Made by a program: the position numbers and the translations under genes. The notes beneath the pieces were generated by a model. The model did no database searches, was not told the DNA's origin, and saw only the letters and a list, made by a program, of their open reading frames with translations. This document shows, piece by piece, positions 1 through 64,000 of a DNA stretch of 64,000 nt. How positions within the stretch are numbered: the stretch's first letter is position 1; each line of letters begins with the position of its first letter. This DNA is from Agelas oroides (Eukaryota > Porifera > Demospongiae > Agelasida > Agelasidae), in NCBI GenBank assembly GCA_949130485.1, contig OX422189.1, forward strand, positions 351,220-415,219, in the 5' to 3' direction.

Positions 1-2493
1 TTCCTGCAGAGGAGGAGAAAGGATTTTAAGAGAAGAGGACAAGCAAACTAACTTGCAGCTGTCCATTCTCTGCTACAGTAGAACAAGCTGATATATGAAA
101 AGCCAGCAGTCACTGAGAACCAAACCCAGGGCTCCTGGCCTGAGCCACCAGCGCTACGACCACCACACAACTACCTCCACAATCCTCTAGATGTACTGGT
201 GGTCTGTTTAGCCTCATAACATCAAACTGACAATCTATTTACTAATCCAGGCACCTTCCCCCAGGGAATGCCCATCAGCAAAACTAACCTTAAAAAGAAT
301 ATTATCACAACAATGTTGTCTATACTTTCTGAGGACCAGACATCTTGGCTGGGCAGGCATCTTCCCCCCTGAGAATGTCCACCAACAAAACTAACTTTAA
401 AACAAACACTGTCCACAAATACTCTCTGAAGACCAGGCATCTTGGCTGCACAAGGACATCTTAGCTGTGCTAGCTCACAGGCCTGGGAACGAGACTTCTG
501 GCTTACCTTTTTCTCTTCTCTCTCCAGCTCTTGATGTCCTCAGGACTGCTGAAGTTGAGCTCAGGCGGCAAAACGTGCAGCTGCATGAGGGTGGGGGTCA
601 CATGACGGTCACATCTTCAAATAACAATTCTAGACTAGCCGGCTGTCTCATGGTCAGCCCCAGGTCACAAATAACATCAATAGCTAGCTATAGATCTACC
701 ACCAACCCAGCAGTAGACATACAGTCATTTCTTGTAATCGTGTACACATACCAGTTCATGTTCCTTCAACACGCTGGGAACTGCCATAAAGTCACAAGTG
801 GAACACTGGGTGTGTGGTGTGTGTACATACGAGGAGATGAAGGACGAGGGAAACCAAGAGCACATAAGAATGGGCGGCTAGAGTAAGAGTGTGTAACTAC
901 GTAAAATTCGAAACCGGTGGAATTTACTGTGAGTACTAAAAATGGTAACACGTACTGCGCAGCTGTGCGTAGACATAAGCCATCGTTGCTAAGCACGTGA
1001 CCGGGTGTTCTATTTTTAGTATGGTTCAATAATTTTGCCCGGAGTACAGGCTTCTATTGGAGTTACACACTCTTACTCAAGCCATCCTTTCTTATGCGCT
1101 CTTGGGGGAACAGAATGGCTTAAAGTTCAAAGGCCCACAGAAAATTCCCCACAAAGTAGTCCCGTCCCACCTTCCCTTGGCCTTGTAGCACATATGTTCC
1201 TCATACTCCTCATACTACTCTCCATGCACTGTTACCATAGCTACAATACCTTCTTATGGGCGCTTATGTGTGCCCGATAGGTTTCCTCCAGTTTGTACTC
1301 CTTGGAGCAAGCTTCACACACAAACTGCTGGCCTTCAGTTTGAGCAACTGGCAAAGGAGCAGCTGACCTTCTAGCATCATTAGCTTTCTGGTCAAAGAGA
1401 GAAATGCACAAAACATAAGGAGGTCACCTATTGTATGGGTATAGCTCTTGCATTTTTGGTACATTTGTGTTTCCATGGTAACCATCTCATTTTGTCTCCT
1501 CTCATTGTGCCCACTAAAGACCAATTTCACCTGCTCAATACCTAGTACTTTGTGTTGCATTGCACTTTTAGCATTTCAGGATTTTTTTTAAAAAATGGTA
1601 TAAATGGGTATAGGGTTGCCATAGCAACAAGAATGTCTAGTTACCATGGCAACACTTCACAGGAACACAATACCTACCCTGTTCTTTTTCCCTCCTGTTC
1701 TTATTCTCTTCCACTTCTGCTGTTTTCCCTGAAACTCTTGTCGTTGGGACAATGGCTCTATGACCGGGTCATGAAAAGGGTTTGCCGCGTAGAACAGGTG
1801 TGGGGGAGGAGGAGGAGGAGGGTGATGAAAGTCTCGATTAAGGTCTGGCGCGAACTTTTCCCTGCTGGTGGTTGGGTGGAATGGTGGTGGAGGAGTGGCG
1901 TGGTTGAATCCAGGTGGGGGAGTAGGAGATAGACGTGGTGAAATACGAGAGAAAGGTGATGGGCTGGGAGACAGACGTGGAGGAATACGAGAGAAAGGTG
2001 ATGGGCTGGGAGACAGACGTGGTGAGATTCGAGAGAAAGGTGATGGGCTGGGAGACAGACGTGGTGAGATTCGAGAGAAAGGTGATGGGGTGGGAGAGGG
2101 ATGGAGAGGGATGTAGCAAGCGTCTTGACTTGGCATTTGGATACCAGGGTAATCGTCCCTCAGTACATGACCCACACCAATAAGATTACCAGCAACATGA
2201 CCAGTAGGACTGCCAATGCAAGGTCGGACAGTCTCGTACTGAACGGGGTCTTGACACGAGACTAAAGGTTGAAAAGGATTATATCGCTCATTTTGATATG
2301 AAGGCATTTTGATGAAGTTTGTGGGGGAAGAGACCTCCCATTCTGTGGGCTGGGGCATTTGAGGTAGTCCATGTACACGCGGAAGAGGTGCCTCATAGGC
2401 ATGTACTGGGAGCCGGGGAGGCGGGGCGTCCCACGTGACATGATCATTATCCGTGAATCCAGCATTCGTATAGGCTCGCCACTGAGAGTTCAT
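1..2493 (-). CDS. NUFIP1: NUFIP1-like zinc-finger protein, 3' part cut off by window edge
   Basis: NUFIP1 proteins are nuclear RNA-binding scaffolds that help assemble box C/D snoRNPs and have been linked to ribosome autophagy. Exons on the minus strand: 2493-1678, 1387-1250, 580-507, and 3 to beyond the left edge; all joins keep phase. Exon 1 (272 residues) is proline- and serine-rich and unconserved. Exon 2 carries one C2H2 finger (Cys296, Cys299, His312, His316; FVCEACSKEYKLEETYRAH). Exon 3 encodes FSSPEDIKSWREKRKR, which matches the NUFIP family signature of the form TPEEIxxWREERRKN; the next exon begins so that the Asn or Lys after this run is completed. Exon 1 contains a 42-base tandem repeat that repeats SRISPRLSPSPSPF. 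Start: first ATG of the open frame. The family call rests on the finger plus the WREKRKR block; the C-terminus is not visible. Confidence 0.83.
856..1103 (-). mobile_element. MITE family A, copy 1 (inverted orientation)
   Basis: An element of about 248 bases with terminal inverted repeats beginning AAGAGC(A/G)CATAAGAA and ending in its complement. It lies in the intron between the second and third NUFIP1-like exons. Copies 2 and 3 are at 38513-38760 and 60958-61182 in the opposite orientation. No coding capacity. The target duplication here is degraded. Confidence 0.85.
1930..2095. repeat. 42-base coding minisatellite in the NUFIP1-like exon 1
   Basis: About four tandem units of 42 bases (plus-strand core GGGAGACAGACGTGG then GAGAGAAAGGTGATGGG). 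On the minus strand the unit is in frame and encodes SRISPRLSPSPSPF repeated, with one Ser to Pro change, so copy number changes preserve the reading frame. Confidence 0.9.
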
Positions 2494-2736
2494 GGTATTT
2501 TATCCCGCCAACTTACTCTTCCTTCAACTGTATAACTGTATATAGTCAGTGATTCGGCGCCAATACTGCGGTAGCAGACGTTGCTATGCAAACTGTCATC
2601 TCGTGGTATACTTCGCATAAGGTTAAAGGTCAAAGTGTTTTGTTCTAATAATACGTAAACAGCAAAGCAAAATTGAAACGTCTGTCAATCTAGAGTAAAG
2701 TGTAGTACTACATGTATCACTCGATCGTTAGAGGAG
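2494..2736. promoter_or_regulatory. Shared divergent promoter region, NUFIP1-like / ATG4
   Basis: A gap of 243 bases separates the two start codons of the head-to-head genes. I see no convincing TATA box and no clear named motif. The promoter role is inferred from position only. Confidence 0.55.
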
Positions 2737-5700
2737 ATGGATACACCGTACGACTTTGTAGCATTTCCCGAGATCGCTCCTCCCCCCCTGAGGGGAACCG
2801 TCTGGGTGCTAGGGCAGAAATACAAACTACCACAAGGTAAAATGAAGGATGATGAAATCTTGCTGCTCTCAGACAGCCATGTGTGTGTCCCTCTACCCTC
2901 CCCAGATAAAGCTCTCATGACTGATGATGTTCGTAGTAGGCTGTGGTGTACATACAGGAAAAACTTCAGGCCCATCAGTATGTGTTCTGTGTCTGTGTGT
3001 CCAGGAAACTGTTGTCGTCCGGCAAAGAGGTTGAAATCTCATGCGCTTTAGGCTGAAAACAACACACAAATTAGAAATCATATAGAAATCAAGTTGACTG
3101 ATTATGTTTGGGTTAGTTAACCCTATTGGACTATTCCATTTGATGTCCATACCCCCCACAGATGAACAGAAATCTTTGCAAAATCTCTAAACTCCCTGGA
3201 CAACAGACTATTGTAGTGTTTGACCCCTGGACAATACACAGACAAAAATGTATTACAAAGCATGTATTACAGTATGAACCCCCTGGACAAATAAAATTTT
3301 GAGAACCCCCGGACAAACTGTTCATCTATTAGGGGGGGGGGGGGGGGGGGGGGTATGGACATCAAATGGAATAGCCCATTGATGTGTTCAGAAATCATGA
3401 TCAAAATGATCTACAATTTCACGTTAGGCCCTTTGTGTGGCGCTGTGATATTAATTTACTGCATGCACAGGTGGCACAAGCTATACCAATGACCATGGGT
3501 GGGGGTGCACTCTGCGCTGTGGTCAAATGGTCCTGGCTCAGGCACTGGTCTGTCTGCACTTGGGACGAGGTACAACTCCTTCTTTCGACCCTCCCTCTCT
3601 CCACCCATTCCTCCTCCTCCTCCTCCTTCCATCTCTCCCTCCCTCTATCTTCCCTACATCCTCCCTCAACCTCTCCCATTTTTCATCGTCTTCTCTATCC
3701 TCCCTCCTCCTCTCCCTCCATCTTTTTCTCTATCCTTCCTCCACCCCTCCCTTCCTCCATCTTTTCTCTATCCTTCCTCCTCCCCTCCCTTCCTCCATCT
3801 TCCCTACATCCTCCCTCAACCTCTCCCTTCCTCCATCTTCTCTATCCTTCATCCTCCCCTCCCTCCACCCCCCCTCCTCCTTCATCCCTCTCTTCACCCC
3901 CTCCCTCAAACCCTCCATCCCTCCTTCTGTTCTTGATAATCTCTCCTTCACTTACACTCACCTAAAATACCCTCCTATTATGACAGAGTGGAGATGGAAA
4001 GAGAGAGAAGACAACCCTGTGTATATGAAGGTGGGTGTTTTCCTGTTGGAGGAGTTTTAAAGTGATTTTCCCTCGTTGGTATTGTTTTTTTTTTCCGTCA
4101 GATTTTAAGTAAATTTCTGGACACTAGAGACAGTGACTATTCCATACAAATGATTGGTAAGAAGGTATTGTATTGTTTGGGGAATTAATTCGATGTTTTA
4201 GTTTTTGGGGGGAATACGGTATGTCTTATCTGCCCACTTGCAGTGATCTCATACTGAAATGTTTTTGTTTTTGACAATAACAGAAAATGGTTTTCTAATT
4301 CCTAATATCTAAGCTCAATCCTTGGGATAAGGCCATAGTGGAAATCGGGAAAGTTCGCCATACACACATGTGCTTTCTTAATGAGGAAACTGTGCAATCA
4401 GGGTGTAATTTGGTCGATTCCAGGCCTTCTCTGCCTGCAGTTTTTGATGGCTTGCTGTATGCAAAATGAGCGATCAAAACTGGAGGCAGGAAGGTCTGGG
4501 AATGAGGTTAGTCTGATGTACAACAAGCATAGACAATACTTGTGTCATGTCAGCATGTTGATGTGACTGTATGAGATCACATGACAGTCATGTGACTATG
4601 AGATCATATGACAGTCATGTGACTGTATGAGATCACATGACAGTCATGTGACTATAAGATCACATGACAGTCATGTGACTGTAGGAGATCACATGAGTCA
4701 TGTGACTAAGATCACATGACAGTCATGTGACTAAGATCACATGACAGTCATGTGACTGAGATCACAGACAGTCATGTGACTGTATGAGATCACATGACAG
4801 TCATGTGAGTATAAGATCACATGACAGTCATGTGAGTATAAGATCACATGACAGTCATGTGACTGAGATCACATGACTGTCATGTGACTATATGAGATCA
4901 CATGACTGTCATGTGACTGTGTATGAGCTCACATGTGACTGTCCTTGCTAGCCTCACAAGGAGCTGATTTTGGGAGACAAATTGGCCAGTGGTTTGGCCC
5001 AAACAATGCTGCACAGGCCATCAAGTGAGTTTACAGTGATGGTTTCTACACTAGTCTCATACCCAGGATCATTTCGTTCCTTCATGAGAAAGAGCCTGGG
5101 TACGAGGCCACACATGGATCATTTCGTTCCTTTACTGATTTGTGCAGGAAGTTGTCAGCACATGATAATTGGAGTCAGCTGGCTGTGCACGTTGCCTTGG
5201 ATATGGTGGTGGTCATTGAAGACATAAGTAAGACACCACACAACACGTTCTTCCTCAGTTTTTGTGTACCAGTGGTTCGTTGGGTGCATTTTGAGATTTG
5301 AGCCATTGAGGAAGCCTTGTTAGTGCCCCAGGCTCCTCTCTGGCTTTCATCATACTCTCATATGAGTCTCAAACTGAGACGTGTGGGAGGGTCTGGGAAT
5401 GAGGCTAGGAGGGTACTCTTTGGGTTTTTTAAGGGAAGTAGAGCCAATTCCAGTGAGGGATAAATCTTCTTTTGTTCCCCTCCCCTCCCCCCCCCCCCCC
5501 CCACCACCACACACATACTCACACACACTCACACCACACACACACACACACACACACACACCACCACCTCCTCAGAATCATTATGTCGTGAACCTCATGT
5601 TGTCCCCCGACCCGTCAAGATCTCGACTCAACTGTCTGTCCATCACACCCCAGAACCCACTGACAGTAGACAACACAGCCGAGGGTTTGCCTTCACCAAG

Positions 5701-8700
5701 ACAAAACCGACTGGTGCATTCAAGACAGGTATTCGAATACAAATTGAGAGCGCACCAAAGAATCTTGGCACCGGTATGAAATCAGGGTCCCCGGCTTCAT
5801 CGCAACTGACAGAATCAGTGGAATATATGAAACTGAGTATGACCGACTTTGCTAACCAGGAGGGTAGTGATGGCGTTCGGGAGAAGGAAGAGGACCTGGC
5901 CACAGGAACTAGTTGCTTCCGCTCCCTGCTTCTCTTTATCCCTCTTCGGCTCGGGCAAGAGCGGTTCAACCCTGAGTACACAGAGGCCCTCAAGGTGATC
6001 CAGTTTTTGTCATGACGTAGATCTTCTATCTTTCCTTCCATTCTTCTTCCCCCCTTTCTCCCCCCTCCATCCCCTCTTCCCTCCCTTCCCTCCCTTCCCT
6101 CTCTCCCTCCCTCCTCAGGCCTGCCTCACTCTGCCGCAATCAGTTGGGATCATTGGTGGGAGACCGCGACATGCACTCTACCTGATTGGATACCACGGTA
6201 GGTACTGTCCACATAGTAAATTGTCTGGACCAGAGCGTCTACTGTTGTAGGTACCTTATTTACTCTAATTAACTGAATGTTCTAATTATGTGAAACAGGT
6301 ACTTTATTGCATTCTAATTACCTGAGAAGGAAAAAATTATTTTAGGTAATTTGGATAAATAGAGAAAAATTACCATGATTTGGTTAAATTGCTGCCTATC
6401 TGACAGAAGTATGTTATCCTCCCTCCCCTTCCTTGCCCCCTCCCCCTCCTCTCTCCCTCCCCCTCACACTCCTCTTGCAGGAGACTATGTCATGTACCTT
6501 GATCCTCACACGACACAACCGACAGTACACTCACCAGATCTTAACCACATTCCTGACTCAACCTATCACTGCGCACAACCGGACAGAATGCGTGTTGAGG
6601 AGCTGGACCCATCTCTCGCAATTGTAAGAAGCAACCTCTCTTACACCTGGGCTAGCAAGAGGTAGTCTTGTTCCTCAGACCTGAGGGAAGAGGGTCTGGT
6701 GACATTCAGTCAGCCACTTCATTGAGGGAAAAAATTAATGAAATAAATAAACGATATTATAGTTGACAACTGATTTAACTAAGCACAAAAATAGTACCGT
6801 GTCATCATTTTGAACATCCAAGGCCACACCCAGCTTTCGTACAGGCTGTTTTCTACAACGTGATTGGTAGTTAGAAATTTGTCATCATAAAAAAAAAACA
6901 AGCTTAATAAAGCCCATGGGGTTGGCTGAATGTCACCAGACCCTCTCCTCTACTGGGGGACAAGGACTGAATGCTGCTACAGCATAGTCAAGTACTGCAA
7001 GCAGTGGAACACTAGGCCTTGGGTCTGTAAACAAGGTTACGTCACCCTCTTATTCTCCTCAGGGATTTTTCTGCAAGGATGAAAACGACATTGATGATCT
7101 TTGTCGAAGATTGAGGAAGGTAAAGGTTTCGACTCTAAAAGCAGCCAATCACATTGCAGTATTTATGAATCAATATTACGATATTGTTCAAGCTCTTGTT
7201 TTGTGGTATGGACTCGGAAGTGAAGGTGTGTTTTCCATCTGTTTCCTTGTATCAGGACGTCCTCTGCAAGATGCGACACATGTTTGATCTGACAGAGAAG
7301 AGACCTGCCTACTGGGGTCCCCTGGAAACCAGCTCTCTTCGTGGTGCCGCAGAGCGTGAGTTGACAGACAGACAAACTTGAGGAAGGCATGAGGGAGGTT
7401 AATTATACCAAGGGCGTGGCGCCCCAATAAGGCCCACAACTATACCAATGCTACATATGTTTTACAATGCTCCTTAGCCAAGTAATTTGTCATCGACTGA
7501 TTAGATTCTTTGATTGGGGTCGCAGATGATACTCCAAGGTAGGCCCTGATGGATTATGCCATATAGCATAATTTTGAGAATAATAGGTAGCAAAAATAAT
7601 TATTCAAGAATAATAGGTAGTCATTTTGGTCCCAAAAGAATAATAGGTACATTTTGGGGTCACATGAATGATGAGTCGCATCCCTTTCCAGATTATTAAT
7701 TCTACGGAAAAGAATCGATACTTATTGGCAGTTATTTCTTCACTACCTGTATTGCTTGAATCGCTTCTTCTGGACCAGTTGCAATTTACTTTTCAAAAAA
7801 GTTATTCTTATGTTATTAAATATAATGAGAATAATAGGTGTGAAAAGAATAATAGGTAAGACTTTCAAGAACAAAAGAATGGAATAATAGGTAAATAATC
7901 CATCAAGGCCTACTCCAAGGAGAGTCTGGATCTTTCTCTTACTTCAGACAACACTAATGCAAACACAATACTAGTGTGATGATTCATCATCGTGGGGCGA
8001 GCCTGAGCAAGCAGCAAACTGATTTATCATTGCACAAAGCAGGATTTGTCACGCATAAGTAGGTATCTTGACTAAGTAGATGGATGGGTATCACATATGC
8101 CAACAGCTAGGACAGCTACTATCAGTGTGGCTACACATGCATGGACTAAGCTTCACACTAAAGTCATGAGCTGAATTTCTGGTGTTTATTACAGTGTCAC
8201 GGTCATGGTCCTTACCTGGAGCGACCTCAGTCAACGTGATCGAAATTAGTACTGCCTGTGGGCAGCCTGCCGTTGATGATCTGTAGCAGCAAGGAGTAAG
8301 TTGCCATGCGTGCTTCAACGTCAGTCGTCTCCGCTCCGGGTCACCGACGCTAAACTCGGGCAATAGCCTTCACCTACTGAGTCTGAGTGCATGCACTGAA
8401 CATGAGCTCGATCTTCGTAATATTAAAATTTAACCGCGCTTATTTAAAATTTACGGTATAAGGCCGCAAGCGCACGTACGTACGTACGTATACACACACA
8501 CTTCCGCAATGCAGTCCCGCTAGTACATATAGTGTGGGGCTCGCTCAGGCTCGCCCCAATTAATTTTAATTGGAAATAGTCTCATTCCCAGGCCCATCCT
8601 GGGAGTGTGACATTGAGACAGACATACCATGTCATAATGGTACACATGATAATCTGTATTCTTTTTCCTCGCATGCAGCATTCTTCCTCATGAATCCTGA

Positions 8701-8758
8701 GGAGTGTGACAGTGACTCTGACGGCTTCGAGGTTATCGAATGGCCGCCATATCAGTGA
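2737..8758 (+). CDS. ATG4: ATG4 cysteine protease (autophagin), complete, 13 exons
   Basis: ATG4 cleaves the C-terminus of ATG8/LC3 proteins before lipidation and removes them from membranes later. Exons: 2737-2836, 2906-2977, 3471-3569, 3987-4030, 4102-4156, 4961-5024, 5148-5227, 5576-5994, 6119-6197, 6481-6623, 7063-7119, 7256-7355, 8679-8758; 463 residues, all phases consistent. The catalytic Cys is about residue 70 in TNDHGWGCTLRCGQM; the Asp and His are about 345 and 347 in YLDPHTTQP. IGQWFGPNNAAQA, MPQS-type LPQSVGIIGGRP and GFFCKDE blocks also match the family. The last residues hold an acidic patch followed by FEVI, a candidate LIR motif for binding ATG8. Exon 8 adds a Ser/Thr/Lys-rich insert of roughly 80 residues ahead of LLLFIPLRLG. 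The first intron is only 69 bases and open in frame, so retaining it would add 23 residues. Confidence 0.96.
3125..3379. mobile_element. Foldback MITE with internal poly-G tract
   Basis: Inverted repeats of about 30 bases (left ACTATTCCATTTGATGTCC, right its complement GGACATCAAATGGAATAG) bound about 255 bases in ATG4 intron 2. The right arm is preceded by a run of 22 G (3332-3353). The flanks ccctattg and cccattga could be a degraded target duplication. No coding capacity. Confidence 0.75.
3575..3955. repeat. Pyrimidine-rich (CCT)n-type tract in ATG4 intron 3
   Basis: About 380 bases composed almost only of C and T in CCTCC/CTTCC arrangements, ending shortly before the exon 4 acceptor. The long open frames here (Ser/Pro-rich one way, Glu/Arg-rich the other) reflect composition, not genes. 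Confidence 0.9.
4562..4945. repeat. Palindromic E-box minisatellite array 1
   Basis: About 15 tandem units of roughly 20-26 bases with core GATCACATGACAGTCATGTGACT. Each unit is itself a near palindrome carrying CACATG/CATGTG E-box cores. It fills most of ATG4 intron 5. A related array is at 53635-53885, and shorter relatives at 30035-30180 and 33600-33780. Confidence 0.92.
7570..7895. repeat. Dispersed AGAATAATAGGTA repeats in ATG4 intron 12
   Basis: Six or more imperfect copies of (A)GAATAATAGGTA spaced irregularly over about 320 AT-rich bases. Intron 12 is the largest of the gene (7356-8678) and otherwise holds an inverted-repeat element and no sign of coding sequence. Confidence 0.7.
7994..8557. 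mobile_element. Inverted-repeat element bounded by GGGGCGAGCCTGAGC
   Basis: About 560 bases in ATG4 intron 12 flanked by inverted copies of GGGGCGAGCCTGAGCAAGC (left) and GCTCGCTCAGGCTCGCCCC (right). No coding frame was recognised inside. I cannot see a clear target duplication, so the element call is tentative. Confidence 0.5.
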
Positions 8759-9626
8759 TTTATCATCTTCATCATGGGGTCATCACTACAGTGTTGTGTT
8801 GTCATTGTTCGTTTGTTTGTTTATAACTGTTCATTATTATTTACCAACAACTGCTCGTTATTATATTATACCAACATGTCAGTGCAAGAAATTAATAAAC
8901 AATCTGTTCCAACCTTGGTTAGTACCCTCTTTCTGGTCTCATTCCCAGACTGCATGCTTGGCAAAAAGTGGTCTGGGTATGAGACTAGCCCTTCTTATTT
9001 GATACCTTCAGTTTTTGATCACTTGCAGTTTGCAGAAATGACACTCCAAAACTTTCTTCCATTTTAACATACTATGCACCAGTGATCAGGAAAGGCCCAG
9101 CCTCATTCCCAAGCTCTCCCCACAAGCCTAGGAATGAGGTTAGAGAAGGCCCAGCCTCGTTCCCAGGCTCTCCCTGCAAGCCTGGGAATAAGTTTACACC
9201 CCATGCAGCCTGCCCCTCTTGCAGCATTGGGGATTAAGCTCAAAAACCTAGGTGGTTACTGAGACCTACCTGTGCTAGTTGTGTTCCAAACTGTCACACC
9301 CCACCATGCAGTTTCGATTTCATGCTAGGAGCACTGAAGCTAGAGGTATGGGAGTCTGGGAACAAGACCAGGGCAGATCTGTGACTTGGATTTCTTGTGC
9401 AACAAAGTTTAATCATAAGTGATGTTAATTGCCATGGTTACAACAATGACCAATTGATCCAACTAACACAAGTGACCGCAATAAGAGATTGATCTATAAC
9501 GGGGTGGGATGAAATGTCAGATTTTTGTGATTCCAGACGTTATTGTTGAGTATAACATGAAATGTCAGATCTCTGTAATTTCAGCTGTTATAATATGAAA
9601 ATTACTGTAATTTCATATGTTATTCT
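8759..9626. other. Convergent intergenic region with poly(A) signal and short foldbacks
   Basis: The space between the ATG4 stop and the minus-strand gene's stop. An AATAAA at 8894-8899 is the likely ATG4 poly(A) signal. Copies of the TAGYCTCRTTCCCAGGC foldback family occur near 8937-8990 and 9100-9195. No coding exon was found. Confidence 0.6.
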
Positions 9627-12600
9627 TCAGTTGCTCAGCAACCACAAGGCAGCTGCTTTCATGTCTGCAATTCTATTCTCCATGGTGGTCACAACATCTG
9701 CATACTTGCTTGTTTCTTCAAATGCAACGATATCACGCAGCTCCTGGAATGAAAGCTAAGAGGACAAACACACGAATGTACCTCACAGGGGTATAATGTA
9801 ACAGCATGACATCGTAGTAATTACATGGAATTAGAGTGAGGCCAAGTCTTCAATATTTCATTTTGCTCTTTGGTTTGAGTTCACTATGCACAGAAGATGA
9901 AGGTTGGTGAAAACAGGAAAGCGCTCTTCTGCTTGCATCAGAAACAACCTCAGAGGACCTACAATGTTTCTTGAGGAGCATGCCCCTAGACCCTCCCTAG
10001 ACAAAGCTTTATAAAGCGTCCTCCCAAACTCAAAATTCTAGATAGAACCCTGAACTCTCCATATAGTTTTTATTGTGAATGCCGGAATCAAACGGGAAAG
10101 GCATGGGAATGGGGCTAGGTCTGTTGCAAGATTGCACACTAGTCTCGTGCCCAGACCCTCCCCGCACGTGCGAAAAGCAGAAAGAGGGTCCTGGTGTTCT
10201 GAACGACTTTTCTTGTCACATGGGGCGGGGTAGCTCTCCGATCTGAGAGCTTGAATCAGATTGCAGAATGCGTAATTATAGTAACAAGGTACTCCACAAC
10301 CGTCTTGTTAGAGACAGATGCAGCTGGATTGAGGGACCGACGCTGTTCGGACACTGGCAGAGCAATCGTATAAACGGCACAGCTTGGTATCATTCGCGCT
10401 TCCATCTTGCATGCTGCATGCAGTGCATGGGGAATGCAATAATTACATTCTTTATGCCATTCGACCCTGCCCCATGTGACAAGAAAAGTCGTTCAGAACA
10501 CCAGACCTTCTTTCCACACGTGCGGGGAGGGTCTGGGCACGAGACTAATTGCACACAAGAGTCACAGAAGAGTGTGTAAATATATCAATGACGTCGTGTC
10601 CAAAACATACGCTGTTCCAGATAGTGTCCTATAAACAGCTATTGTAGTGTACAATCAATGTTTATGATCAAGTTCTACAGTTTTTTTCAACAGTAAAGTA
10701 CCAGCCAGCTAGCCTCATTTGATTACCAGGTAGGCCTCCCTCGTTTTAACTTGTGTTTGCGTCCGCTAATTTTAGCTACTACCACATTTGGTATAAACTC
10801 ACAGTCTCATTACTCTTTCCAGTGCGATAGTAACACCTGCATAGTTTACATAAAACAATAACAACTGGATGTATTTTCAAGGTATCACAAAACTGGCTGA
10901 ATTGATCAGTTGCTACACTATAAATTTCAGACATTTTCAACCCACAGATATTATTCCAATGTATCTGATGTTAAACGTAATACCGTCGATGAAAAAGTGC
11001 TCTAGTTAATTCAGATTGATACTTTACTCACGACACAGTCGCTGTTGAGATCGTTTTTTGAACAAAAGTACTACAACTTTCAGACATTATGCTACATAAT
11101 CCCGGTTCAGTGTGTCTCTCTTTGTGTGTGTCTAGCCATTCTTTGATGGTGGACTTGAGTTTGGTTGTTCGGTTGAATGTCGTTAAACTCACCTCTCAAA
11201 CTTCGCTCCAGACTGTCCTAGTTCATTGATGGTGTGAATTTGATGGACGAGGGAAGAGTACAGTTCTAGTTGGATCACGTAGTAGTCCTCTACAATTCTG
11301 GGGCTATATTGGGGGAAGAAGTGAGGGAGAGGAAGGGTGTGGGGGAAGAAGGGAGGGGAGAGGAGAGTGTGGACGAGAATTAAAGGAGGAGGTGAGGGGA
11401 GAGCATGGGTCGGGAGAAGGGAGAAAAAGACGGGAAGACGGGAAGAAGGGAGGAGAGGACATGATTACAGCCCATTAACGCAAACATAGAAGCTAGGATG
11501 TACTGACCGTCCTTCTCTAATCTCATAGGCAACCGGGACATAGAGGACCTGGGGTACACAAAGTACGTGAACTTTGACCTCCGGTAGTCAGCTGTGGGGG
11601 GATGCACGACTCACCTTGTAACGATCGTGTTTGATACAAGGCTGGAACTCTCTCATGAGGTTATCAATGTCGATGGACAATAGGTCCCTCTGAGAGAGGC
11701 AAAAGATCGTTGGTCCTCATCAATGAAACCAGCCCTGTACGAAGGCTCTTCCCCAGCCTCCTTCCCAGGCCATATCTCATGCCCAGCCGCATATACCTCC
11801 CGGCAAGAAACAGTCTGGTGAACAAAGTCAAAATTTCTTGGGCTTATTCACAAAAAGTGGTAAGGACCAATGAGATTGCGAGATCAGTATTTATTACGTA
11901 GCACTTCCCTTACAACAGTAAAATTTTTATCTCTACTCAAGTATATATCCGTACCTTTTTTGAGCAGGTTTGGCATAAAATGTTTTGAACGTTGCTAGGT
12001 GACACTGTCACAAAAATGTGCGCTAGCCCAAGAAATTCGACTTGGCTCACCAGACTGTTTCTCCTCGTAAGAGGGTGGGGTCTGGGGACGAGACTAACTT
12101 TTTTCCGTCCTTCTGCATCAGGTGCAGAGGAATATTCTCCCCGCAGGAAAATGCTCTTCCCACGTGACATGGGTACGAGGCTACCCCTACACAAACTCAT
12201 ATCACAACTGACAAAAAGCTTGACAATGGTCTGGGTACAACAATCTGTCACGGCATTGCTCAGCTCACCTGTTTTCTGTCCATCTTGACTCCAACCACGG
12301 TGCCGATGTTCCGCACGCCAATGTAGACTGTTGAAGCCTTACCAGTGTTGATCATTGCACATACGGAGCTGGGAAGATGAAAATGAAAGTGAGTTGAAGG
12401 AAGGGTGCGGTTGGTGAGGTAGTGAGGTGTGGGGGCAGGCGTACCGCTTCAGCCGACCCTTCGGTATGTGGTAGACACTTGAACAATCACTGCAGCGAAC
12501 ATAAGAGTTATCACGTTTAGTGAAATTGCACAACTTCAGTAAACCGAGTAATGAGGTAGCCATTATTAACTGTAACCATAGCAACCCCTGATGTACTGTA

Positions 12601-15600
12601 TTTAATCTAGTGTTAACCCCTATGTACTGTATTTAATCCCCTATGTACATTAACTCATGTGTCACGTCTGGTTTGCAGGGCAGTTTAGATCCAACCAGGT
12701 AATACTTGCTGTGCGATACGCTGCCACTGGACTACATAGATAGATAGATAGATAGATACATAGCTAACATAGAGGAGAAACAAGTAGCTCACTTCACAAT
12801 GTAGGGGCTCTGCTTCCTCCTCCGACTCCTCAAAGCACCCCTCCCCCTCCCTCTCTCCCTCAGACTCTAGGCAGCGGTAGATAGGATTGGGGTTGACACG
12901 TTCCCCATTAGCACGCCTTCGCTCTCTGTATCGTCTCCTGTGCATGTGTTGCATGTGTGACACAAGGTGTGTGAACAAACATGAACCACATCTCCCTGTT
13001 GAAAGCAGGCCTAGATGTTATCAACTCACCCACTACACAATATAGAATCACGTGTATGTGTGTACGAAGGGTGGACATTGGTATGATACATTATGACATC
13101 ATATGACATCATATGACATCACTATACAACCACCAGATTTGCACAGATATTATACACAACTCAATTACAAGTGATAAGACGTGTTGTATTTGTGTGTGTG
13201 TGTGTGTTGTGCGTAAGGAGGAGGGGCTTCATTCATAATGACAAAGTAAACATTGTCTAGCACAGCTGCTGTTACACAACTCAAGTGGTATGCACACACA
13301 CGTCTACACAAGTAGTACAGCCGATTGTCCCATCGTCCAGTCCCTCACTCTGATGATGTCAGCAGCTTCTTCCGCTCCCCATTATTGTGGTGTCTTGGTG
13401 GGTTGCCATGGCTACAGCTGAGACTGAAACTCTCCTGGGTTGCACCACCTTGGCCAGCCCTGCATTCAATAACAGTATACCAGTGTTAATTATAGTATAT
13501 CATAGTATACTACAGTACGATTCAGTACACCATAGTATACCACAGTACGATTCAGTACACCATAGTATACTACAGTACAATTCAGTACACCATAGTATAC
13601 TACAGTACACCATAGTATACTACAGTATATGGGCTCACAGTTGAGGCACTGGAAGATTGCGAAGCACTCTGAGAATGCACTTCTCCATTCTCTGATTGTG
13701 TTTCTTGCTCTCCAACATGGCAGTCAGCTTAGCGCGCCCTCCCAGCTCAATCATGCGAGTGACGTTTCCCGGGCACTGCACGAGCATGTTCTGGAGGCAG
13801 CCGAGGGAGAGCCGAAAGAGCTCCTGGTCAGCAGAGTGCAACTCAGAGAGCACTAGAGTGGGACAAGAGAGCAGCACTACAGTTATGTACTTACAAAGTA
13901 AATGCATCACTTTCACAACTGAAAATCGATAGAGGAGGTTGGGAATGAGGCTACTGCCATCAGTCTGTGATTATGAGGATATTCTCCAAGGGAGGTACAG
14001 GGTCAGAAGGACTGTGGGTGGATATATCATACCAACCAGACATGAATTGTAACGAGGTGTACATACTAACTTGTGTTTCCATGGTAACAAGGTATATATA
14101 CTGTACACTAGTCTCGTCCCCAGACCCCCCTCCAGAGGGTTGAAGGGGGGTCTGGGGACGAGACTAACTGTACATTAATTTTGCTACCATATGTAGTAAT
14201 ACACACATGAAAGGGAGTGGCCTATGGACAAGGCTACCTTCAATGTACTTGGCAGCTGTTTCAAGAATGTACCATGACATTGCTTCCTCTGGCACACATG
14301 AAGACAGGACTACTACACTCCATATTTAGAGCCCACAAATTACTAATAGCCCTTGTCAGAGGATTGACAAACTTTACAATTGATGGATCGTGCACATAGT
14401 TTCACTTCCCAAATATAGAAATTAACCGATCAGATAACTACAATTTGTGTCGCTAGACAGGAGTGCCAGTACAAGTTGGTCTCACTCATCATCAACTCAA
14501 TGTTCCCCTTCTTTCCCATCTCCTCCCTCAGCTCCTCTGACACGGCCATGTTGAGGAGTGCTCCGATGGCTTGTTCCACTGTGCTACGATCAGAGCATTG
14601 GCTTAGCTGAACAGAGAAGAGGAGGGAGAGGAGAGAAGGAGAGGAGAGGAGAAGGGAGGAGAGGAGGAGGGAGGAGAGAGGAGGAGAGAGGAGAGTAGGA
14701 GAGGAGAGAAGGAAGGAGGAGAGGAGGAGGGAAGAGAGAAAGAAGGGAAGAGAAAAAGAAGGGAGGAGAGAAGGGGAAGGAGAGGAGAAGGGAGGAGAGG
14801 AGGAGGGAAGAGAGAACAGGGAAGGGGAGTGTTGATGATAATATGAAATGGTGAGTCATATTTCCGAGGATGAAACCACTGACCTTCATCAGTGCTCCTA
14901 TGCCACCAAAGTTCTTAATCTCGTACCGATAGGCGTACTTCTCAAATGCCATATTCCGCAGCACGGCTGCAAGCCCAGTGATAAAATATGAATCATCGTG
15001 AAGACCACTAGCAACGAAAGATATCATTCTGCCCTTCTTCTCACCTGCGCCATTCTCCAACATGGCCACACAGGTAGGAACAGCTGCAACCCCCAGCAAC
15101 TTGCAAGGGACAGCCTGGGGACACAATCACTTCCTCCATCATACATGCAGCATCACTTTCACTTTCACTTTCACTATGTACATTGTACAAGGTAGCAAAT
15201 AATATAAGAACACGTTTGGAGTTATGAAGCAAAATTAATAAGAAAAGAGGGAAAATCCGACAGTCACCAGAAACCGAACATGGCTGTCCTGGTTTGAGCC
15301 TCCAGTGCTCTGAGCTATGGTAAGTGGCGGCAAGAGTGTACGATGATGTCATTCTGCAAGGAAAATGACATCATTATGCATTCTTGCCGGTGGTCGAAAG
15401 TGTGTTTGAGGATAAAGACAAATATTTATGTCCAAGTAGGCTGCTCACTACACATAGCTGGCTTAGTTGATAATACACAAACCCAGATTTAGAAACGCTA
15501 GTCAAACAGACAGACAGACAGACAGATGCACACCTGTGGAGGCACCCCTCTACATGGAGGTGGGAGGGCACAGACATGTGACTTGGGGACAGTTGTGGTG

Positions 15601-16946
15601 AACCCAAAGTCCAGAGCGAAGATGAAGAGGTCCCCCGAACTCTCCACTCGGAGTAGTCTAGCACGGCACCATTGGGAGACGTTCAGGCAGGTTACAGAGG
15701 GAGAAGAGGAGGATGAAGTGGGATGGGAGGAGGGAGAGGGAGGAGAGGGAGAGGGAGGAGAGGGAGAGGGAGGAGAGGGAGAAGGAGAGGGGGCACAGAA
15801 TGCTGCGTATACATCCCCAACTGTGTAGACCAGTTCGGAAGGGGGGAGGGGAGGAGTTGGCTACAGATTGAAAGGAAGGGGAGAAGGAGAGGGAAAGAGG
15901 AGGAGGGAAGGAGAAGAGGGAGAGGGGGAAGGGGAGGAAGAGGTTTAGGAAAAGGAGGAATGAGAGGGGGAAGGGGAGAAGAGGTTTAGGAAGGGGAGGA
16001 AGGGTTCATAGACAGGACTCATCACTCAATCACAAGTGTCACTTACCAACTCCATTAGGCTGGCACACATGGCCTGGACTTGTGGGCGGGGCTCTTGGGA
16101 GCAAAACTGGCACCACACATGCCCCCCGTCCTCCACACATGACACCATTACACATGTCCACACTGGATTGGACGACTTGGGAAAGTAGGAAGGGTCAGGC
16201 CAAACTGTTCCGGAGGTGACCATCACGTTTTCGATCCAGACCTGCTCTCTAGTGGCCAGTTGTACAAGGTAGAGAGGATAGTGGAGGGAGAGAGTGTGAG
16301 GAGTTTGAGAAACAACCGAAAAATATCTGAGAATTGATTTGCGCTCATTTTCTGGTGCTTTGGCAGCTCTGCAGATCAGCTTCTTCCCAAGAGTATACTG
16401 CTCCAAGCAGCACTTTGCTTCTGGCAAGAATTGAGAGCAGGTTTGGAGAAATTCCTTGTTGGTGCAAAGGTCAATAATCAGCTTGACTCCGCCCACTTGT
16501 GCTAATTTTTGCTGGTGGTCCAAATTGAGGTAGGTCAGCTTCCGCAATGCAATCAGCACCTGTTCGTACACGGGTACCCAGTCGCCGTGCCAGCTTGGTT
16601 CCCCATGATCAAATGGGTCAGATGGGTTCGGCCGAGGGGTACAGAGGGAGAGAAGGAGAGGGATGACGTCTGTGCTTGCCAGACGGGCTCGCACGTCATC
16701 ACTGTCGTGTGCAAGAAGTGCAACACAACCAGCTGTCTTTGCCAGCAGGGTAACTCGTGAACTAGACCGTAAAACTCCTAACAGAGCCTTCACTATGCCC
16801 CGGGAAAAGGCCGCATCGCGCAGCGCCGCTCCTTCCTCCTCACCAGCATTGATACGATACAGGAGATTTGCGAGATTGGATATCGCGCTCTCCACTTCTT
16901 CTTCGCCGTACGATAAGTTAGTCAGTACTTTCTGTATGCCATCCAT
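9627..16946 (-). CDS. ARM repeats - Tudor - ARM repeats - Schlafen/AlbA_2-like multidomain protein
   Basis: Sixteen exons on the minus strand: 16946-16047, 15860-15534, 15114-15045, 14966-14884, 14606-14486, 13852-13639, 13459-13349, 12937-12793, 12731-12706, 12489-12445, 12368-12269, 11689-11615, 11578-11508, 11297-11193, 11041-11032, 9743-9627; 839 residues and every phase closes. Residues 1-300: armadillo-like helices (SAISNLANLLYRI, IALRKLTYLNLDHQQKLAQV). About 301-409: Tudor domain (YTVGDVYAAFC, WCRARLLRV, FALDFGFTTTVP) with a Pro/Ser insert. About 410-571: more ARM repeats (AVLRNMAFEKY, AIGALLNMAV, LGCLQNMLVQ). From about 658: AlbA_2/Schlafen-like core (VCAMINTGKASTVYIGV, GTVVGVKMD). 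Tudor proteins bind dimethylarginine, often on piRNA-pathway partners; Schlafen-like folds can be tRNA or piRNA-precursor nucleases. Weak points: the 26-base and 10-base microexons, and a stop at 13635 that would end a shorter ARM-Tudor protein if the 13639 donor is unused. The two halves could then be separate genes. Confidence 0.7.
10140..10547. mobile_element. Foldback MITE with exact 9-base target duplication
   Basis: About 408 bases with inverted arms of 80 or more bases; left end TAGTCTCGTGCCCAGACC, right end GGTCTGGGCACGAGACTA. Flanked by ATTGCACAC on both sides (10131-10139 and 10548-10556). Lies in the last intron of the ARM-Tudor gene. No transposase frame. Confidence 0.9.
11745..12095. 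mobile_element. Foldback element with CCTCCCGGCAAGAAAC arms
   Basis: Left arm (about 11745-11860) and right arm (about 11990-12095) are imperfect inverted copies that share TCTTGGGC/GCCCAAGA and the CAGTCTGGTGA/TCACCAGACTG blocks; the right end is TCTGGGGACGAGACTA of the common foldback family. A related fragment with CTCCCGGCAAGAAACG is near 63426. It sits in an intron of the ARM-Tudor gene. Confidence 0.7.
13480..13630. repeat. CAGTACACCATAGTATACTA minisatellite
   Basis: Tandem units of about 20-30 bases containing CATAGTATAC and CAGTACGATTCAGTACAC in an intron of the minus-strand gene. Similar TATACTGT-type repeats recur at 52290-52645. Confidence 0.85.
14109..14166. mobile_element. Short palindromic foldback, 9-base target duplication
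   Basis: A 58-base near-perfect hairpin, TAGTCTCGTCCCCAGACC to GGTCTGGGGACGAGACTA, flanked by ACTGTACAC on the left and ACTGTACAT on the right. Minimal member of the same family as 10140-10547. Confidence 0.88.
14612..14830. repeat. GGAGAG-type purine tract
   Basis: About 220 bases of GGAGAGGAG/GAGGAAG repeats within an intron of the minus-strand gene; on the coding strand this is the CT-rich tract upstream of the exon starting at 14606. Confidence 0.85.
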
Positions 16947-17170
16947 AACCCTGCTGCTGCACGGCCACTTTCCGACGCCACGTGGACGTAGGGGATAACC
17001 TCGTTCCCAGGCCCTCACCACCGTGATAGTGAACGGCCTGGGAACGAGGCTACGTGGGGGAGGAGGTGCGTTGGAATTTTCCGTGTTCCGAACGGAATCC
17101 CTCCTATTGATAATACCGTGAATGTAACTAGAGGAATTCCGTAAATTTGTTAGTAAACAGTTTGTTCCCG
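16947..17170. promoter_or_regulatory. Divergent promoter, ARM-Tudor / NALCN, holding a foldback insertion
   Basis: A gap of 224 bases between the two start codons. It contains a 57-base foldback (16996-17052) with 9-base flanking duplications CGTAGGGGA/CGTGGGGGA, so a mobile element has inserted inside the intergenic promoter space. Promoter function is inferred from position. Confidence 0.5.
16996..17052. mobile_element. Short palindromic foldback in the divergent promoter
   Basis: Starts TAACCTCGTTCCCAGGCC and ends GGCCTGGGAACGAGGCTA, with 9-base target duplications differing at one base (16987-16995 and 17053-17061). Confidence 0.88.
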
Positions 17171-20100
17171 ATGGAGCACCCTGGCGGGTTGGAAACTTCG
17201 CGAGGGAAATCGAGGTACGTCCAGCGTCCTGCAAGGAAGCGCAGGCACCAAGAGCGGCCTTCACGGCACGCAAGCCACTCCACGTCTATTTCCCTTGATC
17301 AAGAAATTAGTCGCGAAGAAGAAGAAGACCCAGTGAATGTAGACGTATCTGCATTGGAGCAGACGGTAGCACAGAGGGAAGAAGGGAGCGGGGAGGACGA
17401 CTCGGCGCGACACCTGTGCTTGGAGAAATGCGTGACGCTGGTGGAGAGGAAAAGAGTGCGCCAGTTCTTCCGACTTTGCGCTGTCGTCAACGTGCTCTCG
17501 CTGATGGCCTCCGGACCTTTCCAGCAGTGCAGGTCGAACATGAGAACCGACAACAGAAATGAGACGAACTACGACTGCTTCCCGCAGTTTGTGACCATTG
17601 CCTGCGTGGACTTCGTGCTTAGTGTGCTGTTCACTATACAGCTTGTCGCCCGATTGCAGTACGCATGGTGGCATCGCAAGACAGCTAGCAAAGTAAGTGG
17701 CCTGAGGATTTGCGTTCAGTCCCATAACCGTTCACTGGTTTTGCTATATATTCCGAGGCTGCTAATCAGAGCCTATTTTTGCCCAATAGTGCAGCCCCGA
17801 AGTTCCAATGGCATCACAGTGGAAACGCTTTCGTTACATTTCAGAGGTTTCAGGTTTAATACAATAACCACATGATAATTCGACTAACCTTGGCACTCTG
17901 TCGTTTCAGTATATCAGAAATGTTTTTATTCTTTCATGTGGAGGATAATGGGATATTGGTTGAATATATGCTTACTCACTTTTTTTAACACTGCCCAACT
18001 TAGATTTTATCACTGCCCAATCTAGCTTAATCACTGCACAAATGGGCAGTGTTACCTGTTTTAGGCCCTGCTGCTAATAGTTAGCTAGTAACCATACCTT
18101 GATGCAGAGGAACAAGGTAAGCGCCTGATCACGCTTGCAGACAATACATTTGACAGCTAACACGTTGCACTACTGCTGAAGGCTCTGCAACGTAGCCATA
18201 GGCTATGCTTTGCCGTTGCTTGACTTCTTAGAAGAGTTTCTGGTTTCTTGAGGCTTCTTTGAGTTGATGCTGGTTGCTTGACTTCTTATATATAGGGAAG
18301 GATTTCTGGTTGCTTGACTAGTGCAGGATTTCTGGTTTTGGGGTGATAGGGAAGGATTTCTGGTTACTTGACTTTATGGTTGTTATATTATGAAAGATTT
18401 CTGGTGAATTATGTATATAACCTATACCTCTCACTTCAATAGTCTCTTCATCTTCTTGGCAATGCATGCAACAACATCCTTCTACATGTCAGTACTGTTC
18501 TCCATTGCTTACACATTGCAGAAGTATCTGCCTATAGTATTGCCTGCAAATAGTCACTGAGTGGCTGTAATGAGAAATGTCTCAACCCTCATTTGCAGGT
18601 TCCCACGCCTCCCATCCCAGCCCCTGCTCAGGGAGGTCAATCGGGACGGAGATACAAGGAGCAGACATTCACCACTTTCATAAGGATCCTTCTCCTCACC
18701 CTGATCACGTTCTCACTGTGGTGGTCTGTAGCCATAGGAGTGAGTGGCCACCCAAATTCCAGCTTGCTTTGCAGTCATAATTATAGTCTTCAAATTGAAC
18801 TCTATAATTATTTAATGCATGCTTGTGCATGAACAGTTAATGAGCCGCAGCTTTGCTAGTTAAAATGTCTGACCTAACGTTATGTTGGGTCACCCACTGC
18901 CCAGACATGCTTGACCTATAGCAGTCTATCAAGCCAGACCATCTCTCACCCTCCAGAAAAGTGAGAGGGGGTCTAATCTTCTCTCACTTTTCTGGAGGGT
19001 GAGAGATGGTCTGGCTTGATAGACTAGACCTACAGCTGCTGGAACTCTTGTACTATAAATAAATAAAGTTAAGCTTTTCGTTGCTTGGAAACAATTTAGT
19101 TGAAAATTAATGCGAGAACAAATACAACTGGAGGTCTTCAGAGAAGACATACCCCGCGCAATTTATATGTCAGCAAACTGAACTGTTTCTTACCCATGCG
19201 TGCCCATAACTATTGCATATTAAATGTTTGTGGTATGCAGTGTACATAATATAAGTATAACATTAAAACTGGCTGTAGGGATGGAAGCTCCAAGGGTTTT
19301 TTTATACTTTCCAACTGAAGGTCTACTCTTGTGCCCAGCCTGCCACACCCCCTGATGGCTGTCAGCAAATATTTGCTGACCAACTTCATAGAGTAACTGA
19401 CCGACCTCATAAAGTAAATGACTGACCTCGTGAAGTAACTGACTGACCTCATCAAGCCCGCGTAGGAGCGTTCGGATTTTTTTGACACTAATAACACGCC
19501 ACATTTCACTCACCTGTCAAATGGTAGTCTCGTGCCCAGCCGTCCATGAGATCGAGACTAGTCAAATCAAGTGAATGCGTAGCCTTGTTCCCAGGCCCCT
19601 GCCCAGCTTTTCGCAATCCTGGGAATGAGGAGGCTGGTGAACGCGAACACGTGCTTGGAGTCCGCATATGCCTGGTGTCCACCGTATCCAAGTGGTTGAC
19701 CGTATCAAAATGGTGGACAATACCAATGTTAAATAGAAAATAGCTGGAAATGCAGAGGAGTGAAATGCTTTGGTCTCTATCAGGTACACATACATTTTTT
19801 TTTTTAGATTGCCATGTCATCGCCGCGTACAGCAACTGTTTAACCCAGTAAATGTGCTGATTTCAAAATTTTTCACTGGACTGACAAACTGACAGACTGA
19901 CTGACAGACGGACAAAACTGATTGCTTAACCCCTTCGCGCATGCGCGCGCAGGGTAATTACTGATGACATGCACTAAAGCATTTACTGACATACACACAT
20001 ACATGTAGCAGCATGCTAACTGAGACAAAATTGGAAGTTTAATACAATGTAAACACACACACACACACACACACATACACTCACACACACACATACACAC

Positions 20101-20174
20101 ACACACACATACACTCACACACACACATACACTCACACACACACACACAACACACACACACACACACACATACA

Positions 20175-20259
<85 letters not shown>

Positions 20260-23200
20260 TCACACACACACACAGATCTATCGAAGTGTGAGGATGATGA
20301 TGATGCTGAGGATGCCAGGTGGAATCCGCCCAGAGTTCTACCTACCACTTATCATCCGCAGTCTCTCCATCTTCTCAGCTGCTAAACTAGTTGTACAGTT
20401 CCCTTACTCCGCAGGGTGGGGTCTCTTTAAGACCATCAAGTAAGGATCACTCTTATTTCACCTTCCAGTAAGGATCACCCTTACTTTACTCTAATCATCA
20501 TGCACATGTACCCAAGGCCATTATGTATAAGGAACATGTTTTTGAAGGCCTGAAAATGAGACTGACAATTAATAGTATACAGACTGACACAGCTTAACAG
20601 TGCATGTAAAATGGTTGATTAGTTATTAGCTACCCAATTACATACAGTTGAATGTCACTACACTTTGCAACATAGTACGTGTATCAGATAAATTTGTCCA
20701 GTGATTTCCACCACATGATTGTATACGGAACTTTGATCTAATTATACGCATTAGGATATTTTATAACCTTTGACCACCCATGTGACCTTTGACCTCCCCC
20801 CCCCCCAAGGTGGAAGCAACTAGGTTTTGTGACCATATACTACGTGTTCTTTGTTTACGTGTTTGCGCTGATTGGAGTCCAGTGGATCGGTGGTCTCAGC
20901 ACCCGGTGTGTCTTCATGGACGAGTTGACTAACACACCGTAAGTCCTTCTTACTTAGTGCGGAGGTTTGGGGGCGTGGCTGTTGTTTACATCAAGAACAT
21001 GTGGAATGAGTGGGGGTTAATGTAAAATAGTTTGCATAATTAGAACAGTCTGCCATTGTTTAGCAACTGCACGCAGCTACTAATAAGGGCTCATGTGCAA
21101 TAACTTAAGAGGTCTGCTAATTAACTGCAGCTACTACGTCCACCGATATCGGAATAACCTCATTCTCAGGCTCCCAAACAGCTTTTATGCAACCCAAAAG
21201 CAAGGGAGGGAGCCGGGGAGGAGCCGGGGGAGGAGCCAGGGTACAAGATGGACACAGTGCATGTTACAAAAGTGGGGGTTAATATATCATGTAGTGATAA
21301 TCCACTTAATTAGAGGGGTCTACCAGCAACAGCAGCTACTAAAGTCCACCTCAGCCTCGTTCCCTGGCTCCTCCCTAGTTTGAAAGAACTGAAAGCTAGA
21401 AGCTGGGAAACAATTGAGGGTATGTAAGCTGTTTCTATGGTAATTTAGTCTGGAATAAAATATTGCATGGCTATAGTAGTGTACACAACACGCACACACC
21501 ATGCACACACCGTGTGGACGGACGCAGTGTTCTGGCCATTCCAGTGACACACTGCAATGAACACAGGAACGTTACAGATGCCGATGCCTTCAGCAACTGT
21601 TTTGCTATGGAGAACCGTGACCTTCAGTGCATGCAGTTTCCAAACGGATCTGAGCCCCTTAACATTCAGTTTCGGAACTCACTCTACGTTGGACAGTTCA
21701 GAGTAATTGGTAGGAGGTTGTGTGTGTGTATGTGTGTGTGTGTGTGTGGGGGAGGGGTCACGGAGAAATTCTACCATACATATTTCACCAGTGATTAATT
21801 TTGCTGCAGATTCTGCAACGTATACTTTGTATACTTTTTTTCTCGATTGTCATACCAATATGTTTTAAAGCTCGAATTATTTCGATTCATGTACAATCAA
21901 TTTTTAGTCCCTGGCATAAAGAGCGCATAATGACATCTTTTAGGTCATTGTGAAATTGATCTATAGACCCTCAGGCCTTATATGTCAGATCAAAGTGGGA
22001 TGTAACCATGGTAACAAGTGGGTAGCTCACTTTGGCTTCTGGCTGACATGCACACCATTTCCAGGCAAGATACCTGATATGGAGAACATGAGAAGCATCA
22101 GTGGTTCTGTCAGCATGTTCAACATAGCTTCACTCCCAGGCCTCCCCTGTCTCTAGTGTTTGCAAGTGATCAAAAACTGGAGCTATGGGAGACGTGGGAA
22201 ACCAGGTACATCTGTTCCCAGATGTTGCACACGTGGTGATATCAACACAGGCAGGAAGAAGACAAGCTCTAGTACAGAACGGTCCCTTAATTCCTCTGGT
22301 GTAATTATTAGCCTCCTACACACACCCACACACACCCACACACACACACACACACAGTTGATGGTCTCCTTGCTGTGTACGAAGCCTCGAGCCTCGAACT
22401 CTGGACTGTCATGCAGTACATCGCAATTGAAGCTGGAGAACGTCCATGGTTCGTGATCGTGTTCTACTTTTTCGCCCTAGTGATGTTTCTTGTAATACTG
22501 GTGCAGGTGAGAGGTGGGGAGTGAGGGGATGGGGGGTGAGGGGGTGGAGGGTGAGAGGATGGAGGGTGAGAGGTGGAGTGTGAGAGAATGGAGGGTGAGG
22601 GGGTGGAGGGTGAGAGGATGGAGGGTGAGAGGATGGAGGGTGAGGGGGTGGGAGGTGAGAGGGTGAGAGGATGGAGGGTGAGAGGTGGAGGGTGAGAGGA
22701 TGGAGGGTGAGAGGTGGAGGGTGAGAGGATGGAGGGTGAGGGGGTGGAGGGTGAGAGGATAGAGGGTGAGAGGTGGAGGGTGAGAGGATGGAGGGTGAGG
22801 GGGTGGAGGGTGAGAGGATGGAGGGTGAGAGGTGGAGGGTGAGAGGATGGAGGGTGAGAAGTGGAGGGTGAGAGGATAGAGGGTGAGAGGATGGAGGGTG
22901 AGAAGTGGGGGGTGAGAGGCAGAGAGTGAGGGGGTGGAGGGTGAGGAGAGAGAAGAAAGGAATAGAGGATGAGGGAGTGAGGTGGAGGGTGAGAGGGTGA
23001 GGGTGAATTTTATGCACAATGTTTCTACACACACAGCAAAGCATATTTCTTGTGGTGATCATCGAGTCATTTGCAGATCTCCGAAGCCAGACAGCGATCG
23101 GCCCCACCTCCCAACAAAAACAAAAGGACCAACCACATTTCGTAAGAGACATTAGAGTATACTATAGTATACTATAATTACTGGTACACTGGAAAATAGA

Positions 23201-24183
23201 CTGCAAGCCCAGAACAAGTGTTACCATTGTTCACAAAGTTGTTATTGTGTTCATGAGCAGCTAATTGAAGTCTAAGCATATTCACGGCCACGCTCAAAAC
23301 CCATACTTGTTTTGCAGCAAAGTTTTAGCACTATAAATAGGAGCTTGACTCATGTGTAAGTGTAGTGCTCTGCCAAGTTAATGTCACCACTTACAACCCC
23401 ATTTACTCTCCATCCCAGACCCAACCCCCCCAGCATGGAATACAGTTCACTTCTCGTGCTCATTCCCATATCAGTTATTGGTCTGGGAATGGCACTAAAC
23501 CTCTAAGCATTATACACATATACTGTTGTGTTGGTTAAGATTTAGCTCCTTGGTGCTAGCCTCCTTCCCAGGCCCCGCCCAGCTTTCTGTCACTTGCAAT
23601 TTTTCATTTGCGTGCAGGGAGAGCCTGGGAACGAGGCTACTAAAACACTTCTTGCACCCCTCCTCCCCCCCCCACCACATGCACACACACACACACACAC
23701 ACAGGTTCTCTCTGGTTCAGATGAAATACAGCTGCAAAGTCGGCAACCAAAGAGGTCTTTAGAATTCTGTCGCTCCCTCCAGAAGCTTTACTACCAGAAG
23801 GTGGAAAAAGCATTTCTTGTTCTCGTGTTTGTGGATGCCATTGTCCTGGCCTTGAAGCATAGCGGGATGAGTGCTGAATTTGCTTGTGCTCTTAAGATCT
23901 GGCAGGTATGTGTGGGAAGAAGTAGGGAAAAGAGGAAGGAAAGGAGGAGTGTGGTGTGGGGAAAGGGAAGGGAGGGAAGAGAGAGGAGTGGCATGGGGAG
24001 AGGGAAGGGAGGGAAGAGCATGGGGACAGGGAAGGGAGGGAAGAGAGGGAAGAGAGGAGCGGCATGGGGAGAGGGAAGGGAGGGAAGAGAGGGAAGGGAG
24101 GAGTGGCGTGGGGAGAGGGAAGAGAGGGAAGGGAGGAGCGGCGTGGAGGGTGAAAGGTGGACAATAGGATAATGAAGTTGATG

Positions 24184-24216
<33 letters not shown>

Positions 24217-24395
24217 TCACACAGTGAAGAGCATGGGGACAGGGAAGGGAGGGAAGAGAGGGAAGAGAGGAGCGGCATGGGGACAGGGAAGGGAGGGAAG
24301 AGAGGGAAGGGAGGAGTGGCGTGGGGAGAGGGAAGAGAGGGAAGGGAGGAGCGGCGTGGGGGGTGAAAGGTGGACAATAGGATAATGAAGTTGAT

Positions 24396-24435
<40 letters not shown>

Positions 24436-27400
24436 AGTGGGTTGCAAGCTCCCTCTTCCTCCTGGAAGTTATTGGCGTGTGTGTCTTCCACGTGCTTCAT
24501 GACCAGTGGCGACTACTCCTCACCTCCGCCTATCTCTGGTACCTCATGGTCCTGGCTGTGGGAGGCATGGTGGCAGCAGGATTCTATAATCCCCTACAGG
24601 CCCCTAAAGATTTCAGTGTTTTGGTACCTTTGGTGCAGGTGTGTGTCTTGTGTGTCTGTCTGTCTGTCTGTCTGTCTGTCTGCTCCTTTTACCTTTCCTT
24701 TCCTCGTTCCTGCTTTCCTCCTCTTATCGATATTTCCTTCTTCTCTTTTCTCCTTCTCGTCTCCCTCTCGTTTTTTATCCTTTTTCCTCTCCCTTTTTCC
24801 CTTCCTCTCCCCCCCCCCCCCCCCCCCCCCAACTTTCTTTCCCAGTCCCTTCGCCTTCCTCGCCTCCTCCGTCTCTTTTCAGCAGTAAAGAAATTCTTCC
24901 TCAAGATCATTGGAGACGGGACACGTCTCTTCGTTGTGATCCTTATGACCCTCGTCTTTCTTGTATGGTTTGCCGTCATCAACATGCAGCTGTTTGGGTA
25001 TCTACGTCCGGAACCAGGGTGCGACAATTTTGACAATCAGTTCAGAGGATTGACCAACGTAAGGACTAGCCTCATTCCCGGGCCAGTCCCAGGTTTTGGG
25101 ATGGAATCTTGTAGTGGGCTAAGATGTACATTGCCATTAGTGGGCACTCCTCCTCCCCTGCCCACAAACCCTCCCTGCATCTCCTTCTCTCCGCCTTCCT
25201 CATCCCCTCCCATTTTGTCTTCCCGTCCTTCCCTTCTGTTCTCCTCCCTCTCCTTCCTCTTGTTTCTCTCCCCCTCCTCCTCTCCTTCTGGTGCATCCTC
25301 CTCCTCCTCCTCCTCCTTGTGGCCCCTCCCCACCTCCCCCCTCCCCTCCCTCAGGCATTGCAGTCCATGTTTCAGCTGGTTATGCAAGAAGGCTGGACAG
25401 ACCTGATGAGTGAACTCGTGTGTCATCGGCCCTACTGGCTACCCATCATGCTCTATGTTGTTCTCCTCCACCTCTTTGCGTCACTGGTACGTCTGCACAG
25501 CGTCCACTCATTGAAGTACCAACTCCTGATACATTCACAGAAACTTGGAATTTGATTGCTCATAGCTATACAAAGAGGGACAGCCCCTATTCTTCCCCCT
25601 TCTCCCCCCTTCTCCCCCCTTCTTCCCCTCCTCCCCCTTCCCTTCTCCCTCTTCTTCCCCTTGAGACAACTTTCCGTCTACCCACCAGATCTTGCTGAAT
25701 TTCTTTGTGGCAGTGATTCTCGACAACCTGGAATACCCAGAGGAGAAGAAACAACGCAAACTCGAACAAGAACAGCAGCCAAAGCGGGAGAGGGTTCCCT
25801 TCCATCTCCGTCTCTTTCAGTATTGCAAGCCCAAGTGTGTCCCCGCCCCCAAACTCTCCTCTACTGAGCCCCCCATTCTCACCGGTAAAGTCAAACTTGT
25901 ATATTTCTTGGTCTAGCAGCTAGCATGCAGATCTAGATATGTATTTTTAATGGCCATAGTTATATGTAGCAAATAAGATTATAAGTAAGCCACTCATTCT
26001 GCCCCTCCAGCCTTCCCTCCTAACACCTGTCCTCCTTAATTCCCTTCTTCCCTCCTTTCTTTCTTTCCTCTTTGTCTCCTTCCTTCTTTGACCTTCCATT
26101 CATACCTCTGCTCCCTCTCTCCCTCCCTCTCCCTTCCTCTCCCTCCCTCTCCCTTCCTCTCCTTTCTTCTCTCCCTCCCTCTCCTCCCCCCTTCCCTCTC
26201 AGAGAGTGATGTTAGGAGGTTTTATGATGTGGGGGAGGCTGATCTTTCCTTCGTTGGTGTCCCCCCCTCCCACTCTTCATCTAACATCACCCCAAACCGA
26301 CCTCAGAGACAATCCAGCCAGCTTGAGGAGCCAGTGTTCTCCTCCCTCATCAACCATGAATCTGCCGACCTCAGCCCTGTTAAAGGACCTACCAACCAGG
26401 TTGAGAATAGAGCAGGCAAAACAGATTACATGTTGTCACTTGTTTATCATACACACTAAGTAGTTTACACTATAAACAAGATAGTTTATATGAAACATCA
26501 TTTTGTGGTATATGAAACAATCAAGGGTGAAGTAGCCATGGAGAATGATGGATGTTACATTTCTGCAGGACAAATACAACAGTATCCAATCTATTCTGAG
26601 TCACGTGCAAGTATTCAGACAACGGAGCCGAGAGCAGGAGAACAGCACCCACCGTTGGCATAGCAACAACCACCGACTACAGGGAGGGAGCAGCCTAGCA
26701 ACATCAGCTGCCTCTGCCCAGTAAGACAATGAAATATTTTACACCATCATTTGCTTGTTTCCTTGGAAACTAAGCTCCTATTTACAGCAGAGATTTTCTA
26801 TCTTGATAGTTCGAGCTAAAAGGCTTAAATTCTAGTCTCATTCCCAGACACACCCTATCAATAGCTCTTAAAAAGCTCACATGAGAAAAAGGATCTGGTG
26901 GAAGTCCAAATCCCAAAAAAAACTGGAAATGACGGACAGAATTGTAGAGTAGCATTCATTGGAGAATGATGCAGAAGCGAGCTAAGTGATGTCATTCTAC
27001 AGCATGCACGTATGGTACAATTTGTCATCTTTAAATACCTACGGTTAAAAACTAGATTTCAGCACTTCCACAGGCCCAGGGAATTGAACTTAGGTCGTCA
27101 GACATACCCTTTTTCTCATGAGAATTAAGGGCTAGAGATTATAATCACTTACTTATGAGCTGATGTCAGCTAATTTTATCTCTTACATTCGCACAATTTC
27201 AATCCAACAGGTTTGTCCAGATTAGCGAGATTGACGAGTATCGTGAAAAGTATCACCTGTTTGACAAAGCTCTCTTTCTTATGCCTCCGAAACACTGGCT
27301 GCGCAGTTTCTGCAACATAATCTTGAGTTCCCAGCTAGCAGACCCCCAGAGCAACCCGTCCTTCAGACCTCGGCCTGACCAGCTGAGAATGATTGTGAAG

Positions 27401-30400
27401 AACAGAGTCCGGTATATTTTTAGGTGAGTTAGTGGCTAAGAATAGTCATTGGCTTAGATATAGCAGTATACCTCTGTAAAAGTCAGTAATCTACGTAAGA
27501 GTTCATCCATAGTGTGACATCCCCTACAACGTGTCCTCCTTTAACCCTTCCCCTCTTCTTCCTCTTTCTTCGATCTTTCCTTATTTCCTCTGGACCCACC
27601 GCATATCATCTCCCCATCATCCGTTTACCGTAGATCGGGAAATTTTAACATTAAAAATAATTCGCATGAAAAATTTTCGTGGTGTTAAATTTTCACGGTT
27701 TCGTTTGATCGCGATTTTTTTTTTTTAACGGTCGACGGGTGCAATAGGGACGAGCGCCTGGAGCGTTCTTAGCGTTTAGTCTACTATGAGGTATCGGGAG
27801 AGCCAGGTATTGCTAGCTGTAGTCGTCAATCGGACATTTACCTCTGGGGGGTGTGGACTTCATTCATCTCACGACGTAAGTTGTTTTTTTTTTTCGTGTG
27901 TTAAAATTAATTTTCGAGGTTGATCTGGACCGCGAAATTATTTTAACAGCAAAATTCTCCCGATCTATGGTATTCCCTCTCAATTCTTCTCCAATGTTTT
28001 CCTATAGCTCTGATCTTTGTCCTTCAAATTTCTCCTCCTTTTCCTATCCTCTCTTCTTCTCTTCTTCCTCCCTGTCTCATTTTTCGTTGAATTTCTCCTC
28101 CTCCCTCCTCCTCCCCCCAGGTATATCATAAGCCGTCTCCCTTACTTCACCTGGCTGATGCTCGTCCTCACCATCTCCTCCATCTCCGTCATGATATACG
28201 AGTACTCCACCTCTTCATATCCCCAGGGCAACCCCAACAACACCAAACCGTACCCAACGTACATCTGGCCAGCTGATCTCGTCTTCATCGTATTCACTCT
28301 AGTCGAACTTGTGTTGAAGGTATGGTTAGACTTAACTTATCAAGTGAGTGTTCCGTGTGTGTGTGTTTGTGTGTGTACGTGTATGTGCGTGTGTGTGTGT
28401 GTGTGTACGTGTGTGTGTGTGTGTGCATACATGTGTGCATGTCATGCTGTGTATGTGTATGTGTGTGTGTGTGTATACATGTGTGCATGTCATGCTGTGT
28501 ATGTGTGTGTGTGTGTGTGTGTATGCGTACATGTGTATGTGTGCAGAAACGAGAAAAGTAGTATTGTTTCTTGTATGTATACCTTTGACCTCCAGTAATA
28601 CATTTAACTTCTTCACTTTTGCTCTAATCAATGACGCCTAAAGTGCTTAGTCAAAATATCAGCAAAGTTTGTTTGTTTGTTTGTATTTTTTTGTTTATCT
28701 TTTGTATAGACTTTTTCATCTTCTCCATCCTAGATTTTGGCCCATGGATTCTTCTTAAACCCAGCTGCAGCCATTAAAAGCTTGTGGGACATACTGGACT
28801 GGTTTATCCTGCTCGCCACCTTTGTTGCCATGGTTGCCTACCTCTCCTTATGTGGCACTGCCCCCGAGGTGGATGTAGGATTCCATTCCATCAATACGGG
28901 TACTATCATGCAGTTAATTAGCTGCTAATGATAGGGGCAACCCCATTAATTGTTTATGTTCACAATATTACACGAAAGTGAAAACGTGTGATGTTTGTTT
29001 GTTAGTTTGTAGAATACAACCTTCTTGTAGCTGCAGTTTTCTCTCTGCAGGATTTTTGATTGTATTGTGTTTACGAGCCCTGAGGCCACTGCGGCTAGTC
29101 AGTCTGGTGCCGAGCATGCGGAGGGTGGTGTGGGATGTGATGCTAGGATGGAAGAAGTTCTTGCTTGGAGCCATTCTCCTTGTCTTCTTCATATTTATGT
29201 TTGCCAGTCTCGGAGTACAGGTATGGAAGAAAGTCAGGAGAGGAGGGAAGAGGGGAAGGGAGGGGAGGGGAGGGGAGGGGAGGGGAGGGGCAATCCTCAT
29301 ACAGTTTTGTATTATGCTGCAAACTTTGCAGTGGCAATAGTGATCCACTTCCCTCTCATCTTTCCCTCCCTCCTTCCCTCCCTCCTTCCCTCCCTCCCTC
29401 CTTCCCTCCCTCCCTCCTTCCCTCCCTCCCTCCTCCTCCCTCCCTCCCTCCCTCCTTCCACTTCCTACTTCCTTCGTTGTAGCTGTTCTCTGCGAACACT
29501 CCCGAGGACAGTCCACTGGGGTTCTGTAATGACTTTGACATGAAGTGGAGAGAGTGCGTGGGAGAGTTTGAGATTAGTTTGTACACGACCGGGAGAGAGC
29601 TGCTGCAAACTAGCAACATTCCTCCCACCACAATCCTTGTGCCAAGGGTTTGGTAAGTAGATTGTCTTCTCTCTCTCTTTCCCTCCTCTCCTTCTTTTCC
29701 CTCCCCTCCCTTCCCCTTTTTCCTCTCCCCTCCCCTCCCATTCCTTCCGTCTCTTCCCCTCACATCCTCCACTCCTGTCTCTTGCCATTCCACTGTTACT
29801 GTAACTTTTCAATTTCTGCAGGTATGGACAGCGGCGAGACTTCAGGTTTGATCACACAGGGCAAGCTATTCTGTCCTTGTTTGAAGTGCTGACACTGGAA
29901 GGATGGATTGATGTGAGAGACATGGTGAACAGCCCAAGAAATCCTACTCATTGGGTGAGCTGGAGGAATAAGATAAGCAACCTCATGTCACATGCATATC
30001 ATATGGTGTCACATGCAGATCGCATGTCATACAGCTCATGTCACATGCAGATCACATGACATTACATGCAGATCACATGACACTACATGCAGATCACATG
30101 ACATTACATGCAGATCACATGACACTACATGTAGACCACAGATGTGTGCAGATCACATGATGTGTGCAGGCCACATGATCACAAGTTGGTATTTCTCTCC
30201 CTCCTGCAGTTTCTAAAGATATACTTGCATGTGTTCGTCTTTGTGGGAGTGAACCTTGGTCTCCAGCTGTTTGTTGGGATCGTGGTGACCAACTTTAATG
30301 AGCACAAGCCGGACCACTCGGCACTCCTCTCTGTCTCACAGAAGAGGTGGACAGACCTCATGCAGAGCATTGCCCTCACACAACCAATCAAATGCCCTCC

Positions 30401-32056
30401 ACAACCAAGTAGGTGGAGTATGCCCCTATTAATTAAGGCTAGATGTAAATGTTAATTGAGTTGTGTTTGTCAACATTTAGTGAGCGTTGGGTAGAATAAT
30501 TTATTGATTGCCAGTTTGTTCTTTAGCCTTGTTTGAAACTTCCACTTCCAGTTGACTGCTTGCACAGTAGACAAACGTATACCAGTGGGAGAAGTGCTGT
30601 TCAGATTATACTGTATGTGTAGAAACTAGAGACAGGGGAAGGCCTGGGAATGAGGCAGGGAAGGCCTGGGAATGAGGCAGGGAAGGCCTGGGAATGGGGC
30701 AGGAAAGGCCTGGGAATGAGACAGGAGAAGGCCTGGGAATGAGGCTGTTCTTGCTCATCAAGGTTGAGTGAGCAATTGAGTTTAACTTTGGCAAGGGCAC
30801 ATTGAACCACCAAAGTGCGTGCGCCCTTGGTTGGAGTTTAATCCAAACTGTACGTTGTGCTGCTTCAACCTGTTGCTCAGTCAGTTGAAATATCTACTTG
30901 TCATCAATTTGCATCCCATTCGAAGGAGCGTGAAGCTGACCTGAATAGCAATTTGTCAGTTCGACATTGACCTGAACACACGTTTTGTCTTAACCTCTTC
31001 TGTGCAGAGAACAGCAGGTGTCGTCAGCTTTTCTATCGCCTGGTGGTGAGCAAGTCCTACCATATCTTCATTACCATGGTGATTGTCCTCCACTCCTTCA
31101 CCTTTGTGGTGCCGGTACGTAATGTACCCTCATTTCTAATTCAGACTTGGATATCTGTGAAATATAGCTTGTTAAACGTTAGTGTATTGTATTGCTCAGT
31201 AAACTATGTTGTAACTCAGTAAACTATTGTATTGCTCAGTAAACTATGTTGTAACTCAGTAAACTACGGTGTAACACAGTAAACTATGGTGTAACTCAGT
31301 AAACTATGTTGTAACTCAGTAAACTACAGTGTAACTCAGTAACTATGTTGTAACTCAGTAAACTACGATGTAACACAGTAAACTATGTTGTAACTCAGTA
31401 AACTACAGTGTAACACAGTAAACTATGGTGTAACTCAGTAAACTATGTTGTAACTCAGTAAACTACAGTGTAACACAGTAAACTATGGTGTAACTCAGTA
31501 AACTATGTTGTAACTCAGTAAACTACAGTGTAACACAGTAAACTATGGTGTAACTCAGTAAACTATTGTATTGCTCAGTAAATTATGTTGTAACTCAGTA
31601 AACTACGGTGTAACACAGTAAACTACAGTGTAACTCAGTAAACTATGTTGTAACTCAGTAAACTATGATGTTTTCTGCAGTGGACCATCACGGAAGGAGA
31701 AATCAAGGTTGCCATGGTGTTTTCCATTCTGTTCTCACTGTACTACATCCTGGAGGTATGTACTGGCAATGTCTGCAGATTCCCATATTTTCATTCCAAT
31801 TCTACTTGCACCTGTTTCACATTCTACTGTATATTTCACCTCCCCCCCCCCCCCCTCCCACACACACACACACACACAGCTATTTTTCAAACTGCTTGCG
31901 TTTGGTCCAATCGGATATTTCCATAGTTGGCGCAACCTGTTTGACTTGTTACTAGTCTTCTTGAGTGTGGCCTTCTCCATGCGTGGGCTTGTGTACCTCA
32001 GCTCTGGGACTGGGGTAAGAAGTGACGACATGCGTTTACATCATATGTCTGATGTG

Positions 32057-32147
<91 letters not shown>

Positions 32148-35100
32148 CCTCTACAAACTCTCACTGATTTTGGCTTAGCACTGGCAGTTTTCAAGCTATT
32201 CTCTCTGCTTGGAAAATATGTGAGTTAAATTACTGCTAGAGTATTTGTGCACCAACTCTGAGGAAGGGCAGCGTGTATAGCTACCATTGAGTACCCTTAC
32301 CACAAGAGTTCACCAACTCTGAGGAAGGGCAGCGTGTATAGCTACCATGGAGTACCCTTACCACAAGAGTTCACCAACTGAGGAAGGGCAGCGTGTATAG
32401 CTACCATAGAGTACCCGGACCACAAGAGTTCACCAACTCTGAGAGTTGATGTTCATGAATATCAGTGAATGTTTGTGTCTAGGGAATTGTGTGACCGGTT
32501 TGTTGCTATTTTGCTATTTGGTATGAGGATGTGATAAACACAAGTGACATGCCTCATTGGTTAGTGGTAACGGTTATCCTTCTCTCTCTCCCCCCTTCCA
32601 TCCTTCCCCCACCCCTCTTCCATCCCTTAATTCTCCCCTTCTCTTATCCCTCCCCCCCTCTCTCCCTTCCCCTTCCCCTCCCCCCCTCTCTCTCTCTCTC
32701 TCAGCACACCCTGCAAGATCTAACAGTAACAGTCGGTCAAACATTCTACAAGAGCATTCCATTGGTCAGTGTCCTGGGAGCTGTGTTCCTCAGCTACAGC
32801 TTCACCGGACACATATTTTTTGGAGCCGTGCGCACAGGAGAGGTTATCAACTATGGGTGAGTGTGTGTTGAGGGAAGGTGGGGGAAGGCTATTAACTGTA
32901 GCTACAGGGCCATAGGAAGTTAAAAAATGGCAAAAAATAAAAACTGTTTGGCCAAGTTCTGCATGCAAAGCATGGTGGCACAATCTAGGGGAGTCTAGAG
33001 GCATGTCCCCCCCCCCCCCCCCCAAGGCATCATTGGTAGTCATGGCTACAGCAAGGACAGTTTTAAGTGATTCCAGTACCTGAGCTAGTCTCAAATCCAA
33101 TATTGGACTTGTTTTTTCAGTGGACATTAAAATTTGGCTATGACTGACTGATTGTATGTGTTGCATAAGCTGTCATGTACGTAAGCAACATACTTTTCCC
33201 TCCTTCTCTACTGCTGCAGTTTTTTGTCGTTTGGTAATATTTTTTCGGTATTTTCCTTGTGCTTGCGGATCATGACAGGAGAAGATTGGCACCAAATTCT
33301 TAGAGACACAATGGTGAGAGGTGGAGGGGGATGTGGTGGGAAAATGAGGGTGGAGATGGAGGGTAGACGGGGGAAGGGAGTGGTGAAAGATTGGAGAAAG
33401 AGAGGATGGAGGTGGAAGAGAGAAAGAAGAGTCGAAGGGGAGGGATGGATATATTTTCACTTTGTTATCGTTACCTTAGGTTGGGGAGCCTTATTGCACA
33501 CGTGAGGCTGGAGACTGTGGGAATACACTGGCGGCCATTCTGTGGTTCATATCCTATTACATCTTTGTCACATTTATCATCATCAATGTCTTTATTGGTA
33601 AGTCTTGAATCATGTGACATCATGTGACACCATGTGACATCATCGACACCATATGACATCATGTGAGATCATGTGATGTGGCACTGCAGCTACACCATGT
33701 GGCATTGTGACAGCACACATGATGCCAAGTGAACATGGCATCTATGACATCACATGACATCACATGACATCATGTATATTGGTCATCTCTTCACATGATT
33801 GTCATGTTGCCCTCCAGCTGTCTTGCTGGAGAATTTCTCCATCTTCTACAGTAAGGGAGACACCCGACTGGATCATGCCATGGTCAAGGACTTTCAACAA
33901 AGCTGGTACTTTTTTGATGAGAAAGCAAAAGTGAGTGGGTGGGTCTTTGAGGGATGGGACAACACCACACATGAGTGAGTTGTAGAATAGAAGGGGGAGC
34001 CCTCGGCCCTCTACGCCCATCCTAGATCCACGCTGATGATAGGCTAAATCACCTTTCTTATCTCCACATTGAGGCCCTGATACTCTTCCCTTCACAGGGT
34101 TCCATACCAGGTCGAAGGATCAAGCTCTTGCTGAGGATGCTCAAGCTTCAAGACCTCTATACCAACCAAACTATAGACTCTGGACCAAGGGTAAGGACCA
34201 ACTAGAACTTAGCAAACTTATAAAGAAGCCCTTGGTAGCATGGTGGGAGAGAATCTCGAGTGTTCCTCTGTAGCTCCCTCGACAAGAGCATGCGGTGTCT
34301 TGGGACTTATGGAGGCGGATTATGGCAGATCGCAGAACATTCACTGGGACCATTTCTTATACATGAGGAAGACCAGACCAGAACTGCTCATGCGCAGTAC
34401 AATACAAAAAGCAATGATGACACAACCTTGCATACACTACAAGAGCGATGATATATGACTTACTCAACTATCTGCAGACATGGCAGTGTTGTTTTAGTTA
34501 ACTAAACCTAAACTAAAATGCATTTTGTAGTAATTAAACCTAAAACTAAAGTTAATGCTACCTTAGTCCAATAAACTACCAATACTAACTCTTTTAGATT
34601 TAGTAATTAAAACTAAATGTGTAGTCTAATTAAACTAAACTACTGCTCCAAATATCTGAAATTGAAACAACACAGGGGCATGGTACTTTTGATTTCTCAA
34701 GGGTGAGGTTTTCCCAAAGGATTTTCGCATGATGTAATCTGTTGTCGTTTCTTTTCTCCTTATCTTGAAAGGAGCGGCATTTGTTCAATGCCCTTTCTGA
34801 CCCCCTCCTGCTCCGAGAAATGGTGCAAGAGTTGAAAACAGTCTCAAAGCCTACAGCTGAGTCTGGCCTGAATGGAACAGTGCTTGTTGCAAGGAACAAA
34901 GAGGAGGAAGAGAAGAGGAAGGAGGAGGAAGAAGACGGGAGGAAGGAGGAATGGCACTCCTTTCAGAACGTACTCAGGTAAATGGAAACCATTTGATAGT
35001 TTCAGAGTTTGTTTCGTGTTCAGTCATTACCTCCCACATGCTAGAATGCTGTCGTATCGAGCTGAAAACATCCATGAGAGGCTAGAACCACAGGAGTTGT

Positions 35101-36221
35101 ATGAGAGAGAAGAAATGGAGGAGGCAGTACAGATTGAGGTATGTAGGAACTCGGTACTCATGTTCTTCGTACCACACAGGCCTTGTGGGAGGAGGAAAAG
35201 CACACTTTCTCCTCAGTGTGGCCTGGATACGAGGCTATAGTCACACAGTGTTGTAATCACAGTGGGCTATTCATTGTGTACAGGTTGCAGAATGCTGTAT
35301 TCTGAACTGGATGCAACGTTTTGTGAAACCAGTTCTACAGCTCCAGAAACGAAAAGACCTTCTCAGAAAACAGTCTGTAAGCATCAACGATCCCATGCAT
35401 GTCACATGTAACTACCATCGTTACATGAATCGCTGTAAAATGATTTGATAGTGTCTGCTCTGTTTTCTCTGACAGGTTTATGCACCGCACAAGTCAAGAG
35501 TAAATTGTGAGTGTGAATTCTGCAGTTGTATACGTATCCAAGATTATAAAGAAATTATGCTACTAAAACGTAACGCTATGCACTTTTCAGGTGCCAATTT
35601 TTCATTATATGATGACAAGTAGTTCTTGTCGGAACAATTTGTACATGTCCACTGTTTGGTTCAATGCAGCTTTTCATGCCATAGACATCCCGTGCAGTGG
35701 TGAATTGTGCAATCCACTTAATGTGCTTGTTAGCTGTAGATTATGTGACCTAGCTGCAGACAAGAAGGGGAAACCAACTGGCTATTGGGCACCCATATCC
35801 CTTTCTTTCCCTCTTATATTCCTCTCAATCTCCATCCCCTCTCTCTTCCTCTCTTCCTCTCTCCCTCTCTTGCCATTGGATAGCACTCAATCTTTGGGAA
35901 GCTCCAGCTGTGGCCAGCCAACCTCCACAAACATCTCCAGCCTCCTGGGTTTCTCAGGACACAGAGGAAGAGACGGACATGAGCCATACACCCTGGCATC
36001 CAGCAAACCACTTCTTTTCTTCTTTCTCTGACAATGAACAACACACTGAAGGAACCCATGAACACCCACTACTTCAACAATCGTATGCTCGACTGGCCCA
36101 GGCGCCCGTGGTATATTCAAATGGTCTTGGGAAGGAAGATAAGTGGCACACGTGGTTTAAAACCCAGCGGGAGTGGATGGACAACCTTGACAAAGAAGAC
36201 TATTTTGACGATGGACTTTAA
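17171..36221 (+). CDS. NALCN: NALCN sodium/cation leak channel, complete, 35 exons
   Basis: NALCN is the four-domain, 24-helix plasma-membrane leak channel that sets resting potential with UNC79/UNC80/FAM155 partners. Exons: 17171-17692, 18599-18739, 20276-20439, 20810-20938, 21528-21709, 22358-22506, 23037-23141, 23705-23905, 24438-24638, 24846-25058, 25355-25486, 25689-25884, 26203-26399, 26569-26720, 27211-27423, 28121-28319, 28734-28899, 29051-29220, 29483-29652, 29822-29954, 30210-30408, 31008-31114, 31681-31755, 31880-32014, 32148-32219, 32705-32856, 33220-33313, 33480-33597, 33818-33930, 34098-34190, 34772-34977, 35045-35138, 35284-35376, 35476-35506, 35884-36221; 1884 residues (human about 1738), phases all consistent. 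Filter motifs: DI SSLELW (E393), DII MQEGW (E681), DIII LTLEGW (E1227), DIV TGEDW (E1513). DIII S4 reads LRALRPLRLVSLVPSMRRVV; DIV S4 has almost no Arg. The C-terminus ends in an acidic tail like vertebrate NALCN. An alternative ATG is at 17147. Confidence 0.97.
18922..19026. mobile_element. Perfect hairpin element with 9-base target duplication
   Basis: Arms of about 45 bases (AGTCTATCAAGCCAGACC and complement AGCCAGACC... to TGATAGACT), spacer only a few bases. Flanks GACCTATAG and GACCTACAG look like a 9-base duplication. Lies in NALCN intron 2; sequence differs from the TAGCCTC family. Confidence 0.85.
19525..19560. mobile_element. Minimal foldback remnant, 9-base target duplication
   Basis: A 36-base element TAGTCTCG...CGAGACTA flanked by GTCAAATGG and GTCAAATCA. 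Only the two tips of the family remain. Confidence 0.7.
20048..20275. repeat. (CA)n microsatellite abutting NALCN exon 3
   Basis: About 225 bases of CA repeats broken by TACACTCA interruptions; the final CACACACAG is itself the splice acceptor of the exon that starts at 20276. Confidence 0.95.
22507..23012. repeat. GTGAGAGGATGGAGG minisatellite filling NALCN intron 6
   Basis: Roughly 30 imperfect units of 11-15 bases (GGTGAGAGGATGGAG, GGTGGAGGGTGAG) begin directly at the donor site, so every unit restates a GTGAGA donor-like motif. The long Ser/Pro/His open frames on the opposite strand are by-products. Confidence 0.93.
23906..24437. repeat. Duplicated GGGAAGGGAGGGAAGAG block plus (CA)n, NALCN intron 8
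   Basis: A unit of about 190 bases (purine repeat, then GTGGACAATAGGATAATGAA, then GTTGATGCACACAC and a CA tract) occurs twice, at about 24020-24235 and 24236-24437. The second copy's CACACACAG serves as the acceptor for exon 9. Confidence 0.88.
27631..27967. mobile_element. MITE with TAGATCGGGAAATTTTAAC ends
   Basis: Imperfect inverted ends (left TAGATCGGGAAATTTTAAC, right GCAAAATTCTCCCGATCTA) around about 337 AT-rich bases in NALCN intron 15. The ends begin and finish with TA, which would suit a TA target duplication of Tc1/mariner-type MITEs; that assignment is inference. Confidence 0.65.
28342..28545. repeat. (TG)n microsatellite in NALCN intron 16
   Basis: TG repeats interrupted by TACATGTGTGCATGTCATGC units, repeated about three times. 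Confidence 0.9.
30633..30745. repeat. Tandem array of foldback ends (GGAAGGCCTGGGAATGAGGCA)
   Basis: Five tandem copies of a 20-21-base unit that equals one end of the TAGCCTCATTCCCAGGC foldback family, in NALCN intron 21. Confidence 0.88.
31190..31670. repeat. GTAACTCAGTAAACTATGTT minisatellite in NALCN intron 22
   Basis: About 24 tandem units of 20 bases with variants (GGTGTAACACAGTAAACTA, GTTGTAACTCAGTAAACTA) filling the intron up to about 10 bases before the exon 23 acceptor. Confidence 0.95.
32249..32440. repeat. About 64-base tandem triplication in NALCN intron 25
   Basis: Three consecutive copies of CACCAACTCTGAGGAAGGGC followed by AGCGTGTATAGCTACCAT and GAGTACC...CCACAAGAGTT. Confidence 0.92.
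34494..34673. mobile_element. MITE family B, degraded copy
   Basis: Begins CAGTGTTGTTTTAGTTAAC and ends GAAACAACAC; the interior is made of TAATTAAAACTAAA motifs. The better-preserved copy is at 62602-62895. In NALCN intron 30. Confidence 0.7.
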
Positions 36222-36531
36222 TGGACTTGTTTGACATTCATAGACATGCAAAGTGTGTGCATGGATACATTCTACTATCTTTGATCACTTTCCATTTGTT
36301 GCAATCAGTTTGAGAATTTAATTCTCTACTATTCAAAAAATTTTACTCCCACCAGTGACCATGCAGTGCATAATTCGTCTCACTCCACTTTTACCCCCAG
36401 CCATGTGCAGTCTACACTTTAGTCATAACCTGCTCCTGGAATGCATTCTTTTGGTTTTGCTATGACATCTGCATGCAAGTTACTAGTTTCGTGCAAATAA
36501 CTATACCTATTCGTTGATTTCAAGCAAAACG
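36222..36531. other. Intergenic, NALCN to PH-Costars gene
   Basis: About 310 bases between the NALCN stop and the next start codon in the same orientation. No repeat or exon-like segment was recognised; it must hold the NALCN 3' end and the next promoter. Confidence 0.5.
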
Positions 36532-39466
36532 ATGGCGCAGATCGTAAAAGGGAAAGAGATGGAATTGGGGCCAGCCACGATGGTGACCGGCTTTCTAACA
36601 AAAAGAACGCGCAACATGAATCGGTGGAAGAGACGCTGGTGGCAGCTTATGGACAATGGGACGCTGCTTTACTTCAAGACTGAAGACAGGCTGAAGCTGC
36701 TAGGTGAAATCGATATTGCCCGAACGTGCTATGATGTGCGGCTTGGTGCCGACAGCTGCAAGATGGCGTTTCCACGAAGCATTCCATCGTGTTGCTGCTT
36801 CGCGTTCTCCGTGTTGAAGAGGACCTACTATATGCATGCACCAACTGCAGCTGAAACGAAGCGCTGGGTCGAGTGTATCAAAAACGTCTCGCTGGTTCTC
36901 AACCAGACGCAACTCGCTCGCGCACACAGGCCAGCGCCTAGCCCTCCAGGCGCACCGCCGACTTTGCGCTACGACGAAGAACGTCGTCACACCATGGACA
37001 ATAGTCATACAAACCGCGACGCAGTTCACCATAGCAAGCTGAAGCGCAGGTCTGCCGTCGTCCAAAGTGATTGGTACAGGCGAGAGTTGCAAGACGAACC
37101 ATCAGAGTTGCCTGTGTTCTCTGCACGCAAGCTTGCTCACAGGCACACCAGCTCCGTACCAAACCTGTACCTCAGGAATTATCACGCTGCACCCCCGACG
37201 TCGCATGGTGGGTCATCAACCCAGCCCAACTCCCAACTATGGCTGGACGGTAGTCCTAATACATCTCATGCTAGTAGTCCTGCAGTGAGAGGTCATCCGA
37301 CCACTCCACCGACACACACACATGCACATACAACCGTCATCTCTCCTTTATATGTACGTTCTCGACAAGGTCTGTCTTCTTCCGGCAATGAACTTGATAA
37401 GTTAGTACATCGTCACAAAAATCAGCCATCAGATTCTGGCTCCCGTGGAGGAACGTTGCCAAGAGTGAGACAACAAGGAAAGCGAGCTTCTTTACCATCT
37501 GCATTTGATCAAGAATTCCTGCGATTGCAGGTCCCTGCCAGGGAGGCACAGACTCAAAGAAGATATGAGCGTACAGAAATGCGACCAAGGTCTGCTTCGA
37601 TATCTGATTACAGTTCCAGTCTTTTCAAAGGAAAGAATTATTACCATGGTGGTTATCACTCACTCGGTAGAGTCCAAGGTTTGATTCAACATTACAGCAG
37701 CCCAGAGGTACCTAGTAACCCTCAGAGATCCTGGCGGGGGCCTCCTCCTCCTGTGAAACCGAAGCCGATTCTAAGGGCCCCAAAAGGAAGCCATCGGAAA
37801 GAACCTTCCTTTGTTGCAGCCACTCGTATTAGCAGCGAGGCTGAAGCAATCATGAAACCACCATCACATCCACCACCTCCTCCCCCTCCTCCTCCTCCTC
37901 CTCCTCCACAAATGGATCTCAATGGCCCACACTCTCCTCTGCTAACTATTCCTACCAGGCAGTTTGGAGGTCCACCAAACTTTGTTCCACCTCCACCCCC
38001 TTCCAGTATTGGTAGTACAAATAGTGGTAGTGGCTCTCCACTGCCCCGTGACAATATAGAATGTGGCCCCCTGGAGTCTCCTAGGAGCATTGCTTCGTCT
38101 GGGATAATGTCACTCTCCTCCACTGATTTCACTCAACCAACAAACACATTCTGGGGACAAGGAGGAAATACATCGGAGACTCAACATGCAGACATCGCAA
38201 ACAACTTGGCCTACGACCAGCTGCAGAAGGTGAGGTTATAGGAGACACAAATGTCAGGGAGTTGAGGTGGTAACATTATATCCAAATATGTAATATGGTG
38301 GTAATGTGATACATGGAATGAATGATAAAAACTCGTCTTGGTCATGTGCAGCAATTAGTTAGACAGGATCTCATTATAGGGAGACTTAGTCTCACAAGCC
38401 AGATCCACTTCCACAAAGAAGGGAAGAGTTTGCGGAGGTGCATGGTTCTGGCTTACAAGACGGTGAGACTCACCATTCAATAATATAAATAGCTCTCTGA
38501 CAGCCATCGGTCAAGAGCACATAAGAACAGGAGGCTTGAGTAAGAGCGTGTAGCTCCAATAGAAGTTCATAGTCCAGTCAAAATTATTGAACCATAATAA
38601 AAATAGAACACCCGGTCACATGCTTAGTAACAATGCCTTATATCTATGCAGCATGCCCAGTATGTGTTACTATTTTTAGTACTGACGGTAAATTCCGACT
38701 GGTTTCAAATTTTACGGAGTTACATGCTCTTACTGTAGCCGCCCATTCTTATGCACTCTTTGCCATCGGTATATACCACTGGCTGACTACTAACCTCATT
38801 CTCAGGCCTTCCCTGCTTCCAGTTTTTGATTGCTTGCAGTAAGCAAAAATGGACCTGCAAGCAATCATACACCTGGGAGGCATGGAAAGCTTGGGAGCAC
38901 GGCTAGGTAATATTGTATGAAGTACCCTTAATGCTGTTTCTCAGCTGGTGACAGAGATCAAACGACTCGGGAAGCTAAAGGAAGACGGAAAAGTTGTGGT
39001 CACATTCCAGGAGTTGATTGAGGGAACAAAAGGGATGTTTGAGGCCCTCCTTGTGACCCTGCAAACAGCAAAGAACTGCAAGGTTTGTTCAGCTGCCTGC
39101 TCTGTATAAGAGTGCATGCTGATGTCGTCTTTAATGCAGAAGCTTGCACGATAAAAATTAGTGCGGGATATCACCAGTAGTATTAATTTGAAGGAAGAAA
39201 GTGGCTGGGTACAAGGCTAGCTCTGTAGCTGTTTTTAATATGCACATGTAGCTTCTAACTGGATCAACTGAAAAGAACAACACCAGAAATACTGTTAACC
39301 TACCCAACCCTAACCCTTACCCCACCTGATGCTCCAGATTTCCTGTGGCTGACTTGCATTCACCGTGTTATGACTCCCTTTGCAGGTTGTTGCTTTTGAT
39401 GGTGAAGTCCTGTTTCAGGGAAAAGATGACCAGACAGCTATTACACTTCTGAAACAAGAACTGTAG
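36532..39466 (+). CDS. PH domain - polyproline - Costars domain protein
   Basis: Exons 36532-38229, 38352-38462, 38945-39082, 39386-39466; 675 residues. Residues about 18-125 are a PH domain (MVTGFLTKRTRNMNRWKRRW, YYMHAPTAAETKRWVECI), a module that usually binds phosphoinositides. The middle is Ser/Pro/His-rich and contains a run of 12-14 prolines at about 446-460 and other PPPP blocks that could bind EVH1, SH3 or profilin. The last 72 residues (604-675) match the Costars domain found in ABRACL and at the C-terminus of ABRA/STARS: LVTEIKRLGKLKEDGKVVV, MFEALLVTLQTAKNCKVVAF, GEVLFQGKDDQTAITLL. Costars proteins act on actin dynamics and SRF signalling. A membrane-actin adaptor is therefore a reasonable inference. 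An upstream in-frame ATG lies at 36514. The PH plus Costars pairing is not one I recognise. Confidence 0.85.
38513..38760 (+). mobile_element. MITE family A, copy 2, with exact 9-base target duplication
   Basis: Ends AAGAGCACATAAGAACAGG and CATTCTTATGCACTCTT; flanked by GCCATCGGT at 38503-38511 and 38762-38770. Sits in the PH-Costars gene intron between exons 2 and 3. Confidence 0.92.
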
Positions 39467-39557
39467 CTAGTATTTTGTCAGTTTATTACGGTGCATTATT
39501 AATTTGTCCACGAGTTATGGGTTGCCGCTTTCCGCATAGCGCGCGCCACCCTTATGA

Positions 39558-39565
39558 TGACGTCA
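39558..39565. promoter_or_regulatory. Palindromic CRE (TGACGTCA) in EMSY promoter
   Basis: A perfect TGACGTCA octamer lies 85 bases upstream of the EMSY start codon, within the 183-base gap after the PH-Costars gene. This is the consensus cAMP-response element bound by CREB/ATF factors; function here is inferred. Confidence 0.6.
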
Positions 39566-39649
39566 TTAACGTTTGCCTATTATTACGTAATAGTGCCAAA
39601 GTTCCAATTAAAGCCATCCTAAATCCCGAGAGAGCTTCGCTGAGCAAAG

Positions 39650-42600
39650 ATGGGAGTTGAAACGCTTCTCACGAATGCTGGAGCGAGAAGAACGCTCAGA
39701 AGGCTCGGTAGGTGTCTTTCATACGTCGAACTAGAGTTATCAGCAGTTTTGCCAGACAATGATTTGCAGAAGAAGTTATTTATTTTTACAGTGTGTTCAT
39801 CATTAGTGTTTCGTAGATCGTGTGGGTAATATTTCATGTCACAAATACTTTCTCATGATGTAGAGCTGGAAGCATATGCTTCGGTGGTGTCTGCTTTTAG
39901 AGCCCAAGGCCCCTTCACTGGGTAAGCACTGTAGAGGTGTAGATAATTAACTTCATATATGAAACATTACGTGAGGTTAACAACCTATGGTACAGTTGAA
40001 CCAGAGGCTTATCAAGCTGCTGAAAGTCAATGCAGTCTTGGTTGAACATAGCTTTTTAACTTACAGCAAATGTTTTCTTTCCAAATGATAGGGAGAAGAA
40101 GGTATCGCTGGAGCTACTATGCAAGCACTTGGGGTAAGGATGAATGTCGTACACGTCAGAAACTGTTGTGTTTATATCAGCTGACAAGGAGAACCCAATG
40201 ACACAATTAAGGCTAATATTAAGGGAGTCTCCGGGACTGACGTCCCCTCCTAAGGACGCGAAAGAAAACCCTCATCCATATTTTTTGAGGTAGGACTGAG
40301 TGCACTTCAGAAAAGAAAGAAATGCTAATGTGACTAGAATTTGATTCATAGTCCAATGTTTCATCCACTAGGCCACCAGCTTAAGAGGCTACCAGAGCCA
40401 AACCTCCCCAGAGTAGTAATGAAATAGTACAAAATGTCTTCACCAAAATTTAAACAATACAAGGTCATGTATTTAACCATGACGTGTATGTACTGTGCCA
40501 GAATCATCCTTAAGTAACTGCAGTGTCACACGCTGTCGTTAGCTTGCTGTGTTAAAATCAATGTCTGTTTCAGGATATCGAGAGAGAGACACCGAGCGGA
40601 AATACGGAGGGCTGTTAACGATGAGCTCCTTACATCTGTAGCTAGGTGGTAAGTCCAAACATCCTGATTAACAATGAGCTAAGAGTAAAGGTACCTCAGT
40701 GTAAAGGAGGGGGGAGGCAGGTACAATTAGCTATGATATGAGCTTCAGGGGGATGGGAGAGGGAACATACATTCTTGGTTCTCGTAGTGTCCAAGCTCTT
40801 TACCTAATAAGGACTTGAGCCAGGGTACAACCCGTACCCCATGAGGCTACTTCTTTGTGGAACTCAAGTAACTGAAAGTTTGTGTTCCTCTCTCTAGTAT
40901 TTCTGGCACAGAGACGGAGAATGCCTGGCGAAAGGAGGGCCAAAAACTGACCTCCATGAACCCAAGGTTTGTTGCGAGGCAAGTGAACCATCTCCCACAA
41001 GTCCTTGCATCCGCTACCGTCAATGCAGCGCTGGGGACCAACGTGGTCAAACAAGAGCTTGAGGCCAGGAAAGCCACCTCTGTCCAAGTGCAGAATGCTC
41101 TCAAGTTCATTATCACCCAAAACCCCATGACAGCCCCAAAATCCTCACCTCAAAGTCACTTGGCCACTAAGCCAAAGACGACACAAGTAGCAGACAAAGA
41201 TATACCCTCCTCAACGACTGCAGCCATTGCTACTGGCTCCTCAACGTCTGCTACTGTCGCTGCTAGCTCCTCCACAACTGCCACTGTCGGTACACCCTCC
41301 TCAACGACTGCGACCATTGCTACTCCCTCCTCAATGACTGCTACTGTCGCTACTCCCTCCTCAACGACTGCCACTGTCGCTGCTAGCTCCTCCAAACCAG
41401 TCCTGTCTCCTGTGAAATCACTCGTCCACTCCACTCCTCCTAAAGCAGCTGCCACACAGACAGTGTCAGCAGGCGTCCAAACACTCTCATCATCATCTGC
41501 TTCCACTCAGACCCCTCAACCGTCCTCCACAACAGATGCTAACAACCAGGTGACTGAAACATCAGACAAGCGGGAACAAGAATCAAAACCTACTCAACTG
41601 AACACACAAGATAATCCTGCAACTGAGGTGACTAAACCTCCGTCTCTCTCCGTACAGGGAGCTACGTTGGATGTGTCTGGATCTAAACCAGCTGGGTCAG
41701 AGGATCATTCCTCAGACAAAGTACCTCAGGTGGGACGGGAGGAAGTTCCTGAAACTGGATCGGATCAGTCAAGAGCAGGGCAGGAGAGTTCAGTTGGTCG
41801 ACCAGATCAGCAAGAGCCGCTGCAGTCCAGTGTAGAGGAAGAGAAGCGTGACAAAGTAGCTGAAGGGACGGAGGCTACACCAGACACAAAACACAAACTG
41901 ACGAAACCTCAAGTAGACGGCAAACACAAAGAGAGTCTCATCAAATCCGCTGTAGATTTGCAGTCTCCCATGTTACCTGTTCAGGTATCAGGGTCAGCCA
42001 CACCAGTTCAAGACATGGATATATCTACTGTAGCCTCTACTACTGTAGTTTCTAGCACGAGTGGCAATGCCCCTAAACCAACTCCCCTTCGTGTCGTTGC
42101 AACCACTATCATACCTGCCTCCAAGCCCGTGGGTGTCCCTGCTACGAACACCTCCGCACTGACCTCTCCCCTCTCAGTGGTTGATGACAGTAATGTTCTA
42201 ATTACAGAAACACAAAACCGTGCAAATCGAAAACGGCCACTAACACCCCCTACGTCACTTCCTCCTCCAGCAAAGAAACCAGCCCCCCCTCCTCTCCTCA
42301 CTCCAACCCTCACCCTAACTCCCGGCACGCCTCATGTCCCCATCCCTGCTCTCACTCCTATATCTATACACACAGACACTGCCAGTGTTAACCCCACCAG
42401 CACTACTGTCAAACCACGATACCCCCCACCTCCCCTAGTTCATGCCAGCACTGTGACCCGACCAGATATAACGAGCAGGTTGCAGAGAAGATCTGCTTCA
42501 CCTTCTACAGGTCTAGAACGTTCCCACGGAGAGATACAGCTCAGAACGCTCCTACAAGGAACTGCAGTTGTCACCACCTCTGAAACACCTCCTCTTCCTC

Positions 42601-43343
42601 TTCCCACATCTTTGCCATCTTTGCCAGCTGTCAGTCAACACTCATCACCTCCGCCCCCACCACCCCACCCACCCACTTCCACCCTCCCTTCTGCTGTGGC
42701 CTCCCCACTCCTGCCCAGACTCACCTCCCCCCCTCCACTCACCCTCCCCCCGACTCCCTCCACCACTCCCACCCCTGCACCCTCCAATACAGATGCCTTC
42801 ATTCAAGCCCTCTGTTCTGACCCATCTAGCCTCGAAGACTCCACAGTGTCTGCTCTAGCAACACAACTGGGCCTTGACTTTACTGACCTCGGGCTGCTAG
42901 CGGGATCCGACCTACTTCAACTGATGCAGCCTATCGGAACAGAGCCAGTATCAGCCAGCAGTTCAGCAGATGTGATGATGGAGACTCAGCTACCGTCCAT
43001 GAAAATTCCACAGTCAGTTACAGGCACAAGTGACAATCCACTTCCAGGTCATAGCGCTGGAGTTGGGCAGACGGAAGCCATTGCAGCAAGTCCAGGGACC
43101 ACTCCTGGTGGGGTGCCAGGCATGCTGATGACTCCAACACCACAGGACCACGTGGGAATGCTTGGGGAGCTGTGTATCCAACCATCAGGGGGTGGCAACC
43201 CCATGTTCCCAGACCTGAGTAGTCTGTCGAGCTCCACCAATGAATCTGAACTGCTGGAGGGGATTCCCCAGGAGTTGGCAGAGACCATTCAGGCCCTGGC
43301 AAGACTGGATGAACAAAATACTGCATACAGTCCCATCCAATGA
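39650..43343 (+). CDS. EMSY: EMSY transcriptional repressor homologue (ENT domain)
   Basis: EMSY is a nuclear chromatin regulator that binds BRCA2 and HP1 and sits in the SIN3/KDM5A repressor complex in vertebrates. Exons 39650-39707, 39864-39921, 40092-40133, 40574-40648, 40898-43343; 892 residues. The first five exons spell an ENT domain: LRRLELEAYASVVSAFRAQG, EKKVSLELLCKHL, ISRERHRAEIRRAVNDELL, followed by a WRKEGQKLTSMNPRFV block, all collinear with vertebrate EMSY. The remaining 750 residues are low-complexity Ser/Thr/Pro/Ala-rich, with Ala-Thr-Val-Ala-type repeats at about 41200-41400, as in EMSY but shorter than the human 1322-residue protein. An AATAAA at 43448-43453 is the likely poly(A) signal. 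The N-terminal call is strong; BRCA2 binding cannot be judged. Confidence 0.93.
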
Positions 43344-43447
43344 ACTTTGACCCCATGCACATATCATACATTCACTTGGTTATTTCCAGAAGTAGTATTG
43401 CAACCTTGTGAAGAAAAATGCACTGTACATAGTTTCATGTACATCAA

Positions 43448-43453
43448 AATAAA
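43448..43453 (+). terminator. EMSY poly(A) signal AATAAA
   Basis: AATAAA 105 bases after the EMSY stop codon, inside the 192-base convergent gap before the minus-strand CFAP97 gene ends at 43536. Confidence 0.75.
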
Positions 43454-43535
43454 CTGCTGTTGTATACTTAAGGGTTGTGAACAAAGGGAAAAAATTGTGA
43501 TATCAAAGTTGATATTAGATTAGGTGCTAATTATG

Positions 43536-45525
43536 CTATCCTTCACTGTTAGCATCATCCATTTCCTGATCATCAACTTTAACCTCTGGTTCATCTCCTG
43601 CCTTCTCCATTTGTCCTTCTTCACCACCCCCAGCTTCCAGCTCCCCTTCCTCCTCTTTCACGTCACTCACAGTTTCCTCTGAGTTTCCTAGCTCCTTTGG
43701 TTTTGGTTTTGCCTTTCTTGGGTGGTGATCAACTTTTGAGCCTCTCCTTGCATCAACGGATGTCGTCTTTGCCATCCTAGGTTGGTGTGAAGCAGAGGTA
43801 CCTCGTACCTGTGTATATGCAGAGTTGTCATATAGATATAGTTTTGATTTCAATACAATTCTTCTGGTTGTGAGACACACAGAATGAACTCACTGCTGTT
43901 GGTGGCAATGTCTTTGGCTACAGGAAGAACAGTGTGTAAATAATTACTAGTGCTCCTTCTTCTCCCTCCCTTCCTTCTCTCACTCCCTTCTTCTCCCTCC
44001 CTCCTTCTCTCCCTCCCTTCCTTCTCTCACTCCCTTCTTCTCCCTCCCTCACCTTCCTTCTCTCACTTCCTTCTCTCACTCCCTTCTCCTCTCCCTCCCC
44101 CCCCCCCCTCCCTTCTCTCCCTCCCTAACCCTCCTCCTCCTCTTCCTCTATAGGCTTACCCTAGATGCAGAGGACAGTTGTGACGGGTAAGCAGTGATCC
44201 TCCCTTTCAGCTGTTCCTTCTGCATCCAGCTGTCCACCCAGTCCGAGACTTTGTACATGGGTTCGACTTTCTGCAGCCGATGAAGGATTTGCTGCGGTGT
44301 GTGTGTGTGTGTGCCATACAGTAGACAATTTGGGAGTCACATCGAAATAAGATGTTTATAGTCAGTCTTCTTGTGGTGAGATGACTATACCTTGTTCTCT
44401 GCAGCTACACGCTCAAGCTCTCGTTGACGTTGCAAATCATTCAAACTGTGCCAAGTTCAAGAAAAAAATCTGTTTACTATTCATAGACAAGAACAACATG
44501 TAGCACTATTTGACATTAACTGCACTCTTCTCAATGGAGCCCCCCGCCCAGATCTCCGTATGAAAACTGCAAGCGCCTTAAATCTGGGTGGGGGGTGGGC
44601 TTGGGAGTGAGGCTAACAGCTGCATGCACACCTGTGATGTCTGTATGTGTTTCTGTGCTCGACATGGCCTTGTGTGTACATGATGCGCTGCATCTTTGTG
44701 AGCAGAGTGAGGTTGTCCCTCTCAATCTCCTCCGCACGTTCCTTCTCAACCTGGGAAAAGAAATTGTAGTAGCCGTAAAGCCATATTCCCAGGCTCTTCC
44801 CCCCCAAAATCACTCCAGAACAGGCATGGGAATGGGGGCCACTTTGGGCTTCTTTGAGTCTCCGGATTAGCAAGGTGCCTCGTGTCTTAACCAAACTGAG
44901 GTACACAAAGTCTATAGTTTTGGAAAAACAGAGAGATAAGCAATCTCTCTTTCCCTCTCTCTCCTCTTATCCTCCCTCTGTCATACCTGTTGTTTCTTCC
45001 ATTTTGATGTTACGTGAGGGCGGACTCTCGGTGCACTGGTGTCCACCATGGGCTTGGCTGTCTGCACCTGGGGACGAAACACAACACTAGCTAGTCACTC
45101 ATGAACCAATCCCTGCACACATTTGTAGAAGGTGATTTGTGGGCAATTTTACACTAAACAAAATTTAGTTTTGAGGCTTCCATGTGCCCCTCTCTCCCTT
45201 GGAAGATCAATGAGTGTATCACACCCATACTGAGTAGGGCTAACCTAGCCTCATACCCCCATGCAGGGGAGGAGCCTGGGTACGACGCTAGGGGTAACCT
45301 AGCCTCGTACCCCCCTGCAGGGGAGAAGCCTGGGTACGACGCTAGGGGTAACCTAGCCTCGTACCCCCCTGCAGGGGAGAAGCCTGGGTACGAGGAGCAC
45401 ACAGTGACAAGTGGACAACATATTCCTACCAGTCTTCGGTGCTCGTCATAGTAGGTTTGGTCCCATTTCTTCTGCAACAGCTTGTTCCCAGTGGGAAGGA
45501 CTGGCCGGTAGGACCGATGACTCAT
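43536..45525 (-). CDS. CFAP97 (hemingway)-domain ciliary protein, minus paralogue
   Basis: CFAP97-domain proteins belong to the axoneme/ciliogenesis set (Drosophila hemingway, vertebrate CFAP97, CFAP97D1/D2). Exons 45525-45430, 45067-44987, 44750-44632, 44445-44391, 44291-44160, 43917-43894, 43808-43536; 259 residues. Family blocks: NKLLQKKWDQTYYDEHRRL, VQTAKPMVDTSAP, EIERDNLTLLTKMQRIM, SLNDLQRQRELERVAAEN, ILHRLQKVEPMY. The C-terminal exon is a charged tail rich in Lys/Pro then Glu/Asp. Exon boundaries fall at the same places as in the plus-strand paralogue (first four joins, same phases), so the two genes are duplicates. The divergent neighbour shares the promoter at 45526-46089. Most similar by eye to the small CFAP97D1 type; the exact orthologue is unresolved. 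Confidence 0.85.
43945..44150. repeat. CTCCCTTC pyrimidine tract
   Basis: About 200 bases of CTTCTCTCACTCCCTTC repeats in an intron of the minus-strand CFAP97 gene; on the coding strand this is purine-rich. Confidence 0.85.
45240..45393. repeat. Tandem triplet of foldback units
   Basis: Three tandem copies of a 52-base unit that itself folds back: TAACCTAGCCTCGTACCCCC, TGCAGGGGAGAAG, then CCTGGGTACGACGCTAGGGG. First intron of the minus CFAP97 gene. Confidence 0.9.
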
Positions 45526-46089
45526 CTGCTCAACAACAACAAAAACAAACATATTTTACATCCCATGTATAAAGTCTACTAGCATCCCTTCCTTCACAAT
45601 CACGCCTTAATTTTCACTACTCTTCCAGCTTTCCTGCAGAGAAAGCCCAAGGGACCTCAACTGGAAACAACGGCATTGGAAATCCTGTTCACTCACCCAA
45701 ACCTAATCCTCACCCTAGCTGTGCCCTAATGCTAATCTGTATTTATGGTGTAGTTCTGATCTGATAATGGAGCTATGAGTTTTGAGTCATGCAGTGGGTG
45801 ACTTTGGGCCTGGGTTTTTGAGGGAGATGACTGTTCATACAAAATTGATAATAAACATCACATACTTACTATAGCTGTTACCTATGATACAGATTAGCAT
45901 CCCAGAACAGTGGTTTTACCTTTTGCCTTGAGCTGCAATAGTTTACCGTAGCCTTCAGGCGTTATAGCGTTTAGGATGCGGTTACCGTGACAACGCGTCG
46001 TTATTGCATTTAATTGCCGGGGTTTCACTATCTGCAGCGCATTATTCTGTCCTAGCGCGAGCGAAGTAGAAAGCGCTGCTGCAGTAAAG
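45526..46089. promoter_or_regulatory. Divergent promoter of the CFAP97 pair with RFX X-box
   Basis: The 564-base gap between two ciliary-gene start codons. At 45981-45994 it contains GTTACCGTGACAAC, a full match to the RFX X-box consensus RYYNYY-N(1-3)-RRNRAC that controls ciliary genes from nematodes to mammals. It lies about 96 bases from the plus gene's ATG and 456 from the minus gene's. Co-regulation of both genes is inferred. Confidence 0.75.
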
Positions 46090-46443
46090 ATGAGTAAAGC
46101 GAGAGCCTACCAGTCCCTCACGCCCGCCAATAACATGAGTAAAGCGAGAGCCTACCAATCCCTCACGCCCGCCAATAACATGATTCTGAAGAAGAGATGG
46201 GACCAGACCAGATTTCACATGCACCGAACAAAGGTACGGCCTCCCCCCAAAAATCTTGCATGAATGTTGTTAGCGAGATTTGCGCATTTATGTCTTCTTT
46301 ATCAACTGTGCCACTAGTCATAGGAGAAGATTTTCTAAGAGACACTAAAAAAACATTCACTATACTAGCTAGGAGATGCATGAAAATCCATACGCCATGG
46401 TTGCAGCATTTCCTCTATGTATGTATGTATGTATGTATGTATG

Positions 46444-46490
<47 letters not shown>

Positions 46491-47949
46491 TTATTTCTCT
46501 GTCTCTCTAGGTGAGGATTTCAAAGGCGATGATTGATAACAAGCCTCCAGAGAACTACATGCATCTGCATCTCAAGAGGAAGAAGGTGCAGATGGAGGAG
46601 GAACGACAGCAGAAAGTGAGGAGGGATAACCAGATTCTCCTGGACAAGATGTCGCACATCATGAGGACAAGGGGGAGTGTGGATCATAGGAATAGCTACC
46701 AGCAGAGGAGGTGTGTATGTGTGCATGTGTGTGGATGTGCATGTGTGTGTGTGTGTGTGTGTGTACATGCATGTATACACTTTTTCACCAGTAAATTGCT
46801 GTACAGCTGCCTATACATTACTATGTACATTGAAATTTTGATCCACCAATTAACTACATACATCATCTCTCCAAACCAAAAGACATGATAACTTGCATGC
46901 AAGACTAGTCTCATTCCCAGGCCTACAAAACATCCTGGGAATGAGACTAGACTATGACTGCTGACTCATGTAGTAAAGTACCATTTCCTAATCTGCTATA
47001 GTTTGAACAAGACTCGGAGACAGCGAGACCTGCTGCGGGTGACACATGAGAACCAGGCCATCCTGAAGAGGATACAAGCCAAGGAGCCGCACTACAACCA
47101 CCATCAGTGGGTACGTACGTTCAGGGTCTTGCAGTAGCTACCCAGGCCTTCTAACGCCAGTTTTGTGTGACAAATGGCTAGGTTAGAAGCTAGAGATGAT
47201 GGAACCTGTATCATGCTCACGACACATTTCAGGCCCAATTGATTGATTGATTGATTGATTGATCTATTAATTGATCTATGATTGATTACATGATTGGTTA
47301 CATGATTGATTCCGTCTTGTGTTTTGCAGCATGACCAGTGGCGTGTCAACAGAGGTTACATGATCAATATCTCAAAGTACCCAAACAGCTGGATGCATGG
47401 AGAGAAACAGGTGAGATTCTTACCCCCCACTGCAGCTGCAACCAAGGGATGGACACAACTATTTGTCTCATACCCAAGCCTCCACTTGCAGCTACAAGCA
47501 ACAACAGCTTGTGTAGAGACACCTGTGTACGAAGCTTCATTTACAAGCTACGTACTTGTGACCCCCGGCTGGCTCCTCCCTGTTTTTCTGGGGTTACTTA
47601 TGGCTACTGTACAACTTGGAAAAGCCTTGATTACTGAATCAATGATTTCTTCTCTCAACTTCTTTAGTCCTCAGTGGAGAAGCACATGCGGCGGGGAGCT
47701 GCAGAACTGAAGCAGCTGACTGGCAGGAAGCATCTGCTCAGAACCTCAGACACAGCAAAGCCCCAGGTAAGAGGTACAACAGTACCAGTCCTAGTCTTGT
47801 ACCCAGGTGTGTTCACACACCCTAGCTGGATCGCTCGATTTCACTCCGAGCACATTAGCTTATTGTGAAAGTGACTTTCATCTTCTTGTACACAGACCTC
47901 CAGTGCGGCCAACCAACCACCCGACACCGTCCCTCCCGTTGCCTCATAG
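46090..47949 (+). CDS. CFAP97 (hemingway)-domain ciliary protein, plus paralogue
   Basis: Exons 46090-46233, 46511-46710, 47002-47110, 47330-47410, 47668-47766, 47896-47949; 228 residues, phases consistent. Family blocks: MILKKRWDQTRFHMHRTK, RISKAMIDNKPPENY, DNQILLDKMSHIM, SLNKTRRQRDLLRVTHENQA, ILKRIQAKEPHYN, followed by a HDQWRVNRGYMINISKYP segment that resembles the end of CFAP97D1. The N-terminal 15 residues, MSKARAYQSLTPANN, occur twice in tandem because of an exact-frame 45-base duplication with one silent difference; either ATG could start the protein. It lies head to head with its paralogue. Function in cilia is from the family and from the X-box. Confidence 0.87.
46419..46500. repeat. 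(ATGT)n and (ATCT)n tetranucleotide tracts
   Basis: Seven GTAT/ATGT units followed by about thirteen CTAT units, ending close to the exon 2 acceptor of the plus CFAP97 gene. Confidence 0.9.
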
Positions 47950-48500
47950 CTCCATAGCAACAAATCTAGACAGTCACTATAATTAATTATATTATTCACT
48001 CACTGTGCATAAACACTCGTTATACTTTACCCACGGTTATACTGTGCATAAACACTCGTTATACTTTACCCACAGTTATACTGTGCATAAACACTCGTTA
48101 TACTTTACCCACAGTTATACTGTGCATAAACACTCATACTTTACCCACAGTTATACTGTGCATAAAAACTGTTGCTAGGTTAACTGTATGTACTATATTG
48201 TTATTTATTTATTTATTGTAACAAAATTAAGCACATTTGTAATAACAAATGAAACACATTTATATAACAACAAATTGAACATTCAGTATAACAACAAATT
48301 GGGCATGTTTATAACAACAAATTGAACATTCAGTATAACAACAAATTAGGAATGTTTATAACAACAAATGCAACACATTTATAATAACAAATTGAACATT
48401 CAGTATAACAACAAATTGGGCATGTTTATAACAACAAATGCAACGCATTTATAACAACAAATTGAGCACATGTTTACAGCAATAAATGGAATGTGTTTAT
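47950..48500. repeat. Two minisatellites and poly(A) signals in a convergent intergenic region
   Basis: Four units of TGCATAAACACTCGTTATAC plus TTTACCCACAGTTATAC occupy about 47998-48172. About nine units related to ATTTATAACAACAAATTGAAC occupy about 48235-48500. Between them, minus-strand AATAAATAAATAAATAA (48204-48217) offers overlapping poly(A) signals for the selenoprotein gene. No coding sequence seen. Confidence 0.85.
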
Positions 48501-48504
48501 AATT

Positions 48505-48575
48505 ATACAGTTCTTCAGCTACTTACCCTTCTGTGTACACAGCTTGTGAGTAAGAGCGTCATACGACAAATATAA
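48505..48575 (-). promoter_or_regulatory. Candidate SECIS element (form II) in the SelL 3' UTR
   Basis: On the minus strand, about 60 bases after the stop codon, ATGA (48562-48559) is followed 13 bases later by AA, then a mini-hairpin CTGTGTACACAG, and then GTAAGTAGCTGA whose TGA (48517-48515) can form the opposite side of the K-turn-like quartet. CTTAC pairs with GTAAG and GCT with AGC between quartet and apical region. This is the layout of a form II SECIS, the element that recodes UGA as selenocysteine. Pairing was done by eye; the lower stem is weak. Confidence 0.55.
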
Positions 48576-48623
48576 TACACACCTCAAAACATAAAGCCAA
48601 GTCAGTATCGTGCATGACAAACA

Positions 48624-49595
48624 TTAGCATTCTTCTCTAAAATTATTCCTCAAACTCGAGAGCAGCTTACTTACATCTGGTCTATCTTGTGAAGTTTGAC
48701 TACAGTAAACATACACTGCCTTTCCTGTACTGTCCACTATGAAATCACCTCCCATCGTGTGGAGATCGTCCCCTGGATAGTGAGGGGCAGCGGCAATGCC
48801 AGCGAGCTTTTCTTCAGCATATCCCGTGAGGGCTGCAATCGTCCACACCCCAGCAACAGACCTCCCAAGACCAAAACAGTTGTACAGCTCACGGTTGATG
48901 TCAAGGAGCAAAGGAAAGGTGCGCCCTGTAGTTTCCAACCATTTTAAACCATCCTCTTGAACGCCACGGGCGACAACCACCACCTCGCAGTCTAGTTCAC
49001 TAAACTGCTTCACCTGAGATGCTATCTCCCGCAAGTGTCTGTTTCAGGGAGATCACCCAAAATGTCTGAGAAGGACAAATAGAGTGTACTTGGATTTTCC
49101 CCACAAGCTCGCAAGCCTGACAACCTCTCCCGATTTTGCCTTGGTGAGAGATAGATCGGCTGGCAACTGGTCACCCAGGGTGACAACATTTTGGAGGTCT
49201 AGTACATCCTCCTTCTTCGTCAGTTCCTGGTCCACCTCAGACACAAACTCTTCATATCTCTCCTCAGCACTCAGAAGATCGTCCACGCCCTCCCGCACCT
49301 GTCCATCGGAAAAGCACCCCATCCAAACCCCCTCCAGTTCACTTCGTGTTCTCACACCCACACCTTTCATACATTCAACGTACATGGGCATGGGTCTAAA
49401 CAGACATCGGATACCATTTGGGTTCTCAAAGCCGAGATACTTATCAAGGCCTGATTCTTTGTACGACCTCCTCCCTTCTTCTACGACCTTGTTCAGCCCA
49501 TCAGTTAATTTCCCCAGGGAGGACAGGAGCAGCGCCTTCTCGTCTCCTGCATTATCAATCTTTGGTCTCTTGGCAGGTAGAAGCTCTTCCGCCAT
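48624..49595 (-). CDS. SELENOL: Selenoprotein L (UxxU peroxiredoxin-like), two in-frame TGA codons
   Basis: SelL is a thioredoxin-fold protein of the Prx-like2 (AhpC/TSA) family described from aquatic organisms; its active site holds two selenocysteines that form a diselenide in a UxxU motif. Here a single intronless frame of 324 codons is interrupted only by TGA at codons 181 (49055-49053) and 184 (49046-49044), giving LLRHFG-U-SP-U-NRHLREIA, exactly where relatives carry CxxC. Both sides are clearly one protein: upstream VVRLASLWGKSKYTLFVLLR, downstream CEVVVVARG, TGRTFPLLLDINRELYNCFG, MGGDFIVDSTGKAVYVY. The start MAEELLPAKRPKI was chosen as the first Met after the divergent gene. A candidate SECIS lies downstream. 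The alternatives, a pseudogene or an 18-base intron, fit poorly. An Ala/Arg-type N-terminal extension of about 150 residues precedes the Prx fold. Confidence 0.92.
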
Positions 49596-49656
49596 GACGC
49601 ACAGCCCCACCCACCTTAAGCCTTGGTTATGGATCTTAACCGCATTGCGCTGCGCA
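49596..49656. promoter_or_regulatory. Very short divergent gap with NRF1-like palindrome
   Basis: Only 61 bases separate the two proposed start codons. GCATTGCG-CTG-CGCAATGC at 49642-49660 is a palindrome resembling the NRF1 site (GCGC-N-TGCGC type) and overlaps the proposed plus-strand ATG, which makes the later ATG at 49729 a serious alternative. Confidence 0.45.
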
Positions 49657-52600
49657 ATGCGCACAACCGAGCTGCTGACAAGCCCCTCCCACGTGTCCCA
49701 CCTCACTGACCCAGAGCATTGGCTCGAGATGGACTTTTTCTCCCGCCAGCTATCTGTACCTGACTGGAACCAGACGCTAATTGAGCAGCAGAGGGCGCTA
49801 GTGCTGGGGGTGGGGGGCATAGGCTGCAGCATAGCCAGAAATCTTTGGTGAGCAGATCATAGTCTCCTTTCGGAAAAATCGAGAGGGGTCTGGGCAAGAG
49901 ACTTAATCATAACTTGGTATGTCTGCTGCAAAAAATTTATGGTAAAAATTAATTTGAAGATGCTCCTTTAATTTTTGCTCCCTTCTATCTCTTTCTTTCT
50001 CTCCTCTCTACCACTAGCCGGCTGGGAGTACAGGAACTGGTATTGGTTGACTATGATGTTGTGGCGGCCTCTAACATCAATCGACAGGTGCTGTTTTCCA
50101 GTGGGGACGTGGGGAAGAGGAAGGTGGAGGCTGGGGAGGAGGGACTACAGAGGCACAACATCCGCACCAGTCAGTGGCAGTACAGTTTCACTTGTTTTGC
50201 TCCAAGCCCCCATTCCCATAAATCCATTCCCATTCTATAATCGGACAATGCATAATATTGTATTATGTTAGCCTCATTCCCAGGCTCTCAGCACATACAA
50301 GATCCTGCGAATAAGGCTACATATAGGTTACTTTAGCCATGTATGACGCTAGCCTCGTTCCCAGGCTGTGTGGGAGGGGTCTGGGAATGAGGCTACCTCC
50401 TGCCGAGTTTCCCATCACTTGCAGTACAGTATAGCACTACAAACAACGGAGAGCAGGGTGGGGGTTGAGAATGTGGTGCTGTTGTACCATTTCTTGCTCG
50501 TTTTTGTTGGTAATCTTGTCCCTTCACTCCACTCCCTCAGAGATTACACCTGTTCATTGTAATGCTGTTACGGAGTGGAGACGCGTGGTTGAACTGACTC
50601 AAAACTCAACAGTAAGCATGCAAATGGTACTGATTCCTCTTCAGTTGGACAGACTATGTGGTGGATCATGGGACCATCATGTGACCATCATGTGACCATC
50701 ATGCAACCATCATGTGACCATCACCACCTTTGTTCTCTCTACCCAACACAATGAAAAGGTTGTCTTCAATGGGATAGACTATGGAGAGTACTTTGACTAT
50801 GCATTGACCTCACTGTGCACCAGCCTCAGTCTTCCTTACATCTCTGCCAGCTCATATGGCCACACAGCCATCGCAGAGTGCTACCCTGCCATCAACTGCC
50901 CAAGGAGAGGTCAGTAATTGCCTGAGAGTCAGTCTAAGGGCATGAACAGCTGTTTCGGAGCCCACACTCCTCCCCCTTTTCCTCCTCCCTTCTTTCTTCC
51001 TTCACTTCCTCTCCTTACCTCCCTCACCCTCCATTCATCCCTCTGGCCCTCCCTCCCTCTCTCCCTCCCTTCCCTCCCCTTCCTCCTCTCCCAGGACCAT
51101 GCTGGGCATGCAACAATTCACCAGCACAGACGGAACTTTTGCAGCTGATAACACCAGACAAGATCCACACCCTAGACACTCTAGAGTTCCTGCCAAAGGT
51201 ATAGGTACACACATCAATGCATAGAGTATGTTATCATATACCCCTTTTGCCCATCCTCCCTGCTTCACACATAATCCCCCCTCCCCTCTCCACACACACA
51301 CATACACACACACACACTCAGGATGTCCACATGCCCTCCAACCAGGACGTAGGCTCCTCCATTCTCCCCTGCACTACAGCAGCTACTATCGCCACGGCAA
51401 CCTGGATCAACTCCCTCCATGGCTACTCCGCTCCCCACTGGATCAGCTGTGACTTTGCCATGTTCCAAATGTTCTCTTTTCCTGTAGAGCCAAACCCTGC
51501 ATGCCTTGTGTGCAGGAACGCCCCCAGGTCAGTCAGTGTTCAGACAGGGAGTTGCTGCATGGAGGTTTTACTGGGTTACATGCAAAAGTTTTACTGAGAT
51601 ATACAAGCATTTACTGGGGTATACAAGCTTTCACATTCTTATGCCAACCCCCAAGTGTTGAGAATATATGCCGCGTCAATAGTGTGCAGTGTTTTACAGG
51701 AATATGCAAGTTTTCCGTCTATACATACCCACACACAATGAAAGGCTGGGCGTTTGAGTGTGTGGGTATGCATGCGGCTACTGTGATGGATTATGTTATT
51801 CTAGAATCCTGAGTTATGTAAGAATATACTGCTTTGTTCTAACTGCACGCAATCAGGTACTCAGCTGGAGTTGTGGGTGTGTACTTTGGTACCAGTCCAG
51901 TCAAACTGTCCGCTGTTTCCGGGGAAACGCTTGTACACAGAGAGGGATGGATTACAAACCCCAAAACTGAGGTAATTGCACCTTGTGTACTTGGATTTAA
52001 TAAACAGTAATAACCAAGTTTTGACCAATCAGAGAGCCACATTCACCTACACAGGAAGTACCTTTTAGTGAGTGTAGTGGTGTGGATGTTGGGGTCATCA
52101 GTAGTTGATGTTTATCGTCCCCATACAGGCTCACTTTGAGTCAGCACGACAGCGTTTCCATCCTTGTGCTTCCCTTGGTTCGGAGTACACTAACTGCTAT
52201 GTGCCAGCCATTCCAGCTGCTGAACTGGAGATAGTGTAAGATGTACTCATTTGTGATATACTGGAGATTACTGCCCTGTTCCCTGTTGTGTACTGTACCA
52301 AATATGCTGCAGTATACTGTGATATACTGTGATATACTGTGGTATACTGTGATATACTGTGATATACTGTGGTATACCGTAGTATACTGTGGTATACTGT
52401 GGTATACTGTAGTATACTGTGGTATGCTGTGGTATACTGTCATATACTGTGGTATGCTGTGGTATACTGTGGTATACTGTCATATACTGTGATATACTGT
52501 GGTATACCGTAGTATACTGTGGTATACTGTGGTATACTGTAGTATACTGTGGTATGCTGTGGTATACTGTCATATACTGTGGTATGCTGTGGTATACTGT

Positions 52601-55600
52601 GGTATACTGTGGTATACTGTCATATACTGTGATACTGTGGTATACATCTTTGCTACAGGGAATGCTCCAAAGATTGTTCTGTTCTGCCTGAGGCACTACG
52701 TAACCCACTGTTGAAGACACAAGATGGCACAGTAGCTGCCATTAGAAGGTACTCACTCATATGTACATTAGCTCGTGGGATAGAAGACATTCCCACTCTC
52801 CTTCTCTCTCACAGCGGCAATCGGTCAGCAATCTACCCCACCAGTGCAGCTTGCTACCGACTCAAGGGATGTGGCAATTATGTAGACGCAGAGGGGCTAC
52901 GATTTCCCTTCCCCAGCTTCCCCCTCCAGAAACTCGAGGTCTGATTACAAAATAAGCTAGGGTTGGCATACATGCCTTCATTACTCAACACAAGTATAGT
53001 GTATAGCCATTGATGTGAAACCTTTTTTATCAAATGTCTCTCTCTAGCTGTCCCGGGACATTGGGTGTAGCGTAACCAGTTCCAGAACACAATACATGTA
53101 GCTAGTCTCATTCCCAAGCCATGCAGCCTGGGATTGAGACTAGTACATAGCAGCAGGGTTTGTCACCCTCTCACAGGCGAAGGAAGGCATCGAGATCAAG
53201 GGCTGTTGTTTCAGGCACACGGCCGCCACAGAGCAGTACATGAGTGAGCACGTGGGAGGGATTCTGGAGAAACATGGAATAGCAGTGGGAAACCGACCAG
53301 TGGCACTGTGGAAATACTCCATCCCAGACGAACCACTGCCGAAAGTATGTATGCAAGGAAAATTTGCGTCAACTCTTGCAATCTGCTTTATCCTCACCAC
53401 AAATATCATCGTTTTCATTGTTCTAGTCATGTGACTATTGACCAATCACATTTCTGAAACAGGTCATGTGATCACCACAGTTTGTTGCATCCATACTTTG
53501 AAGGTGGAGAAGTATTGTGGTGTGTTTGAGACCCTCGGGGAGAAACGGCTGGCGTCCCACTTGCTCCCTGGGTTGGAGGTCTTACTGCCGCTACTCTTCC
53601 CCAGCATTACATTAGAACAGGTCAGCAAACCACATGTGACTGTATGAGATCACATGACGGTCACGTGACTGTGTGAGATCACATGGTGGTCATGTGACTG
53701 TGTGCGAGATCACATGACAGTCATGTGACTGCGTGAGATCACATGACGGTCACATGACTGCGTATGAGATAACATGACAGTCACGTGACTGCGTATGAGA
53801 TCACATGACGGTCACGTGACTGCGTATGAGATCACATGACGGTCATGTGACTGCATATGAGATCACATGACTGTCATTTGACAACCCACACAGGTCCTTT
53901 CTCTCTTCCCAGCTGATAGGCTGACCACTACAAGTGAAGGGTAAGTTATAGTATACGTAGTGTCGACTGTCGTGTGTGTTTGCAAGGTGAGGTCATTTTT
54001 ATTCACAACCGAAATGATGTCATTATGCACTCTTGGTACTGGTGTTTGCTAGTGCATACCCTCCTCCTCTCGTACCTCAGAGATAGAACGGTTCAGCCGA
54101 CATGGTCTGCCTGCTGTACTGGTGGCAAAAAGGTATGAGTCAAGATGAGAAGGAGGCAGGGAGAAGATGCATGAATTTTTAAACATGTTTTGCCTCTCTG
54201 TAGCATTCTCCCATTAACATGTGTGACACTCCACTACCTGAGGTAAACACTGGCTCCAACAAGATCTGCAGTGAAAATTAGCCATAAGCAATCTCTCTTC
54301 TAGGCTTCTCTTTCTCCCACTGACTGTCCAGCAGGGATCAACCCTCAGCTGTTGAGCGCATGGTGCCAGACGACCTACACACTCAGACAAATCCTACCCC
54401 TAAGCACGGATGAAGCCATTAGGTTAGGCCCACGGGTGGGTGGCTTGCAGTAGCCAGATATCCTGTGAGCCACATTTATTAATTAACTAGTGGTTATTAA
54501 CAGCATTTGTTAAACAGTGGTTATTAACAGCATTTGTTAATTAAACAGTGGTTATTAACAGCATTTGTTACTTAACTAGTGGTTATTAACAGCATTTGTT
54601 AATTAACTGGTGGTTATTGACAGCTGAGTACATTATCATGGTATATTACCCTTTCCTTCCAGCTGTGGCTCTCTGACAGCACTGCTCACCTGGCAACTGG
54701 GATGGGAAGTGGGAGCTGTCAAACGTATCCTGGAGGCCAACGACATCAACTGGGGCTACTTCTTTGACCACAATCCTTGTGAACCCCACTGCAACTCCCA
54801 CCCCAATAACTTCATTGTGCTACCCCCAGTGAGCTAACCAAGTGCCCATATAGGTAGCTGTAGTGCCACAGCTTATGGCCGTGTTCCCTCACACCCCGAG
54901 CTTGAGGACACGAAGCAGCTGTTGGGCCAAATCTCTTGTAGCCACAGCTTATAGCCTTGTTCCCTCACACCTCAAGCTTGAGGACATGAGGCAGCTGTTG
55001 GAAGGCAGTAAATGTAGTCCCGTTGCAATGGCGGCGGGCACATGCTAGGGGGGTCTCAGGGTATGCTCCCCCAGGAAAATTTTGCAAGTTAGATGCTCTG
55101 AGATTGCTTCTGAGGCCAATTTTGGCACAAACCGGCACCACAGTTATCATTGTTATCTGTACGTCTTCGCATGTATGACTCTAATTCGTATAGACGTCCA
55201 CATGCCATGCAGTGGCCGTTGCTGAAGAGTCCAAACTTCTGAGTTTCCAGTGCTGAGTACTATATAGGCCTACTGAGCTTGGGGCGGGGCCACAACGTAG
55301 TGAGACTCGAGACTTGACTAGTTGGCCTGGACAATGGTTACGCTATCTAGCTGCAGTGGTGTCAATTTGTGAGTATATCTAATAAAGGGTGCTTGCCGTG
55401 TCACTGTCATGACTGTGGGCGATTGTGGGGGCTATGCCCCCACTGCCCCCCCCGGTTCCGCCACCTATGCATTGTAGCCACAGCTTATAGCCGTGTTCCC
55501 TCACACCCCAAGCTCGAGGACATGAGGCAGCTGTTGGAAGACAGTAAATGCAGCCCTCTTGTTGCCACAGCTGCATCTTGTTGGCAGGATGTTTGGGTAG

Positions 55601-55695
55601 TTGAGTGGAAAGTTCAGCCCTTAGTAGGAAACATGTTGGCATTGCTTTCATACCTTATGTGCGTTAATTAATTAGCTGGAGCATTGGTACAAGTC

Positions 55696-55739
<44 letters not shown>

Positions 55740-56094
55740 GCAGTGGAAAGCTGCTAGCTCCAGTGGACTTTGACCTTGCATTTTCCCGCCAAAGTTTCAT
55801 TTCTCCGTACTCTGGTGCCCCTGATGATGCACTATTTGACTCGTGGCTGGCAAGTGAGAACACAGAGATGGAGCGAGCCCTTGCAGGAGAACAGGCTAAC
55901 ACTGGAGTTGCCATGGTGCAAGCTCGGGTGAGAAGCCATACTAGTTCCTCTCCACCTAGCCATCTGGCCCCACAAGTCAGTCTATTTGAGAGTACCTGTA
56001 TATCATTATGTGATCTCCATACATTAAACTTGAGCCATTATCTTCGTGTATACAGTATGTCCCCACTCTTCCCACTTCCCCTCTCCTTCCCCCC

Positions 56095-56128
<34 letters not shown>

Positions 56129-56311
56129 AGCTCCTCTCAGGCCCATGCAGCTCTCTCGTGGGCCCTACACGACACCCTCCTCACTGCCTACCGCACCTCC
56201 TATAGTACTTTTGGGAGTGAGAACCTCCATCCGGTCCCACCCAGACTCAAGAGCGCCGTGGACGCACTTGTCCAACTGTCTCTTATCTGTACCCACTCCA
56301 GCACTGCCTAA
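49657..56311 (+). CDS. ThiF/E1-like adenylating enzyme fused to a kinase-like C-terminal domain
   Basis: Nineteen exons: 49657-49847, 50018-50169, 50541-50611, 50759-50909, 51095-51198, 51322-51527, 51857-51971, 52129-52235, 52659-52748, 52815-52938, 53177-53344, 53504-53620, 53894-53940, 54081-54132, 54204-54242, 54304-54422, 54663-54828, 55739-55927, 56129-56311; 796 residues, all phases consistent. The N-terminal third is a ThiF/MoeB/UBA-type domain: FSRQLSVPDW, nucleotide loop VLGVGGIGCSIARN (about 48-61), LVLVDYDVVAASNINRQVLF with the acidic and NxxRQ residues, and two CxxC pairs (CWAC 191-194, CLVC 284-287) like the zinc site of MoeB/UBA5. The rest is not a family I can name; near the C-terminus HCNSHPNNF (660-668) followed by APVDFDLAF (680-688) mimics the HGDxHPGN...DFG catalytic loops of APH/UbiB-type kinases with Asp replaced by Asn. 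An alternative start is 49729. Confidence 0.85.
52290..52645. repeat. (GGTATACTGT)n minisatellite
   Basis: About 35 tandem decamers GGTATACTGT, GATATACTGT or CATATACTGT with higher-order periodicity, filling intron 8 of the E1-like gene. It is open in several frames because the 10-base unit lacks stops; not coding. Confidence 0.95.
53635..53890. repeat. Palindromic E-box minisatellite array 2
   Basis: About nine units GAGATCACATGACGGTCACGTGACTG... of 30-33 bases, related to array 1 at 4562-4945 but with CACGTG as well as CATGTG cores. Intron 12 of the E1-like gene. Confidence 0.92.
54478..54615. repeat. Tandem TTAATTAACTAGTGGTTATTAACAG units
   Basis: Five imperfect copies of a 27-32-base unit (AGTGGTTATTAACAGCATTTGTTAA) in intron 16 of the E1-like gene. 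Confidence 0.9.
54860..55570. repeat. Three copies of an 85-base segment in a long intron
   Basis: TAGCCACAGCTTATAGCC...TTCCCTCACACC...CAAGCTTGAGGACA...GGCAGCTGTTGGAA occurs at about 54864-54925, 54937-55020 and 55477-55560. Intron 17 of the E1-like gene (54829-55738) otherwise shows no coding sequence and ends in a (CA)n tract that forms the acceptor. Confidence 0.8.
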
Positions 56312-57014
56312 CAATCACATGTAGCCATAGCAACAGAATGTAGCCATGACAACATGAGGTACATAGCAACAGTATGTAGAAAGGATATAGTCAGGCTTCT
56401 ATAGCCTAATGGATTTCAAATGCAGTTGAATTCACAATGCAATGCACCATTGGTCATATCTCATCAAAAGCCTCAAGGACACCTTAAATACAATGTATGT
56501 GATATGTAACCCAACTCCCCTCTAGCTTCCTTTGAGTTAATAGCTCGAGCTCAGGGTACATAGCTGGGAAGAAGGGGAAATTCCCTCCTCCTATATGGCC
56601 TGGAATTATTCAACCGGATTCATACAGCTTCACTGTTTCAGAAACAAGGGTAGGGTATGAGAGTCAGGCAGGGGGTTGTTTACAAAATGTTTCTGAAACA
56701 GTACACCACCTACCTCAGATTAGTTGCTTGAACAAGACTATCCTCAATGATAAGAACAAATCGATTCTAAATCACAAAATGTATAAAACTGAAGATCCAG
56801 ACATATATAGATAGATATAGATATATAGATATGGTATAGTGGCTACCCACTGTCTAAATATTGCTATCTCTTGAGGCTTAAACAGCACATCACTGTGGTG
56901 ACAGCGCTGTGCGGAGCATACACTGGTCTGCCCTATTGATACATAATACCTGCTGAAGTTTGAATAACTATGAAGGACGTGGCTTGTGATGAGTCAAAGA
57001 GAGGATGGAGAGAG
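56312..57014. other. Convergent intergenic region, E1-like to AMMECR1
   Basis: About 700 bases after the E1-like stop. A TAGATAGATATAG-type AT tract lies near 56805-56835. TTTCTGAAACAGTA and its complement occur around 56635-56705. No exon or clear element was recognised. Confidence 0.5.
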
Positions 57015-60263
<3,249 letters not shown>

Positions 60264-60467
60264 CTTGAACCGTCTCGTACGGTACAGTTAGTATGGTCCA
60301 CTATCTATGGTAGGACCTGATTTAATTTCCGACGACTTGGCACGCCAACTCAGCACAGGAGATGTTTTATTCTAATTAACGCCCGCCCGCAATCAGCTGC
60401 ATGCACGCAACGTTTCCAAGGCTTCGCACACGTGCACGTGGTGGCGGTGAAGAAGGTGTATCTGAAT
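60264..60467. promoter_or_regulatory. Divergent promoter region, AMMECR1 / TMEM164
   Basis: A 204-base gap between start codons. CACGTGCACGTGG at 60429-60441 contains two overlapping E-box cores (CACGTG) 27-40 bases before the TMEM164 ATG; it may be 5' UTR. Role inferred from position. Confidence 0.5.
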
Positions 60468-63289
60468 ATGAGCTCCTTTTGGCGAGAACTGGCTGATGTA
60501 CTGTACGGGGGGATCAACCCCGATATCCCCGGGCACGGGGGAGAGGAGTGCGCTAACTATTTGTCCAAGAGGACCATGATCTTTGAGACCCTCCTGTCCA
60601 CCTCTATGATGATAGTGGTCGGTATATTTGGATGGAAGACGTACACCATGCCCAAGGCCTTCCCCAGGACAGACGACTTTGCTGGCAAGCGGTTTCTTCT
60701 GATGCTGCTATGTCTGGTGTTTGGGGTGGAAGTTGGGTACAAGATCTGTTCCAGGCAGGTGCTTTACCTGTTGAATCCCTGCCATGTCATCACTGTGATT
60801 GAGGTAAGAACAGTAAGCTGACTCGTTCCTAGGCTGTGCTCTTTCTCCTCTTATGAGGCCTGGGAATAAACTAGTCTCGTTACATCATATGGTGACATCA
60901 TCTCCGCTGTTGGGTCGTTTCATTGAGGCAGGACATTCTCTGTGTTTGTAACTATCTAAGAGCACATAAGAACAGGTGGCTTGAGTAAGAGCGTGTAACT
61001 CCAATAGAAGCCTGTAGTCCAGTCAAAATTATTGAACCGTACTAAAAATAGAACACCCTGTCACGTGTTTAGCAACAATGGCTTATGTCAATACAGCATG
61101 CACAGTACGTGTTACTAACCGACCTGTTTCAAATTTTATGGAGTTACACTCTTACTCAAGCCGCCCATTCTTATGTACTCTTGAACTATCATATTAACTA
61201 TTGTGCTACATATCTTATAGATTTTCCTGCTGGCCTCAAAACCTGGAAAGTTGTCCTTCTCCATTCTAAGGTACATATTGTATATCAGTGGGTGCTAGTC
61301 GTAAGGTACGTGAGAACTGTCTTACTGCAGGAGATTAAAACCTGAAGTTGGGTTGGTTTGGGATTGACTCTGAATAAGGCTACTCTCTTTCCTGATATGA
61401 ATGTGACTGATTTTCACGACTGTATTTCCTCCTCCCAGAATTCTGGTCCACTATGTGTATGGTGCGCTGGTAGCAATAGTCTTCCCTGACACCATGGCTA
61501 GACTGGTGAGAATCAGTTATAACTGCTGCAAATAGTTCTCCTTGAACTTGAAACTGGATTTTGAAACCGATCATGACTGCTCTCAAGGTTTATGGGTGCC
61601 AAAATTATAAGACTGCTATCGGGTTAAACTCTGAAATTAATTAGTTATTCTCCTCTACAGTTTCCTGGTGAGGTGATCAACTATTGGCTCCAACACTCTC
61701 TCATCTTCTTCATCATCCCTCCATACCTCATCTACATCTGGGGTATATTAGCTGCTGGGGGGGGGGGGGGGGGGGGGGGAAGGAAGGAACGTTAGCCAGT
61801 CATGTCCAGTGTTGCCTACAAGTGTCCAGGACATCTTTGGACAATCCTAGATATCAGGCATCCCAGGACTGTCCTGGGACATCCCTGCAATCTGGGGTGA
61901 CTGGTGAGGCAACACTGGACATCCCTCTCACGTTAGCTGCTGCTTACAGAGTGAAGAAGGGGGATGGGGGGTAGGGGAGAAGGAAGAGGGGATGGGGGGA
62001 GAAGGGAGGAAGGGGGTTGGTGGGAAAGGGGAGAAGGGAGGAAGGGGGATGGGAGAAAAAGGAGAGAAGGGAGCTGGGATGCTTATGGGGGAAAAGAATG
62101 GGGATGTCCCAATAATTATCATTCTATTAATGAACTGGTAGATCTTGTCATGCCATGCAACTCCATACAGTCCCATACCCAAAACCAATCCGGGTGCGGG
62201 TTGCTCAGCATGGTACTCATGTTGTACTGGAAGCGATGAATCAAGGAACAAGACTAACTTTGTCAATGCAGTATAGGTCCTTGATCTGACCAGCACTTCC
62301 AGTAAAACAGAAGTACACAACAGGTATCTGAACCCTTACATGCTCAGATCATGTCATCTCTACTGTAGGTCCGGAGTCCCTGGAGCCATTCTCAGAGTGG
62401 GCGTGGTCTTGTTTCTCTGGCATCCTGTTTGGTATACACAACCACTATATCTTGCAGACTGCAGCCCTGGTATGTTACATGTCAGCCGCCAGGGGCAGAC
62501 TTTGTCATTACGTCTTACCTAGGCCTATGGCCATACACTCCTACACACGTGCACATACCTCACATTCCCACCTTCATGGTACAGATGAACCACAAGCAAC
62601 TTGCAGTGTTGTTTTAGTTAACTAAAACTAAAATGCGTTTTAGTAAGGCATAAAACCTTTTAGTAATTAAAACTAAAACTAAAATCGATGTTGTCTTCGT
62701 CCAGTAATTAAAAACTGCAACTAAACTAATTTGATATCACCCAAAAATGGTAGTTAACTACAACTAAAAGTACCGATACTAGCCCTTTTTAGATTTAGTA
62801 ATTAAAACTAAAACTAAACTAACAATTTTAACCTGTAGCCTAATTAAACTAGAACTAAACTAAGAGTCCCAACATTAAACTAAAACAACACTGCAAGCAA
62901 CCATTAATTCTAGAGGGCAACTATCTCTTCACAATGTCAGCCTGTCTGCCACATTCACATGTGATCAAAGCTTCTCCTCCCATTGGTAGGAAAAGGCAGT
63001 GGGAGCTATATATACAATGTAGGAGTAAAAAGTGTATGTTATCACACCCCACACACTTTCCTCCACAACCCCCACCCCCCCCCCCCCCCACCCGCAGCTG
63101 ACCCACGTCAATCTCAACTACATCCTCTGTCCTGCTCTTGTTGACCCATTCAACGGTCCCTACTACCGCACTGCAGCAGTGTTCCACCAGGCAGCCTGTC
63201 TCCTCACCTTGGGCAAACTGTACACACTGGCAGTCAAACTGGTGTTCAAACTGTTACCAGTGTACAAGCCACCACTGAAAGTCGACTAG
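60468..63289 (+). CDS. TMEM164: TMEM164 acyltransferase homologue, complete, 6 exons
   Basis: TMEM164 is a multi-pass ER/Golgi membrane enzyme reported to move arachidonoyl-type acyl chains onto lyso-ether phosphatidylethanolamine, feeding lipids that promote ferroptosis. Exons 60468-60803, 61221-61270, 61439-61505, 61661-61742, 62369-62469, 63098-63289; 275 residues (human 297). Family blocks: LYGGINPDIPGHGGEECANYL at the N-terminus, LVFGVEVGYKICSRQVLYLL, NPCHVITVIEIFLLAS, LVHYVYGALVAIVFPDT, NYWLQHSLIFFIIPPYLIY, GIHNHYILQTAALLTHVNLN, LCPALVDPFNGPYYR. The NPCH cysteine and the GIHNHY histidine fall where the proposed catalytic Cys and His of human TMEM164 lie. Seven or so hydrophobic segments are visible. 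The upstream ATG at 60432 is in frame but not family-like. Confidence 0.95.
60958..61182 (+). mobile_element. MITE family A, copy 3
   Basis: Ends AAGAGCACATAAGAACAGG and CATTCTTATGTACTCTT; flanks AACTATCT and AACTATCA suggest an 8-9-base target duplication. In TMEM164 intron 1, same orientation as copy 2. Confidence 0.9.
61790..61940. mobile_element. Foldback element with TGTCCAGTGTTGCC ends
   Basis: TGTCCAGTGTTGCCTACA (61803) and GAGGCAACACTGGACA (61910) are inverted ends about 105 bases apart; inside, ACTGTCCTGGGACATCC and TGTCCAGGACATC repeat the theme. TMEM164 intron 4, next to a G homopolymer (61758-61779). Confidence 0.7.
62602..62895. mobile_element. MITE family B, intact copy
   Basis: Inverted ends TGCAGTGTTGTTTTAGTTAA and TTAAACTAAAACAACACTGCA enclose TTTAGTAATTAAAACTAAA repeats. 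Degraded copy at 34494-34673. TMEM164 intron 5. Confidence 0.88.
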
Positions 63290-64000
63290 GATGGGTTGTC
63301 ACGTTCATGGTTCTTGTACATATATCAGTGGTCAGTCTCCTGCTAGGACGACCTATCATATCACATGTTCATAATTGGGTGTGGCTTCATAATCGATCTG
63401 ACAAGAAGCGTTAGTCCGCCCACGCCTCCCGGCAAGAAACGTGTCTCCTCGTGAGAGGGTGGGGTATTGCGGGCATAGGACAAAAAACCAAATCTCGGAG
63501 CTGGCCAAGGATAGCTTGCTCGTAGCTGTGTTATAACGTACGGAAGCTGATCCCAGGCTGATCCCCAAGCAAAAGTCAACAGGATTAGTCTCGCGGAGCC
63601 AGACTCTCACACGAAAAGCAGGACTACAACAGGATAGCAGTTTGGCGTGCTTAATTGGCTCAGGAATGTAATTTATGTGTGCATTAAATTACATTCCTGA
63701 GCCAATTAAGCATACTAAACTGGTATTTTCTGCTATCCTGTTGAGTTTTGCTTTGGGATCACGTTGGGATCAGCTTCTGTATGCTATAACACAGCTACTA
63801 GCAAGCTATCTTTGGCCATCTCCGGAGCATGCAATGTTTGACCTCCTCTGGGTACTGGGTCTGGGGACTGTCACGAAAATTTTGGTCAGAACAGTGTCAC
63901 CTGACAGTAATGACACTGAGTGCATAGTAATTGCTGAGCTAACATTTAAATGACATTTCATACTTGGTTCATGGGGAACAGTTTCTGCTTGTGCAGAGCC
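63290..64000. other. 3' intergenic region dominated by a long inverted repeat
   Basis: After the TMEM164 stop I see no further gene. The region holds the long foldback described separately and, near 63410-63470, a fragment related to the 11745-12095 element. The last 170 bases show nothing recognisable. Confidence 0.55.
63490..63830. mobile_element. Long inverted repeat / foldback, arms of about 150-170 bases
   Basis: Left arm about 63490-63666 and right arm about 63672-63830 are imperfect complements: GCCAAGGATAGCTTGCTCG with CAAGCTATCTTTGGCC, GAAGCTGATCCCA with GGATCAGCTTC, and a near-perfect centre TTGGCTCAGGAATGTAATTT with AAATTACATTCCTGAGCCAA. No coding capacity. Confidence 0.9.

Follow-up and report, generated by a model that had tools for sequence, protein, structure and literature searches.

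Does the minus strand of this Agelas oroides locus encode one long protein, in which armadillo (ARM) repeats and a Tudor domain are joined to a Schlafen-like domain, or two shorter ones? The window, that is, the whole stretch of DNA analysed, covers 64,000 nt (GCA_949130485.1, contig OX422189.1, 351,220-415,219, forward strand). An ARM/Tudor gene, here called gene A, lies on its minus strand, and a small Schlafen-like gene, gene B, stands directly behind it in the same orientation (Table 1). The DNA alone cannot tell one protein from two, as chance could join the spacer equally well. We lean towards two neighbouring minus-strand genes as the best reading: gene A (16946-13635) and gene B (about 13078 to 9627) would then be transcribed separately.

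Table 1. Features of the locus (positions in the window)
Feature	Position	Strand	Remarks
CpG-rich island	16601..17800	no strand	spans gene A start and adjoining plus-strand open frame
Gene A exon 1	16047..16946	minus	300 aa; helical ARM-like repeats at the N-terminus, plus the first part (half) of the extended Tudor domain
Gene A exon 2	15534..15860	minus	proline/serine-rich insert and Tudor core
Gene A exon 3	15045..15114	minus	Tudor domain end; in phase; TDRKH alignment extends here
Gene A exon 4	14884..14966	minus	C-terminal ARM repeats; Pfam Arm and ARMC5 profile
Gene A exon 5	14486..14606	minus	C-terminal ARM repeats; profile match, in phase
Gene A exon 6	13635..13852	minus	final ARM repeats; stop TGA 13637-13635; donor-like GTGAGC over stop
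Linking exon of the first-pass model, doubtful	13349..13459	minus	111 nt; acceptor 6.9, donor 5.2
Candidate gene B first coding exon	13030..13078	minus	ATG 13078, 16 codons and one base
Acidic low-complexity exon	12793..12937	minus	precedes Schlafen-like domain; starts at 12937 (fusion) or 12866 (separate)
Gene B exon KYYLVGSKLPCKPDVTHEL	12649..12731	minus	Schlafen-like domain start, outside Pfam match; acceptor 10.6
Gene B exon DCSSVYHIPKGRLK	12445..12489	minus	Pfam match starts here
Gene B exon VCAMINTGKASTVYIGVRNIGTVVGVKMDRKQ	12269..12368	minus	AlbA_2 core; alone 21.5 bits, under cut-off
Gene B exon	11615..11689	minus	AlbA_2
Gene B exon	11508..11548	minus	AlbA_2
Gene B exon	11193..11303	minus	AlbA_2
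Gene B exon	10803..10836	minus	AlbA_2 match ends
Gene B last exon	9627..9755	minus	stop TGA 9629-9627; ATTAAA 213 nt downstream

The gene A product has 572 residues and the domain order ARM-Tudor-ARM. Its frame is complete, and the stop lies 11 residues past the final ARM match, which favours a gene of its own. The Pfam TUDOR match scores 48.5 bits, with the best stretch at residues 363-415; a six-frame search of the genome places a Tudor match (C7:366741-366893) within exon 2. The Pfam Arm match (26.7 bits, cut-off 20.6; residues 448-481) assigns the product to the ARM repeat proteins. Both matches agree with the first-pass annotation, which had recognised ARM and Tudor exons between 16946 and 13639. 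The ARM_ARMC5 profile matches residues 445-561 with 46 bits, under the family cut-off of 79.9. The Tudor domain is of the extended type, with the core and the SN-like half: gene A aligns to TDRKH across both halves (E 2e-6; query positions 9-131 of 134, a 31-residue proline/serine insert having been removed from the query), and the alignment starts inside exon 1. At the presumed positions of the aromatic cage with which a Tudor domain would read methylarginine, the WY of WYRAR is replaced by WC, and DFGDN by DFGFT.

Exon 1 is one open exon with the donor GTAAGT. In a single-sequence structure model its residues 2-183 are mostly helical, at low confidence (mean pLDDT 47.6, below 50 from residue 149). 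The CpG observed/expected ratio of the island around the gene start is 0.89-1.13, compared with 0.42 on average in the window. Elsewhere in the genome, gene A sequence was found again only on C4, as a 259-base stretch of exon 1 with 92% identity. The gene A product most probably serves as a scaffold and would bind partner proteins through its helical repeats and its extended Tudor domain.

The gene B protein of about 246 residues contains one Schlafen-like AlbA_2 domain. PF04326 matches residues 92-218 (profile positions 19-117 of 118) with 36 bits against a cut-off of 25.3. The AlbA_2 exons proposed earlier between 12731 and 9627 are thus confirmed, and the absence of any such match, foreseen as the outcome that would speak against them, did not occur. 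The exon at 12649..12731 aligns to SLFN5 and to a relative on C4. Used alone, gene B retrieved from the PDB no Schlafen chain but only unrelated proteins at E 0.6 to 1.1, and it had no match in NCBIfam or among plasmids. When gene B was combined with the C4 relative into a profile, 12 of the 14 PDB hits were to chains of SLFN or SAMD9 proteins (best E 0.01).

The relative is a second Schlafen-like locus (C4 from 8171246, L040:3247; PF04326, 43 bits), modelled as free-standing with its own ATG and with a CpG peak of 0.76 near this ATG. The sole C4 Tudor match listed, at 4321808, lies megabases away. This arrangement speaks for separate genes at the present locus as well. Beyond its own exons, gene B matches only this distant relative in the genome, and weakly. 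The same genome also contains Piwi-domain genes (PIWI and Argonaute are not distinguished) and many Tudor domains.

A single gene, with ARM-Tudor-ARM fused to the Schlafen-like domain, is a less probable reading that still carries weight. The sixteen exons of the first-pass model do form one open frame of 862 residues in which every phase matches, as had been claimed. This would speak for a fusion; we rejected phase matching as evidence, since most shuffles match as well. With the spacer shuffled and the sequence from 12925 downward kept, 325 of 400 dinucleotide shuffles yield a link whose score equals or exceeds the real one; once the acidic exon is included in the shuffling, the number is 29 of 400. 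The joined chain is ahead, at 33.7 for the best one compared with 30.4 for the best separate chain, but it is also preferred in 87 to 92% of the shuffles. The link between the halves is not better than chance, which counts against a fusion, and both domain blocks are above chance.

The donor GTGAGC overlapping the gene A stop, already pointed out in the first-pass annotation, favours a fusion: it scores 7.5 (scored with approximate general animal frequencies as prior plus 13 sites of genes A and B themselves), and 1.9% of the 4255 minus-strand GTs score as high. Among 25 Ras-family ends, 4 carry a donor of that quality either across the stop or within the final 60 nt, and 1 carries it across the stop; these controls are 25 of 30 Ras loci (omitted are L054, L056, L066 and L067, whose match falls short of the domain end, and L069), several of them near-identical, so that their effective number is smaller. 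However, the best in-phase acceptor that this donor can use for the acidic exon, 12937, is weak: its score of -1.1 is below those of the 13 other acceptors of both genes, which range from 2.2 to 11.7 in a leave-one-out scoring, and the next one that would be in phase, 12925, has -2.2. The direct intron of 701 nt would fit the 61-1047 nt range of these genes. The length of the linking exon at 13459-13349 is divisible by three, so that a variant of the fusion might leave this exon out and stay in phase. The exon resembles background (-0.045 bit per codon after training on Ras and Tudor loci of the same genome; 50th-75th percentile of open non-coding sequence, below the 5th percentile of coding). 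This alone says little, because three accepted exons (15860-15534, 12731-12649 and 10836-10803) among the 14 others that were scored lie lower still. Base skew of the interval compared with the introns was not informative.

The first-pass annotation had seen neither a start codon nor a promoter between the halves. The former claim fails. Two ATGs, at 12954 and 12945, share their reading frame with the acidic exon, and the ATG at 13078 leads through a donor GTGAGT preceded by TGG (9.0) to the acceptor 12866 (6.5), in phase with 12866-12793. The splice sites of this route are stronger than those of the link, which favours two genes. The first exon that it predicts has a codon score of -4.4 bits and a weak start context, which argues against a separate gene B. 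The claim about the promoter is supported by the CpG ratio, as no CpG-rich start was found for gene B (0.56), whereas 26 of 29 calibration starts of the Ras family exceed 0.6. The calibration set comprises Ras matches that begin at profile position 1, which was taken as the gene start (11 loci and 18 fetched, not every such match); for L045, L048 and L061, on the minus strand, the wrong match end was measured, and the right-end values also exceed 0.6. Neither AATAAA nor ATTAAA occurs in the 996 nt past the gene A stop; at 14 of the 25 Ras-family ends such a signal follows within 700 nt.

The lack of a CpG-rich start and of a poly(A) signal between the halves favours a fusion. It also bears on an arrangement that we consider improbable, one promoter with two products: transcription would start only at the gene A island, some transcripts ending past 13635 and others splicing into gene B, to give a separate or a read-through product. 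That only gene A has a CpG-rich start agrees with it, as does the good donor over the stop; however, its short form would end with no AATAAA or ATTAAA within 996 nt. Thus the earlier proposal of one polypeptide retains its open frame and the two missing signals, and loses the support of its linking exons, which are at chance level. Two neighbouring genes remain the reading that we prefer.

The Pfam search found one PF04326 stretch in gene B and not the two-lobed SLFN core; judged by sequence, gene B would share the single SLFN fold of PUCH-type SLFL subunits. Such a subunit assembles with two other SLFL proteins to cleave capped precursors; in this genome one further SLFN-like locus was found, the relative on C4. 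The carboxylate triad (E205, E210 and D248 of rat SLFN13, whose numbering presumably maps onto the aligned chains as we have it) is not kept: the register of the SLFN14 chain reads D, L, N, and that of SLFN5 differs, yet lacks the triad too, in alignments that are weak and depend on the exon models 12731-12649 and 12489-12445. This agrees with the earlier remark that the acidic residues typical of Schlafen proteins cannot readily be seen. Because the canonical E-E-D triad is missing in the alignments, the domain is likelier to be a non-catalytic subunit than a nuclease. Given the altered active-site positions and the divergent relative elsewhere in the genome, gene B is probably a non-catalytic or composite-site subunit, which would need other Schlafen-like proteins. 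The triad is described as needed in the SLFN13 paper.

The locus might have a role in piRNA or tRNA processing. A literature search retrieved no paper joining Tudor and armadillo repeats with piRNA or with the germline, and the architecture may still be published. If there is a fusion, its Tudor/ARM half would tether the Schlafen-like subunit to partners, and Tudor-type scaffolds would be tied to Schlafen-like RNA processing outside nematodes, a link that could then be tested directly. Two separate genes would still give an ARM-Tudor-ARM protein and one of the two divergent single-domain Schlafen-like loci found in the genome, and would help to ask how old these proteins are.

Gene A shares both extended Tudor halves with TDRKH and other extended-Tudor proteins, but differs in the ARM repeats on the flanks; with ARMC5-type armadillo repeats it shares the profile match, but has a Tudor domain among the repeats. 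The cores of mammalian SLFN5, SLFN11, SLFN12, SLFN14 and Schlafen 8/SLFN13 resemble gene B in that the profile finds SLFN/SAMD9 chains. However, they are two-lobed, whereas gene B has one domain match and has not kept the canonical triad. Another parallel is C. elegans PUCH (subunits TOFU-1, TOFU-2, SLFL-3/4), to which gene B is likened by its domain content rather than by sequence comparison. The PUCH subunits are single SLFN-fold proteins, and one SLFN-type domain was found in gene B; its active site is altered, as that of TOFU-1 is reported to be in the PUCH paper, where the partner complex is described as holding the extended Tudor protein TOFU-6. A single polypeptide that carried one altered Schlafen-like domain C-terminally of an ARM-Tudor-ARM scaffold would fuse the tether and the nuclease-complex subunit that are separate in worm PETISCO-PUCH; we regard this as rather unlikely. 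According to the same paper, the Tudor-domain protein TOFU-6 contacts the Schlafen-like TOFU-1 as a separate polypeptide, and therefore the partnership requires no fusion.

Both minus-strand blocks carry the domains assigned to them in the first-pass annotation. For gene A, the first block, the exons rebuilt from the sequence give a complete frame, and the Pfam profiles TUDOR (48.5 bits, cut-off 23) and Arm (26.7 bits, cut-off 20.6) match; an ARMC5-type ARM profile scores 46 bits, under its own cut-off of 79.9. The PDB matches are engineered ARM proteins, Vac8, Tudor-SN and TDRKH, and the TDRKH alignment (exons 1 to 3) spans both halves of the extended Tudor domain. Exon 1 is mostly helical at residues 2-183 in a single-sequence model (mean pLDDT 47.6, below 50 from residue 149). 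Thus the domain order is ARM-like, Tudor, ARM. The Schlafen-like gene B, the second block, matches PF04326 (AlbA_2) with 36 bits (E 1.2e-8).

Coordinates of the features (plain positions count within the window)
Feature	Position	Strand	Remark
Gene A	16946-13635	minus	ATG 16946, TGA 13637-13635, 572 codons; ARM and Tudor exons 16946-13639
Linking exon	13459-13349	minus
Gene B	about 13078 to 9627	minus	Schlafen/AlbA_2 exons 12731-9627
PF04326 match of gene B	exon 12489-12445 through exon 10836-10803	minus	residues 92-218
Inverted repeats in gene B introns	10140-10547; 11806-12062		nested 41-nt arms, 98% and 93%; 30-nt arms, 87%; resembling short non-autonomous mobile elements
Similar hairpin	14109-14166
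ATG4-like gene	about 2738-8758	plus	convergent with gene B; ends placed by eye; Peptidase_C54 match within 3455-4057
CpG-rich stretch	8201-8800		o/e 1.0-1.1; 3' end of ATG4-like gene, away from obvious gene start; contains ACGT simple repeat
PF04326 site, second contig	G000:C4:8172074-8172148
Relative of gene B, ATG	L040:3247
Relative of gene B, exon	L040:4369-4477		apparent GC donor (ACAG/GCAAGT), near site of gene B GT donor, which has another phase
Partial stray copy, gene A exon 1	G000:C4:457665-457923 (L039:4666-4924)		259 bases, 92% identical
Tudor array	G000:C17:7466770-7476168		14 Tudor matches in single uninterrupted 4036-codon open frame

The two genes had been joined in the same annotation into one gene of sixteen exons. 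The joined frame indeed stays open with all phases matching and spans 2589 nt with the stop codon counted, coding for 862 residues, but the link does not exceed chance once the downstream sequence is retained. Chains were scored by splice sites and codons, and 13629 to 12754 was shuffled with dinucleotides preserved (n=400 each). With the entire interval shuffled, the joined chain reached at least the real score in 29/400 cases (13/150 in an earlier run), and the separate chain in 15/400. When everything from 12925 down was kept, the counts were 325/400 and 310/400, and with everything from 12887 down kept, 344/400 and 324/400. Among the shuffles, too, 87 to 92% favour the joined chain, so its small lead over the separate chain in the real sequence (33.7 against 30.4) is no evidence. 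Acceptor 12937 of the sixteen-exon model scores -1.1, a level attained by 36% of 4627 AGs on the same strand; the 13 other acceptors, each left out in turn, score 2.2 to 11.7. The linking exon resembles non-coding DNA in codon use; this is a weak argument, since 3 of the other 14 exons given a score do worse still. A candidate separate first exon (ATG 13078 to 13030) has a donor of 9.0, the best of the interval, and joins in phase to acceptor 12866 (6.5), but shows poor codon use (-4.4 bits) and a weak context around the ATG. We somewhat favour two separate genes.

One fusion gene, unproven and in our view the less probable reading, draws on three signs of a single transcription unit, each of which we would weigh at a factor of a few. 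Firstly, the CpG ratio (window mean 0.42) rises to 0.89-1.13 in an island that covers the start of gene A. Measured as the peak near a start, it is 1.18 for gene A and 0.56 for gene B, the latter between the 25th (0.52) and 50th (0.65) percentiles of 252 window positions. Of 29 Ras-family starts taken from other parts of the genome, 26 peak above 0.6. PMC7385117 describes CpG enrichment at starts in two sponges, Ephydatia and Sycon, and no more than a slight one in Amphimedon. Secondly, neither AATAAA nor ATTAAA occurs in the 996 nt after the gene A stop; gene B has one 213 nt past its stop, and the ATG4-like gene an AATAAA 135 nt past the stop chosen for it. Within 700 nt, such a signal is present at 14 of 25 Ras-family ends, against 28% of random stretches of that length. 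Finally, a donor scoring 7.5 lies over the gene A stop; among 25 Ras-family ends, 4 have an equally good donor either over the stop or in the final 60 nt, and 1 has it over the stop. A shared promoter with two products seems improbable. These gradings are judgements, not computed values.

A six-frame PF04326 search of the genome (E up to 10) gave two places, the core exon of gene B (21.5 bits) and a site on a second contig (16.5 bits), both under the cut-off because introns split the domain; further intron-split members could be missed. Rebuilt, this relative has its own ATG, near a CpG peak of 0.76, and scores 43 bits; it aligns with gene B over 147 columns (27% identity, E 2e-10, pairwise). 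The one Tudor match listed on that contig is megabases away. With a first donor as low as 1.6 and a provisional 3' end, its stand-alone status is a model rather than proof.

The genome contains 43 Tudor and 27 Piwi-domain matches (exon-level, PIWI and Argonaute not distinguished), thus a small-RNA role for the locus is possible. A search with a profile made from gene B plus its relative gives 14 PDB hits (best E 0.01), 12 of them to chains of SLFN5, 11, 12, 14, Schlafen 8 and SAMD9. In the SLFN14 alignment gene B reads D, L, N at what we presume to be the SLFN13 triad positions; the triad is also absent in the SLFN5 alignment, which has a different register. In PMC5862951, the activity of SLFN13 is reported to fall when E205, E210 or D248 is mutated, and to be absent in the variants E205A and E210A. 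PUCH is described as a trimer, each protein having a single SLFN fold, with potential catalytic residues present in TOFU-2 and reported as not found in TOFU-1 (PMC10567574). On these grounds gene B is more readily seen as a non-catalytic partner than as a nuclease. As TOFU-6 is bound by TOFU-1 through its extended Tudor domain (PMC10567574), a Tudor-Schlafen partnership does not require fusion.
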